Shown one piece after another: positions 1-64,000 of a stretch of 64,000 nucleotides of DNA. This stretch comes from Noviherbaspirillum suwonense (GTDB lineage: Bacteria > Pseudomonadota > Gammaproteobacteria > Burkholderiales > Burkholderiaceae_D). The notes beneath the pieces were generated by a model. It had not been told where the DNA came from. It searched no databases and saw only the letters and a program-made list of their open reading frames with translations. The translations under genes were made by a program, and so were the position numbers. Location: assembly GCF_900182955.1 (NCBI RefSeq), contig NZ_FXUL01000012.1, forward strand, positions 62,001-126,000, written 5' to 3'. Position 1 is the stretch's first letter; the number at the start of each line of letters is the position of its first letter.

Positions 1-2
1 CA

Positions 3-437
3 ATGATAAATATCCGTGCAGCCGAAGTTTCCGATGCAGTCACGATTGCAAATTTGCTTGAACAACTTGGATATATTGCATCGTCTAGTCTTGTCGCTCA
101 CAAAATTACGCTGCTTGCTGGCAATCCGAGCGACTTGGTCCTGGTCGCCGAGGACGATGGTATCGTCGCGGGCGTGATGAGTCTTCATGTGACAGAATTG
201 TTCCATGCTGCCGGACGCATCGGCCGAATCACTTCTCTGGTTATCGCTTCCGACAAGCGTGGAGAAGGAATGGGAAAGTTGCTGATTCGGGCAGCGGATG
301 CGTTTTTCATCGCCGCTGGTTGTGTGCGGTCTGAAGTCACAAGTGGAAATCAGCGTTCGGAAGCTCATGCGTTCTATCAATCGAATGGCTATTTGCCGGA
401 CGAGCGTCGCTTCCTTAAACGTTATAGCCAGAAATAA
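3..437 (+). CDS. GNAT family N-acetyltransferase
   Basis: Predicted acetyl-CoA-dependent N-acetyltransferase of 144 residues, the usual size of a single GNAT domain; the substrate cannot be told. The acetyl-CoA pyrophosphate-binding loop is visible as R86-G-E-G-M-G91 after a hydrophobic beta strand, and the C-terminal part has the typical AHAFYQSNGY motif B (residues 121-130). Only two bases precede the start, so the true start and any ribosome binding site cannot be checked. It is followed after 12 bp by a VOC gene on the same strand, so the two may be co-transcribed. Family assignment is firm, function open. Confidence 0.85.
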   Translation: MINIRAAEVSDAVTIANLLEQLGYIASSSLVAHKITLLAGNPSDLVLVAEDDGIVAGVMSLHVTELFHAAGRIGRITSLVIASDKRGEGMGKLLIRAADAFFIAAGCVRSEVTSGNQRSEAHAFYQSNGYLPDERRFLKRYSQK

Positions 438-449
438 AACGCGCCCCAA

Positions 450-1271
450 ATGACGACACAATTGTTTAACGGCGTTGACCACATCATGGTCCGTGTTGAG
501 AAAACAGAGCCGCTTCTAGCGTTATTTTCCGACAGGTTTTCATTGCCTACGTCGTGGCCCTTGCAGCACATGGAATTTGCTACCTACGCGTGGATCACGC
601 TCGGAAATACCAATCTGGAATTCTGGGCAGCAGCGGACAACTCAGACTTACCTGCAGAGCAGTCCCTGCCTTTGTTTTCCGGCTTTGCACTGGACCCACC
701 AAGCCTCAGCGATAGCATCGAGGTGCTTGCAAAGCGCGGGATCGCCTGTAAAACGCCATGGGCATTTGTCACGCCAGGACGAAATGGGGAGCGAGTTACT
801 AACTTTACGAACGCGGTTATCCTGGACGTTTCGACTTCAACATGTTGCGTCTTTTTCTGTGAATGGGGAATAGACGGCACCATTTTTCCATGGACTGGAA
901 AACTCACAGCCCAGGACCGCCGACTCCGGGAGCAGCATCAATTCGACCAGTGCGGCGGCGGACCGCTCGGCGTCATTCGCCTTTCAGAAATAACGATGGT
1001 TTCGCCGGATCTAGAAAGAGCTACGCAACACTGGCAGGCGATCACGGGACAAGCATCAGAGACCTTCGACTTGGGCCGTGGCATCGCGCTGACTTTGCAT
1101 GCCGGCAAAAAAGTCGAAATCACTTCCATCGTGTTGGCGGTTAAGTCCCTGGCTGTCGCACGAGATTTTCTCGGTTCACAATCGATGCTTGGAAACGATC
1201 GCGAAGATGAAATCTCTATTGGCGCGAATGTTTGTCCCGATTTATGCATCCGCTTGAAAGAGGTATCTTAA
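450..1271 (+). CDS. VOC (glyoxalase-like) family protein, two-module
   Basis: A 273-residue protein that begins with the VOC signature GVDHIMVRV (residues 8-16). A second weaker module starts near residue 175 (IRLSEITMVSPDLERA), so two beta-alpha-beta-beta-beta units are likely, as in Glyoxalase_3-type proteins. VOC proteins bind a metal and act as lyases, isomerases, dioxygenases or drug-binding proteins; the substrate is not predictable here. No clear Shine-Dalgarno precedes the ATG, which lies 12 bp after the GNAT gene. The GNAT-plus-VOC pairing recalls resistance-type gene sets, but that is only inference. Confidence 0.7.
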   Translation: MTTQLFNGVDHIMVRVEKTEPLLALFSDRFSLPTSWPLQHMEFATYAWITLGNTNLEFWAAADNSDLPAEQSLPLFSGFALDPPSLSDSIEVLAKRGIACKTPWAFVTPGRNGERVTNFTNAVILDVSTSTCCVFFCEWGIDGTIFPWTGKLTAQDRRLREQHQFDQCGGGPLGVIRLSEITMVSPDLERATQHWQAITGQASETFDLGRGIALTLHAGKKVEITSIVLAVKSLAVARDFLGSQSMLGNDREDEISIGANVCPDLCIRLKEVS

Positions 1272-1690
1272 AAATTCCGTTTCCCAAGGTGCTGAGCCGT
1301 TGTATTTTGCGAAACTATTTTTTCTTATACACTGCACCGATTAGCCGCAAGCGGTCGTTCGAATTAGCTTAAGTTTGTCCAGCCTTTACAGATCGAACAG
1401 ATTGGCCTCGGCTAGTGAATTAAGGTGGATATTTCTGCACCATATAAGCGCGATTTTTGGAAGAATGGAGTGGACTAAAAATGCACGGCAGCGCTAACTT
1501 TTCGAGGGGGTCGATGACGTTTTCATTTGCGCAAGGCGGCGCGTGATGGTGAGACGTTGTGCCGATTGGCCACGCGGCAAGTCAAAGCTGATGTTTGAAA
1601 CTGGAGCGCTTCTGCTCTGGGCGAAACACAGGTGTCCAGTAACGAGTTAATTTTATGCAATCATGGAAAATTTTCTCCTGAAGGTAATGA
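1272..1690. other. Intergenic stretch, no gene seen
   Basis: About 420 bp without a convincing open frame. A short piece near 1350-1366 (AAGCGGTCGTTCGAA) resembles the end of the dispersed repeat found at 27-30 kb, but the rest of that repeat is missing. No terminator or RNA gene was recognised. Confidence 0.5.
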
Positions 1691-2347
1691 ATGGCTGAAC
1701 AATATCTTGCAGATTACTATGCGCGACGCGCGAACGAGTACGATGCGATCTACCGCAAGCCCGAACGTCAGAATGACATTCGGCTTCTCGCGGCCCATTT
1801 GACGGAGCTTCTAGCGTCGCGTTCGGTGTTGGAAATCGCTTGTGGTACAGGGTTCTGGACGCAATTCTTTGCACCTGGATCCACGTTCGTGACAGCGACA
1901 GATTACAACGATGACGTACTCCGTATAGCAAAACAAAGGCTATCGTGCCTGGCCAATGTCTGCGTCAAGCAGGCCGATGCGTTTGCACTGGATGGACTGG
2001 GTTTGGATTTCGATTGCGGCTATGCGGGATTCTGGTGGTCGCACCTCGAAAAAGCGAAAATCCGGCCATTTTTGCGAGAATTCCATTCTGCATTAAGACC
2101 GGGAAGCCGGGTAATTTTCACAGATAACCTGTATGTCGAAGGTAGTAGCACCGTGGTTTCAAGAACGGATAACGATGGAAACACTTTTCAGTTTCGCAAG
2201 TTGGCCGATGGGCGGCAATACGAAATATTGAAGAATTTTCCCACTGAATCTGAATTCAGGGAGGCTGTCGGCGAATCAGGCGTCGACATTCATTTTAAGA
2301 AACTGGCCTATTTCTGGTGCGGCTGGTATGAAACGTCCCGTGGCTGA
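1691..2347 (+). CDS. Class I SAM-dependent methyltransferase
   Basis: A 218-residue soluble methyltransferase. Motif I of the Rossmann fold is clear (VLEIACGTG, residues 46-54), followed by the acidic end of strand beta 2 (VTATDYNDDVL) and a motif with the post-IV pattern FREFHSALRPGSRVIFTD. The length fits a minimal methyltransferase_11/25 domain with no extra substrate domain, so the acceptor is unknown. The ATG is preceded by AAGG at good distance. It stands alone between two intergenic gaps. Confidence 0.85.
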   Translation: MAEQYLADYYARRANEYDAIYRKPERQNDIRLLAAHLTELLASRSVLEIACGTGFWTQFFAPGSTFVTATDYNDDVLRIAKQRLSCLANVCVKQADAFALDGLGLDFDCGYAGFWWSHLEKAKIRPFLREFHSALRPGSRVIFTDNLYVEGSSTVVSRTDNDGNTFQFRKLADGRQYEILKNFPTESEFREAVGESGVDIHFKKLAYFWCGWYETSRG

Positions 2348-2386
2348 CTTTAGCCGAGCCAGGCACATCAATGCGGATCAGGTCAC

Positions 2387-2821
2387 GTGTTGACGGAAAG
2401 TCCTGAATTGACCTCGCGCACGGGGGGAGCCTTGATTGGATATGTAACGCTAGGTACAAACGATGTAAATCGTGCAGCAGCTTTCTACGATGTCGTTCTG
2501 GCAGAGATCGGTGCGAAACGTAGCCGGGAGCAGGCAAAGTATATTGGCTGGCAAATTGCGCCTGGACAGCCACAATTGTTGCTGATTGATCCGTACGATG
2601 GAAATGGCGCCAGCACCGGGAATGGTGTAATGGTAGGCCTTCGCGCCGGCACACCCGAAAGAGTACGTGCGGCTTATGAGAAAGCCGTTGCGCTTGGCGG
2701 GAAAGATGAAGGCCCTCCCGGCCTGAGGAATGATCCTCCCGGGTTTTACGTTGCATACGTACGCGATTTGGACGGCAATAAGTTGGCTTTTTATTGCACC
2801 AGCATTGTTCCAACGCTTTAA
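2387..2821 (+). CDS. VOC family protein (glyoxalase/bleomycin-resistance fold)
   Basis: A protein of up to 144 residues with one VOC domain: the start of the domain reads IGYVTLGTNDVNRAAAFYD and the C-terminal strand YVRDLDGNKLAFYC carries the usual DPDGN-like turn. Members often act as lactoylglutathione-lyase-like or binding proteins; no substrate can be named. The GTG at 2387 is the longest option. A TTG at 2432 just before the domain is also possible, with GGGGGAG upstream but only a few bases away. It starts 39 bp after the methyltransferase. Confidence 0.75.
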   Translation: MLTESPELTSRTGGALIGYVTLGTNDVNRAAAFYDVVLAEIGAKRSREQAKYIGWQIAPGQPQLLLIDPYDGNGASTGNGVMVGLRAGTPERVRAAYEKAVALGGKDEGPPGLRNDPPGFYVAYVRDLDGNKLAFYCTSIVPTL

Positions 2822-3024
2822 AGAACGTATCTGCGCATTCCGCTATCGGCCCACGTTCCACGCTGCGCTTGGCGACACCGGTCCACAATGGCTTTCACTG
2901 ATCCATCGATTTCCTGGTTGCATCGCCGCGGATTAACTGGCAGCATTCTCGGCATCAATGTTGCGCTTTCAAATATTGATTCGGACAGCGACTCGTTCTT
3001 TAACAAGACGAAAGGAAAAACGTT

Positions 3025-3393
3025 ATGGAAATCATCCGGTCTGGCAGCATTCCGGCATTGACCAATTCAGGAATAACATCCAGGCAATTGCTATTTCCGG
3101 AAAACTCGCTTTCCGAACGGGTCACGATCACGCACGTCATCGTCCCTCCCGGCACGAAAAATCCGCCGCATCGTCATGCAAATTCCGAGCAGATCTGGGT
3201 TGCCCTGCGGGGAACTGGGAACCTTGTTCTTGAAAACGCTGTTTTGATGCCTATTTCTGCCGGGGACGTCGTACGGTTTGAGGATAATGATCTCCACGGG
3301 TTCGAAAATACCGGGGAGACGGCATTTGAATATATGTCGGTGACATCGCCGCCGATTAATTTTCGCGGGGCCTACGCCAAGACCTGGAAATGA
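3025..3393 (+). CDS. Cupin domain protein
   Basis: A 122-residue single-domain cupin. Cupin motif 1 is seen as HRHANSEQIWVALRG (two His and a Glu as metal ligands, about residues 50-64) and motif 2 as GDVVRFEDNDLHGFEN with the third His. Such small cupins bind Fe, Mn or Zn and serve as sugar isomerases, dioxygenases or sensors; the role here is unknown. AAAGGA stands 8 bp before the ATG, so the start is well supported. It is a stand-alone gene, 165 bp before the HAD phosphatase gene. Confidence 0.8.
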   Translation: MEIIRSGSIPALTNSGITSRQLLFPENSLSERVTITHVIVPPGTKNPPHRHANSEQIWVALRGTGNLVLENAVLMPISAGDVVRFEDNDLHGFENTGETAFEYMSVTSPPINFRGAYAKTWK

Positions 3394-3559
3394 ACGTCAT
3401 TAAGTGGTCGTCGGAGCTTGCTGTTCCGCTGTTCATTTGCAAGGTGTTGTAGCCTGCGCCGAAAGCACGACGATCTGTCATGCGTTCAATTCGTACAGCC
3501 ATACCGCCAAAAGCAAGCCGCAAGCTGCCTTGATTTCCAAACACAGATGAAAGATTGAA

Positions 3560-4228
3560 ATGCCGCGATTTGACCTGGTAATTTTCGATTGTGATGGGGT
3601 GCTTGTCGATAGCGAGCGGATCACGAATCGGGTATTCGCGGATATGCTCAATGAAATCGGCCTGCCGGTCACCATCGAAGACATGTTCGAGCAATTCGTT
3701 GGAAAATCGATGGGCCAATGCCTTGAATTAATGACCAGTCTGCTAGGCGCCCAGCCGCCCGAAGACTTTGTCGACAACTTTAAAAGACGGACGACGTCGG
3801 CCCTGTTAGCCCAGCTTGCGGCGGTTCCAGGTATCGAGAGCGCGCTGGACCAGATCCGGCTGCCGTATTGCGTGGCGTCCAGTGGAGATCACGACAAGAT
3901 GCGAACGACGCTGGGCATTACCCGACTTCTACCGCGTTTCGACGGAAGGCTTTACAGTGTCACGGAGGTGGCGCGGGCGAAGCCGCATCCGGATGTATTT
4001 CTTTATGCGGCAGAGAAGCAGGCAGTCGCGCCATCGGCCTGCGTCGTCATCGAAGACACGCCCACGGGCGTAAAGGCTGGGGTTGCCGCCGGGATGACAG
4101 TGTACGGTTATGCCGCGCTTACGCCGGCGTCCCGCCTGCTGGAAGCCGGGGCGCACCTGACTTTCACCGACATGGCATGCCTGCCATCGCTTATCGAGCG
4201 CGGACCGAATCCTTCGATCCGACTCTAG
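3560..4228 (+). CDS. HAD-superfamily hydrolase, beta-phosphoglucomutase-like
   Basis: A 222-residue phosphatase or phosphomutase of HAD subfamily IA. Motif I is FDCDGVLVDS (residues 9-18, both Asp of DxD present), the Lys motif is AKPHPDVFLYAAE and motif IV is VIEDTPTGVKAG. The helical cap lies between motif I and the Thr/Ser motif. It is not the histidinol-phosphatase-type HAD expected for GmhB, although it directly precedes gmhA (95 bp to the likely TTG start). A dedicated role in heptose supply therefore cannot be claimed; the usual substrates of the family are small sugar phosphates. Confidence 0.85.
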   Translation: MPRFDLVIFDCDGVLVDSERITNRVFADMLNEIGLPVTIEDMFEQFVGKSMGQCLELMTSLLGAQPPEDFVDNFKRRTTSALLAQLAAVPGIESALDQIRLPYCVASSGDHDKMRTTLGITRLLPRFDGRLYSVTEVARAKPHPDVFLYAAEKQAVAPSACVVIEDTPTGVKAGVAAGMTVYGYAALTPASRLLEAGAHLTFTDMACLPSLIERGPNPSIRL

Positions 4229-4322
4229 GCATCAAAAGTCCGCATGACCGGTGAACTGCCCGCATTGCAAGACGCGCCCGGGTCGGGAGAGGCTGCACAA
4301 CCACTTATCTTTGGAGTACGGT

Positions 4323-4958
4323 TTGAAGCAACACATCATGGCAAGCCTCGCGGAAGCCCAGGCTGCGCTGGAATCGTTACTGGACAGCGCCGACGGCCTG
4401 GCCGCCATCGAGCAGGCCGGCGCGCTCCTGATCCGGATTTTTTCACAGCGCGGCCGGGTTTATGCCTGTGGAAACGGCGGATCGATGTGCGACGCAATGC
4501 ACTTTGCAGAGGAGTTGACCGGACGTTACCGGCTTGACCGGGGAGCGCTGGCCGCCACGGCGATCAGCGACGCGGGGCACCTGACCTGCGTGGGAAACGA
4601 CCTGGGCTACGAGCAGGTCTTCTCGCGCTACCTTGAAGCACATGGCCGTGCAGGCGATTGCCTGGTCGCGCTGAGCACGAGCGGAACCAGCAGAAATATC
4701 CTCAGGGCAGCCGAGATGGCAAAGTCTCTGGGCATGCATGTGATCACGCTATCCGGCCGCCAAAATGCATCCCTTGCCCCCTTGAGCGATGTATATATCT
4801 GTACGCCGGGCGGGCGCTACGCAGACAGGGTGCAGGAACTGCACATCAAGGTGCTTCATATTCTGATCGAGCTGATCGAGCGCCACTTCTTTCCGGAGAA
4901 TTATGGCGGCCAGCCGGCTCAGCCCGGAGAAGGTCGGGGCCAGCAGGCTTGCGCCTGA
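4323..4958 (+). CDS. gmhA: D-sedoheptulose-7-phosphate isomerase
   Basis: Converts sedoheptulose 7-phosphate to D-glycero-D-manno-heptose 7-phosphate, the first step of ADP-heptose synthesis for lipopolysaccharide core. The SIS-domain hallmarks match the E. coli enzyme closely: CGNGGSMCDAMHFAEELTGR, ALAATAISDAGHLTCVGND, STSGTSRNI and the C-terminal YADRVQELHIKVLHILIEL. The start is uncertain: TTG at 4323 has GGAG about 7 bp upstream and gives about 211 residues, while ATG at 4338 gives 206. Both exceed the usual 192-197 because of a Gly/Gln-rich tail. No other heptose genes are nearby. Confidence 0.9.
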   Translation: MKQHIMASLAEAQAALESLLDSADGLAAIEQAGALLIRIFSQRGRVYACGNGGSMCDAMHFAEELTGRYRLDRGALAATAISDAGHLTCVGNDLGYEQVFSRYLEAHGRAGDCLVALSTSGTSRNILRAAEMAKSLGMHVITLSGRQNASLAPLSDVYICTPGGRYADRVQELHIKVLHILIELIERHFFPENYGGQPAQPGEGRGQQACA

Positions 4959-5062
4959 TACCGTCTGCGGACGGCCTTCGACACTTTGCGGCCACACTGG
5001 CCAGGATGCCTAGTGTTGCGATGGTCTCAAGCAGCGCATCGAGCATGATTTCATTTTCCTGG

Positions 5063-5830
5063 TCAGCGGTGCAGCAGTGAGGGCGCGTAGGTTTTTACGA
5101 AGAACGCCACCGTGATGCAGGAAGTGGCAAGCAGCGTGATGGCGCGAGTGACGCGCGGCGGGGCGCGCCGCCCGATGCATGCGCCGCCATAGCCCCCGAT
5201 GATTGCGCCTGCCAGCATGGTCAGCGTCTCGGGCCAGCGCACCGCGCCGGCCAAAATGAAGGCAAGCACCGCAACGATATTGGCAGCACTCACCAGCAGC
5301 GTGCGCGGCGCGTTGAGGCGTTGCACATCGCATTTGTCGAGCAGTCCCCACATCGCAATCATCATGATCCCGACTGCGCCGCCAAAATAGCCGCCATAGA
5401 TACCGAGCGCGAACTGGACGGCCAGCACGGCGTTCGCATGAATGTGCCAGCGCGCGCGCAAGGCATCGCCTATGCGTCGTCCAAACATCAGCGCGATGGA
5501 TGCAGCCAGCAGCAGCCACGGCAATACAAATGTAAACGCGACCGCCGACGTTCGCAGCAGCAATACCGCACCGACCAGGCCGCCGCATAGCGTGGTCGCC
5601 GGCAGCGCGCGCAGCGGCACGCCACCCACCGGCTGCAGTCCGCTGCGATAGGCCCATGCGCTGGCCAACCCGCCCGGGAACAATGCGACCGTGCTGGAAG
5701 TGTTCGCCAGAACCGGAGGCACGCCCACCGCGATCAAGGCTGGCAGGCTGACGAAGGAGCCGCCGCCGGCCAGCGCATTCATCGCGCCGGCGAACATTCC
5801 TGCTGTAAAGATTAAAATGACTGAGTCCAT
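5063..5830 (-). CDS. TauE/SafE family sulfite/anion exporter permease
   Basis: An integral membrane protein of about 255 residues with about eight hydrophobic segments. The N-terminal half carries the family signature AGAMNALAGGGSF followed by ANTSSTVALFPG. TauE/SafE proteins export sulfite, sulfoacetate or other organic anions, or import small acids; the substrate here is open. The ATG at 5830 matches the usual family start (MDS); a GTG at 5848 would add six residues. It is divergent from the LysR gene at 5921, and the 90-bp spacer is the likely shared control region. Confidence 0.85.
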   Translation of the reverse strand: MDSVILIFTAGMFAGAMNALAGGGSFVSLPALIAVGVPPVLANTSSTVALFPGGLASAWAYRSGLQPVGGVPLRALPATTLCGGLVGAVLLLRTSAVAFTFVLPWLLLAASIALMFGRRIGDALRARWHIHANAVLAVQFALGIYGGYFGGAVGIMMIAMWGLLDKCDVQRLNAPRTLLVSAANIVAVLAFILAGAVRWPETLTMLAGAIIGGYGGACIGRRAPPRVTRAITLLATSCITVAFFVKTYAPSLLHR

Positions 5831-5920
5831 GAAAGCGATGATAGGCACTGCGTCCCACTCTCACAATCTGGCAATTCCAATGCTAGACTTCGGTGATTCC
5901 GAATGCTGAAGACGATTGCC

Positions 5921-6802
5921 ATGCGCTTTGACCTGACCGATTTGCGTCTCTTCCTGACGGTCGTCGAATGCGGCAGCCTGACGCACGCTGCCCGCACCAT
6001 CCACCTGGCGCTGGCATCGGTCAGTGAACGCATTGCCGGGATGGAAGCGGCGCTGGGCGCGCCCCTGCTGGAACGTAACCGTCGCGGCGTACGCGCCACT
6101 GCGGCGGGCGAGGCCTTGGTCAGGCATGCCCGTTCCATCCTGGGCCAGGTCGAACAGATGCGCGGGGAACTGCGAACCTATGCAAGCGGCCTGAAGGGCC
6201 GCATCCGGCTTCTATCGAATACCGCGGCCATGTCGGCATTCCTGCCGCCGCAGCTTTGCCGTTTCCTGGCTACGCATCCCGACCTGTCGATCGACCTGGA
6301 AGAGCGATCCAGCGCGGACATCGTCCAGGCTCTGGTGGACAAGCGCGCCGATCTTGGAATCGTCGCGGACATCACCGACCTCGGAACGCTGCAGACGCAC
6401 CTGATAGCCAGCGACCAGCTCGTCGTCGTCGTCAGCCGTTCCCACCCCCTGGCCCAGAAGTCGGCCGTGGCCTTCGCCGATCTCCTGGAAGAGCCTGTCG
6501 TGGGCATGGCGGACACGGCGCTTGAAACACATCTGGCGGAGCGTGCATCACGCCTCGGCCGTCAATTCAACTACCGCATCCAGCTGCGCAACGCCGAACA
6601 TGTGGCGATGTATGTCGAGGCAGGCATCGGCATTTCCATCCTTTCCGATGGGCTAGCCAGGACGCTACAGCGCGACCTGGCCATTCTGCCGCTGTCGGAA
6701 ACCTGGGCAACCCGGCGACTCTACCTCTGTTCGCGCGACTTCACTGCATTGACGCGCCACGCCGGCCTGCTTGCGCAGCAACTGCTGCCGCGCACGCCGT
6801 AG
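5921..6802 (+). CDS. LysR-family transcriptional regulator
   Basis: A regulator of about 293 residues with an N-terminal winged helix-turn-helix (LRLFLTVVECGSLTHAARTIHLALASVSERI) and a C-terminal LysR substrate-binding domain (about residues 85-290). An in-frame upstream ATG at 5903 is possible, but the ATG at 5921 gives the canonical LysR N-terminus. Its divergent neighbour is the TauE/SafE exporter, so by the usual LysR arrangement it probably controls that gene in response to the exported anion. That link is inference from layout only. Confidence 0.85.
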   Translation: MRFDLTDLRLFLTVVECGSLTHAARTIHLALASVSERIAGMEAALGAPLLERNRRGVRATAAGEALVRHARSILGQVEQMRGELRTYASGLKGRIRLLSNTAAMSAFLPPQLCRFLATHPDLSIDLEERSSADIVQALVDKRADLGIVADITDLGTLQTHLIASDQLVVVVSRSHPLAQKSAVAFADLLEEPVVGMADTALETHLAERASRLGRQFNYRIQLRNAEHVAMYVEAGIGISILSDGLARTLQRDLAILPLSETWATRRLYLCSRDFTALTRHAGLLAQQLLPRTP

Positions 6803-7069
6803 GGTGCCGATTGCGCAGCCTGCTTTTATGCGCTTGAAAACGCGACTGCGTTGCATTGCTTCCGGCCCAGGTGTCCACCGTCCGTTATCCGGAAACGCCG
6901 GTCCCCACCTGGGGCCGGGTATCCGTCCTTCCGCGTCGGCCACGGCCGGCCGGCTGAACGCATGCTGCGACGCCCGAACGCCGGCGTTTCCCCGCGATTT
7001 TTTTCGGACCGGCCACTTGGCGGATAATAGCGGCCACATCACGTTACGTGCCACTTCTGAGAATCCCCC

Positions 7070-9280
7070 ATGGAAATTAAGGTCAATTTTCTCGACAAGC
7101 TTCGTCTTGAAGCCAAGTTCGACGATTTCACGGTCATCGCCGACCAGCCCATCCGCTACAAGGGCGACGGCTCGGCGCCGGGTCCCTTCGACTACTTCCT
7201 GGCCTCGTCGGCGCTGTGTGCGGCTTACTTTGTCAAGCTGTACTGCGTCACGCGCAACATTCCGACCGAGAATATCCGCCTGTCTCAAAACAACATCGTC
7301 GACCCGGAGAACCGCTACCAGCAGATCTTCAAGATCCAGGTCGAGCTGCCTACCGATATCTCCGCTTACGACCGCCAGGGCATCCTGCGCTCCATCGAGC
7401 GCTGCACGGTGAAAAAGGTGGTGCAGGCCGGGCCCGAGTTTGTGATTGAAGAAGTGGAAAACCTGGATGCCGACGCGCAGTCGCTGCTGATGCTGACACC
7501 GGATCCCGACGCCAGCACCTATATTGCAGGCAAAGACCTGCCATTGGAGCAGACCATCGCCAATATGTCGGGCTTGCTGGCGGACCTCGGCATCAAGATT
7601 GAAATCGCGTCCTGGCGCAATCTCATTCCCAATGTATGGTCGCTGCATATCCGCGACGCGCAGGCGCCGATGTGTTTCACCAACGGCAAGGGCGCAACCA
7701 AGGAAAGCGCATTGGCGTCGGCCCTGGGCGAGTATATCGAGCGCCTGAATTGCAATCATTTCTACGCCGGTACGTTCTGGGGTGAAGACATCGCCAATGC
7801 GCCGTTCGTGCATTATCCGGACGAGCGCTGGTTCAAGCCCGGCCCCGACGACGCGCTGCCGGCTGAGATCCTCGATGAATACTGCCTGTCCATCTACGAC
7901 CCGGATGGCGAGCTGCGGAGCGAGCACCTGTATGACACCAACTCGGGAAACACGGAACGCGGCATCTGTTCGCTGCCGTATGTGCGGCAGTCAGACGGGC
8001 AGACGGTCTATTTCCCGTCCAACCTGGTCGAGAACCTGTACGTCAGCAATGGCATGAGCGCCGGCAATACGCTGGCCGAAGCGCAGGTGCAATGCCTGTC
8101 AGAGATTTTCGAACGCGCGGTGAAGCGCGAGATTCTGGAAGGCGAAATGACGCTGCCGGATGTGCCGCAGGAGGTACTGGCGAAATACCCTCGCATCCTG
8201 GCCGGCATCCGCGGCCTGGAGGAGCAGGGCTTTCCGGTGCTGGTGAAAGATGCGTCGCTGGGCGGCGTTTACCCGGTCATGTGCGTCACGCTGATGAACC
8301 CGCGGACTGGCGGTGTCTTTGCTTCGTTCGGCGCGCATCCCAGCTTCGAGGTGGCGCTGGAGCGGAGTTTGACGGAATTGCTGCAGGGCCGCAGTTTTGA
8401 AGGCCTGAACGATTTGCCCCAGCCCAGCTTTGTCAGCAACGCGGTCACCGAGCCGAACAACTTTGTCGAACACTTCATCGATTCCAGCGGCGTCGTGTCG
8501 TGGCGCTTTTTCAGCAGCAAGTCCGGTTTCGATTTTGTCGAATGGGATTTTTCCGGCCAGGGCGAGAATTCCAATGCGGAGGAAGCCGCCACCCTGCTCG
8601 GCATCCTCGAAGAGATGGGCAAGGAGGTATACATCGCCGTGTATGACCAGCTGAACGCGATCGCCTGCCGCATCCTGGTGCCCGGCTATTCGGAAATCTA
8701 TCCGGTCGAGGACCTGATCTGGGATAACACCAACAAGGCGCTATCCTTCCGTGCCGATATATTGAATCTGCATCGGCTGGATGACGCCAGCCTGGAAGCG
8801 CTGCTCGATCGTTTGGACAACAATGAACTCGACGAATACCTGGACATCGGCACGCTGATCGGCATCGAATTTGACGACAACACGGACTGGGGACAGTTGA
8901 CCGTTCTCGAACTGAAGCTGCTCATTCATCTCGCGCTGCAGGACCTTGAGGAGGCGCACGAGCTGGTCGGAGTCTTCCTGCAGTACAACGACAACACCGT
9001 CGAACGCCGATTGTTCTATCAAGCCTTGAACGTGGTGCTGGAGGTACTGATCGATGACGAACTGGAACTGGACGAGTACATCGTCAATTTCCGCCGGATG
9101 TTTGGCAATCCAAGGATGGATGCGGTGCTGGGTTCGGTGGACGGCAGCGTGCGCTTCCATGGCCTGACGCCCACCGGCATGGCATTGGAGGGGCTGGACC
9201 GGCACCACCGGCTGATCGCCAGCTACCGGAAAATGCATACCGCGCGGGCCAATGCAGCGGCGAAAGCCAGTCAGAAGTAA
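7070..9280 (+). CDS. ycaO: OsmC-YcaO fusion protein
   Basis: A 736-residue fusion. Residues 1-135 form an OsmC domain with both family cysteines (C50 in SSALC and C112 in SIERC), the peroxide-reducing pair of OsmC/Ohr proteins. Residues 155-736 match E. coli YcaO along the whole length, including the ATP-binding segments MCFTNGKGATKESALASALG and SNGMSAGNTLAEAQVQ, and the C-terminal helical region. YcaO domains activate amide backbones with ATP; the E. coli protein is linked to RimO-dependent ribosomal protein S12 methylthiolation. No precursor peptide or partner cyclase is adjacent, which speaks against a RiPP cluster. It appears to be a stand-alone gene. Confidence 0.92.
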   Translation: MEIKVNFLDKLRLEAKFDDFTVIADQPIRYKGDGSAPGPFDYFLASSALCAAYFVKLYCVTRNIPTENIRLSQNNIVDPENRYQQIFKIQVELPTDISAYDRQGILRSIERCTVKKVVQAGPEFVIEEVENLDADAQSLLMLTPDPDASTYIAGKDLPLEQTIANMSGLLADLGIKIEIASWRNLIPNVWSLHIRDAQAPMCFTNGKGATKESALASALGEYIERLNCNHFYAGTFWGEDIANAPFVHYPDERWFKPGPDDALPAEILDEYCLSIYDPDGELRSEHLYDTNSGNTERGICSLPYVRQSDGQTVYFPSNLVENLYVSNGMSAGNTLAEAQVQCLSEIFERAVKREILEGEMTLPDVPQEVLAKYPRILAGIRGLEEQGFPVLVKDASLGGVYPVMCVTLMNPRTGGVFASFGAHPSFEVALERSLTELLQGRSFEGLNDLPQPSFVSNAVTEPNNFVEHFIDSSGVVSWRFFSSKSGFDFVEWDFSGQGENSNAEEAATLLGILEEMGKEVYIAVYDQLNAIACRILVPGYSEIYPVEDLIWDNTNKALSFRADILNLHRLDDASLEALLDRLDNNELDEYLDIGTLIGIEFDDNTDWGQLTVLELKLLIHLALQDLEEAHELVGVFLQYNDNTVERRLFYQALNVVLEVLIDDELELDEYIVNFRRMFGNPRMDAVLGSVDGSVRFHGLTPTGMALEGLDRHHRLIASYRKMHTARANAAAKASQK

Positions 9281-9579
9281 GCGTAATCGCGGGAAGCGAT
9301 GAAGCCCATCGTCCCCGCCACGAGGTCCCGCTTCCCAGGCACGCATCAACGGATTGTTGATCGACGCCCAGGTTTTACCTGGGTGGGGCAAGTTCTGCCC
9401 GCTACGGATGCGGCGCGTTAATCCGTGCGAACGCTCCGCAGCGGGAACCCGCCTGCTGCTGGCCGGGTCTCGACTCGTGCCTGACTTGCCTCTCACCCCG
9501 GCGAGCGGCTTGCGGGCGGAACCTTGTATAGCCGAAATGATCCGACGATATCATTTTGAACGCCACGGAGAGAGTTGCC

Positions 9580-10545
9580 ATGACCCAAGAAGAGACCACC
9601 GCGATCGTCACCATCAGCCTGCTGGCCGCCTTCGCCGATGGCGAAAAGCATGAACGCGAGCGCGCCGAGATCAAGCGCATCGCGGAGGACCTGGCCGGGG
9701 AGGACGGCGTGCGCTTGCCCAGGCTCTACCAGGATGTGCTGCTCAAGCGCGTTACGCTGGAATCGGCCGCGGCAGCGCTCACGAGCGCCGAGTCGCGTCA
9801 GCTTGCCTACGAAATGGCGGTCTGCGTATGCGACGCCGACGACGTGCAGTCGGACTCCGAGCGCCGCTTCCTCGACGCATTGCGCGACGCCCTCGGCATA
9901 GGCGCACCCGCCGCCGCCGCGTTCACCCGCAGCGCCGAGGACATGGCCGCCGCGCCCATGGGCGGCGCCGCAAGCCTTGCGGCTGCCGATGCAGTTGCGC
10001 AACCGGCGCGCGCCGCGCCGGCAAACGTCGACGAGGCCGAACTCGACAGCGCGATCCTGAACGCATCCATCGTCAACGGGGCGCTCGAACTGTTGCCGGA
10101 ATCCCTGTCGACCATGGCCATCATCCCGCTGCAGATGAAGCTGGTTTACCGGATCGGGCAAGCATACGGCTACGAGCTTGACCGCGGGCACATCAAGGAT
10201 TTTCTGGCAACAGCGGGCGTCGGCATGACATCCCAGTTTCTGGAGCAGGCCGGCCGCAAGCTCCTGGGCGGGCTGCTGGGGAAGATGGGCGGCGGCATGG
10301 CGCGCGGCGTGGGCAACCAGGCCGTCAGTTCCGGCATGAGCTTCGCCAGCACTTATGCGCTGGGCCAGGTGGCCAAGCGTTACTACGCTGGCGGCCGCAC
10401 CCTGTCCACGCAGATGCTCAAGGATAGCTACGCAAGCGTGGTGCAGGAAGGACGGCAGTTGCAGACCCAGTACCTCCCTGCGATACAGGAAAAGGCGCGC
10501 ACGCTGGATACCGCGAAGATCATGGCCATGGTGCGCGGAAAATAA
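9580..10545 (+). CDS. TerB-like N-terminal domain protein with DUF697-like C-terminus
   Basis: A 321-residue protein. Residues 1-110 form a helical TerB-like domain (DGEKHERERAEIKRIAEDL, later CVCDADDVQSDSERRFLD) with the acidic metal-binding residues of tellurite-resistance TerB proteins. Residues 115-160 are an Ala-rich linker. The C-terminal half (MKLVYRIGQAYGYELDRG, then Gly-rich helices) resembles DUF697 membrane-associated domains. The start at 9580 has GGAGAG 6 bp upstream. No ter operon genes are near, so tellurite resistance should not be assumed; a stress or membrane role is possible. Confidence 0.7.
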   Translation: MTQEETTAIVTISLLAAFADGEKHERERAEIKRIAEDLAGEDGVRLPRLYQDVLLKRVTLESAAAALTSAESRQLAYEMAVCVCDADDVQSDSERRFLDALRDALGIGAPAAAAFTRSAEDMAAAPMGGAASLAAADAVAQPARAAPANVDEAELDSAILNASIVNGALELLPESLSTMAIIPLQMKLVYRIGQAYGYELDRGHIKDFLATAGVGMTSQFLEQAGRKLLGGLLGKMGGGMARGVGNQAVSSGMSFASTYALGQVAKRYYAGGRTLSTQMLKDSYASVVQEGRQLQTQYLPAIQEKARTLDTAKIMAMVRGK

Positions 10546-10828
10546 GGGTCCGACATGGCCTCTGGATGGCAGCGGGGCCGATGCCGGCGTTCCGCTGCCG
10601 GCGCACGGGGAAGGAAACGCAGGAGGTCATCGCATGCAGGTCTTCCAAGCGCAGCTGCCGCCCTGCATTTAACGTCACGCTCTGAACGAAGCCGCCATTC
10701 AGGGACGCATTGCGCATCGGTTAACGGTGCAAGCAAGCGAGACGCGTGCGCCGGACGCGATCTTCATCTGCGTCCATCACACTGCCCCCATGACCGACCG
10801 TTTCGCATGGCCTGTCCCGGGGAGCGGC

Positions 10829-11419
10829 TCAGGCGGGAAGAACGCCGGCAAGCGCCTTGCCGGCTAGCTGCGCCGTCGCCAGCAGGCGGTCCAGGCCTTG
10901 TCCATGGCGGGCGCTGGCCGAGAGCCCGGCCATCGTGGTGCACACGAAATCGGCGACCCGATCCGCCTCCTGCGGATAGCGTTCGGCAATCGCGTTGCGA
11001 ATGACGTCCTGCGCAGCGGTATGGAAGCCGAGGGCGGCGCCGCGCGCCTCCAGGTCGTTGCAGCGCGTCCCCTCCAGCACCATGCACCCGGTGGCGGTCG
11101 CATCGGCGGCATAGAAGCGCGCCGCCGTCATCAGCACCTCTGCAAGGGATTCAGCCAGCGGCCTGTCCGCCCCCAGGATCTGCGCCAGGGGAATCGCAGC
11201 GGTCGCCGCGTAGCGATCGAGTATCCGCGCGTACAGCCCGGCCTTGCTGCCGAAAGCCGCGTAGAAGCTGGGCGGGTTGATGCCCAGCGCCTTCGTCAGG
11301 TCCGCAACACTTACCGCATCGTAGCCGTTCTCGTGAAACAGACGCTGGGCAGTCGCGATTGCCTCGTCCAGGTTGAACTGGCGCGGGCGGCCACGCGCGG
11401 CATTTATATTTGTAGCCAT
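10829..11419 (-). CDS. bdcR: TetR-family repressor BdcR
   Basis: A 196-residue TetR/AcrR regulator, almost the size of E. coli BdcR (197). The helix-turn-helix SVADLTKALGINPPSFYAAF and the effector-domain stretch GCMVLEGTRCNDLEARG line up well with BdcR, and the gene is divergent from bdcA exactly as in E. coli. The chosen ATG gives MATNINAARGRPRQF; a longer frame starts at 11440 but lacks family similarity. The start codon lies inside the palindrome at 11410-11427, which suggests autorepression. Known role: represses bdcA, a biofilm-dispersal gene. Confidence 0.9.
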   Translation of the reverse strand: MATNINAARGRPRQFNLDEAIATAQRLFHENGYDAVSVADLTKALGINPPSFYAAFGSKAGLYARILDRYAATAAIPLAQILGADRPLAESLAEVLMTAARFYAADATATGCMVLEGTRCNDLEARGAALGFHTAAQDVIRNAIAERYPQEADRVADFVCTTMAGLSASARHGQGLDRLLATAQLAGKALAGVLPA

Positions 11420-11427
11420 GATTACAA
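11410..11427. promoter_or_regulatory. Probable BdcR operator palindrome
   Basis: TTGTAGCCATGATTACAA is an 18-bp imperfect palindrome (TTGTA, CATG, TACAA all symmetric). It covers the bdcR start codon and ends 6 bp before the bdcA -35 box, the position expected for a repressor site acting on both divergent genes. Assignment to BdcR is inferred from position and symmetry. Confidence 0.65.
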
Positions 11428-11433
11428 AAATCC

Positions 11434-11461
11434 TTGACAACGGGAACAGGGGTTATTGTAT
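11434..11461 (+). promoter_or_regulatory. Predicted bdcA promoter
   Basis: A perfect TTGACA -35 box at 11434-11439 is followed after 16 bp by a weak -10-like TTGTAT (11456-11461). It sits just downstream of the palindromic operator and 31 bp before the bdcA start codon. Confidence 0.5.
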
Positions 11462-11492
11462 CATGCGCTACATTAATCAAAAAGGAGCGGTC

Positions 11493-12206
11493 ATGACGGA
11501 TTTCACGAACAAGTCGGTCCTGGTGCTTGGCGGCAGCCGGGGCATAGGCGCGGCGATCGTACGGCGCTTTGTTGCGGACGGCGCGAACGTCGCCTTCACT
11601 TATTCAGGCTCGCCGGAAGCGGCCCGGCAACTCGCCACGGAGACGGGGAGCACCGCATTCTCGACGGACAGCGCGGACCGGGATGCGGTCATCGCCCGGG
11701 TCCGTGACAGCGGTCCGTTGGACGTGCTGGTCGTTAATTCCGGCATCGCTCTTTTCGGCGATGCGCTGGAGCAGGACCCGGATGCAATTGATCGGCTGTT
11801 CCGTATCAACGTCCATGCGCCGTACCACGCGTCGGTCGAAGCCGCGCGGCAAATGCCGGCGGGCGGGCGGATCATCGTGATCGGATCGGTGAACGGCGAC
11901 CGCATGCCCTTGCCCGGCATGGCGTCCTATGCGCTGAGCAAATCCGCGCTGCAAGGCCTGGCACGCGGACTGGCGCGCGATTTCGGTCCGCGCGGCATCA
12001 CGATCAATATCGTGCAGCCCGGGCCGATCGACACCGACGCCAACCCGGCGGATGGCCCGATGAAGGACCTGATGCACAGCTTTATGGCCATCAAGCGCCA
12101 TGGTCGCCCTGAAGAGGTCGCCGGGATGGTGGCCTGGCTGGCCGGGCCGGAGGCGGGTTTTGTGACCGGGGCGATGCACACGATCGACGGCGCGTTCGGC
12201 GCCTGA
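11493..12206 (+). CDS. bdcA: Cyclic-di-GMP-binding biofilm dispersal mediator, SDR family
   Basis: A 237-residue short-chain dehydrogenase, the same length as E. coli BdcA and close to it throughout: the nucleotide-binding loop LGGSRGIGAAIVRR, the block FRINVHAPYHASVEAARQMP, the active-site YALSK motif and the C-terminus VTGAMHTIDGAFGA. BdcA binds cyclic-di-GMP and promotes biofilm dispersal in E. coli; a redox activity is also expected from the fold. The ATG at 11493 has AGGAGCGG in ideal position. It is divergent from bdcR with an operator and a TTGACA promoter between them. Confidence 0.92.
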   Translation: MTDFTNKSVLVLGGSRGIGAAIVRRFVADGANVAFTYSGSPEAARQLATETGSTAFSTDSADRDAVIARVRDSGPLDVLVVNSGIALFGDALEQDPDAIDRLFRINVHAPYHASVEAARQMPAGGRIIVIGSVNGDRMPLPGMASYALSKSALQGLARGLARDFGPRGITINIVQPGPIDTDANPADGPMKDLMHSFMAIKRHGRPEEVAGMVAWLAGPEAGFVTGAMHTIDGAFGA

Positions 12207-12565
12207 CCGATTCCTCTCAGCCTGTGCACGCACGCACCGTCGCTTTGACGCAGACATCGACGGTGGACCAGGCATGCCGGCCTGCAGGCTTCATCGTCGC
12301 ACCTGGCCGGTTACGGCAGGGCGGCGCAGGGTATGCGGTCTGTGCCTTGCCGGCGTGTGCCAGGGCGTCCGGGGCGCGTGCCAAATCGCGAGGCCGGATT
12401 TGCCCAGCCTTGCATGCGTGCTCCAAGGCCCAGCCTTCATTAACACGGACTGCCATGAGCGATTTCAAGTTGCTTATCTTTCACGGTCTCGATAGGATGC
12501 CTTAGAGAAAAATGGCCAAGGGCGGCGCCCGACGGCAATCCACGCATCAGTTATGGAGGCAATAC
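12207..12565. other. Intergenic stretch, no gene seen
   Basis: About 360 bp of high-GC DNA between bdcA and a Bug receptor gene. Open frames here overlap each other without family similarity. No hairpin with a T tract was recognised. Confidence 0.5.
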
Positions 12566-13537
12566 ATGATCACCCGGCGACAATTTCTGGCAGCGGCTTC
12601 CGCGGCGTGTGCAACGACCGCCTGGGCCCAGCCGGTCCATTCAGGCAAACCGATACGCCTGATCGTGCCGTTCCCGGCGGGCGGCGCGACCGACGCCTTT
12701 GCCCGCGCGATATCGCAGAAGCTCAGCGAACGGCTGGGTGCGGCAGTCATCGTCGACAACCGGCCCGGTGCAGGCGGCTCGATCGGCTCGGACATGGTGG
12801 CGAAGGCCGCACCGGATGGCGATACGCTGCTGCTGGCCACATCGAGCACGCATTCGATCGCCCCGAACTTCCCGAACGCCATCAAGCTTCCCTACGATGC
12901 AGCGAACGATTTCACCGCGATTTCCCACCTGGGGGATGCACCCAACATCGTGCTGGTGCCAACCAGTTCGCCGGTCAAGTCCATGCAGGAATGGGTGGAG
13001 TACGCGCGCAAGAATCCCGGCAAGCTGAACTATGGCAGCAGCGGCAACGGCACCATCGTGCATATCAGCACCGAGTACCTGCTGTCGATGGCGGGCCTGA
13101 ACCTGGTGCATATTCCCTACCGCGGCACGGGCCTGTCGATCCCGGACCTGGTCAGCGGCAAGCTGGATATCCTGATCGATTCGCTTCCGAGCGGGCTGCC
13201 GCATGTCAGCAGCGGCCGTCTGCGCGGACTGGCGATCACGTCCCTCAAACGTTCGCCGCTGGTTCCGGACCTGCCGCCGGTCGCCGACACGATCCCGGGC
13301 TACGAAGCCATCACATGGTTCGGGCTGTATGGACCGAAAAACCTGCCCGGCCCGGTCGTCAGCCGCATCAACACCGCGGTCAACCAGGTACTGCAGGACA
13401 AGGAAGTCATGGCCGCATTTGCGCGCCTCGGCATCGAAGCGGCAGGGGGCACGCCCGAGCAGTTCAAGACCATGGTCGCGGCAGACCGGGCCAAGTGGAA
13501 AAAAATCATCGCCGACCGCAAGATCACGAACGAGTGA
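12566..13537 (+). CDS. Bug-family tripartite tricarboxylate transporter substrate-binding protein
   Basis: A periplasmic solute receptor of 323 residues. It starts with MITRRQFLAAASAACATTAWA, an export signal with an RR pair that may use Tat or Sec. The mature part has the Bug landmarks IRLIVPFPAGGATDAFAR, VIVDNRPGAGGSIG and NYGSSGNGTIVH that line the ligand pocket. Bug proteins bind carboxylates such as citrate, glutarate or nicotinate; ligand unknown. GGAGG lies 6 bp before the ATG. No TctA/TctB permease genes are nearby, so it is an orphan receptor, common in Burkholderiales. Confidence 0.9.
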   Translation: MITRRQFLAAASAACATTAWAQPVHSGKPIRLIVPFPAGGATDAFARAISQKLSERLGAAVIVDNRPGAGGSIGSDMVAKAAPDGDTLLLATSSTHSIAPNFPNAIKLPYDAANDFTAISHLGDAPNIVLVPTSSPVKSMQEWVEYARKNPGKLNYGSSGNGTIVHISTEYLLSMAGLNLVHIPYRGTGLSIPDLVSGKLDILIDSLPSGLPHVSSGRLRGLAITSLKRSPLVPDLPPVADTIPGYEAITWFGLYGPKNLPGPVVSRINTAVNQVLQDKEVMAAFARLGIEAAGGTPEQFKTMVAADRAKWKKIIADRKITNE

Positions 13538-13793
13538 CGGCGTCCGGCAAGCGGGTTCGCCTGGAATGTCCAGTCCTTTCCATTAGCTGACCGCGGGACG
13601 CAGGGACGGCAGCATTGCGCTCCTTGCCGCCGCCGGTGGCGACCGGCGTTGGCATCCAGGCGGGTTCATCGAATGGAAAGGCCGGTCCGGTTCGCGGCTG
13701 CGGACCGCCCGGCCCGCCATGTTTGCTATGCTGGCTGCTTACCGCTGGCCGGCGGCGACGGACCCGGCGCACAAAGTTCATGGAGTTATACAG

Positions 13794-14330
13794 ATGGTTT
13801 CATTACAAGAGCAGTTCCTGAAGGCCGGGCTGGTCGACAAGAACAAGGTCAAGCAGGCCAAGCAGGAAAAGAGCCGGCAGCAGAAAATCGAACGGCGCAC
13901 CGGCACGGCCAGTGTCGACGAAGCGCGGCTCGCCGCACTGGAAACGCAACGCAAGAACGCCGAGCGGGCACGCGAGCACAATGCCCAGCGCGACGCGGCG
14001 GCCACCCAGAAGGCGATTACGGCGCAGATTACCGAGATGGTGCAGAAGAACCGGCAGAGCAAGGGCGCCGGCGACATCGCCTATCACTTCACGCATGACG
14101 GGAAGGTCGAGCGTATTCATGTCTCGGCAGCGGTCCAGGGGCACCTGGTGGCCGGACGCCTGGTCATCGTCTGCCACGGCGGCAGCACCGACCTGGTGCC
14201 CAAAACGATCGCCGACAAGATCGCCGAGCGCGATGCTTCCCTTGTCGTGCGGGTCGCCAAACCCAGCAGCGAGGTCGACGCGGACGATCCGTATGCCGCC
14301 TTCAAGATTCCCGACGACCTGATGTGGTAG
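13794..14330 (+). CDS. DUF2058 family protein
   Basis: A 178-residue soluble protein of the DUF2058 (YaiL-like) family, widespread in proteobacteria and without a defined function. The N-terminus SLQEQFLKAGLVDKNKVKQA is the family hallmark. It is followed by a long Lys/Arg/Glu-rich helix (about residues 20-90) that could form a coiled coil, and a C-terminal domain with the IAYHFTHDGKVERIHVS pattern. The ATG has GGAG 8 bp upstream. Its stop lies 17 bp from the convergent LysR gene. Role unknown; nucleic-acid binding has been suspected for such charged proteins. Confidence 0.85.
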   Translation: MVSLQEQFLKAGLVDKNKVKQAKQEKSRQQKIERRTGTASVDEARLAALETQRKNAERAREHNAQRDAAATQKAITAQITEMVQKNRQSKGAGDIAYHFTHDGKVERIHVSAAVQGHLVAGRLVIVCHGGSTDLVPKTIADKIAERDASLVVRVAKPSSEVDADDPYAAFKIPDDLMW

Positions 14331-14347
14331 CCCGGGCGCCCCGCGCC

Positions 14348-15241
14348 TCAGGACGGCTTGCCGCCAAAGTCGAGCGCTGCCAGGAACTGCTGCCCGACAG
14401 CGCCGATGATTTCGGCGCGTGCCGCCGTGCGCAGCTGTACCAGCGCAATCGCCCGCGTCTCCGTTGCGGCCGGAACGGGCAGCGCGCGCAGCAGCGGTTC
14501 GGCCTCCCAGCTGCGCTGGGCGAGATTGGGCAGCAGGGCCACGCCGAATCCCTCCCGCACCAGTTCGACGATCGCTTCGATCGAGTTTAGCTCCAGGAAG
14601 GGCGCAGGCTTGGCGCGCAGACGGCGCAGCGTGCGCTCGACCAGTTCCCCGGTATGCTCGGTCCGGTCAAACCGGATGAAGGGATGGCGCTCGATCATCA
14701 AGCGCGGCGTCGCCACCGCCGCGCTTGCGGGCGCCAGCAGCACCATGGGCTCCGCATACAGCGGCGTCCAGACCAGAGAGGGACGATTGACCGCCGGATT
14801 ATGCACGACCACGGCGGCATCGAGTTCGCGGTTTTCCACCTGCGCGATGAGCTGGTTGGACTTGCCTGAAACGATGTGCAGGTCGACCGCCGGATGGCGC
14901 TGCTTGAGCGCCAGCGTCGCGCGCACCAGCTGGCTCAACGCCGACACGACCGAGCCGAACTGCACCGTCCCCGCCAGCGGCATGTCTCCGGGCGCGCCGT
15001 GCCTCGCCTGCTCATACATCGCCAGTATCTGCGTGGCCATCGGCACCAGCGCACGGCCCTGCTCGCTCAGGGTGACCAGTTTCCCGCGACGGATGAAGAG
15101 CGTGCGCTGGAGGTCTGCTTCCAGGGACCGCATCTGCAGCCCCACGGCCGCCTGGGTCAGCGCGACCTGCTGGGCAGCCGCGGTGAACGAGCCCTCGGCG
15201 GCGACGGCAAGGAAGGTGCGGAGCACGCGCAGGCTGGACAT
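14348..15241 (-). CDS. LysR-family transcriptional regulator
   Basis: A 297-residue LysR regulator: N-terminal helix-turn-helix (TFLAVAAEGSFTAAAQQVAL) and a substrate-binding domain from about residue 90. It is divergent from the Bug receptor and gamma-glutamyltransferase-family genes at 15363-18020 with a 120-bp spacer, so it most likely activates that pair in response to its substrate. This is inferred from the standard LysR layout; no operator was proven. Confidence 0.87.
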   Translation of the reverse strand: MSSLRVLRTFLAVAAEGSFTAAAQQVALTQAAVGLQMRSLEADLQRTLFIRRGKLVTLSEQGRALVPMATQILAMYEQARHGAPGDMPLAGTVQFGSVVSALSQLVRATLALKQRHPAVDLHIVSGKSNQLIAQVENRELDAAVVVHNPAVNRPSLVWTPLYAEPMVLLAPASAAVATPRLMIERHPFIRFDRTEHTGELVERTLRRLRAKPAPFLELNSIEAIVELVREGFGVALLPNLAQRSWEAEPLLRALPVPAATETRAIALVQLRTAARAEIIGAVGQQFLAALDFGGKPS

Positions 15242-15362
15242 GGTGGTAAAGAATTTCTTTCAACGTGTAGAAGAAATATTCGCTTTCGCAAAAGGTTCGC
15301 CATCATCATAATCTGTTTAGCCTAGCCCCTGTGCTGACCGGCTTCACCTACGGAGATTGTTT

Positions 15363-16358
15363 ATGCCCGCACCGCTTTCCCGTCGACGCTTCGTCTTCTG
15401 CGCGACCCTGCTGGCCCTCGGGTCCGCGGGCCTGGCGGCGCCTGCCGCCGCTGCCGACGCCTGGCCTTCCCAGCCGTTGAGAATGCTGGTCGGATTCGCC
15501 CCCGGCGGCGCCAACGACATCGTCGCGCGCATCATTGCCAAGGAAATGCAGCAGAGCCTGGGTCAGCCCGTCGTCGTGGACAACCGCGCCGGCGCCGGCG
15601 GCCTGATCGCCAGCGAACTGCTGGCCAAGGCGCCGAAGAATGGCTATACGCTGCTGCTGGGATCCATCGGCAACAACACCATCGCACCGGTGCTGGCGAC
15701 CAAGCTCTCCTTCGACCCGCGCAAGGACATCGAGCCGATCTCGCTGGTGGCGGAGTCGGGCAATGCGCTGCTGGTCAATGCCAAGCAGCCTTACAGCACC
15801 GTCAAGGAACTGGTCGAGGCCGCACGCAAGGCGCCGGGGACCATCAACTACGCGTCGTCCGGCAATGGCTCCACGCTGCACCTGGCGGGCGAGCTGTTTG
15901 CCAAGCAGGCCGGCGTCAACATCGTTCACATCCCGTACAAGGGCAACAGCCAGGCCATCCAGGACGTGTCGGCCGGCCAGGTGCAGGTGATCTTCTCGGG
16001 CATCCCGCCGGCCATCACGTCGGCCAAGACAGGCCAGACCCGCATCCTCGCAGTGACCACGCCGCGCCGGCTCAAGTCGCTGCCGGACGTGCCGACCGTG
16101 GCGGAAGCGGGCGTGCCGGGCTATGCGTTTACCTCCTGGTATGGCCTGTTCACCACCGGCGGCACGGACCCGGCCATCGTCGCGAGGCTGTCGCAGGAAG
16201 TGCGCAAGGCCATTGCGAAGCCCGAAGTGCAGGCGCAGCTTGCCGCGCAGGGACTGGAGCCCGTCACGAATGATCCCGAAAGCTTCAAGGTCCAGATCGA
16301 CCGCGAGCTCAATCGTTGGACTCGCGACATCAAGACCATGAACATTGGACTGAACTGA
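15363..16358 (+). CDS. Bug-family substrate-binding protein
   Basis: A periplasmic receptor of 331 residues with an N-terminal signal (SRRRFVFCATLLALGSAGLA, then an Ala-rich cleavage region). Bug motifs are clear: LRMLVGFAPGGANDIVAR, VVVDNRAGAGGLIA, NYASSGNGSTLHL. The ATG at 15363 has CGGAG 7 bp upstream; an in-frame TTG at 15357 is less likely. It is followed after 36 bp by a gamma-glutamyltransferase-family gene in the same direction, so the receptor may capture a gamma-glutamyl or similar amide compound. That substrate link is inference. Confidence 0.9.
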   Translation: MPAPLSRRRFVFCATLLALGSAGLAAPAAAADAWPSQPLRMLVGFAPGGANDIVARIIAKEMQQSLGQPVVVDNRAGAGGLIASELLAKAPKNGYTLLLGSIGNNTIAPVLATKLSFDPRKDIEPISLVAESGNALLVNAKQPYSTVKELVEAARKAPGTINYASSGNGSTLHLAGELFAKQAGVNIVHIPYKGNSQAIQDVSAGQVQVIFSGIPPAITSAKTGQTRILAVTTPRRLKSLPDVPTVAEAGVPGYAFTSWYGLFTTGGTDPAIVARLSQEVRKAIAKPEVQAQLAAQGLEPVTNDPESFKVQIDRELNRWTRDIKTMNIGLN

Positions 16359-16394
16359 AACAGCCGAGACAATCGAAACAACCGAGACCGATCC

Positions 16395-18020
16395 ATGCCC
16401 ACTTCGCCATTCAACGCCGGTAATCCGTATTCCTCCACGCGCATCCCCGTGTTTGCACGCAATGCCGTGTCCACCTCCCATCCGCTGGGGGCGCAGGCCG
16501 GCTTGCGCATGCTCTGGCGCGGCGGCAATGCGGTCGACGCCGCCATTGCGGCAGCGGCGGCGATGGCAATCGTCGAGCCGGTCAGCAACGGTCTCGGCTC
16601 GGACGCCTTCTGCATCCTGTGGGATGGCAAGGAACTGCATGGCCTGAATGCCTCGGGCCGCGCGCCGCAGGGCTGGACGCCGGAGTACTTCGCGGAGCGC
16701 TATGGACGCCAGGCCAATCCTCCGCGCCGGGGCGTGGACTCCATCACCGTTCCCGGCGCCGTCAGCGCCTGGGTCGCGCTGCATGAGCGCTTCGGCTCGC
16801 TGCCGTTCGCGGAGCTGATGGAGCCGGCCGCCGAGATTGCCGAGCGCGGCTACCTGGTGCCGCCGGTGGTGCAGCAGAAATGGGCAAACGGCGCGCCGGA
16901 GCTGGAAGGGCAGCCCGGCTTCCGGGAAAGCTTCCTGCCCTGGGGACGCCCGCCCGCGGTCGGCGAACTGTTCCGTTTTCCGGCAGCGGCACGTGCGCTG
17001 CGCGCGATTGGGGCAAGCTATGGCAAGGCGTTTTACGAAGGCGAGATTGCCGCGGCCGTGACGTCCTTCGTCCAGCAGCATGGCGGTTGCCTGAGCATGG
17101 CGGACATGGCGGCGAACCGGGCCGAATGGGTCCAGCCGCTTGCCAAGGACTACCGCGGCTACACGCTGCACGAGATTCCGCCGGGCGGCCAGGGCATCGC
17201 CGCGCAGATCGCGCTGGGCATCCTGTCGAACTTCGACCTGGCTGGCCTCGGCGTGGATTCGGTCGCGTCCCAGCACCTGCAGATTGAAGCGATGAAGCTC
17301 GCCTTCGCCGACGTCTACCGCTACGTTGCCGACGCCGGCATGGAAGTGACCGCCGAGCAGATGCTGGACAACGCCTACCTGGCATCCCGCGCGAAGCTGA
17401 TCGATCCACGCCGTGCCCAGGACTTCAAGGCGGGCAACCCGGTCCAGGGCGGCACCATCTACCTGACCGCCGCGGATGAGAGCGGCATGATGGTCAGTTT
17501 CATCCAGAGCAATTTCGCCGGCTTCGGCTCGGGCGTGGTGGAGCCGACCTTCGGCATCAGCCTGCAGAACCGCGGCTTCGGCTTCAGCACCGACCCGGAC
17601 GCGCCCAACCGCGCCAACCTGGTGGGGCCGGGCAAGCGCCCGTTCCACACCATCATTCCCGCGTTCCTGACGCAGGAGGGACAGCCGGTAATGAGCTTTG
17701 GCGTCATGGGCGGCAACATGCAGCCGCAGGGGCACATGCAGACGCTGGTCCGCATGATCGACTACAAGCAGTCGCCGCAGACCGCCTGCGATGCGCCGCG
17801 CTGGCGTTTCAACCAGGGCCTCGGGATCAACGTCGAGTCGCGGATGGACCCTGCCACGGTGGCCGGCCTGCAGGCGCTGGGACACGAGATCGAAGTCATC
17901 GACGATCCCTACCAGGACTTCGGCGCCGGCCAGTTCATCTGGCGCATGGGCGATCCCTCCGTCGAGGGCTACCAGGTCGCCAGCGATCCGCGACGCGACG
18001 GCCTGGCAGCGGGCTTCTAG
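16395..18020 (+). CDS. Gamma-glutamyltransferase-family hydrolase
   Basis: A 541-residue Ntn-hydrolase-type enzyme, close in length and layout to the YwrD branch of the family. The conserved N-terminal block has STSHPLGAQAGLRMLWRGGN and the large-subunit segment FHTIIPAFLTQEGQPVMSFG. The expected self-cleavage site and nucleophile Thr is T354 in GGTIYLTAAD. Family enzymes self-cleave into two subunits and hydrolyse gamma-glutamyl or related amide bonds. No signal peptide is visible, so it is probably cytoplasmic. It forms an apparent operon with the Bug receptor upstream, under the divergent LysR gene. Confidence 0.88.
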   Translation: MPTSPFNAGNPYSSTRIPVFARNAVSTSHPLGAQAGLRMLWRGGNAVDAAIAAAAAMAIVEPVSNGLGSDAFCILWDGKELHGLNASGRAPQGWTPEYFAERYGRQANPPRRGVDSITVPGAVSAWVALHERFGSLPFAELMEPAAEIAERGYLVPPVVQQKWANGAPELEGQPGFRESFLPWGRPPAVGELFRFPAAARALRAIGASYGKAFYEGEIAAAVTSFVQQHGGCLSMADMAANRAEWVQPLAKDYRGYTLHEIPPGGQGIAAQIALGILSNFDLAGLGVDSVASQHLQIEAMKLAFADVYRYVADAGMEVTAEQMLDNAYLASRAKLIDPRRAQDFKAGNPVQGGTIYLTAADESGMMVSFIQSNFAGFGSGVVEPTFGISLQNRGFGFSTDPDAPNRANLVGPGKRPFHTIIPAFLTQEGQPVMSFGVMGGNMQPQGHMQTLVRMIDYKQSPQTACDAPRWRFNQGLGINVESRMDPATVAGLQALGHEIEVIDDPYQDFGAGQFIWRMGDPSVEGYQVASDPRRDGLAAGF

Positions 18021-18202
18021 TCGAGACGATGCCCGGTTGACAGGGCGCGAGTCCTGTCGCTACGCCGCAGGCGCCGGCGGAAAGTCCCGATCCTGTCGGG
18101 TGCAGTACATGCGCCGGGAGATATCCCGCTCGGCGCCAGGTCGACGCTGGCGCGGATAGCGCCGCCATCACCCGATGCGTCCGAGTCTACGAGGAAGCTT
18201 GA

Positions 18203-18673
18203 ATGCTCATTCCAATGTGTAAAGGCCTTGCACGCCGGCCCGTCGCTGCGATCGTTTTCGGGATGGCGTCGGCCTGCGCGATGGCGCAGCAGCCGCCAGG
18301 CGTCATTGCGCGACAGATCGACAACCATCTCAACAAATGCATCAAGACCCTGCAGTGCGATACCAAGCCGTGCGCGACTAACGGCGGGCTGAAGTCCTGC
18401 TACAGCAGCGTGAGCGTGGAGTGGGACAAGAAGCTCGAGCGGATCGATGCAAGCCTTTCGGCGCGCGGCGGCTGGTGCGCCGCTCACTGGACCGTACTGA
18501 AAGACGCCCATGCCGCTTTTGAGGAGGCGATCATGCAAAGCCCCACCTGGGCGGATTCCCCTTACAACAGCGATGACGACATGGGGCTGCAGATGCAACA
18601 GCAACGGTACGAATTGGCCTATGGCGTCATCACCAACAGCGCATGCAGGAAAGCGGAACATCCGGCACGTTAG
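18203..18673 (+). CDS. Cys-rich exported hypothetical protein
   Basis: A 156-residue protein not recognised with confidence. The first 28 residues look like a signal peptide ending in ACAMAQQ. The mature part has six cysteines (NKC, LQC, KPC, KSC, GWC, SAC), which would suit three disulfides in the periplasm. The spacing around SCYSSVSVEWDKKLERI faintly recalls LprI/DUF1311-type lysozyme-inhibitor domains, but this is not enough to name it. A GAGGAAG-like ribosome site precedes the ATG. Confidence 0.55.
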   Translation: MLIPMCKGLARRPVAAIVFGMASACAMAQQPPGVIARQIDNHLNKCIKTLQCDTKPCATNGGLKSCYSSVSVEWDKKLERIDASLSARGGWCAAHWTVLKDAHAAFEEAIMQSPTWADSPYNSDDDMGLQMQQQRYELAYGVITNSACRKAEHPAR

Positions 18674-18848
18674 CTGTTCGTGCAGGGGCCTGGTGAAAAG
18701 GAGGCGCGCGGGCCAGCAAGAAAGCGCCTGACGCCTCCTGCGAACCGCGACAAGACAGGAATGCCGTCGCTTGTTTCTGCCACCTCCGCTGCACTGACGA
18801 AATGGCTGTACGCCGCCCGATCCGATACCAGCACCGCCAACGTACCGA

Positions 18849-19259
18849 TCAAAGCGTCTTTCTATACTCGGCGAGCATGGTCTTGTGGAGCGCATCCAGG
18901 GTATAGGGCTTGCGAAGCACTTTCACCTGCAGATCGTCCAGGCGCTCCGGTGCGGAAAAGTAGCCGCTGACCAGCAGGATGGGCAGGGCAGGGTAATGAA
19001 CGGTGGCCCATCGCGCCAATTCGATGCCGTCCATCGACCCGGGCATGCGCACATCCGACAGCAGCAGGTCGTACCCGTCGAGCGATTCGCGGACAGCATC
19101 ATCCGCGGTCGGCAAGCAGCGTATTTCGCATCCCAGCATCTTCAGCATCTCGGCGGTCAGCTCGCGCACGTCCTCGTCATCTTCGACGTAGAGTATCCGC
19201 ATGCCTTCGAGCCCGCCCGCAGCGCTACTGTCATTGCTGCTTTCGCTAAGGCGCGCCAT
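18849..19259 (-). CDS. Single-domain response regulator
   Basis: A 136-residue CheY-like receiver with no output domain. The acidic pocket is VEDDED (D27/D28), the phosphorylation site is D69 in LLLSDVRMPG, and the conserved Lys lies in VLRKPYT near the C-terminus. The ATG at 19259 overlaps the end of the bacteriophytochrome gene by 14 bp, so the two are translationally coupled and the regulator is the obvious phosphate acceptor of the light-sensing kinase. With no DNA-binding domain, output must go through protein contacts or a phosphorelay. Confidence 0.9.
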   Translation of the reverse strand: MARLSESSNDSSAAGGLEGMRILYVEDDEDVRELTAEMLKMLGCEIRCLPTADDAVRESLDGYDLLLSDVRMPGSMDGIELARWATVHYPALPILLVSGYFSAPERLDDLQVKVLRKPYTLDALHKTMLAEYRKTL

Positions 19260-21543
19260 GGACTTCCTTCTCCTCCAGCAGGCAGTCTTCATTGCGCGGC
19301 AGGCTGAACGAGAAGGTGCTTCCTTGCATGAGGTTGCTCTTCACCCAGATGGCGCCGCCGTGCTGTTCGACGATTCCCTTCGCAATCGCCAGGCCGAGAC
19401 CGTTGCCCTGGCTGGCCGCACGTCCTTCCTGCCAGAAGCGGTCGAATACGCGTCCGATGTGTTCCTCGGCGATGCCGACGCCGGTATCTGCGACGCTGAA
19501 AATGACCATGTCGCCTTCGGCGCGCATCGACACGCTCACGAGGCCGCCCTCCGGCGTGAACTTCAGTGCATTGCTGATCAGATTGCCCAGCACCTGTTCG
19601 ATGCGGTTACGTTCACAGCAAACTTTCGCATCGCTGTTTCCCGGCTCGGCCCGCAATTGAACCGACTTACGTTCAGCCAGCGGCAATGCCAGCTCGATTG
19701 CATCGTGGATCAGCATTGACGCGGCCACCATGGAGGGCGCCGGCATCGCGGAGCCGTTCTCCACCTTGACCAGGTCCAGGATGCCCTGCGACAGGCGGTC
19801 GATCGCGTCGGTCGCCCGCAGCCCCCGCGCCAGCAGCTTGCCGACCGCTTCAGGGTCGGCGCTACTGGTGCGCTGCATTAATTCCAGGCTCATCTTGATG
19901 ATGCTCAGCGGGGTGCGAAGATCATGGGACACCATGTGCACCATGTTTTCCTTTTCCATGCTGATTCGCTCGGCTTCGGCCCTGGCTTGCTGTTCCTTGC
20001 GGAATTCGCGCTGCAGGTCCAGGGCCAAGATGCTGTTCTTGAGTTCCGTGATTGCCTCGATCTCGACCCGTTTCCACGGCGTGGCGACGCCTTCGACGGT
20101 TTCCACCCAGGATTTGAACGAGGCGCGCGGATGCAGCCGGCCATGATCCCCCTCGTGCCGCACCAGCTTTTCCGGCTTTCCGGCCCAGACCACCGTGGAG
20201 GCGACTTCCGGCCGGAAAAACAGGATGTAATTGCGGTCGGACTTGGGAATCGGGACTGCCACCAGGCCGCTGGCAACGTCCTTGTAGGCGCGCGCCGGGG
20301 GAAAGTACTTGCTCAGGTAATTTGTCTGAAAAAGCTCGTTGCGCGGCGCGCGATGACCGAGCCAGTCGATTAATTCCTCGATCTGGCGCACATCAGGCGT
20401 CTCGCCAATAATCGTCCACTTGTTGTCATGGTAAATCGCCGCAGCCGCGCCGCTGGCGGCAGCGAGATCCAGCATATTCGGCGTGTGCTTGACCAAGCCC
20501 TGCACCAGGTCGCTTTCCTGCTCCATGTGGGACAGCAAGCGGCTGTGCACTGAGCGCAATTGCGCCCGGTAATGCATGTCGTCCAGCGACTGCTTGAGCT
20601 GGACCTGCGAGGAGACGAGTTGTCCAATCAGCTTCGCCGCCACGCGGCTGTTCGCATCGAGAAGGCGCGGCGACGCATGGTGACAGGCGATCAATCCCCA
20701 GAGGCGGCCGTTGTCGAGCAGCGAGATGGTCAACGTCGCCTTGACCTGCATGTTGCGCAGGTATTCCAGGTGTATCGGCGAGACGCTGCGCAGCGCCGAT
20801 TGCCCCAGGTCCAGCGGCATGCCATCGAGGGGATTGGTGCCGGGATAAACTGCCACGGGCGTGTAACCAACGTCGGGGATCATCCGTAGCCAGTTCTGGA
20901 GAAAGACCGCCCGTGCCTGCGCCGGAATGTCGGAGGCGGGAAACTGGTGATGCATGTACGAGTACATGTGCGGCGCGCATTGCTCGGCAATGACCTTGCC
21001 ATGCCAGTCTTCCGTGAACTGATAAATCATCACCCGATCGAAACCCGTGATCGTCTGGATCTCCTTCACCGCGGTGTCGCACAGCTGCTGCAGGCTGCTC
21101 GTCGCATGCAGCAGCTGCACGGCGGTACTGAGCTTCCTGTTCAGTGACAGGAGGTCAACCGTCCCGGTGCCACTCGGCTCCATTTCCAGGATCAGACAAC
21201 CCGCATGGCGGTGCGCCGACAATTCCCAGTGCCGGTTGCGCAGCGAGGAGGGCAGATGCAGCGTCACATCGAGTGGCGCCTGCTCGCGCAGGTTGTCGCG
21301 CGCCAGATAATGCTGCAGCTCCGGCAGCTTGTCGGCGGCGATGAACTCCGCGAGCGACCGGCCGATCAGCTGCTGCGGGCTAATCCCGAAGGCATCTTCA
21401 CAATTAATGCTCGCATTGTGGATACGCAGGCTGGGCTGATCGACGGCAATCAATAGCCCAAATGACTGGATTGCTCCAGGGATATGAATCGGTTCTTTTT
21501 CGCAGTCGAGTATCTCGCCGGTCTGAAGGTGGTTTTCTCTCAT
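19246..21543 (-). CDS. bphP: Bacteriophytochrome histidine kinase
   Basis: A 765-residue red/far-red light sensor kinase. PAS (about 10-115) with the biliverdin-attaching Cys at C14 (ILDCEKEPIHIPG), GAF (about 145-315) with the chromophore motif PASDIP (202-207) and CHHA (287-290), PHY (about 325-500) with the tongue motif PRASF (472-476). Then HisKA with the phospho-accepting H540 (MVSHDLRTPLS) and a HATPase domain with the N box, DTGVG (686-690) and GNGLGLAIAK. All residues for a working photosensor kinase are present. The response regulator overlaps its 3' end. No heme oxygenase for biliverdin supply lies in the window. Confidence 0.95.
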   Translation of the reverse strand: MRENHLQTGEILDCEKEPIHIPGAIQSFGLLIAVDQPSLRIHNASINCEDAFGISPQQLIGRSLAEFIAADKLPELQHYLARDNLREQAPLDVTLHLPSSLRNRHWELSAHRHAGCLILEMEPSGTGTVDLLSLNRKLSTAVQLLHATSSLQQLCDTAVKEIQTITGFDRVMIYQFTEDWHGKVIAEQCAPHMYSYMHHQFPASDIPAQARAVFLQNWLRMIPDVGYTPVAVYPGTNPLDGMPLDLGQSALRSVSPIHLEYLRNMQVKATLTISLLDNGRLWGLIACHHASPRLLDANSRVAAKLIGQLVSSQVQLKQSLDDMHYRAQLRSVHSRLLSHMEQESDLVQGLVKHTPNMLDLAAASGAAAAIYHDNKWTIIGETPDVRQIEELIDWLGHRAPRNELFQTNYLSKYFPPARAYKDVASGLVAVPIPKSDRNYILFFRPEVASTVVWAGKPEKLVRHEGDHGRLHPRASFKSWVETVEGVATPWKRVEIEAITELKNSILALDLQREFRKEQQARAEAERISMEKENMVHMVSHDLRTPLSIIKMSLELMQRTSSADPEAVGKLLARGLRATDAIDRLSQGILDLVKVENGSAMPAPSMVAASMLIHDAIELALPLAERKSVQLRAEPGNSDAKVCCERNRIEQVLGNLISNALKFTPEGGLVSVSMRAEGDMVIFSVADTGVGIAEEHIGRVFDRFWQEGRAASQGNGLGLAIAKGIVEQHGGAIWVKSNLMQGSTFSFSLPRNEDCLLEEKEVHGAP

Positions 21544-21756
21544 GCAAAGATTTTAAACGCAACTTTTCCTATCACATGCGCCGTCAGGAGGTCTGTATGG
21601 AAAATGTCATAGGTTGCCCCCTTTTTTTGGCCGTTTTCAGCGGCAATGGCAGTCAAGCCGATGCCGTGTCATATCAATAATTGATCGGGATCACGGAGGA
21701 AAAGCAGGACTTTGATTAAAAGAGGTGGATTCTGTTTGTCCTCCAGGAGAAAAGCC

Positions 21757-22782
21757 ATGTCGAGCATTCCCGTAAACACGGATTTCCCCGATTCGCGGAT
21801 GGCGGCGCCAGATCCTGTCCCTGACGGTGCAGCTGCCGGGCTCGCCCTCGGATATCTCGTTTTCGCGGTTCGCAGGCCGTCCCGCTGGGATCGCTTCTGC
21901 CGGGACATGCTGGGTCTTCCCGAAGCCGTGGCCAACCCGGACAACAGCCGCGGTTACCGCATGGATGACGCCATGCAACGGCTCATCGTGGCGGAAGGCG
22001 CAGCGGATGACCTCGCGGCCCTGGGCTTCGCATGCGATGACCCCGCTATTTTCGACACGATGGTCACGCGTCTGCGGCATATGCAAATAACGGTTGAGGA
22101 CGGGCACGACACCTTGCGTGCCGCAAGACGCGTACAGCGCCTGGTGGTGACGCACGATCCGGATGGCAACGTCGTTGAGCTCGCTGCCGGGATGGAGACG
22201 GCGCCTTCGCCGTTCGCATCGGCAGCTTTTCCCGGTGGCTTCCACACGGGCCGGCTTGGGATGGGACATGCCGTGCTCGTCTCCCACCAGCTCGAAGCGA
22301 TGGAAGCCTTCTATACCCGCGCACTGGGATTCGGCGTGTCGGAGCGGCTGGCAACGCGCGTGGGACCGATGGAAATGAAAGGCGTGTTCCTGCACTGCAA
22401 TGCACGTCATCATTCGATTGCCATTTTCGACATGCCTTTGCAAAAACGGCTCCAGCATTTCATGCTCCAGGCAAAGGAAATCTGTGACGTCGGCAGGGCC
22501 TTCGAGCGCGCCAGGCAGGAGAAAGTACCGATCAGCCTGAATCTGGGGCAACACCCGGACCCGGATGGCACGATGTCGTTTTACGGCATGACGCCCTCCG
22601 GTTTCGATTTCGAAATCGGCGCAGGCGGCAAGGAGATCGAGCCACACGGATGGCAGCCATTGCACACCTCTGTCACCAGCCACTGGGGGCACCAGCCAAG
22701 CATGCGGCTGCAACTGAAAATGGCGGCCGGCATCATCGCGGGCAAGATCAGAAGGACGCGCGCAAGCAGGACGGCCTCCTGA
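21757..22782 (+). CDS. Type I extradiol ring-cleavage dioxygenase (BphC-like)
   Basis: A 341-residue two-domain vicinal-oxygen-chelate dioxygenase. The iron ligands expected from BphC are visible in the C-terminal domain: H171 (RLGMGHAVL), the HH pair 218-219 (NARHHSIAIF) and E286 (GFDFEIG). Such enzymes open catechol-type rings, for example 2,3-dihydroxybiphenyl, next to the hydroxyl groups. The ATG has AGGAGA 6 bp upstream. No other aromatic degradation gene is adjacent and it faces away from the phytochrome gene, so the natural catechol is unknown. Confidence 0.88.
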   Translation: MSSIPVNTDFPDSRMAAPDPVPDGAAAGLALGYLVFAVRRPSRWDRFCRDMLGLPEAVANPDNSRGYRMDDAMQRLIVAEGAADDLAALGFACDDPAIFDTMVTRLRHMQITVEDGHDTLRAARRVQRLVVTHDPDGNVVELAAGMETAPSPFASAAFPGGFHTGRLGMGHAVLVSHQLEAMEAFYTRALGFGVSERLATRVGPMEMKGVFLHCNARHHSIAIFDMPLQKRLQHFMLQAKEICDVGRAFERARQEKVPISLNLGQHPDPDGTMSFYGMTPSGFDFEIGAGGKEIEPHGWQPLHTSVTSHWGHQPSMRLQLKMAAGIIAGKIRRTRASRTAS

Positions 22783-23000
22783 TTTCTAATTGTGTGTTCA
22801 AGGAACCAGCTGAGCGCCGCCGATCAATAGCGACAAGCGCATGACGTCATGCCGGTTCGACCTGTATTAAATTCTACAGGTCCATGCCAACCGTACTTTT
22901 TGCCTCCGGATGGTGCACTGCATCTAGACACCGCGTTGTTTTACATGCATCATCGCTTCAAAATCCAGATCTGAGAGCTGGGGACGAGAGAAGACAGGGA

Positions 23001-23031
23001 AACCCGCATCGATGCCGATCGCGGGTTTTTT
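23001..23031 (+). terminator. Rho-independent terminator
   Basis: The stem AACCCGC (23001-23007) pairs with GCGGGTT (23021-23027), extended inward by ATCG/CGAT with one bulge, and runs into TTTTTT. It lies 220 bp after the extradiol dioxygenase and just before the sigma-factor region, so it ends that transcript or a short RNA made from the 22.8-23.0 kb gap. Confidence 0.75.
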
Positions 23032-23202
23032 CTTGGGTGAATCGTTATGACGAAGCGCACCGTGCCAAACGCGGGAAACTCGATCTTTGCGTTAGGAGAG
23101 GAGGCGAGTTCAGAATTGCCAGTTTCTGGTGCTGAGGAAAAAGCTCGACTGTCCATACCCAACGTACATTGCTATGCGGATGCCGTTTCAGATTGGTCGA
23201 CC

Positions 23203-24426
23203 ATGATCGACACTACCCTGGAAGCCCTTTATCGCAAGGACGCGCGCCGTATCTTTGCGACGCTTGTCCGCCTGCTCGGCAATTTCGACCTTGCCGAAGA
23301 GGCGCTGCATGATGCATTCATTGCGGCTGCAGAACGCTGGCCTGTCGACGGCATACCGGGCAATCCGGTTGCCTGGCTGGTCTCCGCTGGTCGTCACAAG
23401 GCGATCGATCAGCTCCGTCGCCAGCGCCGATTCGCACCGCTGGACGCCACGGTCGAAAATATTGCGGACGAATCGAGCCAGGCTGAAGTGCCGGAAGGCC
23501 CCGAGGACGACCGCCTGCGCCTCATCTTTACCTGCTGTCATCCCAGCCTGGCGGAAGAGGCGCGGGTCGCGCTCACGCTGCGCGAGGTCTGCGGGCTCAC
23601 CACCGAGGAAATCGCGCGGGCGTTCCTGATGGCGCCGCCGACGCTGGCGCAGCGTATCGTGCGTGCCAAGGCCAAGATTCGCGATGCCCGCATCCCGTAC
23701 CAGGTGCCGGGCGCTGACGAGCTTGGCGAGCGTCTGCAAAGCGTGCTGCGCGTGGTCTACCTTGTCTTTAATGAAGGCTATTCCGCCTCGGCGGGGGCCA
23801 TGGTTCTCCGCACCCAGCTCTCCGGGGAAGCGATCCGCCTTGGCCGCCTGCTTGCGCAACTGATTCCCGAACCGGAGGTGACCGGATTGCTCGCGCTGAT
23901 GCTGCTACAGGAGTCGCGCCGCGCCGCGCGGGTGACGTCGGGCGGCGACCTGGTGCCGCTTGAGGAACAGGACCGCAGTGCGTGGGATGCCGTGCTGATA
24001 GAGGAAGGCTGTGCGCTGGTGCGACAGTCGCTGCTGTCGAGGCGCTTTGGCGCCTACACCTTGCAGGCGGCAATCGCGGCCGTCCATGCTGGCGCAACGG
24101 ATGCCGGCGAGACGGACTGGAACGAGATTGTCGGGCTATATGACGTGCTGCTGCGCGTTGAACCCTCTCCGGTTGTCGCGCTTAACCGCGCAGTCGCGGT
24201 GGCCATGCGCGACGGGCCGCGCGCCGGCCTTGTTCTGGTCGATGCACTGCTGGAGCAGGAGCCCATGCGCGGCTACCATCTGGCCCACGCGGCGCGGGCC
24301 GACCTGTGCCGGCGGCTCGACGAGCCGGAGGCGGCACGCGCAGCCTACGCCACCGCACTGACCCTCGCAAGGCAGGAGCCGGAGCGGCGTTTCCTGCAGC
24401 GGCGGCTCGACCAACTGCCAAACTAA
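23203..24426 (+). CDS. ECF42-group RNA polymerase sigma factor
   Basis: A 407-residue extracytoplasmic-function sigma factor with the long C-terminal extension that defines ECF42 (COG4941, DUF6596). Sigma region 2 is LVRLLGNFDLAEEALHDAF with AWLVSAGRHKAIDQLRRQRR; region 4 is LTLREVCGLTTEEIARAF. The extension contains VVYLVFNEGYSAS and repeated helices like tetratricopeptide units. An in-frame ATG at 23047 would add 52 residues unlike the family, so the ATG at 23203 is preferred. The genes downstream include a DGPF protein, the constant partner of ECF42 factors. No anti-sigma gene is present, as is usual for this group. Confidence 0.92.
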   Translation: MIDTTLEALYRKDARRIFATLVRLLGNFDLAEEALHDAFIAAAERWPVDGIPGNPVAWLVSAGRHKAIDQLRRQRRFAPLDATVENIADESSQAEVPEGPEDDRLRLIFTCCHPSLAEEARVALTLREVCGLTTEEIARAFLMAPPTLAQRIVRAKAKIRDARIPYQVPGADELGERLQSVLRVVYLVFNEGYSASAGAMVLRTQLSGEAIRLGRLLAQLIPEPEVTGLLALMLLQESRRAARVTSGGDLVPLEEQDRSAWDAVLIEEGCALVRQSLLSRRFGAYTLQAAIAAVHAGATDAGETDWNEIVGLYDVLLRVEPSPVVALNRAVAVAMRDGPRAGLVLVDALLEQEPMRGYHLAHAARADLCRRLDEPEAARAAYATALTLARQEPERRFLQRRLDQLPN

Positions 24427-24444
24427 AAATTATTCTTGCCGCGT

Positions 24445-24471
24445 TGTCGATTTGCGTCCTGCCCATTCGAC
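24445..24471 (+). promoter_or_regulatory. Predicted ECF42-dependent promoter
   Basis: TGTCGA (24445-24450) and CGAC (24468-24471) are separated by 17 bp, the layout described for ECF42 target promoters (TGTCGA at -35, CGA/TC at -10). It lies 62 bp before the PhnB-like gene and right after the sigma gene, so it should drive the three target genes. Confidence 0.7.
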
Positions 24472-24532
24472 TAGGTAGTGCGACCCCGGAATCGGTCGCA
24501 ACACCAGGCCAACTCACGGAAAGGAAAACACG

Positions 24533-24955
24533 ATGCCCCAGCCAATAGCCTATCTCTCCTTCGACGGCAACTGCGAAGAAGCCATGCGCTTCTATGCGCA
24601 GACGTTGAAGGGCAATATTGAAACAGCCATTCGCAATGCCGATACACCGTGGGCCGAACAGACGCCGCCGGAACATCTGCAGCGCTTCGTGCATATCCGC
24701 CTGGCACTGCCCGACAACGGCTTGCTCTATGGCGGCGACTGCCCGCCGACCATCCCCTTTGAAAAGATGACGGGGGTTTCTCTCACGCTGAATTACGATA
24801 CGGTCGATGAAGCCAGACGCGTCTTCACAGCGCTGGCCGAGGGCGGCCGCATTACGATGGACATGCAGCCCGCATTCTGGGCAAAGGCATGGGGCATGCT
24901 GGTTGACCGGTTCGGCATTTCGTGGATCGTCAACGGCGAAGCCATCCCGATCTGA
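24533..24955 (+). CDS. PhnB-like VOC family protein
   Basis: A 140-residue protein of the PhnB / 3-demethylubiquinone-methyltransferase-like VOC group, starting IAYLSFDGNCEEAMRFYAQTLKG in part, with the family block LPDNGLLYGGDCPP and the end RFGISWIVNG. Members are small fold-only proteins without proven catalysis. First gene after the predicted ECF42 promoter, with a good GGAAAGGAA ribosome site. With the DGPF and DUF1428 genes it forms the typical ECF42 target operon. Confidence 0.85.
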   Translation: MPQPIAYLSFDGNCEEAMRFYAQTLKGNIETAIRNADTPWAEQTPPEHLQRFVHIRLALPDNGLLYGGDCPPTIPFEKMTGVSLTLNYDTVDEARRVFTALAEGGRITMDMQPAFWAKAWGMLVDRFGISWIVNGEAIPI

Positions 24956-25008
24956 ACCCCCGCGCAGCCCGACTGCCGAATGCGCAAACGACGCCACAAG
25001 GATCTCTG

Positions 25009-25392
25009 ATGAAATATCTTTGTCTGGTCTATCTCGACCAGGAACACTGGAATGCCTGTCCCGACGCGACCTGCGCTGCCTACGCGCAGCAGCTTGCCGA
25101 CAGCCAGCGCCTGATTGCCGGTGAACCGCTGTACCCGGTGCACACTGCCACCACCGTGCGTGTGCGCAACGGCCAGACGTCGCTCTACGACGGCCCATTC
25201 GCGGAAACCAAGGAGCAGCTGGCGGGCTTCTACCTGGTGGATGCGGCCGACCTCAACGAAGCCATAAGGATCGCCAGCGGCATCCCGCCCGCACGCTACG
25301 GCAGCATCGAAGTGCGACCGGTCCGGCAACTCGCCGTGGAGCACGACGCTGCGCGCGATACCAGCGCAATGCCCATGAAAACGAATTTTTAA
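25009..25392 (+). CDS. YCII-related DGPF-domain protein
   Basis: A 127-residue protein of the YCII/DGPF family. The name-giving motif is present in YDGPFAETKEQLAGFYLVD, after the N-terminal MKYLCLVYLDQ. DGPF proteins are co-encoded with ECF42 sigma factors across bacteria; their activity is unknown, though the dimeric alpha-beta barrel fold suggests a small-molecule role. The ATG at 25009 has AAGGA upstream. It lies 53 bp after the PhnB-like gene in the same operon. Confidence 0.9.
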   Translation: MKYLCLVYLDQEHWNACPDATCAAYAQQLADSQRLIAGEPLYPVHTATTVRVRNGQTSLYDGPFAETKEQLAGFYLVDAADLNEAIRIASGIPPARYGSIEVRPVRQLAVEHDAARDTSAMPMKTNF

Positions 25393-25403
25393 AGGAGAAC
25401 ATC

Positions 25404-25763
25404 ATGCCCTACGTAGACGGTTTCATTCTTCCCCTCCCGAAAGCCAACCGGGAGACCTACAAGGAGATCGCCACCCGGTGCGGCGCGATATGGCGCGAGC
25501 ACGGTGCCTTGGAGTTTCGCGAGTGCATTGCCGAAGACGTCAAGCCTGGCAAGCTGACCTCGTTTCCGCAGAGCGTGAACCTGGAAGACGACGAGACGGT
25601 GGTGTTCTCGTGGATCGTCTACGAATCGCGCGCGCACCGCGATGAAGTGAACGACAAGGTGATGAAGGACCCGCGCATGGCCGACATGATGAAGCCGGAG
25701 TCGATGGTCTTCGACGGCAAGCGCATGGTCTATGGTGGCTTCGAGATGATCGTGGATCTCTGA
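25404..25763 (+). CDS. DUF1428 family protein (YbaA-like)
   Basis: A 119-residue protein matching the DUF1428/YbaA family: MPYVDGFILPLPKANRETY at the N-terminus and DPRMADMMKPESMVFDGKRM near the end. The fold is a dimeric alpha-beta barrel like the DGPF protein; function unknown. AAAGGAGA precedes the ATG and the gap to the DGPF gene is 11 bp, so it is the last gene of the ECF42 operon. Confidence 0.9.
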   Translation: MPYVDGFILPLPKANRETYKEIATRCGAIWREHGALEFRECIAEDVKPGKLTSFPQSVNLEDDETVVFSWIVYESRAHRDEVNDKVMKDPRMADMMKPESMVFDGKRMVYGGFEMIVDL

Positions 25764-25874
25764 CCTTGCGCTCAGCCTCGTGCGACGCGGATCGACACGG
25801 GATGAAATCCTTGACCTTCCGCTGCCATCGCATCGATGCCGGTCGCGGATTCCCTTAGATACCGCACAAGGGGC

Positions 25875-25939
25875 AAAAAAAAGCCCACCGGAATAAGCAC
25901 GGTGGGCTAAATCCATCCTTTGGGAGGGTGGAGGAGACA
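25875..25939 (-). ncRNA. Candidate small RNA with C-rich anti-Shine-Dalgarno stretch
   Basis: On the minus strand TTTACT (25969-25974), an 18-bp spacer and TATAGT (25945-25950) make a promoter. The predicted RNA starts near 25939, begins with the C-rich sequence TCTCCTCCACCCTCC (25936-25922) and ends at a perfect 9-bp stem (25900-25908 with 25882-25890, 9-nt loop) followed by eight Ts. No open frame fits. The CCUCC motifs could pair with ribosome binding sites. It recalls the betaproteobacterial toxic small RNA family in Rfam, from memory only. Confidence 0.65.
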
Positions 25940-26033
25940 GCGCCACTATAGCCAGCTTCCCGGCAGAAAGTAAATTCCGATTCTGCATATCCACCATATA
26001 CTTTGTGAATGGCATGGGCAGTGTTTGCCGCCG

Positions 26034-26068
26034 ATAAAGTCTTGAACAAGGCAATAAAGTCTTGAACA
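26034..26068. repeat. Two 15-bp direct repeats at 20-bp spacing
   Basis: ATAAAGTCTTGAACA occurs at 26034-26048 and again at 26054-26068. The 20-bp period equals about two helical turns, and the pair lies about 60-100 bp upstream of the small-RNA promoter on the minus strand, a place suited to an activator site. Confidence 0.7.
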
Positions 26069-26249
26069 GCGGGGTCAATATTTTTGGAATGGCCCTGTGA
26101 GACAAGGTCAGGTCACGACCAGGTTCTGCCATGGTTTGGACCGCATCCGACCCAAAGCAGCCAAAGAAGATTTCTCGGAAGCGGACGTTCTCGTAAGGTT
26201 GGACATGAGGCGCGGCGCAAAGGGTGCGCTCTAATGGAAGGCTTGGGTT

Positions 26250-26705
26250 TCACTGCACTTCGAATCGGAATGCCTGCCGCACCGTGGTCTTGACGCGTCT
26301 ACCGGCCTCAATGGGAGGATCAATCTTCCAAGTACGTGCCACCGACAGCACAGCCTCAAGAAGAACTGGATATTGGTAACTTTTCGGCACGACGCTTTCG
26401 ACGTCGCCTGCTTCATTGAACAAAATATCAACTATGACATGATCACTCAGATCTGCCCTGATAGCTTGGTCGGGCATGCTTGGCATTGGAGCGCGCAGCA
26501 GGCGCATTTCCTTATCTAAGGAATTCTCTGGCACCCGCGTCGGCTTCACCAACCCATCGTTTATTAGGGCGGCCTCAGCCGCAACGCCGGACAGCTGAAC
26601 TTGTGAACCGACGGTATAGTCGACGGCATATTTCTGCTTCGGAGGGCTGCTGCATGCCACCAGAAAGGGAGCGAGGATAAGGGAAATGGCTAAGGTGTCA
26701 GTCAT
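26250..26705 (-). CDS. TonB C-terminal-domain lipoprotein
   Basis: A 151-residue lipoprotein. The signal peptide ends in the lipobox LVAC with Cys18, followed by SSPPK. The C-terminal half (VIVDILFNEAGDVESVVPKS, then AVLSVARTWKIDPPIEAGRRV) matches the TonB-C/energy-transducer fold. There is no N-terminal membrane anchor for ExbB/ExbD and no Pro-rich spacer, so it is probably a TonB-fold lipoprotein rather than a working TonB. The open frame extends to 27074, but the ATG at 26705 gives the sensible signal. Stand-alone gene at the edge of the accessory region. Confidence 0.7.
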   Translation of the reverse strand: MTDTLAISLILAPFLVACSSPPKQKYAVDYTVGSQVQLSGVAAEAALINDGLVKPTRVPENSLDKEMRLLRAPMPSMPDQAIRADLSDHVIVDILFNEAGDVESVVPKSYQYPVLLEAVLSVARTWKIDPPIEAGRRVKTTVRQAFRFEVQ

Positions 26706-27158
26706 AGTGATCTGCCCTGTGGGCCTTAAGGTTTGACCTGCGCGGTGGGCTAAAGCGAGTGAGGTACGCCATTGCATCCAGAATTGCCAAGTGGCATACG
26801 GACCGAGGGCGCCAATTTCCACTTTGAAAGATAGTATATCTACCTTTATGACGTGCGGCATCTCATGAATACGGGAGGCGAAGAAACGCGCCAGTCCTTG
26901 TCTCAGCTTGTTCTTAATCGAGGAAGCAGAGGCATCGTTCGCGGAACAACCGGATTGACCGAAGCCAGTCGTCTTTTTATGTTTGCCTCCGGGCAGTGAG
27001 CAGTTCCTATGATGGTCCGCTTCGGGCCGACTGTTGCCGTAGCTGAACGGGAAAATTCGACCCATAACGGTCATCTGCTAAGGTAGTGGGGAAGTCCAGA
27101 CCGGATTCTTAACTCTCGCGTATATCTGCGGCCTTGACTTTTACCATAGGATGCATCT
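26706..27158. other. Intergenic stretch with repeat copy A
   Basis: About 450 bp. The part near 27010-27078 is a copy of the dispersed repeat. The rest holds no recognisable gene, terminator or RNA. Confidence 0.5.
27010..27078 (+). repeat. Dispersed intergenic repeat, copy A
   Basis: A unit of about 65 bp containing CTGTTGCCGTAGCTGAACGG, then AAAATTCGACCC and CGGTCATC. Copies B, C and D share the same order of blocks on the same strand. It lies 80 bp before a VOC gene. Confidence 0.75.
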
Positions 27159-27611
27159 ATGAATGACCAAACCTCTACCGTATTGCGCACCGAGCACACT
27201 GGGCTGACAGTCGCGTCGATCGATGACGTACTTGAGTTCTGGACTGAAATTCTCGGCTTTCAACTCGTGTATCGCAAAGAGCTTGGCGGTGGGCACGCGA
27301 TGGAACAAGTCGTCGGTGTGTCGGGGGCTTATTTAAGAAATGCTCTCCTAGAGGGTCCCGATGGATATAAAGTTGAGCTGATTGAGTACGATTCACCGGA
27401 AGACCGCGTAGTTTTGAACCAACGTCCATGCGATATCGGTTCGGCTCATCTGACGTTTGCCGTGACCGATCTGTACGCAATGCTAAATCGCATGGCCCCT
27501 TATGGATGGATGGCAACCGGCGAACCGCAAACCGCGCCTAGCGGAACAATCATGGTCTACACCCGAGGCCCTGACGGCCACACTATTGAAATTATGCAAC
27601 ATCCGGAGTGA
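27159..27611 (+). CDS. VOC family protein (lactoylglutathione lyase-like)
   Basis: A 150-residue VOC protein with all four metal-ligand positions of the glyoxalase I type: His in EHTGLTV, Glu in KVELIEY, His in SAHLTF and Glu in HTIEIMQ. This makes it likely to be a metal-dependent enzyme, but the substrate is unknown. The ATG is preceded by a weak AGGAT site. It stands alone, with repeat copy A upstream and copy B downstream, like a single-gene cassette. Confidence 0.82.
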   Translation: MNDQTSTVLRTEHTGLTVASIDDVLEFWTEILGFQLVYRKELGGGHAMEQVVGVSGAYLRNALLEGPDGYKVELIEYDSPEDRVVLNQRPCDIGSAHLTFAVTDLYAMLNRMAPYGWMATGEPQTAPSGTIMVYTRGPDGHTIEIMQHPE

Positions 27612-28084
27612 ACTACCTGTCGGTGATTACCTTATCTTGGTTGCCACCTGCCGTTTCAATTGAGAACCCGTATCGATACAGCGGCGGGAAGCATACGCCG
27701 ATCGCGTGCGTCACAACTGCGCGTCTTACGCAAATCTATTCCCAAATTGGTTGTCCCGAAATGGGCGGCAGTCGCCGTAGCTTGGAACGGGCAAAATCGA
27801 CCCAAACCAGTCAGTTGGCTTCCTCGAAAGCAGACATAGCCGTGTGGTTTTTCGACGATTAAGCTGCCACGCGCAAACGGTTGTCGAGCAACGAGTTGTG
27901 TCCGGAACCGTTTTTGCCGAAGGTTTGCGACGTTTGTGTGTTGCGTGCGGAGGTCGATTTGAAATTAACAGCGGCACGTTCGTGAGACGCTCGCCGAAAA
28001 TGCTAGCGGCCTGATTGACCGCCTGCTTCCATTTCGCAGGCAGTATCTTTCATACTTTATTATGTCGCGCAAGGCATAAAGCCG
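27612..28084. other. Intergenic stretch with repeat copy B
   Basis: About 470 bp. Copy B of the dispersed repeat lies at 27761-27814. No convincing gene was found; short frames on both strands overlap without family similarity. Confidence 0.5.
27761..27814 (+). repeat. Dispersed intergenic repeat, copy B
   Basis: Contains GCCGTAGCTTGGAACGGG, CAAAATCGACCCA and a degenerate GGTC end. It aligns with copies A, C and D in the same orientation. Confidence 0.7.
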
Positions 28085-28333
28085 CTATCGGTAAAAAGGC
28101 TCGACCTTGCCTTTTAGCTTGATCGTCATCGGATTGCCCTTGCGGTCACGCGCCTTGCCGGCCGCGACTTTGATCCAACCTTCGCTGATGCAATATTCCT
28201 CGACATTGGTGCGTTCCTTGTCATCGAGCTTAATGCCAACATCGTGCTCGAGGACAGGCGCATTGTAGTAAGGGCTGCGCGGATCGATCGCGAGACGGTC
28301 AGGAAATGGGGGAAGTTGTGTCATGTCGGTCAT
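28085..28333 (-). CDS. DUF3297 family protein
   Basis: An 82-residue protein of the DUF3297 family, identified by LPPFPDRLAIDPRSPYYNAPV, the block DDKERTNVEEYCISEGWIKV and the conserved DRKGNPMTIKLKG near the C-terminus. The family is common in proteobacteria and has no known function. An internal ATG two codons downstream would fit slightly better with homologues. It lies between repeat copy B and a partial copy. Confidence 0.85.
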   Translation of the reverse strand: MTDMTQLPPFPDRLAIDPRSPYYNAPVLEHDVGIKLDDKERTNVEEYCISEGWIKVAAGKARDRKGNPMTIKLKGKVEPFYR

Positions 28334-28576
28334 GGGCGGGAATTATCTACCATTCTGCTGCGTAAAACAATTTCCCAGCACTGGGTTGCTTTCCTGTCAT
28401 GCTTTTCAATTTTCTGCCATCACGTCGTGGCGGGTGGATCGCGGAATCCAGCATTTCCCAATACCGATGACCAAGTCCGCAAAGGCCGGCCAATTGCACG
28501 TGATGTTGATACCGACCCCGTCCAGCGAGACCACTGCCGTTGGTCGTCCTTGCCATCAACCAATTACGGAAGGCTG

Positions 28577-28597
28577 ATTCCGACCCAAAGCGGCCAC
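28577..28597 (+). repeat. Dispersed repeat, partial copy
   Basis: Only the right end (CCGACCCAAAGCGGCCAC) is kept. It lies between the DUF3297 and DUF6228-like genes. Confidence 0.5.
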
Positions 28598-28626
28598 AGC
28601 GCGCTTCAATTAACTGCTTTCATTAG

Positions 28627-29013
28627 TTACCTTTGGAGTGTCGCAACTTCTTCCGCAATTCGATCAAGCTGACCTAGCTCAGATTCAATGCCAGCCACAA
28701 CCTGCCACTCCTCGGGAGCGCCTTGCAGCCCTCTCAACTCGACTTGAAATACTACCCCTCCGAGGGAGCTGCATGTCGCCGAGAGCTTCAAATCCCCTTC
28801 AAGGGACACCCAAGTCCGTATGCCTTGCCAAGGTTGCTGCTGTTCCCTAAGTGCTACGAAGAAGTCGATGAATGACGCGAGGTCTTCCGATTCCATCCAA
28901 ATAGACGATGTCGCTGATATCGGAAAGCCCAATAGGTCGACTTTGAGATAGCCGCGTGTTCCTTTGCTGATCTGAAGTGTGCGGTCTGACGCTGATGAGC
29001 GGATGGTAAGCAA
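28627..29013 (-). CDS. DUF6228-like small protein
   Basis: A 128-residue protein. The pattern SLEGDLKLSATCSSLGGVVF followed by a C-terminal helix, with the early block LASFIDFFVALREQQQPWQG, resembles DUF6228, a family of unknown role recalled from memory. No signal or membrane segment is seen. Repeat copy C lies just upstream and a partial copy just downstream. Similar small orphan proteins are often immunity-like, but no toxin gene is nearby. Confidence 0.55.
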   Translation of the reverse strand: MLTIRSSASDRTLQISKGTRGYLKVDLLGFPISATSSIWMESEDLASFIDFFVALREQQQPWQGIRTWVSLEGDLKLSATCSSLGGVVFQVELRGLQGAPEEWQVVAGIESELGQLDRIAEEVATLQR

Positions 29014-29044
29014 GTAGTAACCTCAACTGAAATTCTGAACCGGA

Positions 29045-29108
29045 TGATCGTCTGCTATTGGCCGACTGTTGCACTAGCCGGAACGGGGAAAATCGACCCA
29101 GAGCGCAC
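29045..29108 (+). repeat. Dispersed intergenic repeat, copy C
   Basis: Begins with GTCTGCTATTGGCCGACTG, continues with TTGCACTAGCCGGAACGGGG and ends with AAAATCGACCCAGAGCGCAC. It fills the space between two minus-strand genes. Confidence 0.75.
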
Positions 29109-29119
29109 ACGGCGATAGG

Positions 29120-29365
29120 CTACTCAAGCCCGGCATTGACCGACAAGCCAACTTGAGCATGAGGATTCGAATTTCCTAGATGGACGCTTAGGTACAATTC
29201 TGGGTTACTCGATCGAGCCACATCAAGTTCTGCTGCTGCATTTATTAAAAACTCTCCAACAACACGCAGTTCCTCCGGCGTTCCGCGAAAAACCACATCC
29301 ATAAGCGTGACCGGAAAAATACATCCCTCGGCATCTGCCTCCTCCGGGAAGCCAACAATACGCAT
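29120..29365 (-). CDS. Small hypothetical protein, Imm32-like pattern
   Basis: An 81-residue protein. The stretch VTLMDVVFRGTPEELRVVGE then FLINAAAEL recalls the small Imm32-type immunity proteins, which share a GTPEELR-like helix start; the match is weak and from memory. No signal peptide or membrane segment. It lies 47 bp upstream of the MOSC gene's stop on the same strand and next to repeat copy C. Confidence 0.5.
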   Translation of the reverse strand: MRIVGFPEEADAEGCIFPVTLMDVVFRGTPEELRVVGEFLINAAAELDVARSSNPELYLSVHLGNSNPHAQVGLSVNAGLE

Positions 29366-29412
29366 CTGAATCCTAAGTTAGTTAAACGTCTCCTGCTGGC
29401 CGTCAACGGCAG

Positions 29413-29988
29413 TTAGACTCGCTCAAGCGGTCGATATGGCGGGGGTGGAAGTTGGATTGTTATCAGGTCGCCTGGCCGCACCGTTCCGCTTTGCGATACT
29501 ACAGACATCACTCCTGCTTTCCGTATAACGATGCCGTTTCGATCCCGGCTTACTACTTCTTTGAGCAGCCCTGGCATGTAGTTATCGATTTGGGCGCACG
29601 GATTTCTTAATCCAGTAATGCGAACCACTGCAGAAGTTCCAATACAGAGCAGCGAATCAACAGGCAATCCAAGCAAATCAATTCCTTCGGTCGTGATATT
29701 TTCTCCAAGTTCACCAGCCTTTATCGGATAACCGGATTGAACAAGTTCATTATGCAGTTCGCAATGGATTAGGTGCACTTGACGTAAGTTGGCTTGCGAC
29801 GGGTCTTGTGCGACTCTAGACCGATGTTGAACAGTGGTTCCTGCATGTGCGTCTCCCTCCACGCCGTAGCCTTCTAGCAAAGAAATCTGAGGCATTTCCG
29901 TCTTGCTAAATAAATGTTCTTCGCTTGAGCTGACAGCAACTACTTTTCCACGTAAAGAGAAGTTTGCAAGTGCATCAATGTTAGGCAT
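29413..29988 (-). CDS. MOSC domain protein
   Basis: A 191-residue MOSC (molybdenum cofactor sulfurase C-terminal) protein. The conserved Cys is in ITGLRNPCAQIDN, and GELGENITTEGIDLLGLP plus HAGTTVQHRSRV are typical. MOSC domains bind the molybdenum cofactor and take part in sulfur transfer or N-hydroxylated compound reduction; this short form lacks reductase domains. Repeat copy D lies 80-145 bp upstream of its start. Confidence 0.85.
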   Translation of the reverse strand: MPNIDALANFSLRGKVVAVSSSEEHLFSKTEMPQISLLEGYGVEGDAHAGTTVQHRSRVAQDPSQANLRQVHLIHCELHNELVQSGYPIKAGELGENITTEGIDLLGLPVDSLLCIGTSAVVRITGLRNPCAQIDNYMPGLLKEVVSRDRNGIVIRKAGVMSVVSQSGTVRPGDLITIQLPPPPYRPLERV

Positions 29989-30068
29989 AACTATCTTTCT
30001 AGGCGGAATATCTGTCTAGACTGCCAGCAAAGTGTTGCACAATCAATAGCAGATTAGCGGCATATGAA

Positions 30069-30133
30069 AATGTCTGCTCCTGGCCGCCTGTTGCCGTAGC
30101 TGAACGGGAAAATTCGACCCGAAGCGGTCCTTC
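30069..30133 (+). repeat. Dispersed intergenic repeat, copy D
   Basis: Contains AATGTCTGCTCCTGGCCGCC, CTGTTGCCGTAGCTGAACGG and AAAATTCGACCCGAAGCGGT. This is the most complete copy and shares a 35-bp identical core with copy A. Confidence 0.8.
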
Positions 30134-30241
30134 CTTCCCAACACGGGCAACCTAAAAACTAAGCATTAGAAGTGAAGCAGAAGTTCATCGCGCGCGATCT
30201 GGAGAGTATAATATTTCCAAAAATAAACTTATTTAACCGTA

Positions 30242-30427
30242 TTGTTTGATTATCAAAATACAAAGCTCTGGACCATATTCGCTCGGACCAATGCGTGGAA
30301 AGCAGAAGTTCAAAATCAGACAATAGCATTCAGAACGGATTATTCTATAGGTATAAAGGGATGGTGGCGTGATATGTCTTCCTATTTGGATTATTTTTTA
30401 TCGCGCTTGGACTTTTTAAGGAAATAA
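30242..30427 (+). CDS. Small AT-rich open frame, possibly a gene remnant
   Basis: A 61-codon frame starting with TTG in a markedly AT-rich stretch. The product is basic with an amphipathic end (SYLDYFLSRLDFLRK) and resembles no family I know. It may be the tail of a lost gene. Its stop codon lies one base before the start of the next small gene, which hints at coupled translation. Confidence 0.25.
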   Translation: MFDYQNTKLWTIFARTNAWKAEVQNQTIAFRTDYSIGIKGWWRDMSSYLDYFLSRLDFLRK

Positions 30428-30428
30428 T

Positions 30429-30713
30429 TTGAAGAATAGCCACCGAAATTTTTTAGAAGCGTTATTGATAGGAATGTCGATCGGGATAACTTGTACGATA
30501 ATCTTCTTTATTATGTCCATGAGTGCCGCATTCTTAGTAACTGCAGATGGACAAGCCCCAACCTTCACCTATGTAATGATCAAGCTAAACGATATACCAG
30601 TTTCACTCTTAGGGCTTCCTAATCGAGGTACGGCAGCCCCTGCTTCGTTATTTTGGGGCGCCCTCATTGGAGGCATTACATTTTTCTTCAAAATCTTTAG
30701 GATTAAATTATAA
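30429..30713 (+). CDS. Small AT-rich membrane protein, unknown
   Basis: A 94-residue protein with two strong hydrophobic segments (about residues 9-37 and 73-92). It starts with TTG, preceded by AAGGA at 7 bp. No family recognised. Base composition differs clearly from the high-GC surroundings, so the patch was probably acquired. It follows the 61-codon frame directly. Confidence 0.45.
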   Translation: MKNSHRNFLEALLIGMSIGITCTIIFFIMSMSAAFLVTADGQAPTFTYVMIKLNDIPVSLLGLPNRGTAAPASLFWGALIGGITFFFKIFRIKL

Positions 30714-30842
30714 ATCTTTTTTAGAAAATCGTTATAAAGCTGCAAGAAGCTCATGCAGCAATATGGGAAACAGCCGTCGCGGTTCGTCTTGCCCGGCTAA
30801 CGACGATTGACAATAGAACGGCTTGCTTAGCCTTAGGCGCGA

Positions 30843-32465
30843 TCACTTGCTCATTCCCTCCATCACGCCAACTTCCCAGCCATCATTGGTCCATACTACG
30901 CGGTGCGCCGGATGGGTATCAAGAGGAATATCGCCTTTGCGGGCAAGATAGCCGTATGGTGTACCGGGCGTCAGGGCATCCTTGTGAAAGACGTATCGTC
31001 CGAAGCGGGCCACATCATATACGCCATCGTGAATGGTATAGACAGCTTCGCGCTGGAAATCGCGCGGCGGATACTGCGTGAAGACCAGGGTATAAACATA
31101 GGGCAACAGCATATTCGAGGAGATATGCACCTGCGCTACCGGCAGGCTTTTCGCCGCGCCGAACGCTTCCTCCAGCCCTGCATTGAAGTGCTCGCGTATC
31201 TCCCCTTCCTTGTAGTGTCTAAAGTAATGTCCTGCCGCCAGTCCACCTTCTGCCAGCAGCCACAGCAACAAGCACCCCCAGAGCAATCGCCCCGGCACGC
31301 GCGCAGTTAGGATACTGATTAGCCGTTCGGCGGCCCATGCTGCAAGCACGATGGCGGGGAGGTAGAAATGATTGAAGCGATTGACGTTTTGCACAAAGAG
31401 CGCGAGCAAAGGCAGCGCTGCAAGTGCCCAGCATAGGTATATGCTCAGCACTATTTGCTCCGATGATGGCCGCCCCTTTGCCCGCCGTACCCGCAGCAGC
31501 ACATAGGCCGCCCCGCAAATACCCACAATCGCCAGTGGCCACGTGGGCAGCAGCAGCAGTGGATAACCCTGCATCTTATTGTAGGGCGTATGATCATCAA
31601 AACCGTTCGCGAAGAAGGCGAGATTGTGGCGCAGGGTGCTTAGCCAGCCGCCGCTCACCTGGCTCAGGCGTGTAGCGGGCAGCATGGGGGTGGAGAAGGG
31701 TAGTCGGTCGGTCCAGGCAAGATTGTGACCCAGCACCTGATTTTCGAGGAAGAAGATGGCAAAGGGTAACGCCAGCAGCGCTGCTGGCAACAAGGCCAAC
31801 AGCCACATCCGCCCGCGCTGCCGGAACCGCTGCCAGTGCAGCACGAGCAACATCCCCGCCATCAGCGGGAGCACGAGGGCGGTGGTGCCGTAGCAGTATA
31901 GCGCCAGCGCAAAGGGCAGCAGCGAAGGCAGGATGTATCGACGCTTTCCGCTGATGAGCCCGCGAGATAAGAACACGCAGCCGAGTAGCATGAAGAAGGG
32001 CACTAGGTTGCACTCCAGCCCCCAGCGCGAAAGCATGAAGTGCCAGGGCACAATGGCTATGAGCAGCATCCCCAGGAGTGTCGTTCGCCGCCCCAGCGGT
32101 CGCAGGCCCCAACCCAGGAGCGGCACCGTGAGGAGGCCTAGGATAAGCGGCACAAGCCGCGCGGTGAACACCGACAATCCAAACCACCGCACGATGGGCG
32201 CGGAGAGATACGAGAGGAGCACGCTCTGCCCACTGCCCCAGCTCGGGAAGTAAGGCGGCAGCACATTGCCCCAGCGGTCGGCGCCGGTGAGGGCAAGGCA
32301 ATAGGCTTCGTAGGCGCTGCTCGCCTCATCCTGATTGAAGCCAGGCGGGATGTGCGGATAATCGACGATGCGCAGCGCCGCGCCGCCCAGAATGATAAGG
32401 ACAAACAGGGCGCGGAATGTGCCTCGCGATAAATAAGCCGGCCTGCTGGGCGCGGAGGATGCCAT
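30843..32465 (-). CDS. Glycosyltransferase family 39-like membrane protein
   Basis: A protein of about 540 residues with some ten or more membrane helices. The first periplasmic loop has NQDEASSAYEAY, with the acidic DE pair of ArnT/PMT-type glycosyltransferases that use polyprenyl-phosphate sugars. The C-terminal 130 residues are soluble and probably periplasmic. The ATG at 32465 gives MASSAPSRPAYLSRG; the frame runs on into a palindromic element and an upstream start at 32558 lies inside that element. It stands alone, with a foreign-looking element at its 5' side, so acquisition is likely. Confidence 0.8.
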   Translation of the reverse strand: MASSAPSRPAYLSRGTFRALFVLIILGGAALRIVDYPHIPPGFNQDEASSAYEAYCLALTGADRWGNVLPPYFPSWGSGQSVLLSYLSAPIVRWFGLSVFTARLVPLILGLLTVPLLGWGLRPLGRRTTLLGMLLIAIVPWHFMLSRWGLECNLVPFFMLLGCVFLSRGLISGKRRYILPSLLPFALALYCYGTTALVLPLMAGMLLVLHWQRFRQRGRMWLLALLPAALLALPFAIFFLENQVLGHNLAWTDRLPFSTPMLPATRLSQVSGGWLSTLRHNLAFFANGFDDHTPYNKMQGYPLLLLPTWPLAIVGICGAAYVLLRVRRAKGRPSSEQIVLSIYLCWALAALPLLALFVQNVNRFNHFYLPAIVLAAWAAERLISILTARVPGRLLWGCLLLWLLAEGGLAAGHYFRHYKEGEIREHFNAGLEEAFGAAKSLPVAQVHISSNMLLPYVYTLVFTQYPPRDFQREAVYTIHDGVYDVARFGRYVFHKDALTPGTPYGYLARKGDIPLDTHPAHRVVWTNDGWEVGVMEGMSK

Positions 32466-32498
32466 GGCAGAGTAAGGTCTCAACTTGGGTTTAACAAC

Positions 32499-32621
32499 AA
32501 TAAACACAGCGTCATTGCGAGGGCTTCGCCCAGCGCTGCGACGCAGCAATCCGTACATGTTAGAATAACATGTACGGATTGCTGCGTCGCAAAACTTCCT
32601 CGCAGTAACACTGCGTTTATT
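32499..32621. repeat. 123-bp palindromic element (MITE/REP-like)
   Basis: Perfect 26-bp inverted arms (32537-32562 and 32566-32591) around GAA, flanked by imperfect outer arms starting AATAAACACAG and ending CTGCGTTTATT. The inner arm contains CGCAGCAATCCGTACATG. The whole could fold into one long hairpin. CATTGCGAGG...GCAATCC-type sequences are known as repetitive palindromes in several environmental bacteria. Confidence 0.85.
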
Positions 32622-33007
32622 TTTTAAGGCTCCACGCCTATAGGATTTGGTCTTCCTCCTTAATCTGACCGTCTCACTAATCTCGCTTAAGCACCCCTAG
32701 TTTCGGATTGCTGATACGCCGTTGATGCGGATGCTCGTGACTATCAATCATGCCTTGGGACGCAGTGATTCGACTATCATGCCTAAAGCCGAAACAGGAT
32801 TTTGGTCGGATTACCGCACTTTTTTACTTGCACGTTGCACATGCTTTGGTCGCTCGGATCCGCTTTCCTCCATAAATCGGTTCGTGTTTTTACGTGTATC
32901 AAGGAACACCTATTGGCCTGGTTCTGCCGAATCGCGATGCGCAAAATCACTCTTAAGGGACATACCTCTATTTCTGGAGCGACGATTTCTTGCCGGACCT
33001 ACATGTC
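32622..33007. other. Intergenic stretch, no gene seen
   Basis: About 385 bp between the palindromic element and the DeoR remnant. Two overlapping plus-strand frames have no family features. Confidence 0.5.
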
Positions 33008-33640
33008 TTATCGGAGGACGGTTTCGGTAACTAGGACGTTCACGTCCGGCAGTGCCCTAAATGGGTCCAGGTGTGCCGAACCTGCGCCTCGATCTTTAAT
33101 CAGGGTCCATGGCCTGTCCAGCGGCGTCCATGCATGATGGCCCGAGAATCCGAGCTTTAAAGAGTTGGCAAGCACAAATATTTCAGTAGCCTGTCCAATC
33201 ATCTTCGCTTTGAGTGCAGCTTGGTCTACGTCCGCTTCGCATAGGCCGCGACCGGCTACAAGGCCCTCGGCACTGAGAAAAAGTTTGTCCGCGGTCATTC
33301 GGCCCAACGCCAGTTCTGCCAGGGGCCGAAAGTGCCCATGCTCATCTTCCTCATTCGCCGCCGATGACGGTGACGGCAATTTCTTCTTCGTCGGCGAACA
33401 AAGGCAAAACCATTAAGTTGTTGGTAATGACATGCAGGCCGTGCCTCCTCACTAGTTGCGTGGCGAGCGTTGCCGTCGTCGTCCCGGTATCCAGAATCAG
33501 CGTGTCGCCGTCCTTCACTATCGTTGCCGCCAGCCGTGCTATTGCCTCTATCTCTGCGCTCTCAGTGGCAACACGCTGATTGACTGCCAGACGAGGCAGA
33601 TGCGCAGGCGACGGGGCGGCGCCGCCGTTACTCCGTTGCC
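33008..33640 (-). pseudogene. DeoR-family regulator remnant, frameshifted, HTH lost
   Basis: The C-terminal sensor domain of a DeoR/GlpR regulator is readable in two frames. The first piece (about 33350-33640) encodes NQRVATESAEIEAIARLAAT, DGDTLILDTGTTTATLATQL and VITNNLMVLPLFADEE and stops after VIGGE. The second piece (33008 to about 33345) continues with PLAELALGRMTADKLFLSAE and WTPLDRPWTLIKD. One base gained or lost near 33345-33360 explains the break. Upstream only a degenerate trace of the expected helix-turn-helix is found. The sugar once sensed cannot be told. Confidence 0.75.
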
Positions 33641-33767
33641 GAGCCCTACACCGCAGTATGCAAGTCGTTTTTCAACAGTTTGATAAATTATTGAAACGGT
33701 GATCTCGGCTTATAGGGCGTCGCAATAATGTGCCGCTGCGACCTGAACGGGAGGTACGTTTGGATTT

Positions 33768-34085
33768 TTATCGAGACGGGCGAATGAAATTCATGAGTTG
33801 ATAATTAAAGTCATCACCAAGGAAGCGGCCCTCTGTTTCTTTACGATTTCTGTCATATTCGTCAGGTTGATACTTCTTATAAAACAACAAAATTGGACTA
33901 ACCAGACCTAAGTTTTTATACATAGGAAATGTTGAAATATTAGGAATTAAAGGTTTTATTATGTCGACATTTTCCCTTGCACTTTCGATCGCTCCTGTGC
34001 TTGCAGCAATTGCTACTCGTACACTAACGAGCATTTTCAAATAAAAGGGACTACTACGATCCTTTTCGGCCGTGTGGGTGCTCAA
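33768..34085 (-). CDS. Hypothetical protein
   Basis: A 105-residue protein not recognised. It has a hydrophobic stretch around residues 16-30, a middle segment rich in Ile and Pro, and a charged part KKYQPDEYDRNRKETEGRF. GC is lower than in neighbouring operons. It lies between a decayed regulator and an integrase pseudogene, so it may itself be a fragment. Confidence 0.4.
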   Translation of the reverse strand: MSTHTAEKDRSSPFYLKMLVSVRVAIAASTGAIESARENVDIIKPLIPNISTFPMYKNLGLVSPILLFYKKYQPDEYDRNRKETEGRFLGDDFNYQLMNFIRPSR

Positions 34086-34136
34086 TTTCTTTATTGGATC
34101 TTGAACGATTAAAGTGATGGCGGCGCATGCGCATGC

Positions 34137-34178
34137 GCTTGCGGCTTGCGGCTTGCGGCTTGCGGCTTGGAGCTTGCA
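34137..34178 (+). repeat. Tandem heptamer repeat GCTTGCG
   Basis: Four perfect copies of GCTTGCG followed by GCTTGGA and GCTTGCA, 42 bp in all, preceded by GCATGCGCATGCG. It is non-coding and lies in the 290-bp gap before the integrase pseudogene. Confidence 0.85.
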
Positions 34179-34274
34179 GAAATAATCATCGATTTTGGCT
34201 TTGCTTTGATGGAATGCGACACGACTGCAAACCGAAAAAGCTCAGGTCGGTACTGTACCTAGACCGCGCATTGA

Positions 34275-34301
34275 CGTCCGCTATGGAATGGTAAGCGGAC
34301 G
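34275..34301. repeat. Short inverted repeat CGTCCGCT/AGCGGACG
   Basis: Perfect 8-bp arms at 34275-34282 and 34294-34301 with an 11-bp loop, adjacent to a reverse-oriented remnant of the dispersed repeat (GAATGACCGCTT at 34318-34329). Confidence 0.6.
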
Positions 34302-34378
34302 AAGCAGGTGCTGTGATGAATGACCGCTTGTGGCCGGTCAGCGCTCGTTTCGGTGACGGGATATCTGCCGGCCTACCG

Positions 34379-35005
34379 CTAAATTTCTGTCTGCTCGGCT
34401 ATTTCGAGCGCGTCATCTACTTCGATTCCAAGGTAACGCACCGTGCTCACAAGCTTGGTATGGCCAAGCAGCAACTGAACGGCCCGAAGATTCTTCGTGC
34501 GGCGGTAGATTAGCGTTGCTTTCGTTCGCCGCATGGTGTGGGTACCATAAGAAGCAGCATCCAACCCGATCGAACGCACTCACGAGGCGACGATGCGCGC
34601 GTACTGCCGGGTGGACAAGTGAGGCGACTTCGCGACCCTGCTGGGAAACAGGCACTGGTTCGCTGCGAGATGAGCCTTTTCGATTCAGCTAGCTACTGAC
34701 TGTCGCGTTTGCTCAGTAATCTCGAACTGGACTGGACGATGTGTCTTGCGCTGCATGACCACTGCGCGCGCAAAGATGCTTTTGCCCTGCGCGATATCAC
34801 AGTCTCGCAGACTGACCAAGTCGCAGCCACGCAGCTTGCTATCGATGACAAGATTAAACAGCGCTAGATCTCGCACCTTGCCTGCAAGCCGCAGCCGAAT
34901 GCGGATAGCCCAGATTTCTCTCAGCTTCAACGGCGCCTTCTGCCCAACCAAGCGGCCTTTCTTCCATCGCACAGAGATGATGGGGGTACCAGAATGGGAT
35001 TTCAT
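34379..35005 (-). pseudogene. Tyrosine-recombinase (integrase) with two in-frame TGA codons
   Basis: Read through, this frame gives about 208 residues of a short tyrosine recombinase: VGQKAPLKLREIWAIRIRLR, VIDSKLRGCDLVSLRD, LSTRQYARIV, YGTHTMRRTKATLIYRR, LLLGHTKLVSTVRYLGIEVD. The catalytic Arg (TMRRTK), HxxR-like GHTK and Tyr (VRYLG) are kept. Two TGA codons, at 34685-34687 and 34580-34582, stand in the same frame where homologues have Trp, each one G-to-A step from TGG. Because other genes here end in TGA, this is decay rather than recoding. Confidence 0.88.
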
Positions 35006-35328
35006 GAGATTCTCCTTTGAAAAAGGAGCCCCATTTTCTTCCTGCGAGGGGCGTTTGCCGACCCTGTCCGGACGTTGGTGCCGCGGTCAATTGAAGGTCT
35101 GCTTTCATCAGGAACCGGTCGATTACGGTTAGGACGCTAACTATTTCGTTCCTGATGGGTGGTGTGATAGCGGTGAACGACATCACGTACCGGTCAAACA
35201 CTAATTTTGGCGTATTCTGTTAGTAGGGTGGCGCGTTCCGCATATAGTCGTCAGGGCATTATTCCTATACTCCTTACATGCAGTTTCGAAGTGCCAACTG
35301 TATGTTTAACCATCTCAAGGAGTTTGCA
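35006..35328. other. Intergenic stretch, no gene seen
   Basis: About 320 bp between the integrase pseudogene and an SDR gene. No family-like frame, repeat or terminator was recognised; it must hold the promoter of the SDR operon. Confidence 0.5.
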
Positions 35329-36093
35329 ATGTTCAAACAAGTCGCCCTTATTACCGGCGGTGCCACCGGCATCGGTAAAGCTGTCGCTCTCAAGCTCGTC
35401 GCTCAAGGCGTTAACGTCGTCATGAGCGGTCGCCGAGCAGAAGTCGGCGCGGTTGCCTTGGCCGAAGTCTCAGCAGCCGCACGCGACGGTGCCCAAGTTC
35501 GCTTCGTCCAGAACGACGTCGCGGACGAAACTGCCGTCAAGACGATGATTGACGGAATCGTGGCCGAATTCGGCCGTCTCGACATGGCTGTCAACAATGC
35601 CGGCCTGTCCAACGAAACCGGCACGCTCCTGGAATCGAGCAGCGACAACTATCGCGCGATGGTTGACACCAACATCATGGGTGTCTACTTCAGCATGAAG
35701 CACGAACTCGCCCAAATGGTGAAGCAAGGCAATGGCGCCATCGTGAACCTTGCCTCCATCGCCGGGCTGAACGGCATCGCTTGGGCGGGGCCGTACAGTT
35801 CCACCAAGCACGCTGTCGTCGGCCTGACCAAGTCGTCCGCCCTCGACCATGCCACTCAAGGCATTCGCGTGAACGGTGTGGCTCCTGGCGCCATCAAGAC
35901 AGACATCATTGCCGCCCAGCTCGAAGGCGGCGACCCGAACTACGACGAAACCAGCATATCTGCGATGCACCCTATGAATCGTCTGGGGCGGCCGGAAGAA
36001 GTAGCGAATGCCATCAGCTGGCTGCTCTCGGACGAGGCTAGCTTCGTCACCGGTCACATTCTCAACGTGGATGGCGGCTTCCAAGCCAAATAA
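35329..36093 (+). CDS. SDR family oxidoreductase
   Basis: A 254-residue classical short-chain dehydrogenase: NAD(P)-binding TGGATGIG (residues 9-16), NNAG motif in MAVNNAGLSNETG, catalytic S143, Y156 and K160 (YSSTK), and C-terminal VTGHILNVDGGF. It resembles glucose 1-dehydrogenase/cyclopentanol dehydrogenase-type enzymes; substrate unknown. AAGGAG precedes the ATG by 6 bp. It is followed by an AraC regulator and an NAD(P)-binding oxidoreductase with little or no gap, a three-gene operon. Confidence 0.9.
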   Translation: MFKQVALITGGATGIGKAVALKLVAQGVNVVMSGRRAEVGAVALAEVSAAARDGAQVRFVQNDVADETAVKTMIDGIVAEFGRLDMAVNNAGLSNETGTLLESSSDNYRAMVDTNIMGVYFSMKHELAQMVKQGNGAIVNLASIAGLNGIAWAGPYSSTKHAVVGLTKSSALDHATQGIRVNGVAPGAIKTDIIAAQLEGGDPNYDETSISAMHPMNRLGRPEEVANAISWLLSDEASFVTGHILNVDGGFQAK

Positions 36094-36098
36094 ACATA

Positions 36099-37124
36099 AT
36101 GACCACCTCTGTTCCAGACAAAATGAAGGTACCTGGCGCGCTGTGGGAGGGCCTCAAGCGGGTTGAACTCGACCGTGCCGAGGTAGTCCGCCGCGCAGCA
36201 CTGCCGCTCACTGTGCTGAAGGACGATACGCAGATTTCCACGGCACAGTTTTTCGCACTATTTCGCGCCATCGAAGCCGTTAGTCGAGACGCGACTATCG
36301 GGCTACGCATCGCATCCGGTCTGGATGGGGCTGTCATGCCCTTGGCTTTCGTCGCTGCTCAGCATGCTAGGGACTTCCGTGATGCGCTGAATCGGGTGGC
36401 CCGGTTCAAGCGTCTGTGCACGCCCGAGGATGTTGTACTCGTGGAGGATGGTGACCGCAGCGACATCGTTTTCCGCTGGCCACATGCTGCCCCTGATTCG
36501 ATTCCATATTCCCTAGTCGATGCCACGATGGCGTCGCTCGTGGAGCTTGGCCGCAGAGGAACTTCAGAACGGTTGATACCAGTCGCGCTGGCGTTGGCCC
36601 GTCCTGAGGCATCGAGGTCCGCGCTCGAACGATATTTTGGCTGCCAAGTTAGGTTTAATGCCGCGAAAGACCGTATTAGTTTCCGGCGAGATGACCTCGA
36701 CAAGCGATTCGTCACTTACAACAGGGACTTGTTGGAGGTTATTGCGCCAGAACTGGACCGGCGTCTTGAACACCATTTGATGTCGGGTTCTGTTGCTGAG
36801 CAGGCCCGCTGGGTACTGCGCCGGCGGTTGACGGCTGGTCGGCCGGACATTCGTTCGGTCGCAGCAGAACTGGCTATGAGCGAACGCTCCCTACAGCGGC
36901 ACCTGACGGATGAAGGTGTCAGTTTCCAGGCCCTTGTGAGTGATACGAGACATCAGTTGGCACTTGAGCATTTGTCTGACGCTTCCTTGACGCTCATTGA
37001 AGTTGCCTACATGCTTGGCTACGAAGACAAGAATTCGTTCTTCCGAGCCTTCAGGCAGTGGGAGGAACAAACGCCATCGGAGTGGCGAGTCGCAAATCTA
37101 GCGAATCGCTCAATGAATGGGTAG
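36099..37124 (+). CDS. AraC-family transcriptional regulator
   Basis: A 341-residue regulator with an N-terminal arabinose-binding-like domain (about 15-200; FALFRAIEAVSRDATIGLRI) and a C-terminal AraC helix-turn-helix pair (SVAAELAMSERSLQRHLTDE and LIEVAYMLGYEDKNSFFRAF). It starts 5 bp after the SDR gene, so the operon probably encodes its own regulator. The inducer is unknown, most likely a compound related to the SDR substrate. Confidence 0.9.
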   Translation: MTTSVPDKMKVPGALWEGLKRVELDRAEVVRRAALPLTVLKDDTQISTAQFFALFRAIEAVSRDATIGLRIASGLDGAVMPLAFVAAQHARDFRDALNRVARFKRLCTPEDVVLVEDGDRSDIVFRWPHAAPDSIPYSLVDATMASLVELGRRGTSERLIPVALALARPEASRSALERYFGCQVRFNAAKDRISFRRDDLDKRFVTYNRDLLEVIAPELDRRLEHHLMSGSVAEQARWVLRRRLTAGRPDIRSVAAELAMSERSLQRHLTDEGVSFQALVSDTRHQLALEHLSDASLTLIEVAYMLGYEDKNSFFRAFRQWEEQTPSEWRVANLANRSMNG

Positions 37125-37135
37125 GGTCGGTTACG

Positions 37136-37834
37136 ATGAGAGTTCTTATTTTTGGAGCCACCGGCATGGTGGGTGGCGGCGTTCTGCGCGAGTGCCTACT
37201 TGCGGCTGACGTTGAACGAGTGGTTTCCATCGGTCGTTCGGCATTGCTGTTGGACCATCCAAAACTGGTTCAGGTGGTGCGTCCGAATTTTGCGACAGAC
37301 ACATCCGAAATTACGGATGATGACCTGCGCAACGTGGATGCCTGCTTTTTCTCCCTTGGGGTATCGGCATCGGGCCTCTCTGAGGAGAAATACACAGCGC
37401 TGACATACAGTCTTACGATGGCGGTGGCTAAGCGCCTTAGCCGCTTCAGCCCGCAGGCGAGTTTCGTTTATGTATCGGGCGCAGGGGCAGACAGCAGCGA
37501 ACAAGGTTCAAGCATGTGGGCCAGGGTTCGGGGTAAGACGGAGAACGCACTGCTACGCATACCATTCAAGCATGTACATGTTTTGCGTCCGGCAGTTATT
37601 CAGCCCTTGAACAACGCAGTGTCCAAGACTGATTCCTATCGCATCTTCGATAAAGTCTTGAGCCCCTTGCTCACTCTTGGCCGGAAGCTGTTCCCGTCAC
37701 ATGTTCTAACCACCGAAGTTATCGGTCAGGCTATGCTCCAGATTGCACGCAGGGGAGCGCCGGTATCTGTGTTGAACGCAGCCGCCATCTATAAAGTTGC
37801 ATGCTCATCAGTAGAAGCTAACTCAAAGAGATGA
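37136..37834 (+). CDS. NAD(P)-binding oxidoreductase, atypical SDR
   Basis: A 232-residue protein with an N-terminal Rossmann motif (IFGATGMVGGGVLRE) and the pattern FVYVSGAGADSSE expected of HTATIP2/NmrA-type atypical SDRs, where YVSG-type segments replace the usual YxxxK site. Such proteins reduce or only bind NAD(P)H and act as redox sensors or epimerase-like enzymes. The ATG at 37136 is 11 bp after the AraC stop; an earlier in-frame GTG/ATG at 37058 would overlap it. Third gene of the operon. Confidence 0.8.
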   Translation: MRVLIFGATGMVGGGVLRECLLAADVERVVSIGRSALLLDHPKLVQVVRPNFATDTSEITDDDLRNVDACFFSLGVSASGLSEEKYTALTYSLTMAVAKRLSRFSPQASFVYVSGAGADSSEQGSSMWARVRGKTENALLRIPFKHVHVLRPAVIQPLNNAVSKTDSYRIFDKVLSPLLTLGRKLFPSHVLTTEVIGQAMLQIARRGAPVSVLNAAAIYKVACSSVEANSKR

Positions 37835-38256
37835 CAGCAATCAGATAGCAATGGCTGCTTCCGAAATCACAACGGCCCTTTGCAGCCGACCGCTGTTGGG
37901 GTGGACGAGTTTCCGCTTTTGGCCGAACATGGCCCGATAGCGAACCGGAGCTATCGACCCTTTGCTGCCGTTCCTCTAGATTTGGCTGACGGCTGCTTTC
38001 ATAACATTAGCAGAAGCTACCTGTGCCGGACGAGTAAAACGCATTCCTATAGTTTGGTTGGCACCTTCATCTACTCTTGATAACCTCTTTTATCAAAGTA
38101 AAACAGCCGCGAAGTCGGACTGGACCGTGGCGGCGTCATGGCAGGGACAAGTGAATGTGAAAGGGTAATGGAAACATAGGGAAGGCTAAGCTGCAGGCGA
38201 ACTGGCCAACAAAAAAGCCCGCACGCGGCGGGCTCATCTGACTTACCGGGAAACGC
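37835..38256. other. Intergenic stretch with a degenerate repeat and a terminator
   Basis: About 420 bp. Between about 37890 and 37975 there are pieces like the dispersed repeat (GCTTTTGGCCGAACATGGCC and CTATCGACCCTTTGCTGCCG). A minus-strand terminator lies at 38211-38234. No gene seen. Confidence 0.5.
38211..38234 (-). terminator. Rho-independent terminator of the PEP-CTERM gene
   Basis: AGCCCGC (38216-38222) pairs with GCGGGCT (38228-38234) around a 5-nt loop, followed on the minus strand by TTTTTT (38211-38216). It lies 22 bp after the stop of the gene at 38257. Confidence 0.85.
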
Positions 38257-38838
38257 TTATTTTTTGGCTGACTTGCGGCGCGCTGCTGTGAAAGCCAGCA
38301 GACCCAATCCTAGCATTGCAACCGTACCCGGTTCTGGCACTTGGGCCGTTACGTTAATGTTGTCAAAAGAATGATACGGGCTGGCTTGTGTCCACCTCAC
38401 AGAGGTCACGTTGTCGAACGACGTACCGAAGTTAAAGGTTTGCAGGTTATTCGCCGAATTTGTCCTGAACTCAGTCGAGGTGGTGCTGCCGTTCAGTAAA
38501 GTTCCAGTAAAAGTCACCGTGACTTGATAGCCACCATCTAAGCTATCCAGACCGATACTATCGAGGGAAAAAAGGCCACCGCCGATTTTTGTTAAGACCG
38601 TGACACCATTTATATTATTGTTGAAAAAGCCAGTGTTTCCGTCGTAACCAACGCTGCCCGAGTGAATCGAAGCAAAACCGTTAGTACCAGTGGTATCGAG
38701 TTGAAAGCCGTCTTCCTCATAGTGCTTTCCTCGATTGACGTCGCCATTGTTGCCAGTTAAGGAATTGAAGTCCATGACAACCGCACTAGCGTTGAATCCG
38801 ACAGTAGCGAGCAGAGCAGCGAGCAGAAAGCGTTTCAT
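38257..38838 (-). CDS. PEP-CTERM sorting-domain secreted protein
   Basis: A 193-residue exported protein. Signal peptide of about 19 residues (MKRFLLAALLATVGFNASA), a beta-rich, Gly/Asn/Thr-rich middle, and a C-terminal sorting tag: VPEPG, a hydrophobic segment (TVAMLGLGLLAFTA) and a basic end (ARRKSAKK). PEP-CTERM proteins are cut by an exosortase (EpsH/XrtA type) and sent to the cell surface or matrix. No exosortase is in this window, so it must be elsewhere. Lower GC than surrounding operons; strong terminator follows. Confidence 0.93.
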   Translation of the reverse strand: MKRFLLAALLATVGFNASAVVMDFNSLTGNNGDVNRGKHYEEDGFQLDTTGTNGFASIHSGSVGYDGNTGFFNNNINGVTVLTKIGGGLFSLDSIGLDSLDGGYQVTVTFTGTLLNGSTTSTEFRTNSANNLQTFNFGTSFDNVTSVRWTQASPYHSFDNINVTAQVPEPGTVAMLGLGLLAFTAARRKSAKK

Positions 38839-39482
38839 TTGATAATCCCTGAAAGTGATTGTTTGTTGTACAGGGATAGAGCAGTTTTCATGCCAACAGG
38901 AAAATGTTTATTATTATCAATGACTTAATGTTTCTACAAAGAAAATTAGTTGCTGCAGTGTAAAAGTTTCCGACATAACAACTTTCAGCAGCAGAAAGAA
39001 AGTTGATATGAGATGAAGAGCTAAGCGCAGATATCCTGTCCAAAGACCTAGTGCACATGGCGTCTCTCATTGAAAAAGCGGTGAGCATCGGGCAGTTTGT
39101 TTTGTGCAGTCAAAATTTCTAAGCTCGCGGCCAACGATTGGCCCTTTGGTAGGAAAGGCATCGCGCTGACTGCAGTTTGTATAAAAGCTGACGCTCACCG
39201 GTTTCATGCGACCGACTGAAAATGGCCGCATGCAGACAAAGGGCTACGCCAAGTTGTTCAAGACTCTAGTGACTCCCCGCTCGTGGCATGGGCAGCATAT
39301 CACTCTGATTTGTATAGGGCGCTTGTTCAAACCTTTATTGGCGGGCAACAGGCAGGGACAGAATCTGAGTCGGCCGTTTCGGGTCGCGCCATTCCGATGA
39401 GGGGACGAATGCGACCGAGGCAATTCCGTTACTGCTTCCTTTCAGCGGTCTTCTGCCGAGGCTCAACAATGATGCGCCTGCC
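38839..39482. other. Long intergenic stretch, no gene seen
   Basis: About 640 bp. The first 250 bp are AT-rich and must contain the PEP-CTERM gene promoter. A short piece at 39371-39396 (CGGCCGTTTCGGGTCGCGCC) looks like a reversed, degenerate fragment of the dispersed repeat. No open frame has family features. Confidence 0.5.
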
Positions 39483-39925
39483 TTATGGCGTTGCCGGTAC
39501 CCGTTCCCACGGACTGCGACATTGGGCGACGTAGGGATAGTACCGGCCCGAGTCGCGGCAGTAATACCAATACCCGCGCGGAGACGCCGACATGCCTGGC
39601 GCCGGGAGCGGAGGGAGCGGCTCTCCGGGGGCGAGCGCCAGGGGCGGCTGGTAAGGATCCGGGAAGGGATACACGGGCGCCGGATACCAGTACCATGCCG
39701 GCCCAACCGTCCACCACCAGCCCTGCCGTCCACCGTGCACGCCATGCACCCAGCGGCCCGAACGCCAGCGATGAATGTCATGGTCGTGGAAACGGTGTAT
39801 ATCCCCATGCCACTGCTGCCGCGCCGCGCCTCGCCGCGACCGTGATGGCGCTCCTGCGCCGGAGCGGGCAGGGCGACCGTTGCAAGCAGGAGAATGAAGC
39901 GGGATTCTTTCGCGCGAATCATCAT
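39483..39925 (-). pseudogene. Exported His/Trp/Tyr-rich small protein, frameshifted
   Basis: The frame from the ATG at 39925 encodes a signal peptide (MMIRAKESRFILLLATVALP, then APAQERHHG). The family-like body follows in another frame: WHGDIHRFHDHDIHRWRSGR, then GWWWTVGPAWYWYPAPVYP and YWYYCRDSGRYYPYVAQC. Joining the two needs one base change between about 39840 and 39885. Such proteins are common small envelope proteins in Burkholderiales, function unknown. Either a young pseudogene or a sequencing error. It follows the lipoprotein gene at 39969 by 43 bp. Confidence 0.6.
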
Positions 39926-39968
39926 GCACCTCTGGACCATAGGCAATTCCAGGAAGCTGAAAACGGCA

Positions 39969-40169
39969 TCAACGATGATGATGTCCGCCGCCGCCCCGGT
40001 AACCAAAGTTCAAGCCGAATGAAACCGGCGGAGCGGCATAAACCGGGGCCGGCGGATAGTAGGAATACGGCGCTCCGCCGTAGACCGGCGGCGGACTATA
40101 GACGACGCAGCCGCCAAGCAAGGTCGACGCGGCGCCTGCCGCCAAAAGGATACGCACTGGGGTCTTCAT
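39969..40169 (-). CDS. Small Pro/Tyr/Gly-rich lipoprotein
   Basis: A 66-residue lipoprotein: signal MKTPVRILLAAGAASTLLGG ending in the lipobox LGGC, followed by a Pro/Tyr-rich low-complexity body (VYSPPPVYGGAPYSYYPPAP) and a Gly/His-rich end (GGGGHHHR) that might bind metal. The longer frame to 40274 lacks a signal. Likely first gene of a two-gene unit with the frameshifted protein downstream. No known function. Confidence 0.7.
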   Translation of the reverse strand: MKTPVRILLAAGAASTLLGGCVVYSPPPVYGGAPYSYYPPAPVYAAPPVSFGLNFGYRGGGGHHHR

Positions 40170-40472
40170 GAGAGTTTTCTTTCCAGCACAATTATAGAAA
40201 TCCTCTAGGGACGCGCGGGCGGTTTTACGCTTTCTTACAAACCCGGTTTCATCAACACGGAAGGATGGAATCAATGCCCTGCCATCCGCCGGAATTGGCG
40301 GTCAAAGGCGAGCGCTCGCCTTCACGACCTTGGGGGCTATTTGCGGGCCGCAGAGACGGCCGGCATTGAGAAGCTGTCCATGCACGTTTCCCTTACCCCG
40401 ACACGGCCGCGAAATAGCGCTAACTGGTAAGGTCGCCGCATCGTCAGGCGGGGATGGCGATGCCGCCGTTCG
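40170..40472. other. Intergenic stretch, no gene seen
   Basis: About 300 bp between the small lipoprotein and the alpha/beta hydrolase. No gene, repeat or clear terminator. Confidence 0.5.
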
Positions 40473-41357
40473 TCATTCCCTGCCAAGGAAGCGGATGAGT
40501 TCGTCACCGATCCGCTCAGGCGCTTCCCGCTGCGGGAAATGGCCGATCCCGTCGCAAACGACGCGCTCGTAGCGCCCAGTGAAATAATGCGCGCGGCCGG
40601 CGGATGTTTCCGGTGGATTGACCCGGTCGTCTTTCCCGTGAAGGACCAGGGTATCGACATCCAGGACCGGGGCCGGATTCAATGCGGCTTCGGCGCCGTC
40701 ATAGGCAGGGTCGCCTTCGGCATGGCCCCAGCGGTGCCGGTAGGAATGCAGGGTCACATCGGCCCAGTCCGCCTGGTCGAAGGCGGTGGCGGTTGCTGCA
40801 AACTCGTCCGGGTTATTCCATGGGCCAGGTGGCGACCAGGTATCCCACATGAATTTCGCGAATGCGCGGCCGTCGGTGCGCACCACCTGGTCGCCGCGCG
40901 GCGTGGCCATCAGCCAGTGGTACCAGTAGTTGCGCAGCATTTCCATCGATAGCGCCTGGTCCGGCTGGTTGGTCCCGTACCCCACAGAGAGCATCGCCAG
41001 GTGACTGGCGACGCCGGGACGCAGGCCGCAGGCGTTCGCGGCGGCACGCGCGCCCCAGTCGTGGCCGATGAGGGCAGGCTTGTCCAACTGGAGCGCATCG
41101 ATGAAGTCCAGCAGGTCGCATCCAAGAGCGGCAAGCTGGCCCGAGCGGATTTTGCCCGGGTCGCGGAAAGTCGTTGGCGCGAACCCGCGGACCGCCGGCA
41201 CAAGCACCCGCCAACCCGCGTCGGCCAGCCTGCCTGCCACCCCGTTCCAGGTGCGCGGACTATCCGGCCAGCCGTGGATGCAGATCGCGGTACGGTTGCC
41301 GCTTTCATTTCGCTCTCCATAGCCGATGCGCAGTGTCGGCGTATCGATGAATTTCAT
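40473..41357 (-). CDS. Alpha/beta hydrolase, epoxide hydrolase/dehalogenase type
   Basis: A 294-residue alpha/beta hydrolase. The oxyanion-hole HGWPDSPRTW (29-38) and the nucleophile elbow LIGHDWGARAA with D100 in place of Ser identify the epoxide hydrolase / haloalkane dehalogenase branch. The C-terminal catalytic His is in DGIGHFPQREAPERI. No signal peptide, so cytoplasmic. The ATG at 41357 gives the family start. It lies 66 bp downstream of the GntR gene on the same strand and may extend the catabolic block upstream. Confidence 0.85.
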   Translation of the reverse strand: MKFIDTPTLRIGYGERNESGNRTAICIHGWPDSPRTWNGVAGRLADAGWRVLVPAVRGFAPTTFRDPGKIRSGQLAALGCDLLDFIDALQLDKPALIGHDWGARAAANACGLRPGVASHLAMLSVGYGTNQPDQALSMEMLRNYWYHWLMATPRGDQVVRTDGRAFAKFMWDTWSPPGPWNNPDEFAATATAFDQADWADVTLHSYRHRWGHAEGDPAYDGAEAALNPAPVLDVDTLVLHGKDDRVNPPETSAGRAHYFTGRYERVVCDGIGHFPQREAPERIGDELIRFLGRE

Positions 41358-41423
41358 GGGGATCCCCCGGTTTTTCAACGGGCTTCGGGGGAAGTGCGGT
41401 CGCCCCATTACCGCCGGATGTTG

Positions 41424-42095
41424 TCAGGTTTCGACAGGCTGCTGCGCATGCAGGCGCGCAATCATGAAATCGGCGGCGTTGGTGATATGGCGCCGCGCAA
41501 GCTTTTCCGCCAGTTCGGAATTTCCGGCCATGATCGCGTCCAGGATCTCCACGTGCTGGTCCCATATGTTTCGCGGCCGTTCGTCGCGCATCAGCACTTC
41601 GCCCATCACGCGCTGCGTCTGCACCCAATTGGACTCCATCGCGGGCGCAATCAACGGGTTTTCCGAAAGCTGATAAATGAATTCATGAAATTTCATATCT
41701 GCCGCAATCATTCGCGTCACCGAACCGCTCAGCACCGCCTTGCGGCCGTTCTCGATCAGACCGGGCCCGATCTTCTTCGCCAGCGCTGCATTCCTTTCCG
41801 CTGCCTTGGCGCAGGCCAGCCCTTCCATGACGGCCCGAATATCGTACATATTCCGCACATGGTCGAGATCCATGGGCGCAACGATGAGTCCCCGCCCGGG
41901 GGCGTCATGCAGCACGCCCTGATTGCGCAACAGCAGCAGCGCCTGCTGCACCGGTTGCCGGGACACGCCGAGCAGCTGCGCAATCTGTTCCTGGATGATC
42001 CGGCTTCCCGGCGGGAGCTTGCCTTCGGCGATTTCAGAGAAAATGGCGGCGTAGACTTGTTCCACCAGCTTTGGAGAGGTTGCCAATTCCTTCAT
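41424..42095 (-). CDS. GntR-family regulator, FCD domain
   Basis: A 223-residue FadR/VanR-type regulator. The N-terminal winged helix is QVYAAIFSEIAEGKLPPGSR, QEQIAQLLGVSRQPVQQALL; the all-helical FCD effector domain follows from about residue 85 (VRNMYDIRAVMEGLACAKAA). These proteins usually repress uptake and catabolic genes until a carboxylic acid binds. It is the only GntR regulator here and lies in the same block as the TRAP/ThDP/SDR genes, so it is the first candidate for binding the CTGAATTCAG sites at 48.2, 48.3 and 50.2 kb. That link is inference. Confidence 0.9.
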   Translation of the reverse strand: MKELATSPKLVEQVYAAIFSEIAEGKLPPGSRIIQEQIAQLLGVSRQPVQQALLLLRNQGVLHDAPGRGLIVAPMDLDHVRNMYDIRAVMEGLACAKAAERNAALAKKIGPGLIENGRKAVLSGSVTRMIAADMKFHEFIYQLSENPLIAPAMESNWVQTQRVMGEVLMRDERPRNIWDQHVEILDAIMAGNSELAEKLARRHITNAADFMIARLHAQQPVET

Positions 42096-42521
42096 GAAAA
42101 TACTTTCTTAAAATATCTATGCGAAAGATAGCATATGCGCGGCCCGGGCCAGCGTCAGCACAAGCTATCGTTTTTGGCGAACCGCATCGGACTCGACAGC
42201 GGCGCCAGTAAAGCCGCATCGCGGCGAACCGGCAAGCGCGCGTTGGCAACGATTATGGCCTTTCATACGATCCCCAATACGTTCGTCATCCCTTCGTCTT
42301 CCGTCGCGGCGCGCATGATTCGCCGGCAGGACACGCTCCCGAAACCGGCGCCGGATAATGCAGCTTGCGACCTGTCGATCCGCGCCGTCGCCGCCCCGTT
42401 TGCCGGTATGCCGCTTACTGCCGGCCGCTGCGCCGGTCCGGCGAACCTTCCCTGCCCTCCACCCAAGCGCGGAACGAATGCTCTCAACGAACCGCGGACT
42501 GGCAAGCCCATCGTCACACCT
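42096..42521. other. Intergenic stretch, no gene seen
   Basis: About 425 bp between the GntR gene and the SDR gene. No family-like frame. A short inverted repeat CTATGCGAAAGATAG lies near 42117-42131 just upstream of the GntR start. Confidence 0.5.
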
Positions 42522-43301
42522 TCAAAGGGAACTGACCAGATGACCGCCGTCGACCGCGACGATGGCGCCGCTCATGTGACGGCCGGCCTCGCTTGCCAGC
42601 AGGAGCAGCGGGCCGTCGAGGTCTTCCGGCAGGCCAAAACGGCGCGTGGGAATGCGGGACCGCAGTTTTTCACCGGCCTGGCTGGCGAGGAAATCCCGGT
42701 TGAGGTCCGTCACAATGTAGCCGGGCAAAAGCCCATTTGCCCGGATGTCGTAGCGCGCCAGTTCGAGCGCCAGGGTCTTGGTTGCCTGCACCAGGGCCGC
42801 CTTGGAAATGGCATAGGGGGCCACGCCGCCCGCCACGCGCTGCCCGAGAATGGAGGCCACATTGACCAGGCTGCCGCCCTTGCCGGCGGCGACCATGCGC
42901 CTTGCTGCTTCCTGCGCGATCAGCCAGCTGCCTTTCAGGTTGGTGTCGACGACGCTGTCCCAGTCCTGCTCGGTCTGCTCGAGCAGCGCCTTCGTGATGG
43001 TGACGCCGGCATTGTTGACCACGATGTCCGGGCAGCCTGCGCGGGCGTCGATCTCGTCGAAGCAGCCGTGAACGGCGGCCGATTGCGTGACATCAAGGCC
43101 GACGGCCACCGCGTTCACGCCCAGCGCGCCAATCTCGTCAACCAGCGAAGCGAGCTTTTCGGCACGCCGCGCAGTGACGACGACATCGGCGCCGGCGCGG
43201 GCCAGTACCCGCGCGAAATGCCGTCCGAGTCCGCCGGAGGCGCCGGTGACCAGCGCCAGGCGGCCGTCGAGCCGGAAGATGGATTCAATCGCCCTGTCCA
43301 T
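42522..43301 (-). CDS. SDR family oxidoreductase
   Basis: A 259-residue classical SDR: cofactor loop TGASGGLG (19-26), VNNAGVTITKALLEQ, catalytic YAISK motif and the C-terminal ending GAIVAVDGGHLVSSL. Close in layout to gluconate 5-dehydrogenase/3-oxoacyl reductase-like enzymes; substrate unknown. The ATG at 43301 has GGGAGC upstream. It lies 63 bp after the ThDP enzyme gene and closes the TRAP-ThDP-SDR operon. Confidence 0.88.
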   Translation of the reverse strand: MDRAIESIFRLDGRLALVTGASGGLGRHFARVLARAGADVVVTARRAEKLASLVDEIGALGVNAVAVGLDVTQSAAVHGCFDEIDARAGCPDIVVNNAGVTITKALLEQTEQDWDSVVDTNLKGSWLIAQEAARRMVAAGKGGSLVNVASILGQRVAGGVAPYAISKAALVQATKTLALELARYDIRANGLLPGYIVTDLNRDFLASQAGEKLRSRIPTRRFGLPEDLDGPLLLLASEAGRHMSGAIVAVDGGHLVSSL

Positions 43302-43364
43302 GATCGCTCCCGTTAAATCCAGTTCAGCAAAGTCGCCGGGCGGCAAGGGCGCCGGCGTTCCCGT

Positions 43365-45086
43365 TCACGATTGCCGCCACTGGCGCTCGGCATCATCCCA
43401 CGCGGCCAGGGGCTGCAGGTCCGGCACCCAGGCCAGCCCCGATTTCGCGTCCGAGGAAGGCGCATCCGGCGTGACCAGCACATCGAGCAGGGCAGGCCGG
43501 TTCGCCAGCGCGCGGGCCATTGCCGCCGGGAGGTCTTCCGCGCGTTCGACCCGTTCGGCATGCATGCCAAAGGCCCGCGCCATGGCCGCGTGATCGGCGA
43601 ATTGCAGCCGCGTGCCGACCACCTTCCCGTGGGTTTCCTGCTGGTCGCGCACTTCGATCGCCCAGGAACCATTATTGGCGACGACGATCAGCAGCGGCGC
43701 ACGGTGGCGCACCGCCGTATCGATCTCCATTGCGTTGAAGCCAAACGCGCCATCGCCGGTGGCGACGACGACGGTCCGGTCCGGGCAGGCGAGGCTGGCG
43801 GCGATCCCGAACGGGGTGCCGATGCCGATGCAGCCCAGCGACCCGGGATCGAGATAGGTCGACGCCGGGAGGCCGACGCGCGCGAAGCTGAGAAAGTCCC
43901 CGCCATCGGCCACCACCACGGCGTCGTCAGGCAAGGCGTCGCGCATCACGGACAGCAGACGGTTCGGATGCATCAGGCCGTCGGCGCCGGGCGGCGCGGT
44001 GCGCATGGAATCGGCCAGTTTGCCGACCCGGCTAGAATGCCTGGCCTTGACCGCCTGCGCCCATTCCAGGTCCGTCGACGGTTTGCGGTCACCCGCCGCC
44101 TGCAGGATGGCTTCCAGCGCCGCCTCGGGAGTGGCCAGCAGCTCGACGGCGCCGCGGCGGTTGTCGCGCAGTTCGCCGGCGCAGTCTCCGATGCGCACGA
44201 AGCGCGCATCGCCGAAGACGGCGGGCGAGCCGTACGCCAGCTGGAAGTCCAGGCGGCGGCCAATGGTGATGATGAGATCCGCATCCCCCATCACCGAGCC
44301 GCGCATGGCTGCCACGACCGACGGATGATCGTCCGGCACCAGGCCGCGGCTTTCGCCCGTGTCGAGGTACAGCGCATGCAGCCGGTCGAGCAGGCGCACC
44401 AGCGATGGGCCTGCGGCTTTCGCGCCCCGCCCCGAGATCACCAGCGGCCGGCGCGCGGACCACATCAAGGCGACCGCCTCGTCGACCATGACCGGGTCGG
44501 GCAGCACGCGAACCGCGGGCCTGGCGGCGAAATACTCCGGCAGCTGCATTACCGGCGGCACGATCGCGCGCAGCGTGTCGACAGGGAAATCGAGATAGGC
44601 CGGGCCGGGTTCCCCGCATTCGCCGCGCGCGCGCGCGACGGCTTCACCCAGTTCCTGCAGCACGAGCTCGGGCTGGCGGACCGTGCGGGCATATCGCGTG
44701 AGCGGCCGCACGAAGTCCGTATGCGCCATATCCTGCAGCGCGCCGCGGTTTTCCTGCGGACGCGGCGGGGTCCCTGAAAGAATCAGCACGGGCGCCCGCG
44801 CCACGTGCGCATTGGCGATGCCTGTCATGGCGTTGGTGACGCCCGGGCCGGCCGTGACCAGCGCCACGCCGAGGCCGCCCGTGAGGTCCGCGTGGGCGTG
44901 CGCCATGTAGACGGCTGCGCGTTCGTCGCGGACGTCGACGATCTGGATGCCCTGTGCGTCCACCGCCATCCAGATGGGCATGATATGGCCTCCGCACAGC
45001 GCGAAGACGCGGTCGACGCCTTGCGCTTTCAGGAAGCGGGCGATCACGGCGGCGGCCGCATTTTGGGCGATCAGTTCTGCGTTCAT
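43365..45086 (-). CDS. Thiamine-diphosphate-dependent enzyme (acetolactate synthase-like)
   Basis: A 573-residue ThDP enzyme of the acetolactate synthase / benzoylformate decarboxylase / 2-hydroxyacyl-CoA lyase superfamily. The ThDP-activating Glu is E55 in DVRDERAAVYMA; PVLILSGTPP and GPAYLDFPVD mark the N-terminal and middle domains; the Mg-diphosphate motif is GDGAFGFNAMEID...VANNGSW. The C-terminal end is not that of true acetolactate synthase and no small subunit gene follows, so biosynthesis of branched amino acids is unlikely. With a CoA ligase nearby, a 2-hydroxyacyl-CoA lyase or decarboxylase role is conceivable. The start ATG lies 43 bp after the permease. Confidence 0.85.
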   Translation of the reverse strand: MNAELIAQNAAAAVIARFLKAQGVDRVFALCGGHIMPIWMAVDAQGIQIVDVRDERAAVYMAHAHADLTGGLGVALVTAGPGVTNAMTGIANAHVARAPVLILSGTPPRPQENRGALQDMAHTDFVRPLTRYARTVRQPELVLQELGEAVARARGECGEPGPAYLDFPVDTLRAIVPPVMQLPEYFAARPAVRVLPDPVMVDEAVALMWSARRPLVISGRGAKAAGPSLVRLLDRLHALYLDTGESRGLVPDDHPSVVAAMRGSVMGDADLIITIGRRLDFQLAYGSPAVFGDARFVRIGDCAGELRDNRRGAVELLATPEAALEAILQAAGDRKPSTDLEWAQAVKARHSSRVGKLADSMRTAPPGADGLMHPNRLLSVMRDALPDDAVVVADGGDFLSFARVGLPASTYLDPGSLGCIGIGTPFGIAASLACPDRTVVVATGDGAFGFNAMEIDTAVRHRAPLLIVVANNGSWAIEVRDQQETHGKVVGTRLQFADHAAMARAFGMHAERVERAEDLPAAMARALANRPALLDVLVTPDAPSSDAKSGLAWVPDLQPLAAWDDAERQWRQS

Positions 45087-45129
45087 GGTTTCCTCGTGTT
45101 GAAATGCCTGTGGTTCCTGCGCACGCCGT

Positions 45130-47046
45130 TCACGGCTTGCCGGCGCCGCCAGCTGCCTGCGGCAGCAGGCAGGTTGAAATGGATGGGAAGGCAGCCACGA
45201 CGGCCAGGCCGACGAGCAGCGCCAGCACATAGGGCACGATGGGCCGGATTCCCTCGGAGGGGTTGACCCGCCCGATTGCGCAGGCGGCGTAGTAGCCGAC
45301 GCCGAACGGCGGCGCGAATAGCCCGATGCCCATCGCGAGGACCACCACCATCGCGTAGTGGACGTCATTCACGCCCATCTGGGCCGCGATCGGGAACATC
45401 AGGGGCCCGAACAGGACGATGGCCGGTATACCTTCGAGCACGCTGCCAAGGACGATGAACATCACGATGGAGACTGCCAGGAAGGTTCCCGCGCCGCCCG
45501 GCAGCGCCGCCATCGCGGCCGCCAGGCTGTTGGAAAACCCGGACTGGGTCAGGGCCCAGGCCATCGCGGTCGCGGTGCCGATGATGAACAGGATCGCGCC
45601 GGACAGCGCGGCCGTTTCGACCAGAATCGGGACCAGGCGATGCCAGTTCATCTGGCGGTAGATCACGATCCCGACGATGAAGGTATACACGATGCCCAGC
45701 GTCGAGACCTCGCTTGCCGTGGCGACGCCTTCGACCACGGCGGCCCGGATGACGAAGGGCAGGGCAATCGCAGGAAGCGCGGTGACCAGGGCCAGGATGA
45801 TTTCACGGCCGGTGGCCCGCCGGACGCCGGCCATGACTTCCTTCTTCGTGCGGAAAAACACGACGGCGCTCAGCGCGGCGGCCAGCACCAGCGCAGGCAG
45901 CATCCCGCCGCTGAACAGTGCGGCAATGGACACGCCCGTCACGGACCCGATCGTAATGAGCACCAGGCTGGGCGGGATGGTCTCGGTCTGCGCGCCCGTC
46001 GTCGCCAGCAGCGCAACCAGTTCTCCCGAGGTCATGCCGCGTTTGCGCATCTCGGGAAACAGCACCGGCGTGACCGCGGCCATGTCGGCCACCTTGGAGC
46101 CGGAGATGCCGGAGACGAGGTACATCGCGCCGATCAATACATAGGACAATCCGCCGCGCACATGGCCGAGCAGGCTGGCGAGAAAGGCGACCATGGCACG
46201 CGCCATCCCGGTCATCTCGATGAGCAGGCCGAGGAACACGAACAGCGGCACCGATATCAGGATGATGTGGGACATGCCTTCGTCCATCCGGCCGACGAGC
46301 ACGGTGATGGGCAGGGTGGTCGTCAGCGTCAGGAATCCGAAGGTGGCCAGGCCGAATGCCACGGCTATCGGAATGCCGAGCAGGACCGTGATGCCCGACA
46401 CGCCCACGAAGAAGATCACCAGGTTGAGGTTGCCAAGGTCCTGCAGCAGCGGCCTGGCGGCTGCAAAGACCGCGAAGAGGACCGCAACTGCCGCAACCGA
46501 TGCCGATATGAGCCGCCAGTTGCCCGACTTGAACAGGCGGATCAAGCTCATCATCGCCATCAGCGCAAGCCCCACCGGCAAGGCCGCGGCGCGCCAGGCG
46601 TTCGAGAGTTCGAGCGCAGGCGTGACGATATGGATTTCCTCGGATGCATATTCATAGGCCGGGCCAAGCGCGAACACGAGGAAGGCCAGCGCCGCGGCAA
46701 TGGCGACGGTATCGAGAAATGCCTGCCTGTCCGGCGAGGTCCTGGCGACCAGCGCGGTCATGCGCATGTGCTCGCCCCGCCGGAAGGCAACGACCGACCC
46801 CAGGCTGGCAAGCCAGAGGAACAGGATGGATGCCGCTTCGTCGGTCCACGGGAGCGGGGTGGACAGGTAGTAGCGGGCAATCACGCCTGCCAGCAGGATC
46901 AGGATCTCGCAGACGATCAGCAGCGCAGCGAGGTACTCCACCGTGGCGCCGAAGACCGCTTCGATGCGGCGTGCCCGCTGTGCCGTGACGGTTGCACCGA
47001 ATGGCACCGCCCGGTCATGGCCGCCGTGAGTCGATGTGATGGTCAT
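45130..47046 (-). CDS. TRAP transporter permease, DctQ-DctM fusion
   Basis: A 638-residue inner-membrane protein joining the small (DctQ, about residues 25-200, four helices, ARYYLSTPLPWTDEAASILF) and large (DctM, from about 205, about 12 helices, with VSGISGSKVADMAAVTPVLF and GLFAPPFGVGYYAACAIG) TRAP subunits in one chain. It uses an ion gradient to import the acid delivered by DctP. The ATG at 47046 lies inside the end of dctP, so the two genes are coupled. Fused QM forms are known in many TRAP systems. Confidence 0.92.
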   Translation of the reverse strand: MTITSTHGGHDRAVPFGATVTAQRARRIEAVFGATVEYLAALLIVCEILILLAGVIARYYLSTPLPWTDEAASILFLWLASLGSVVAFRRGEHMRMTALVARTSPDRQAFLDTVAIAAALAFLVFALGPAYEYASEEIHIVTPALELSNAWRAAALPVGLALMAMMSLIRLFKSGNWRLISASVAAVAVLFAVFAAARPLLQDLGNLNLVIFFVGVSGITVLLGIPIAVAFGLATFGFLTLTTTLPITVLVGRMDEGMSHIILISVPLFVFLGLLIEMTGMARAMVAFLASLLGHVRGGLSYVLIGAMYLVSGISGSKVADMAAVTPVLFPEMRKRGMTSGELVALLATTGAQTETIPPSLVLITIGSVTGVSIAALFSGGMLPALVLAAALSAVVFFRTKKEVMAGVRRATGREIILALVTALPAIALPFVIRAAVVEGVATASEVSTLGIVYTFIVGIVIYRQMNWHRLVPILVETAALSGAILFIIGTATAMAWALTQSGFSNSLAAAMAALPGGAGTFLAVSIVMFIVLGSVLEGIPAIVLFGPLMFPIAAQMGVNDVHYAMVVVLAMGIGLFAPPFGVGYYAACAIGRVNPSEGIRPIVPYVLALLVGLAVVAAFPSISTCLLPQAAGGAGKP

Positions 47047-47053
47047 GATCGGC

Positions 47054-48067
47054 TCACGCGATGTCGCCGGCATATTTGCCCAGCAGCGTCCATGCTTCCT
47101 CGCCGAACTTCTCCTTTACCTGCGTGTAGAAATTCGTGGCGCGCAGCGCCTTTTGGAAGGGAGCGGAATCGACGGCATTAAATGTGAGTCCCTTGCTTTC
47201 CAGCTTTTTCTGCAGGTCGAGGTTGGCGCGCGCAATGTCCTCCCGCTGCTTCAGCGCGGCCGCATTGATGTGCTTGGCCAGGACCTGCTGCACGTCCTTC
47301 GGAATGGTTTTCCAGATCCGTCCATTTGCAATGAACCAGAAGCCGTCCCAGGAATGATTGGTCAGCGAGCAGTATTTCTGGACTTCATAAAACTTTGCCG
47401 ATTCGATCAGGGCGAGCGGATTTTCCTGGCCATCGGCAACCTTGGTCTGAAGCGCCTGATACGCCTCGCTCAGCGGCAGGCTGACCGGCGCGGCGCCCAG
47501 CGCGCGGAACATCGACACCCACAGCGGCACCACCGGCACGCGGATCTTGAAGTTCTTCAGGTCATCGGGTGTGCGGATCGGACGCGTGCTGGACGTGATC
47601 TGGCGGTAACCGTTATCCCACACGGTGTCGAAGGGTACGAGATTCACCTTCTCGATGCTCTTCCTGATATGCCCGCCCAGGTCGCCGTCCATGGCTGCCC
47701 AGACACGGTCATAGGACGAAAAGGCGAAGCCGACGCCGGTAATGGCCGTGGCGGGGATCAGGGTGGACATGACGGTGCCGGGGAACGTGGCCAGCTCCAG
47801 CGCGCCGGACCGGATCTGGGACATCATGTCCGAGTCGCTCCCCAGCTGATTGTTCGGAAACAGCTGGATGGCGACCCGCCCGTTCGTCTCGGCGGCAATC
47901 GCTTCGATCGCCTCCTTGAGCCGCACATTGACCGAGTGCGTCATCGGCAGGTCCGTCCCCAGCTTGAGCTTGAACTGCGCTGCGCCTTGCCCCCACGACA
48001 ATGGCGTTAACGATGCGATTCCCGCCGCGGCGCCGGCACGCAAAATCTGTCTGCGATGAAAGTCCAT
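47054..48067 (-). CDS. TRAP transporter substrate-binding protein DctP
   Basis: A 337-residue periplasmic receptor with an N-terminal twin-arginine-like signal (MDFHRRQILRAGAAAGIASL). Typical DctP blocks: LKLGTDLPMTHSVNVRLKEA, the ligand-binding Arg segment NFKIRVPVVPLWVSMFRALG and GLGANPVSLPLSEAY-like APVSLPLSEAYQALQTKVAD. DctP proteins bind carboxylates through an Arg; the ligand here is probably an organic acid. GGAGAC precedes the ATG. It is the first gene of the operon that starts at the promoter 48206-48234. Confidence 0.92.
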   Translation of the reverse strand: MDFHRRQILRAGAAAGIASLTPLSWGQGAAQFKLKLGTDLPMTHSVNVRLKEAIEAIAAETNGRVAIQLFPNNQLGSDSDMMSQIRSGALELATFPGTVMSTLIPATAITGVGFAFSSYDRVWAAMDGDLGGHIRKSIEKVNLVPFDTVWDNGYRQITSSTRPIRTPDDLKNFKIRVPVVPLWVSMFRALGAAPVSLPLSEAYQALQTKVADGQENPLALIESAKFYEVQKYCSLTNHSWDGFWFIANGRIWKTIPKDVQQVLAKHINAAALKQREDIARANLDLQKKLESKGLTFNAVDSAPFQKALRATNFYTQVKEKFGEEAWTLLGKYAGDIA

Positions 48068-48180
48068 GATGTTTGTCTCCGTCGTTATGATTAATTTGCA
48101 AGCAGCACCGCAGGGGCGAGCCACGCCATCGCCCGGAGAGGAAAGGCCGGGTAATTCCGACCGCAACCTCATGCATTTGG

Positions 48181-48198
48181 AACTCTGAATTCAGAGTT
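48181..48198. promoter_or_regulatory. Operator 1, AACTCTGAATTCAGAGTT
   Basis: A perfect 18-bp palindrome at the predicted start of transcription of the minus-strand dctP operon. Core CTGAATTCAG is shared with sites at 48295 and 50186. Its place just after the -10 box suits repression. Confidence 0.8.
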
Positions 48199-48205
48199 CA
48201 ATTTG

Positions 48206-48234
48206 ATTCTCGTAGTGGTTCCGCTGCTTGTCAA
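48206..48234 (-). promoter_or_regulatory. Predicted promoter of the dctP operon
   Basis: On the minus strand TTGACA (48234-48229), a 17-bp spacer and GAGAAT (48211-48206), followed within 8 bp by operator 1. Confidence 0.7.
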
Positions 48235-48257
48235 GGCAAATATCGACAAAAAAAGTT

Positions 48258-48287
48258 TTGACGGCGTCCACAAATTCGGGATATAAG
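48258..48287 (+). promoter_or_regulatory. Predicted promoter of the acyl-CoA ligase gene
   Basis: TTGACG (48258-48263), 18-bp spacer, TATAAG (48282-48287), followed 8 bp later by operator 2. Leader of about 95 nt. Confidence 0.7.
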
Positions 48288-48294
48288 TTCACCG

Positions 48295-48312
48295 AACTCT
48301 GAATTCAGTATT
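48295..48312. promoter_or_regulatory. Operator 2, AACTCTGAATTCAGTATT
   Basis: Left half identical to operator 1, right half diverged, and followed by a further CAG-containing half (TATTCAGAA). It sits at the predicted +1 of the ligase promoter. Confidence 0.75.
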
Positions 48313-48388
48313 CAGAAATAGGGCACGGCATGGCGCACGGGCCCGTCAGCGTTAACGCTAGTCAAGAACAGTATTCATGGAGACACGA

Positions 48389-49951
48389 ATGAACCATTTA
48401 CTGACGATTGCCGACGCCGTTGCCACGCATGCCCGACTCAGCCCGCACAAGGTAGGGCTGCAGGATTCAACGCGGGCACTGACCTTTAACGACTGGAACC
48501 GGCGTGCATGCCAGTTGGCAAACGGTCTGCTCGATCTGGGCCTCAACAAGGGCGACCGTGTGGCATTGCTGGCCTATAACTGTATCGAATGGGCGGAAAT
48601 CTACATCGGGCTGGCGCGGGCCGGCCTGGTCGCAGTGCCGATCAATTTCCGGCTGACCGGCCCCGAAATTGCCTACATCATCGAGCACAGCGAGGCGTCG
48701 GCAGTGATCGTGCAGGACGCACTGATGGAAAGCGTCGCGTCCATCCGCAGCCAGCTCAAGCTGGCTGAACACGGCTATGTGCTGATAGGGCAGGAAACGC
48801 CGGGGTGGCTTGCCTACGAAACGCTGCTCGGCGCCGCCAGCAGCAATCCGCCCGCGGTGACGGTCACGCCTGAAGATCCCTTCGCGCTGATGTACACCTC
48901 CGGCACTACCGGCCGACCCAAGGGCGCCATACGCAGCCACGCGGGAAACGCGCTGCTGGCGTTTGCGACGGCGCTCGAGTTCGGGTTCGGCCGCGACGAC
49001 CGCGGACTGATCGTCATGCCCATGTGCCATGCCAACTCGCTCTACTTCAGCCTGACGTTTATCTATCTCGGCGCCAGCATCATCATCGAGGACAGGAAGA
49101 GTTTCGATCCCGAACACCTGCTTGCGATGCTGTCCAGCGAGAAAGTCACGTTCACCTCGCTGGTGCCGACGCATTACATCATGATGCTCGGGCTGCCCGA
49201 GGCAGTCCTGAAAAAATACGACGTCAGTTCGGTGGAAAAACTGCTGGTTTCCTCCGCGCCGGCGCGGCGGGAAACCAAGCTGGCGATCATGAACCATTTT
49301 AAAAACTCCCGCCTTTTCGAGCTCTATGGGGCAACCGAACTGGGTTGGGTGACCATCTTGCGCCCGGAAGAGCAGCTCGAAAAACTTGGGTCGGTCGGGC
49401 GGGAATGGGCAGGCAGCGGGGCGATCAGGCTGCTCGATCCGACCGGCCGGGAAGTGCCGGACGGCGACGTCGGTGAACTGTATTCGCGTACGTCCTACGT
49501 CTACGATGGCTACTGGAAAAACCCGGAAAAGACCGCGGAGTCGTTTCACGGCGCGTGGTGTTCGGTCGGCGACCTGGCGCGCCGGGACGCCGATGGCTAT
49601 ATCCACCTGGTCGATCGCAAGAGCAACATGATCATCAGCGGCGGCGAAAACATTTATCCGTCTGAAGTGGAGAGCGCAGTCGGCGCGCATCCCGCCGTCA
49701 AGGATGTTGCGGTGTTCGGCATCCCGGACAGCAAATGGGGCGAGACGGTGCATGCCGCAGTCGTGCTGCATCCCGACCGGTCGGTGACGACGCAGGAACT
49801 GTCCGCGTGGTGCGCCGAACGGCTCGCACGTTTCAAGATCCCGCGTTCCTTCTCGTTCCTGCTGGACAAGGATATGCCGCGCACGGCCACCGGGAAGATT
49901 CTGCATCGCACCTTGCGGGACCGGTTTATCGAGGAGCGCCGGCAGGCATGA
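48389..49951 (+). CDS. Acyl-CoA synthetase (AMP-forming ligase)
   Basis: A 520-residue adenylating enzyme that activates a carboxylic acid with ATP and CoA. The P-loop is YTSGTTGRPKGAIRSH (from Y169), then ELYGATELGW (A5), DLARRDADGYIHLVDRKSNM (A7/A8), SGGENIYPSEVE and the catalytic Lys near the end in RTATGKILHRTLRD. The ATG at 48389 has GGAG at 7 bp; the earlier ATG at 48377 contains that ribosome site. No signal peptide. It is divergent from the TRAP operon and shares its operator, so the imported or oxidised acid is the likely substrate. Confidence 0.92.
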   Translation: MNHLLTIADAVATHARLSPHKVGLQDSTRALTFNDWNRRACQLANGLLDLGLNKGDRVALLAYNCIEWAEIYIGLARAGLVAVPINFRLTGPEIAYIIEHSEASAVIVQDALMESVASIRSQLKLAEHGYVLIGQETPGWLAYETLLGAASSNPPAVTVTPEDPFALMYTSGTTGRPKGAIRSHAGNALLAFATALEFGFGRDDRGLIVMPMCHANSLYFSLTFIYLGASIIIEDRKSFDPEHLLAMLSSEKVTFTSLVPTHYIMMLGLPEAVLKKYDVSSVEKLLVSSAPARRETKLAIMNHFKNSRLFELYGATELGWVTILRPEEQLEKLGSVGREWAGSGAIRLLDPTGREVPDGDVGELYSRTSYVYDGYWKNPEKTAESFHGAWCSVGDLARRDADGYIHLVDRKSNMIISGGENIYPSEVESAVGAHPAVKDVAVFGIPDSKWGETVHAAVVLHPDRSVTTQELSAWCAERLARFKIPRSFSFLLDKDMPRTATGKILHRTLRDRFIEERRQA

Positions 49952-50151
49952 GTCGCCATGCGTGACTCGCAGTGCAGAGAGAGCACCGAGGTAGCGCGCG
50001 CAACGCCAGGAAGCTGGATAAGCGAGCGCGACTCGTCGTCTGGAGGGAATGACGTTGGGTTATGCCTACCTGCGTCGTTAAGACGCGTGATGCCGCAGCG
50101 GACCCGTTTCCTAGATCCACACCATCGCACGAATGCAATGCCAATATTTTC

Positions 50152-50179
50152 TTGACAAGAGATGTCGGAACGCTAAACT
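50152..50179 (+). promoter_or_regulatory. Predicted promoter of the Rieske-PQQ dehydrogenase-aldA unit
   Basis: A perfect TTGACA (50152-50157), 16-bp spacer and TAAACT (50174-50179), with operator 3 starting 6 bp later. Confidence 0.7.
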
Positions 50180-50185
50180 TAATGT

Positions 50186-50201
50186 ATTCTGAATTCAGAA
50201 T
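50186..50201. promoter_or_regulatory. Operator 3, ATTCTGAATTCAGAAT
   Basis: A perfect 16-bp palindrome overlapping the predicted +1. The CTGAATTCAG core equals that of operators 1 and 2. Confidence 0.8.
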
Positions 50202-50438
50202 CCCGAATGCGACGCGAAACCGACGTGAAACGCGCTGATTCATTAAAGCAAGACTGAAAGCGGGCTTTCCAGAGGGTCCAGCCTTACCCGGCACCGCGAG
50301 CAATTAATCGCCGCCTGACGAACGGTCGGAAGAAACCGGAACGATCAGGGTGCTTGAACGGCTGCCTGCCGCCGCTACCTTTCGTTCAGGGTCGGCGGAC
50401 GGCAAGTTTTTCTACTAATTAATAACGTGGAGACTATC

Positions 50439-51059
50439 TTGACTGATCGAAAAACGAAGACGGCTGCATTAAGCGACCTCGTCCCGGACACGGGTCTGGA
50501 ACAGCGGCGCACTGTCCTGCGCGCAGCGGGAAGCCTCGCTGTCGCGTCGCTGAGCGGCGGCTTCATTCCCATCGCACTGGCGGAAGAGAATTCGAGTCGC
50601 CCGAAGGCCGGCCATCGGCTGGTTCTGGCGGATGAGGCCGACAAGCGCGTGCCCTTGCAGGTAAGCGACATCCCCCTGAATGGAAAGCCCGTGTTCGCTT
50701 TCCCTTACGACCTGGACAGTAAAACGGCCCAGGACGGGTCGCGGCTCAACAAGGTGGCGCTCGTCAAGGTGGACGCGGCATCCCTGAGCGACGACGCGAA
50801 AAAATTTGCGGTCGACGGCGTGCTGGCGTTTTCTTCCGTCTGCACGCACCAGGGGTGCGATGTCACGGAATTCGTGGCCAAGGAACATGCGCTGATGTGC
50901 TTCTGCCACTTCTCGAAATTCGATGTCCTGAAAAGCGGCGCCGTCGCAGCCGGGCCGGCGCCGCGGGACCTCCCGTATCTCCCGCTGAAAGTCGAAAAGA
51001 ATCAACTGGTCGTTGCCGGCGGCTTTAGTTCGACACCCGGCGTGAAGAAGACCGGTTGA
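50439..51059 (+). CDS. Exported Rieske [2Fe-2S] protein
   Basis: A 206-residue protein with a twin-arginine-type signal (EQRRTVLRAAGSLAVASLSG; RR at 23-24) and one Rieske cluster: C135-T-H137, with C154 and H157 as the second ligand pair, plus C140 and C156 placed for the stabilising disulfide of bc1-type Rieske proteins. The start is likely TTG at 50439, with GGAG 6 bp upstream; GTG at 50427 overlaps that site. No quinone-reductase partner genes are near. Encoded directly before a PQQ alcohol dehydrogenase without a cytochrome domain, so it may carry its electrons; this is inference. Confidence 0.85.
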   Translation: MTDRKTKTAALSDLVPDTGLEQRRTVLRAAGSLAVASLSGGFIPIALAEENSSRPKAGHRLVLADEADKRVPLQVSDIPLNGKPVFAFPYDLDSKTAQDGSRLNKVALVKVDAASLSDDAKKFAVDGVLAFSSVCTHQGCDVTEFVAKEHALMCFCHFSKFDVLKSGAVAAGPAPRDLPYLPLKVEKNQLVVAGGFSSTPGVKKTG

Positions 51060-51156
51060 CGGTCCAGTCAGGCGCCCAAAGGCGCACCTGGTCATGGACG
51101 TGCCGGAAGAGCTTGCGGTTTAAACGTTGCTGGAAAAATGGAAGGAAGGAGACATG

Positions 51157-52902
51157 ATGAATAAAACACTCAGCAGTCTGGCGCTGGTTAACGCATTGAT
51201 CGTGCCGCTCAGCGTGCATGCCGACGATCCCCCGAGCAGCAGCGGGCCGTTGAAGGCATACAGCAAGGTGACGGACGCCCGCCTCACCCAACCCGAGCCG
51301 CAAAACTGGCTGATGTATCGCGCCAATTACGCGTCCTGGGGCTACAGTCCGCTCAAGCAGATCACGACCGAGAACGTGAAGAACCTGAAGCTGGCATGGA
51401 GCTATTCGACCGGCATGACCGAAGGCCACCAGGCGCCGCCGGTCGTCAATAACGGGTACATGTACGTGACGACGCCCAATAACCAGGTCATTGCCTTCGA
51501 GGCGAAGTCGGGCAAGGAACTGTGGCGCTACAAAAAAACGATTCCGGAAGAGTTGCAGCAGCTGCATCCGACCAACCGCGGCGTTGCGCTGTACGGGGAC
51601 AAGGTCTACATCGCCACCACCGACGCATTCGTCGTCGCTCTGGACGCGGTGACGGGGAAGGAAGTCTGGAAGACGGCGTCGGCGGACTGGAAGCAGGGTT
51701 ACTACTCGACGCTGGCGCCCCTGGCGGCCGAGGGCAAGATCATGATCGGAGTCTCGGGCGGCGAATACGGCATTCGCGGTTTCGTTGCCGCCTTCGATGC
51801 CGAGACCGGAAAGGAAGTCTGGCGCCGCTACACGATCCCCGCGCCCGGCGAGAAAGGCTCGGAGACGTGGCCGAAGGACGACGCCTGGAAAACGGGCGGC
51901 GGGCCGGTGTGGGTCACCGGCAGCTATGACCCGGAGACCAAGGTTTCGTACTGGGGCGTCGGCAATGCGGCGTCCTGGATGCCGGATACCCGCAAGGGCG
52001 ACAACCTGTTCTCGACGTCCGTGATCGGCATCGACATCCGGAGCGGCGAACTCAAGGGCTTCCACCAGTACCATCCGAATGACGCATGGGACTGGGATGA
52101 AGTTTCCGCACCGCTGCTGATCGATATCGAGCGCAAGGGGAAGAAGGTCAAGTCGCTGGTGCATGCCGGGCGGAACGGCTACCTGTGGTGGCTCGAGCGT
52201 TCGCCGAACAAGATCGACTTCGTCGACGCCTGGCCATTCGTGCTGCAGAACGTCTTCACGGGAATCGACAAGAAGACCGGCCGTCCAAGCTACGATCCGG
52301 CGCGCATCCCCCAGACCGGCAAGACCGTGAATTTCTGTCCGTCGCTCTGGGGCGGCAAGGACTGGCCGCCCGAAGCCTACAACCCGCAGACCGGCCTGCT
52401 CTACATCCCTGCCAATAACAACCTGTGCGCGGAAATCACCGGCATCCCGACCGGGAAGCACAAGCCGGGCGAACTGTACATCGGTGTGGGGCTGGACAAC
52501 ATCCTCACCCATGTGCGCCTGACTGACGAGTCCCGCAAACATATCGGCGAGGTGCAGGCATGGGACATGGCCACCGGCAAGAAAGTCTGGACGCAGACCT
52601 TCCCCGCGATGAACTGGGGTCCCCTGCTGACGACCGGCGGAAATCTGGTGTTCGGCGGCGGCACCAACGACCGGAAGTTCCGGGCCTTCGATGCCAGGAA
52701 CGGCAAGGTGCTGTGGGAGTTCGCCGCCAACTCCGGCGTGATCGGCGTGCCGTCGACATTTGAAATCGACGGGGAGCAGTACATCGCCGTGCAGGCCGGA
52801 TGGGGCGTCGACGCCCAGCGCATGCAGGGCGCGTTCGACGCGGTCATGCCGCAAAAGACGCCGGTACCACAGGGCGGCGTGATCCACGTGTTCAAGCTCT
52901 AG
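51157..52902 (+). CDS. PQQ-dependent alcohol dehydrogenase, lanthanide-type ligand set
   Basis: A 581-residue periplasmic quinoprotein with an eight-bladed propeller and a short signal (LVNALIVPLSVHA). Metal/PQQ residues by comparison with methanol dehydrogenases: E203 (GGEYGIRG), N270 (GVGNAASW), catalytic D312 and, two residues on, D314 (NDAWDWDEV). Asp at +2 is the mark of lanthanide-dependent XoxF-type enzymes, whereas calcium enzymes carry Ala or similar. The vicinal Cys pair of methanol dehydrogenase is replaced by Q135-L136. There is no fused cytochrome c. GGAGAC precedes the ATG (51154 or 51157). It oxidises an alcohol to an aldehyde, presumably passed to AldA. Confidence 0.9.
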   Translation: MNKTLSSLALVNALIVPLSVHADDPPSSSGPLKAYSKVTDARLTQPEPQNWLMYRANYASWGYSPLKQITTENVKNLKLAWSYSTGMTEGHQAPPVVNNGYMYVTTPNNQVIAFEAKSGKELWRYKKTIPEELQQLHPTNRGVALYGDKVYIATTDAFVVALDAVTGKEVWKTASADWKQGYYSTLAPLAAEGKIMIGVSGGEYGIRGFVAAFDAETGKEVWRRYTIPAPGEKGSETWPKDDAWKTGGGPVWVTGSYDPETKVSYWGVGNAASWMPDTRKGDNLFSTSVIGIDIRSGELKGFHQYHPNDAWDWDEVSAPLLIDIERKGKKVKSLVHAGRNGYLWWLERSPNKIDFVDAWPFVLQNVFTGIDKKTGRPSYDPARIPQTGKTVNFCPSLWGGKDWPPEAYNPQTGLLYIPANNNLCAEITGIPTGKHKPGELYIGVGLDNILTHVRLTDESRKHIGEVQAWDMATGKKVWTQTFPAMNWGPLLTTGGNLVFGGGTNDRKFRAFDARNGKVLWEFAANSGVIGVPSTFEIDGEQYIAVQAGWGVDAQRMQGAFDAVMPQKTPVPQGGVIHVFKL

Positions 52903-52930
52903 GCGTCGACACAGGATCCTTCAGTAGGAA

Positions 52931-52968
52931 CGACGCCCCGCGCCATGTAGAACGGCATCGGGGCGTCG
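52931..52968 (+). other. Intercistronic hairpin, 10-bp perfect stem
   Basis: CGACGCCCCG (52931-52940) pairs with CGGGGCGTCG (52959-52968) around an 18-nt loop. There is no T tract, so it is more likely an mRNA-stabilising or processing element between the PQQ dehydrogenase and aldA than a terminator. Confidence 0.6.
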
Positions 52969-53046
52969 CCCGAGCACCTGTCCGCAAGACAAGCGCCTGC
53001 CAGAGGCGCACAAGAGGTTTATCCATTACCTGACCAAGGAGACATC

Positions 53047-54486
53047 ATGAGTGCGGTTTACCAGAATTTCATCGATGGCCAGTTCGTCGATCAGAAGCAC
53101 AGCGAAGAGATCGAGGTCCTCAATCCGGCGACCCATCAGCCGGTCGGATCGGTGCCGGAAAGCACGGACGACGAAGTCGACGCCGCCATTGCCGCGGCAC
53201 GTGCGGCGCAGCGAAGCTGGGCCAAGCTCCCCGCGATCCAGCGCGCCGGCCATCTGCGCGCCATTTCAGCCAAGCTGCGCCAGCATGTGGACCGGCTGGC
53301 CCGGCTGATCACGTCCGAGCAGGGCAAGACCCTGGAGCTGGCGAAGGTGGAAGTCAACTTCACGGCCGACTACATCGACTACATGGCGGAATGGGGCCGG
53401 CGCATCGAAGGGGAAGTCATCACGAGCGACCGCGCGAACGAAACCATTTTCCTGCTGCGCAAGCCGCTGGGCGTCGTCGCCGGCATCCTTCCGTGGAACT
53501 TCCCCTTCTTCCTGGTGGCGCGGAAGATGGCCCCTGCGCTCATTACCGGCAACACCATCGTGATCAAACCGAGCGAAGAAACCCCGATGAACGCGTTCGA
53601 GTTTGCCAAGCTGGTCGCCGAAACCGATCTACCGAAGGGCGTCTTCAACCTTGTCAGCGGTAAAGGCGCATCGGTGGGAGCACGCCTGTCGGGCAGCAAG
53701 GATGTCAACATGGTGAGCTTCACCGGCAGTGTCGCGGTCGGCTCGCAGATCATGAAAGCGGCATCGCAGAACCTCACGCGCGTGAACCTGGAACTCGGCG
53801 GCAAGGCGCCTGCGATCGTGCTGGCGGATGCGAACCTGGATCTTGCCGCGAAGGCCATCTGGGACTCCCGGATCACCAACACCGGCCAGCTTTGCAACTG
53901 CGCCGAGCGTATCTACGTCCAGGCCAGCGTGGCGGACGCGCTGACGGAAAAGATCGCCGCCCATATGAAGGGCACGCGCTACGGCGATCCGCTGGCCGAA
54001 TCCACGCTGCACATGGGACCGCTCATCAACCGCCAGGGCCTGATGAAGGTTGACGAACTCGTGCGCGGAGCGCTTGCCCAGGGAGCGGAACTGGTCACCG
54101 GCGGGCGGATTGCCGACCGGGAGAAGGGATACCACTATGAACCGACGGTCCTGGCAAACTGTGGGCATGGCATGAATATCATGCACCAGGAGGTGTTCGG
54201 CCCGGTCGTTCCGATCCAGAAGGTCGACAGCCTGGAGGAAGCCATCAGGTATGCGAACGACAGTGAATACGGGCTGACATCCTCGATCTTCACGTCCAAC
54301 CTGAACCATGCAATGCAGGCGTGTAACGAGCTGGAATTTGGCGAGACCTACGTCAACCGGGAGCATTTCGAGGCCATGCAGGGCTTCCATGCCGGTCGAC
54401 GGAAATCCGGCATCGGCGGCGCTGACGGCAAGCATGGTTTGTATGAGCACCTGGAAACGCAAGTGGTGTACATGAACCACGCTTAA
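53047..54486 (+). CDS. aldA: Lactaldehyde/glycolaldehyde-type aldehyde dehydrogenase
   Basis: A 479-residue NAD-dependent aldehyde dehydrogenase, the same length as E. coli AldA and very similar: FTADYIDYMAEWGRRIEGE, GILPWNFPFFLVARKMAPAL, general-base Glu in LELGGKAPAIV (about 249), catalytic Cys in GQLCNCAER (C285 by AldA numbering), and FEAMQGFHAGRRKSGIGGAD at the end. AldA oxidises L-lactaldehyde, glycolaldehyde and similar 2-hydroxyaldehydes. Placed after the PQQ alcohol dehydrogenase, it should convert that enzyme's aldehyde product to a (hydroxy) acid for the CoA ligase. AAGGAGA precedes the ATG. Confidence 0.92.
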   Translation: MSAVYQNFIDGQFVDQKHSEEIEVLNPATHQPVGSVPESTDDEVDAAIAAARAAQRSWAKLPAIQRAGHLRAISAKLRQHVDRLARLITSEQGKTLELAKVEVNFTADYIDYMAEWGRRIEGEVITSDRANETIFLLRKPLGVVAGILPWNFPFFLVARKMAPALITGNTIVIKPSEETPMNAFEFAKLVAETDLPKGVFNLVSGKGASVGARLSGSKDVNMVSFTGSVAVGSQIMKAASQNLTRVNLELGGKAPAIVLADANLDLAAKAIWDSRITNTGQLCNCAERIYVQASVADALTEKIAAHMKGTRYGDPLAESTLHMGPLINRQGLMKVDELVRGALAQGAELVTGGRIADREKGYHYEPTVLANCGHGMNIMHQEVFGPVVPIQKVDSLEEAIRYANDSEYGLTSSIFTSNLNHAMQACNELEFGETYVNREHFEAMQGFHAGRRKSGIGGADGKHGLYEHLETQVVYMNHA

Positions 54487-55124
54487 CCGGCGCCAAGCGG
54501 CGGTGCAGGCTGAGCCTGGCGACCGCCGCAATCGGAAGTGCAACGACGATGTTTTATCGGGTTGCACTTCCTCCCGATATTCGCCTTCCAAGTGCAAGGC
54601 TGGCCAGTTTTCATTTTCAGACGTCTCGAACACAGCGGATGTACAGCAGGTGTTCGACTGCCGCAATCTGCCGCCGTTCCTCATTTCCTCATTTCGTTGG
54701 GATCGCTGCTCCCGTACGCACGGGAACATAGCGCATCGCCCGCTTGCCCTGCCGCGGAAAGTCGTGCCGCTACCGCGCTGTCCGGAAACATTGAACAGCG
54801 CGGGGACACGTGACGCCAGCGCTACCAGGTAGCGAAAAAATCTGCTGGATGCGAAGGATTGCGGCTGCAATCGCTTCGTGGGGAAAGTCGCCTAAATGGT
54901 TTTTAGGAAGCCGATGCATCTTCACTATTCCATGGTCAGGACAGCGCGAGAATGCAGGCGGGTGGGGCCTTGTGGGCACGGGTAAATATTACGGCAGGCG
55001 GTTTGAAATAGGCTTCCGTTTTATAGCCTGAATTACCGTTATCGAAAAATAAAGCCCTGCAAAATAGCCAATTTCAGGATATTTTGTCTCTCCTTGTGTA
55101 TGTTCATGGAATGGAAGGCGGAAT
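54487..55124. other. Long intergenic stretch, no gene seen
   Basis: About 640 bp after aldA. It contains the hairpin at 54534-54571. The remaining short frames have no family features; the right end must carry the promoter of the Lrp-type gene. Confidence 0.5.
54534..54571 (+). terminator. Hairpin after aldA, 11-bp stem
   Basis: GGAAGTGCAAC (54534-54544) pairs perfectly with GTTGCACTTCC (54561-54571) around a 16-nt loop, 47 bp after the aldA stop. A T tract is missing, so it may act as a 3' end stabiliser or a weak terminator. Confidence 0.45.
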
Positions 55125-55592
55125 ATGAAAGAAAATGGCCTGGATGAAATCGACCGTAAGATCCTGCGGAACCTGAGCCGCGACGGGCGCATCAGCAATC
55201 AGAAGCTCGCCGCCATGGTGAACCTGTCGCCGACGCCGTGTTGGAACCGGGTGAAGGCGCTGGAGGAAGCCGGCTTCATCACCCAATATGTCGCGCTACT
55301 GGACCAGCGTGCCCTTGGCCTGCCGGACACCGTCATCATCGAAGTCACGCTCGAGCGGCATGACGACGAAATTTTCGAGCGTTTCGGCAATGCGCTGGCG
55401 ACGCTGCCGGAGGTCATGGAGGCTTATCTCCTGACCGGCGAATACGATTACCTGATCAAGGTGGCAGTCTCCGGGACGGAAGGATACGAGCGGTTTCTAA
55501 GGCAGAAACTCTACAAGATTCCGGGTATTCGCCACAGCCGGTCCACCTTTGCGCTGCGCTGCCTGAAGCGTGTCCATTCCGTGGAGCCCTGA
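55125..55592 (+). CDS. Lrp/AsnC-family transcriptional regulator
   Basis: A 155-residue regulator with an N-terminal helix-turn-helix (LDEIDRKILRNLSRDGRISN, LAAMVNLSPTPCWNRV) and a RAM effector domain (GLPDTVIIEVTLERHDDEIF, AYLLTGEYDYLIKVAVSG). Full family length. Such proteins form octamers and sense amino acids or related metabolites. It stands alone between aldA and the polysaccharide genes; it could act on either side, but nothing in the sequence decides this. Confidence 0.92.
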   Translation: MKENGLDEIDRKILRNLSRDGRISNQKLAAMVNLSPTPCWNRVKALEEAGFITQYVALLDQRALGLPDTVIIEVTLERHDDEIFERFGNALATLPEVMEAYLLTGEYDYLIKVAVSGTEGYERFLRQKLYKIPGIRHSRSTFALRCLKRVHSVEP

Positions 55593-55745
55593 CCCGGCCG
55601 CGGACCGCAAACGGTATCTGCCCCGCCATTGCGGTCGCCGGCGCATGAAGACCGCCGATTGCAGTAAGCCGCCCGCGTCATGACCTGGCCTTGCGAGACG
55701 GACCGCGTGCTGTCGTCCGGAAATTCGCCGCCTATCGATTCCTGG

Positions 55746-56960
55746 CTACCGGGGCCGGCCGGACTGCGCGACTGCCTGGAAATGCTGCAACAGTCCGTCC
55801 GCCACCTTATCCCAGGTATTCTCCAGCGCGTGTGCCCGTAGACGGTCCGGGTCCCAGGCCTGGTTCAATGCCACGCCGATGGCGTCAGCGAATGCCGCAG
55901 GCTCCCTGGTTCCAACCAGGATGCCCAGGTCCTGCCGGGGAATGATCTCCGGTACGCCCCAGGTACGATGGGCGACCACCGGCGTGCCGCAAGCCATCGC
56001 CTCTAGGACGACATTCGGCCAGCCTTCCTTCTCGCTGGCGAGGCAAAACACATCAGCCGCGGAGTACCAGGCATGCAGATCGGTGTTATGCACGGCCCCG
56101 GCCCAAACGACCGCGTCCGCAATTCCAAGTTCGGTCGCCAGCGCGCGAAGGTCGGCCTCGCAGTCGCCTTCTTCTCCCCCTTGCCCCACCACGATGAAAC
56201 ACAGGTCGGTATGTCCTGCGGTTCGCAGCAAGGCCAGGGCCTGCAACAGGATATCCACCCCTTTGCGTGGAACCAGGTGGGACACCGAGAGCATATAGCG
56301 GCTGGCGCCGTTCAAGCCGAGCGTCTTGCGGGCGTGTTCCTTGGGAGTGGGCCGAAAGCGTGCCGTATCCACGCCATTGGTGGAGGCAAATCCCTTCTCT
56401 GGCGGCGCGCCCAGCCGCACGGCTTCGTTGACCAGCGCCCTGGCGACGCCGAAGTAGCGCGCACTGTGGCGGAGGGCAAAAAGCACCTGGCGTATCCGCA
56501 CTGGGAATCGCGGAAGATCGTTGATGTCATGGCCGCGCAAGGTCACGACGTAGGGCTTGCCAAGCATCCGGGACAACAGCGCGCCCGCAAATCCTTCCGG
56601 AAACCCCAGGTGGCAATCGAGCACATCGATACTGTCCTTGAGGCGATGGGCTGCGACGAACTTCCAGACCGCAACGGCCAGGAAAATACCGTCGAGCGGC
56701 TTGAGCACGCGCGGAAAGGAGAAGAACTTCGGGAAATAGGTTGGATAGGCATTCGCGTTTGTCTGCGACGTAATCCGGCTCCTGTTGGCATAGCGCGGGA
56801 CGTATCCTTCCCCCGGGAACCAGGGGATCGGGGAGACGACAATCAAGTCCGCTTTCGCGGACAGTGCGTCCAGTCGCTGCTTGACGAACTGGGCATGCAC
56901 CGGCATCCGCGGGTTGGGGAACATCGTTGAGATGGAGAGGATGCGCAAGCGGTCGGTCAT
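55746..56960 (-). CDS. Glycosyltransferase family 4 protein
   Basis: A 404-residue GT-B retaining glycosyltransferase. N-terminal acceptor domain (ILSISTMFPNPRMPVHAQFV), donor domain with NGVDTARFRPTP, SVSHLVPRKGVDILLQAL and the E-x7-E signature in SEKEGWPNVVLEAMACGTPV. It transfers an activated sugar onto a lipid-linked or growing glycan in the cytoplasm. The ATG at 56960 overlaps the stop of the upstream glycosyltransferase gene (ATGA), so both belong to one operon. The longer frame to 57008 is less likely. Confidence 0.9.
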   Translation of the reverse strand: MTDRLRILSISTMFPNPRMPVHAQFVKQRLDALSAKADLIVVSPIPWFPGEGYVPRYANRSRITSQTNANAYPTYFPKFFSFPRVLKPLDGIFLAVAVWKFVAAHRLKDSIDVLDCHLGFPEGFAGALLSRMLGKPYVVTLRGHDINDLPRFPVRIRQVLFALRHSARYFGVARALVNEAVRLGAPPEKGFASTNGVDTARFRPTPKEHARKTLGLNGASRYMLSVSHLVPRKGVDILLQALALLRTAGHTDLCFIVVGQGGEEGDCEADLRALATELGIADAVVWAGAVHNTDLHAWYSAADVFCLASEKEGWPNVVLEAMACGTPVVAHRTWGVPEIIPRQDLGILVGTREPAAFADAIGVALNQAWDPDRLRAHALENTWDKVADGLLQHFQAVAQSGRPR

Positions 56961-58204
56961 AGACCCTTCATGATGTGGTACAGGAAGCGCCTGGCCTTCG
57001 CTTCCCAACTTTCGCTCTGGAGAAAGCGCTCAAGGCCCGGTTGTAGGCGGGCAGGGGTTTTGTACGGGCCTGCTTCCAACGTGGCGAGGGCCGACGCGAC
57101 GACACGCGGAAAGTCCTCGGGAGCCGCCAATGTAAGGTAGTCGGCAAGCTGGACTGCCTCGGGCAGGGGCGAGGCGATGACGGGTTTGCCCGTGGCCAGG
57201 TATTCCTTGAGCTTGAGCGGATTGATGTTCCGGGTCGATTCGTCGACGACATAGGGAAGGACGCAGAGGTCGAAGTGAAAAACGTGACGCGGCAGGTCCG
57301 CATAGGGCACGTTGCCCAGGAAATGGAGATTGGATACATCACGGAATTCGCCCGGGGCCCGATCCACGACCGGGCCGAGAACGACGAAGGTCGCCTGCGG
57401 GGACAGCCGGGCGGCGGCCTTCAGCGCTTGTCCGTCGACACGCTGGTCGAACACGCCGAACATGCCCACCAGCGGATGCGGCAAGGCGGCCAGCGGACTG
57501 GAGCAATCGGGAGCAGCGCGAGAAAAGTGCGCCAGGTCCACGCCATGGGTCAGCAGGGTCGAGGCGCCAACGAACGCGGAGCGTGTTTCAAGAATAGCCG
57601 TAGAAGTAGCGATCATCAGATCGCAGGCATCCAGCGTTTCTTGCTCCAGGCGCCGCATGGCTTCACCGTTAATGCCGTGCCAATGCGTGAAATCGTCCAC
57701 ACAGTAATAGACCTTGCGCTTGAAGGCGGGGTCGCGAAAGAGACCGGGAACGGTAGGCGACGTACTCACCAGGATCGGATGTTTGTCCGGGGCCAGATGA
57801 CGAAGCGCCTTGTGCACAGCGCGCGAAAGAAGGCGCTGATTGAGCGCCAGTGTCGTCGCTCCCTCGCATGAAGGCAACATGGGCGGGCTGAGAACATGGG
57901 GAAGCGGCGCGTCCTCCAAAAGCGTCCCGGAAAGGCCGTGCGCGCTTTGCATCACCGAGTGTCCTGCCGGCATCCCGTCAGGCGCGACGCGTGGACGAAT
58001 CCAGGTGCGGAGTATCTGCGCAGCCCTTCCAATGTCGTATTGGGTGAAACGGGGCATGCGATGCCCGATCGTATTTACCCAGATCACTTGTGCCTGCGGA
58101 ATGATCCTGCGGAACAAATGCTGGCAACTCGACGGGTGACGCCCCCAGTCATCCGCAAATACCACAAACACGTGCTGAGATAGTTGATCTTCAGAAACTA
58201 GCAT
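56957..58204 (-). CDS. Glycosyltransferase, GT1/GT4-like
   Basis: A 415-residue GT-B-type glycosyltransferase: VFVVFADDWGRHPSSCQHLF at the N-terminus, DACDLMIATSTAILETR with a THGVDLAHF donor-domain start, and the C-terminal STRNINPLKLKEYLATGKPV loop with GKPVIASPLPEA, typical of nucleotide-sugar binding. Similar proteins are found in exopolysaccharide clusters of betaproteobacteria. It overlaps the next glycosyltransferase by 4 bp and follows the flippase gene by 176 bp. Confidence 0.85.
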   Translation of the reverse strand: MLVSEDQLSQHVFVVFADDWGRHPSSCQHLFRRIIPQAQVIWVNTIGHRMPRFTQYDIGRAAQILRTWIRPRVAPDGMPAGHSVMQSAHGLSGTLLEDAPLPHVLSPPMLPSCEGATTLALNQRLLSRAVHKALRHLAPDKHPILVSTSPTVPGLFRDPAFKRKVYYCVDDFTHWHGINGEAMRRLEQETLDACDLMIATSTAILETRSAFVGASTLLTHGVDLAHFSRAAPDCSSPLAALPHPLVGMFGVFDQRVDGQALKAAARLSPQATFVVLGPVVDRAPGEFRDVSNLHFLGNVPYADLPRHVFHFDLCVLPYVVDESTRNINPLKLKEYLATGKPVIASPLPEAVQLADYLTLAAPEDFPRVVASALATLEAGPYKTPARLQPGLERFLQSESWEAKARRFLYHIMKGL

Positions 58205-58380
58205 ACCGGCCGGTTACCCATCAGGACGCGTTGTGACAAGGGAAGGAACAAATACCGTTAGAAGGTTATCATCAAAACGGCGTCTGCACTTGCATTAAAG
58301 ACAAGCAAAAAGAAACGGCGCTCTATGCCGTTAGCAGATATCTTCCCGAGCGCTGGCGAGGTTCGTCGACCGACTTCGCG

Positions 58381-59829
58381 TTAACTCGACGCGAAGCGTG
58401 ACTGAAACCCGGACGCCAGCTTATGGATCTCGGCGGTCAATGGGTGTCCCATCAGTCGGAGCGACAGATACCAGAGGCAGGCGAGTGGCAGGGCTGAAAG
58501 GAGAAGTACGGCGGCCGGTGGAACGGAGGCGGGGAGAACCACTTTCAGCAAAGCCGCGCCCGCCATGCACATGATTGCAACTGCGGCGCTGGGCCATAAA
58601 GCGACCAGCATCGCGCCAAATCGGTAATGGAAGTAGATGCGCTGCTGGATGATGACCACCGGCGTCGCAACGAGAGTCGCGGCGCAAATCACCCACGAGA
58701 AACTCCGGATACTGCCGTCGAATAGCGCAAGAGCAAAGGCAATGCGTGAAAGAAGCGTGACGGCAGTCGGGAGCGCGGCCAGGTATGGCCTGCCAATGGC
58801 GGTCATGGCTGCAGGATAGTAGTTAAAGATTGTCCCGATTGCGCAGCTGACCAGCAATCCATCCATGGCAGGTACCGAAGGCAACCATTTTTCGCCATAC
58901 AGCACCGTAATGATTTCTGTGGCGAAAATATAGGTCAATGCCAATGCGGGCCATGCAATGCCAAGCAGGAGAGCCGTTGCCCTGCTCAGTAGTGCGCCGA
59001 CCGGTTCCCCACGATGGTGAGCCTGCGCAATGTAAGACACCGACCCATAGTTTGCAGTACTCCCGGCGATATGAAAAAAGATGGTAACGGTTGAATTGGC
59101 CCGACTGAAAAGACCGACCAGCCTGGCATTTCCGAGTTTCCCCAAGAGAATATCGGGAAGCGAATTGTTGACCGAATCCAGGCAATTCGTCAGCAGCGAA
59201 CTTAATCCGAAATGCACGACCTCGCGCCAGTGCCTGAACGAAGGCAGCCAGGGAAGGTATTTCGGGCGAAGTGGAATATAGGCAAGGCAACAGGCAATGA
59301 TATTGGCGAGATTCCCCCACGCCATGCTCATCGTGCCAAACCCCATGACGGCAAGGCTGACACAGGTGACTGCCGAGGCTGCCGTACTCACTGCCGTCAC
59401 CCACGCCTGTTTGCCGGCAGCAAACTCCCGGGTGAGCAGGGAATGGGTAATGGCGCCAAAGGGAATGAACGCGAAGCAAATGGCCAGCACCTTCATCACT
59501 GGAATCATTTGAGGCTCATTGAACCACCTGCCGAACCAATCGCTTCCGGCATACATGGCTGCAGCAATCAGCCACGACGTCGTGAAGAGCACCCCGGTCG
59601 CGGCGCGCAGCTTTTCCGGCGTCAGGTCCTTCTCCCTCTGGAGATAACTTCCCACGCCGAATCCCTGGAAAATATGGGCGATATTGACGAACACGATGGT
59701 CATCGAGTACACGCCGATGTCGCTCGGACTGAGCAGCCGTGCCAGAAACAGGCTGACCGCGAACTGGACCATCGTGTCGCCGGTCGAGGCAAAAAAGTTA
59801 ATGAAGAGGGAACGCCGGATGCTGGCCAT
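58381..59829 (-). CDS. Polysaccharide flippase (Wzx/MOP superfamily)
   Basis: A 482-residue membrane protein with about 12-14 helices, opening with IRRSLFINFFASTGDTMVQF and the MOP-type block LFLARLLSPSDIGVYSM. Such proteins move lipid-linked oligosaccharide units across the inner membrane for surface polysaccharide assembly. First gene of the three-gene glycan operon on the minus strand. No polymerase gene is present in the window, so the cluster is small or continues elsewhere. Confidence 0.88.
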   Translation of the reverse strand: MASIRRSLFINFFASTGDTMVQFAVSLFLARLLSPSDIGVYSMTIVFVNIAHIFQGFGVGSYLQREKDLTPEKLRAATGVLFTTSWLIAAAMYAGSDWFGRWFNEPQMIPVMKVLAICFAFIPFGAITHSLLTREFAAGKQAWVTAVSTAASAVTCVSLAVMGFGTMSMAWGNLANIIACCLAYIPLRPKYLPWLPSFRHWREVVHFGLSSLLTNCLDSVNNSLPDILLGKLGNARLVGLFSRANSTVTIFFHIAGSTANYGSVSYIAQAHHRGEPVGALLSRATALLLGIAWPALALTYIFATEIITVLYGEKWLPSVPAMDGLLVSCAIGTIFNYYPAAMTAIGRPYLAALPTAVTLLSRIAFALALFDGSIRSFSWVICAATLVATPVVIIQQRIYFHYRFGAMLVALWPSAAVAIMCMAGAALLKVVLPASVPPAAVLLLSALPLACLWYLSLRLMGHPLTAEIHKLASGFQSRFASS

Positions 59830-60430
59830 AAATACGTAAATTTTTTACATTCGTCTATTCGATTCGATAACCCGATGCTGCAGGAATGGCCTTTTCTCGA
59901 AAGAGCTAACAGTGCGCGACGGCAGGTAGCCAAGGACTAGGAGTATAAGGGCAAGGGTAACTTGTGGGCCGACTACGAGACGGCCTCGGTTGCCAGTCGA
60001 ATGCGCAGATAGCCGGTGGTCAATAGACCGGGTTGCGCCAGGGTCGCGACGACGAGCTTTACTTCATGGGATGGATAAGCAGGGGCGGCAGCATTTCAAC
60101 GACCTGTGGAACCGATACGTCTGCAATTGTGCGACTTCGCCTGTCGAGTTATCGCAAGGCGCTTGGGACACGAGCGGAGGCAAGGCACGCGTCTTCGGAG
60201 TGCTTCCAGTTAGCAGGCCCAGTGAGACCCAAGCGCCATGCATAAAGGCTAGCGCTGGTATTGATGCTATGGGAACGGGCCGCTTGCGCTCGTCTACCCA
60301 AATCGTCCCGTCGGAAAAATGCCAGTCGAAATACCTCGGTGCGCGCTCTCCTTTGCCTGCTAAGCCCATGCCGACCTCCACGAACCCGGAAAAGACCCGA
60401 TTTTTGCTGCAAGGCGCGTTAAGGAATCAC

Positions 60431-60459
60431 TAGACATACCCAAAACGGCTGCCTATACT
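60431..60459 (+). promoter_or_regulatory. Predicted promoter of the IclR-linked Bug gene
   Basis: TAGACA (60431-60436), 17-bp spacer, TATACT (60454-60459). A palindrome CTGTTTTCACAAAACAG (60458-60474) and the operator at 60473 follow directly. Confidence 0.65.
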
Positions 60460-60472
60460 GTTTTCACAAAAC

Positions 60473-60485
60473 AGACATGATGTCT
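60473..60485. promoter_or_regulatory. Probable IclR operator, AGACATGATGTCT, copy 1
   Basis: Perfect 6-bp arms around a central G, lying 14 bp downstream of the -10 box. The same sequence recurs at 62393 before the CoA-transferase gene, with the IclR gene between the two sites. Confidence 0.7.
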
Positions 60486-60500
60486 AAAATGGAGAAGACG

Positions 60501-61481
60501 ATGCGAAACGGTTTGGGTGTGTGTGGTACGTTCGCGCTGGTTCTGGGACCGGCCCTGTTGAATCTTTCATCTGCGGCGGCGCAGGAGGCAGGCGTTCCCA
60601 AAATGATAAAGATCGTCGTTCCCTTTTCTGCCGGCGGGAGCAACGATCTGTTTGCGCGCGCCGTCGCGCAGAAACTCGGGGCAAGGCTCGGCACGAATGT
60701 CATCGTTGACAACCGTCCTGGCGCCGGCGGAACAATCGGGACGGAAGCGGTGGCGCGTGCGGATGCGGACGGGGCAACGTTGCTGCTGACATCGACATCA
60801 TTTGCGACCAACGCTGCCGTGCAGGCCAAACTGCCGTACGACCCCGTCAAGTCTTTCGCGCCCGTTGCGCTCGTAGCCAAGGGCGCGATGGTGCTTGTCG
60901 TCGGCAACAACACGCCGTACAAGTCGTTCGGCGATTTGATGAAGGTCGCAAAAGACGGCAAGAATACATTGAACTATGGATCGGCCGGCCCGGGTTCGAT
61001 CGGCCAGATGAGCACGGAGCTGCTCAACTCGGTCGCTAAAACGACCTCGCTGCATGTCCCTTACAAGGGCATCAGCAATGCGGTGACCGATATGATCGGC
61101 GGCAATATCGACTTCATGATTACCACGTTTGCTTCAGTGGGAGGCCAACTGAAGGCCGGGCAGATTCGACCGGTCGCGGTGACGTCGCAGCAGCAATCAA
61201 AATTCCTGCCCAACGTGCCCCCGATCGCGGACACGGTGCCTGGCTATCAGGTCGATGTCTGGTGGGCCATGTTTGCACCGGCAAAGACTCCATCGCCGAT
61301 GATCGCGAAGCTCAATGCGGCAGTTCGCGAAGTGAGCGTCCAGCCGGACATGATCACGCTGTTTGCCCAGGAAGGCGCCGAACCGACGGCGCTGACACCC
61401 GAACAGACCGGCGCCTACGTAGGAGAAGAAGTGGATAAGTGGAAGAAACTTGCTCGAGAGCGCAATATCACCGTGAACTAA
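60501..61481 (+). CDS. Bug-family substrate-binding protein
   Basis: A periplasmic receptor of about 326 residues: signal MRNGLGVCGTFALVLGPALL ending near SSAAAQ, then the Bug landmarks IKIVVPFSAGGSNDLFARAV, VIVDNRPGAGGTIG and NYGSAGPGSIGQMS. The ATG at 60501 has GGAGAAG upstream; earlier in-frame ATGs at 60477 and 60489 overlap the operator. The gene is convergent with iclR and probably delivers the substrate handled by the CoA-transferase and the TauD-like enzyme downstream. Ligand unknown. Confidence 0.88.
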   Translation: MRNGLGVCGTFALVLGPALLNLSSAAAQEAGVPKMIKIVVPFSAGGSNDLFARAVAQKLGARLGTNVIVDNRPGAGGTIGTEAVARADADGATLLLTSTSFATNAAVQAKLPYDPVKSFAPVALVAKGAMVLVVGNNTPYKSFGDLMKVAKDGKNTLNYGSAGPGSIGQMSTELLNSVAKTTSLHVPYKGISNAVTDMIGGNIDFMITTFASVGGQLKAGQIRPVAVTSQQQSKFLPNVPPIADTVPGYQVDVWWAMFAPAKTPSPMIAKLNAAVREVSVQPDMITLFAQEGAEPTALTPEQTGAYVGEEVDKWKKLARERNITVN

Positions 61482-61493
61482 AAATCGCAGTGC

Positions 61494-62279
61494 TCATGTC
61501 GGTATTCGTACGCCGGCCAGCTTCTCGAACGGCGGGGAGAAGATCGCAGGATTTCCTCCCAGGTCGGCTGTGAGCTTGCGCCCAGCTTCCATCACAAAAG
61601 GGAGGCACGTATCGAAGGCCTTCTTGTTAAAGCGAAACAGGGGAATGCCAAGCGACACGGAGCCGACAAGCTGCTGCCGGACGGAGAAGACCGGGCAGGC
61701 GATGGCGCCCGTCTCGAAATCCCGCTCGCCGAGCGAGACCGCGTAACCGGCGGTGCGTATCCTGTTGAAGTTTTCTCCAGGCTGCCCTGAAAACGCCAGC
61801 AGCACCTTGCCGGCAGCGCCCCTGTCGAGAGGAACCCGCTCCCCCTCACGCAAGTTCATGCGCACGCTGCGGACATGATGGAGGCGGTGCAGGCAGACAC
61901 GCTCGTCGCCCTCCCTGACGTATAACGCAGCCGTTTCCTCCGTTTGCCTAACCAGTTCGCGCAGCACCGGGAGCACGTACTCCTGCAGCCGGAATGATTC
62001 CTGGTACAGCATCCCGAGGAAAAACGGCGTCGGGCCCAGCATGTACCGTCCATCAGCGAGCCGCTTCAGATAGCCGAAATGTTCGAGCGACTCGCAAAGC
62101 CGCAGGATCGTACTGTGATACAGCCCCGTCGCATTCATTAATTCGGTCAGCGTCATGCCGTCGATGCTTTGTTCGAATGCCTGGAGGATGGTCAGGGCGC
62201 GGTTGACTGCTGCAACGCCTGGTTCCGCTTCGGCGGTGGCGTCAGATGTTTTGGATGATTTCGCTTGCGAGTGTTTCAT
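61494..62279 (-). CDS. IclR-family transcriptional regulator
   Basis: A 261-residue regulator with a winged helix-turn-helix (LTELMNATGLYHSTILRLCE) and an IclR effector domain (LREGERVPLDRGAAGKVLLA, GERDFETGAIACPVFSVRQQ). IclR proteins control aromatic and carboxylic-acid catabolism as repressors or activators. The gene is convergent with the Bug gene and divergent from the CoA-transferase gene, and identical palindromes lie at the promoters of both, so it likely controls both and perhaps itself. Confidence 0.9.
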   Translation of the reverse strand: MKHSQAKSSKTSDATAEAEPGVAAVNRALTILQAFEQSIDGMTLTELMNATGLYHSTILRLCESLEHFGYLKRLADGRYMLGPTPFFLGMLYQESFRLQEYVLPVLRELVRQTEETAALYVREGDERVCLHRLHHVRSVRMNLREGERVPLDRGAAGKVLLAFSGQPGENFNRIRTAGYAVSLGERDFETGAIACPVFSVRQQLVGSVSLGIPLFRFNKKAFDTCLPFVMEAGRKLTADLGGNPAIFSPPFEKLAGVRIPT

Positions 62280-62387
62280 TGTGCAGAGTTCGGGGGAATG
62301 TCATTAAAACAGGAGCCTGAGGATGAAGGAAAACAGCCGTCGATGCAACCGCTTGTGAAACATCACGCCCGCAAAATAGCCGTTTTC

Positions 62388-62407
62388 TATAATAGACATG
62401 ATGTCTA
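62388..62407. promoter_or_regulatory. -10 box and probable IclR operator, copy 2
   Basis: TATAAT (62388-62393) runs into the palindrome TAGACATGATGTCTA (62393-62407), which has 7-bp arms around a central G. The site lies 120 bp before the CoA-transferase start and 113 bp upstream of iclR. A matching -35 box is not evident. Confidence 0.65.
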
Positions 62408-62525
62408 TTTTTAGTTAGACTGTATCGCGTGGTTTGATTAAGGCGGCATACCGCAAGCGGTGACGCCGGGACGAACCATCCCGTTCACAGGGCATCCGTA
62501 CCTGCGAACGACTTTGGAGACACTG

Positions 62526-63794
62526 ATGACAATGCTGCATAAAAAAGAGTACACCCCGGATGCCCGCGGCCCACTGCACGGCATACGGGTCGTAGATCTG
62601 TCGCGCCTGGTGGCCGGCAACATGCTTACGCTGCAGCTTGCGGATTTCGGTGCGGATGTCATCAAGATCGAGCCGCTGAAAGGCGACACCTTGCGTGCGT
62701 TCCGGACCAACGGCCTGGAGACGTTCTGGAAAGCCTACGCGCGTAACAAGAAGAGCGTTTGCCTTGACTTTCGTCGAGCTGAAGGAATCGAGCTGGTCCT
62801 GCAACTGGCGGCGCAGGCTGACGTGCTGGTGGAAAGCTTCCGTCCGGGCGTTATGGAAGAGATGGGCCTGGGGCCGGACGTCCTCTTGCGGCTGAATCCA
62901 GGGCTGGTGATTGCCCGCATTTCCGGTTGGGGCCAGACCGGCCCTTACCGGCACAAGCCCGGCTTCGGCACGCTGGTGGAAGGGTACTCCGGCTTTGCCG
63001 CAATGAACGGCTTTGCCGACCGCGAGCCGGTGCTGCCGCCGATGTTCCTTGGCGATATGGCTACCGGCCTCTATGGCGCAAGTGCGGTGATGACGGCGCT
63101 CTGGAATGTCAGGGTCAACCATGGGGACGGCCAGGTCATCGACCTTTCGCTGTTCGAGCCAACGCTGTCCATACTCGGACCGCATGCCGCCAACTTCAAG
63201 TTGACGGGCACGGTCAAGGCGCGCACGGGCAGCCGGTCGAGCACCACCGCGCCACGAAACGCCTACCAGACGCTGGACAAGAAATGGCTATGCTTGTCGA
63301 CTTCGACCCAGACGATGGCGGAACGGCTGTTCGCCGCCATCGGGCGCGCTGATATGAACAGCGACCAGCGGTTCAGCTCCAACGCTGCCCGCCTTGCGCA
63401 TCTCGAGGAGGTCGAGCTCGTCGTACAGAATTTCATTTCGCAAAAAACACTGGCAGAAAATCTATCCCTGTTCGACCGGGCCGGCGTGACCATCGGCCCG
63501 ATCTACGATGCCGCGCAGCTTGTCGACGACCCCTATGTCATCGAGCGTGAAAGCATCGTGGAAATCGAGGATGACGAGCTTGGCCTGATGCCGGTGCATA
63601 ACATCGTCCCCCGACTGCAGGGCACGCCTGGCAGTTTTCGCATGGCGGCGCCGGTAATGGGGCAGCACAGCGCCGAGTTGCTGGAGCCTTTGCTCGGGTC
63701 GGCAAGCTATCGAAGACTGGTAGGCGAGGGCGTGATTGTCGAGGGCAGCCTGGCGACGTCTGCCGCGGCAAGCAGCACGGCCGCCGAAACCTAG
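62526..63794 (+). CDS. CaiB/BaiF-family CoA-transferase
   Basis: A 422-residue class III CoA-transferase. N-terminal LHGIRVVDLSRLVAGNMLTL, then IEPLKGDTLR, and the covalent-intermediate Asp D177 in MFLGDMATGLYGA, followed by a large C-terminal domain with NAYQTLDKKWLCLSTST. It moves CoA between an acyl-CoA and an acid such as a dicarboxylate or aromatic acid. The ATG at 62526 has GGAG 7 bp before it; the frame extends to 62460 without support. It is followed by a dioxygenase-like gene and preceded by the IclR palindrome. Confidence 0.9.
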   Translation: MTMLHKKEYTPDARGPLHGIRVVDLSRLVAGNMLTLQLADFGADVIKIEPLKGDTLRAFRTNGLETFWKAYARNKKSVCLDFRRAEGIELVLQLAAQADVLVESFRPGVMEEMGLGPDVLLRLNPGLVIARISGWGQTGPYRHKPGFGTLVEGYSGFAAMNGFADREPVLPPMFLGDMATGLYGASAVMTALWNVRVNHGDGQVIDLSLFEPTLSILGPHAANFKLTGTVKARTGSRSSTTAPRNAYQTLDKKWLCLSTSTQTMAERLFAAIGRADMNSDQRFSSNAARLAHLEEVELVVQNFISQKTLAENLSLFDRAGVTIGPIYDAAQLVDDPYVIERESIVEIEDDELGLMPVHNIVPRLQGTPGSFRMAAPVMGQHSAELLEPLLGSASYRRLVGEGVIVEGSLATSAAASSTAAET

Positions 63795-63868
63795 GGCAGG
63801 GCCACAATCTGCGTGTTCGAAGCATCGCGCAGGCATCTATCTAGCGGTTAACTACATTGGAGAAAATG

Positions 63869-64000
63869 ATGAATCAGTTAGGCCAACCGATCAAATCGCG
63901 TGGTGTCTGGAAAGGTCCCGAGATCGACTGGAAAGAAGAAGGCCTCCATATACTCTCTGCCGAAGAACTCGGGGAAATCGATCGTGCGCTGCAGCACCTG
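63869..64000 (+). CDS. TauD/TfdA-like dioxygenase, 5' part only
   Basis: The first 44 codons of a gene cut by the window end. The start (RGVWKGPEIDWKEEGLHILS, then EELGEIDRAL) is like the N-terminus of TauD/TfdA-family Fe(II)/2-oxoglutarate oxygenases, which open with a W-x-G-x-D block before the first helix. The catalytic HxD lies beyond the window. GGAG precedes the ATG by about 7 bp; an ATG one codon earlier is possible. Third gene of the IclR-linked unit. Confidence 0.55.
   Translation, partial: MNQLGQPIKSRGVWKGPEIDWKEEGLHILSAEELGEIDRALQHL

Follow-up and report, generated by a model that had tools for sequence, protein, structure and literature searches.

A 20-bp palindrome shared by three promoters of a 2-hydroxyacyl-CoA lyase gene cluster, the probable operator of an FCD-type GntR regulator

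GntR regulators of the FadR (FCD) subfamily normally bind operators with the consensus TKGT/ACMA (PMC4494728, seen in part). These boxes are widespread in the subfamily but do not define it, and exceptions are known. Two described gene clusters for the use of 2-HIBA offer the closest comparison for the locus considered here. Actinomycetospora chiangmaiensis has a 2-hydroxyisobutyrate lyase-HCL cluster that shows strong induction on 2-HIBA, and no operator is named in the accessible part of the report (PMC7176365). In ibc cluster 2 of Mycolicibacterium sp. ELW1, according to the sections available to us, a FadR/GntR regulator adjoins the 2-HIBA genes and a ThDP lyase, and the regulation of isobutylene catabolism in this strain is stated as not understood (PMC13188929). 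Among literature titles and the beginnings of abstracts, with subscription journals and RegPrecise outside the scope, we found no described GntR operator for 2-hydroxyacyl-CoA lyase (HACL) genes.

The window analysed here, a stretch of 64,000 nucleotides from Noviherbaspirillum suwonense, contains a cluster (Table 1) whose genes, as judged from their sequences, are those of a 2-hydroxyacyl-CoA lyase pathway. Domain and family scans place the diol/alcohol dehydrogenase, aldehyde dehydrogenase, ligase and lyase classes together in this one cluster. As far as the consulted text describes the A. chiangmaiensis cluster, the two share the HACL, a CoA ligase, alcohol and aldehyde dehydrogenases and a GntR gene beside the lyase; unlike it, the present cluster is betaproteobacterial and includes a PQQ dehydrogenase with a Rieske protein, a TRAP transporter and an SDR (PMC7176365). 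The Mycolicibacterium cluster, in contrast to this one, follows a mutase route (PMC13188929, in part). The ThDP enzyme scores 820.6 bits against NCBIfam NF058623 (cut-off 600) and matches PDB 7pt1, the actinobacterial HACL of Actinomycetospora, with an E value of 3.3e-182 (the start codon is inferred, and the query, P0002, carried seven extra residues upstream). In an alignment that reaches chain residue 598 and covers the lid region (numbered via an inferred chain offset of 11), it is identical to 7pt1 at Glu493, L127, I492 and Q128, while Q41 is replaced by Cys. Glu493 is described as catalytic and L127 and I492 as size-limiting, with a lid formed by the C-terminal region (PMC8760513, seen in part). 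The substrate, and the inducer, would be a short 2-hydroxy acid such as 2-hydroxyisobutyrate. A search for the gamma subunit of acetone carboxylase found it in 2 of 20 genomes without HACL but in none of the 15 with HACL, the present genome among them, so that a reading from 2-hydroxyisobutyrate to acetone is left without one known acetone route. Elsewhere in the window, positions 38257-38838 encode a PEP-CTERM protein.

Three promoters of the cluster have in common a 20-bp palindrome, GNAYTCTGAATTCAGARTNC, two copies of which occupy the intergenic region between the divergent dctP and acyl-CoA ligase genes, while the third precedes the Rieske/PQQ-dehydrogenase unit. The original prediction had proposed one shared palindrome at these promoters, and the exact 10-bp core CTGAATTCAG is indeed present at all of them (48185-48194, 48299-48308 and 50189-50198). 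It had, however, described palindromes of 16-18 bp lying 6-9 bp from the -10 box: the core and its place after the -10 box stand, but the element is longer, at 20 bp, and the gaps (6, 6 and 4 bp) are consequently slightly shorter. The palindrome is predicted to lie at the transcription start. The two promoters detected by the scanner are weak evidence alone, because 0.9 were expected in shuffles.

Table 1. Features of the cluster, in window coordinates
Feature	Position	Strand	Details
alpha/beta hydrolase, directly downstream of GntR	40473..41408	-	regulon membership uncertain
GntR, FCD (FadR) subfamily, proposed repressor	41424..42095	-	recognition helix SRQPVQQAL
Short-chain dehydrogenase (SDR)	42522..43346	-	
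ThDP-dependent 2-hydroxyacyl-CoA lyase, AcHACL type	43365..45086	-	NF058623, PDB 7pt1
Fused TRAP permease DctQM	45130..47073	-	
TRAP solute-binding protein DctP (start inferred)	47054..48067	-	
Operator 1 (candidate)	48180..48199		perfect 20-bp palindrome GAACTCTGAATTCAGAGTTC; 34.2 bits; 6 bp past dctP -10
Promoter of the dctP-dctQM-HACL-SDR unit, sigma-70 type	48206..48234	-	TTGACA-17-GAGAAT; scanner, 10/12 matches
Promoter of the acyl-CoA ligase gene	48258..48287	+	TTGACG-18-TATAAG; by eye, absent from scanner list
Operator 2 (candidate)	48294..48313		GAACTCTGAATTCAGTATTC; 32.5 bits; 6 bp past ligase -10
Acyl-CoA ligase (AMP-binding), proposed 2-hydroxyacyl-CoA ligase	48377..49951	+	substrate inferred from context
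Promoter of the Rieske/PQQ-dehydrogenase/aldA unit	50152..50179	+	TTGACA-16-TAAACT; scanner, 10/12 matches
Operator 3 (candidate)	50184..50203		GTATTCTGAATTCAGAATCC; 31.1 bits; 4 bp past Rieske/PQQ unit -10
Rieske [2Fe-2S] protein	50427..51059	+	
PQQ-dependent alcohol dehydrogenase	51127..52902	+	TIGR03075
Aldehyde dehydrogenase	53047..54486	+	NF007497, above cut-off

The element is rare. Allowing up to one mismatch, the core has six matches in the window against 1.89 expected, a number reached in one of 100 shuffles; a fourth exact copy (2250-2259) lies inside an ORF (1691-2347) and is without arms. Across the genome (6.45 Mb in 78 contigs), a search that the original prediction had called for, the 10-mer occurs at six places against one for a reversed control. 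Three of these are the cluster copies, and the remaining three are armless, reach 2.1, 3.7 and 10.1 bits with the operator matrix described below and all lie within ORFs (mechanical ORFs, not proven genes). Further regulon members were sought with a 12-mer at two mismatches, which gave 82 forward matches in the whole genome against 28 for the control; among the matches listed, ten places outside the cluster were scored, all of them in ORFs, with one at 25.0 bits (contig C6, about position 60762), which may be a further site, one at 15.0 and eight at no more than 10.1. The full 20-bp element is not a motif that recurs at random in many unrelated promoters. As a separate feature, operator 1 and its relatives contain an internal 7-bp repeat (GAAYTCN), which forms four tandem units in loci L089 and L103.

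For comparison, 94 loci were fetched, recruited via the HACL gene and not via the motif. An operator matrix of 20 bp and about 29.5 bits was built from these relatives, seeded on the predicted core; it replaced a low-threshold first matrix (294 sites) that had also picked up a frame offset by 7 bp. In 95 sequences (1.38 Mb, with the window and four duplicates included), the matrix detects 132 sites above 16 bits, against none in each of five Markov-simulated sets of equal size. Within the 90 distinct fetched loci, 119 sites reach at least 20 bits, none of them inside a homologue of a cluster gene: 104 precede a homologue of ACS, HACL, DctP, Rieske or GntR by no more than 420 bp, and the remaining 15 are located elsewhere. 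In two relatives, operators outside the HACL cluster show, by eye, the same promoter geometry, one (L130:1499-1518) preceding an ORF that resembles, again by eye, an ABC transporter binding protein and the other (L133:1499-1518) beside a PQQ-like fragment. Genes for an acyl-CoA dehydrogenase and an APH-type phosphotransferase also recur beside HACL (for example L048:12547-13743 and L059:13616-14701; families present in 26 and 14 loci, respectively), and these families clustered with no ORF of window positions 37001-60000. Three of the loci (L085, L090 and L108), which hold environmental-type HACL genes, come from metagenome bins under the names Bordetella parapertussis or Klebsiella pneumoniae, and these titles look wrong.

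The position of the element relative to the promoter is conserved as well. A promoter was recognised in 46 of the 234 flanks examined, leaving most without one, and in 34 of these 46 the operator starts 0-7 bp past the -10 box (4.5 of 19.0 in shuffles), which fits a repressor that covers the start site. We propose that the palindrome very likely serves as operator for the FCD-type GntR protein whose gene lies at 41424-42095, and that this protein would repress the three pathway units until an inducer binds. Without inducer, a GntR dimer would occupy the 20-bp element just past the -10 box and block RNA polymerase at the three promoters, silencing the dctP-dctQM-HACL-SDR operon, the acyl-CoA ligase gene and the Rieske-PQQ dehydrogenase-aldehyde dehydrogenase unit. 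Binding of a short-chain 2-hydroxy acid, either 2-hydroxyisobutyrate or something closely related, or of the corresponding CoA ester to the FCD domain would then release GntR, so that all steps of the route could be produced together: oxidation of a diol or alcohol to the hydroxy acid, TRAP uptake, CoA activation, and cleavage by HACL to formyl-CoA and a ketone or aldehyde.

FCD regulators include both activators and repressors, and the same GntR protein might activate from these sites, or repress some promoters and activate others. In some relatives two operators are separated by 41-45 bp (so in 14 of the 24 neighbouring pairs within 150 bp), a spacing that would suit such a role; the predominant placement of the operator just past the -10 box is, however, suited to blocking polymerase rather than recruiting it, and we regard activation or a dual role as unlikely. 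Of the coordinated repression originally proposed, the coordination is borne out by the comparison, which points to one regulon, while repression rather than activation is suggested by the position of the sites.

Both domains expected of an FCD-type GntR protein are present in the candidate regulator (PF00392, 47.9 bits with a cut-off of 27; PF07729, 82.7 bits with a cut-off of 24.3), and as a query it has a single match at E<=1e-30 in its own genome. Four of its residues (D, H, H and H) align with PDB 7xp0, at what we take to be the metal/carboxylate site of the FCD domain. The operator is closely linked to the orthologues of this gene: among 91 distinct loci (90 fetched plus the window, after removal of the window fragment L022 and the duplicates L024, L025, L026 and L028), with GntR counted by the helix SRQP(V/I)Q(Q/H)(A/S)L, 68 have both, 19 neither, three the operator only and one GntR only. 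The corresponding Fisher p of 1.6e-15 ignores relatedness and overstates independence, because the loci are related by descent. This count replaced an earlier tally by GntR identity of at least 40% (72 both, 2 GntR only, 5 site only and 16 neither). The recognition helix is near-invariant among operator-linked orthologues, and in several relatives (L101, L106, L107, L137 and L140) the operator precedes the GntR gene itself, whereas in this genome no autoregulatory operator was found within 450 bp of the GntR start.

A different protein might bind the palindrome, for instance the Lrp homologue at 55125, which adjoins the cluster 0.6 kb beyond aldA, or a regulator encoded elsewhere. Against this, Lrp homologues occur in only 2 of the 95 loci listed, many of which have short flanks, and GntR is the sole transcription-factor family recognised among 52 ORF families present in at least six loci (representatives judged by eye, not all library-scanned). 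Moreover, of the 22 loci without such a GntR gene in view, 19 lack the palindrome, and its occurrence ahead of GntR genes in relatives likewise argues for GntR, which leaves another regulator very unlikely. The original prediction, which preferred GntR as the regulator of a single regulon and ranked Lrp as the weaker candidate, was thus right about the element and very probably right about the regulator: the preference is strongly supported by the linkage and by the sites upstream of cluster-gene homologues, binding itself being a prediction. Finally, that the palindrome is an RNA element (a hairpin or terminator) or a chance repeat is scarcely credible, for although operator 1 is terminator-like (the scan gave three terminator-like sites, with 2.8 expected from shuffles), the copies stand at promoters before genes of both directions and simulated sequence yielded no site above 16 bits.

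The three operator-only loci are short contigs, where the GntR gene may be out of view, and 3 of the 19 loci with neither (L048, L109 and L114) show 10 kb on both sides. Three further members of this class, L033, L035 and L036, were fetched with flanks of only 1.5 kb; their genomes (G004, G121 and G260, respectively) encode a GntR protein of 50-52% identity outside the fetched stretch, directly preceded by the operator, which is exact in G121 and G260 but has one mismatch in G004. L083 retains 18 of the 20 operator bases at a contig edge, while L087 and L099 carry more distant GntR relatives (46-47%) without operator. A real exception is L045: it encodes two GntR proteins that share the helix, yet no site there exceeds 16 bits. 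In L048 (980-3007) the HACL/ligase/PQQ pathway is kept, but the regulator has apparently been swapped: a gene for a sigma-54 activator of the PrpR type (PrpR_N) points away from the ligase gene, and no GntR gene and no operator occur within 10 kb.

Whole genomes of the family give a similar picture. The exact 16-mer pattern is found in 9 of 15 HACL-bearing genomes versus none of 20 without HACL, and 16 of its 18 places are near HACL or GntR genes. With one mismatch the figures become 14 of 15 versus 10 of 20, so that single weak sites mean little. In five of the six HACL genomes without the exact 16-mer, a site with one mismatch lies at the cluster or ahead of the GntR gene; the sixth, G003, has only the variant CCGAATTCGG, at 27.4 bits. 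All 15 HACL genomes encode a GntR protein of at least 50% identity, compared with matches at E<=1e-30 in 2 of the 20 others (46% and 42%).

The proposed regulator resembles the FadR subfamily in combining an FCD domain with a GntR winged helix, in its palindromic operator, in the retained helix Arg (SRQP) and in serving divergent operons with one or two sites, and differs in that the GT/AC boxes become GA/TC (TGAATTCA) with a helix that reads SRQPVQQAL (PMC4494728, in the part consulted). Over distinct sites the consensus is TGAATTCA, with A at -2 in 94% (the matrix having been seeded on that core); it differs from the GT/AC rule at one symmetric base, having TGAATTCA instead of TGTATACA with the outer G kept, and does not contain the TKGT/ACMA boxes 2-3 nt apart that are usual in the subfamily. 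BioR and NanR provide a precedent as FCD proteins that likewise fall outside the TKGT/ACMA rule, and their sites (TTATMKATAA and TGGTATAW repeats, respectively) differ strongly from the present operator (PMC4494728, same part).

More distant GntR relatives, with the helix SRQPV-L-QAL instead of SRQPV-Q-QAL, mostly have TGTATACA before their own genes. We surveyed the own promoters of 136 distinct GntR genes, scoring the outer arms and reading the centre unscored. Sites at the threshold of at least 12 were found for 30 of 91 Gln-helix genes (centres: 21 AATT, 4 AATA, 2 TATT and 3 others) and for 28 of 44 genes with a Leu, Ile or Gly helix (25 TATA and 3 others), whereas 61 Gln genes and 16 others had no own-promoter site at this threshold. 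The single Arg-helix gene (L161 in G004:C19, helix SRQPVRQAL) has the centre GATC, in a GGATCC-centred palindrome; this case is weak, because the site lies within a larger inverted repeat. No more cases in which Arg would read G were found among further loci from the genus of G004, and of six occurrences of TTCTGGATCCAGAA in 330 genomes, the one in L161 is the only one next to a GntR helix. Operators of the TGTATACA type also belong to a distinct and widespread group of FCD-GntR proteins, mostly with the helix SR(Q/S)PVLQAL (L159, L162-L167, L191-L198 and L205-L226), and mostly lie within 150 bp ahead of the group's own gene.

We tentatively suggest, while leaning slightly towards doubt, that the residue at the second x of SRxPVxQAL determines which base pair the operator carries at one symmetric position, and may thereby keep paralogous regulators in one cell apart, with Gln specifying A (TGAATTCA), Leu, Ile or Gly specifying T (TGTATACA) and perhaps Arg specifying G (TGGATCCA). 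This helix-base link is based on a single clear transition together with one weak case. In a FastTree phylogeny of 137 GntR proteins (rooted at the midpoint, without support values and with a few duplicates among the tips), the Gln type forms one clade of 92 tips within which the Arg protein is nested; the link between Gln and AATT therefore amounts to one evolutionary event, not many, and the switch of one residue and one base is to be read as a hypothesis. Other differences between the clades could be responsible for the contrast between the Gln and Leu operators.

Taken as a whole, the comparison makes a well-supported case for a new regulon with an off-consensus operator and a regulator of a known family. 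It names a concrete operator, together with a regulator and its targets, for the 2-hydroxyacyl-CoA lyase pathway; the HACL of this pathway is an enzyme relevant to one-carbon chemistry and to the breakdown of fuel-ether residues. An inducible sensor for short 2-hydroxy acids would become possible, and the comparison of paralogues leads to a testable rule on how FCD-GntR proteins may choose their DNA.
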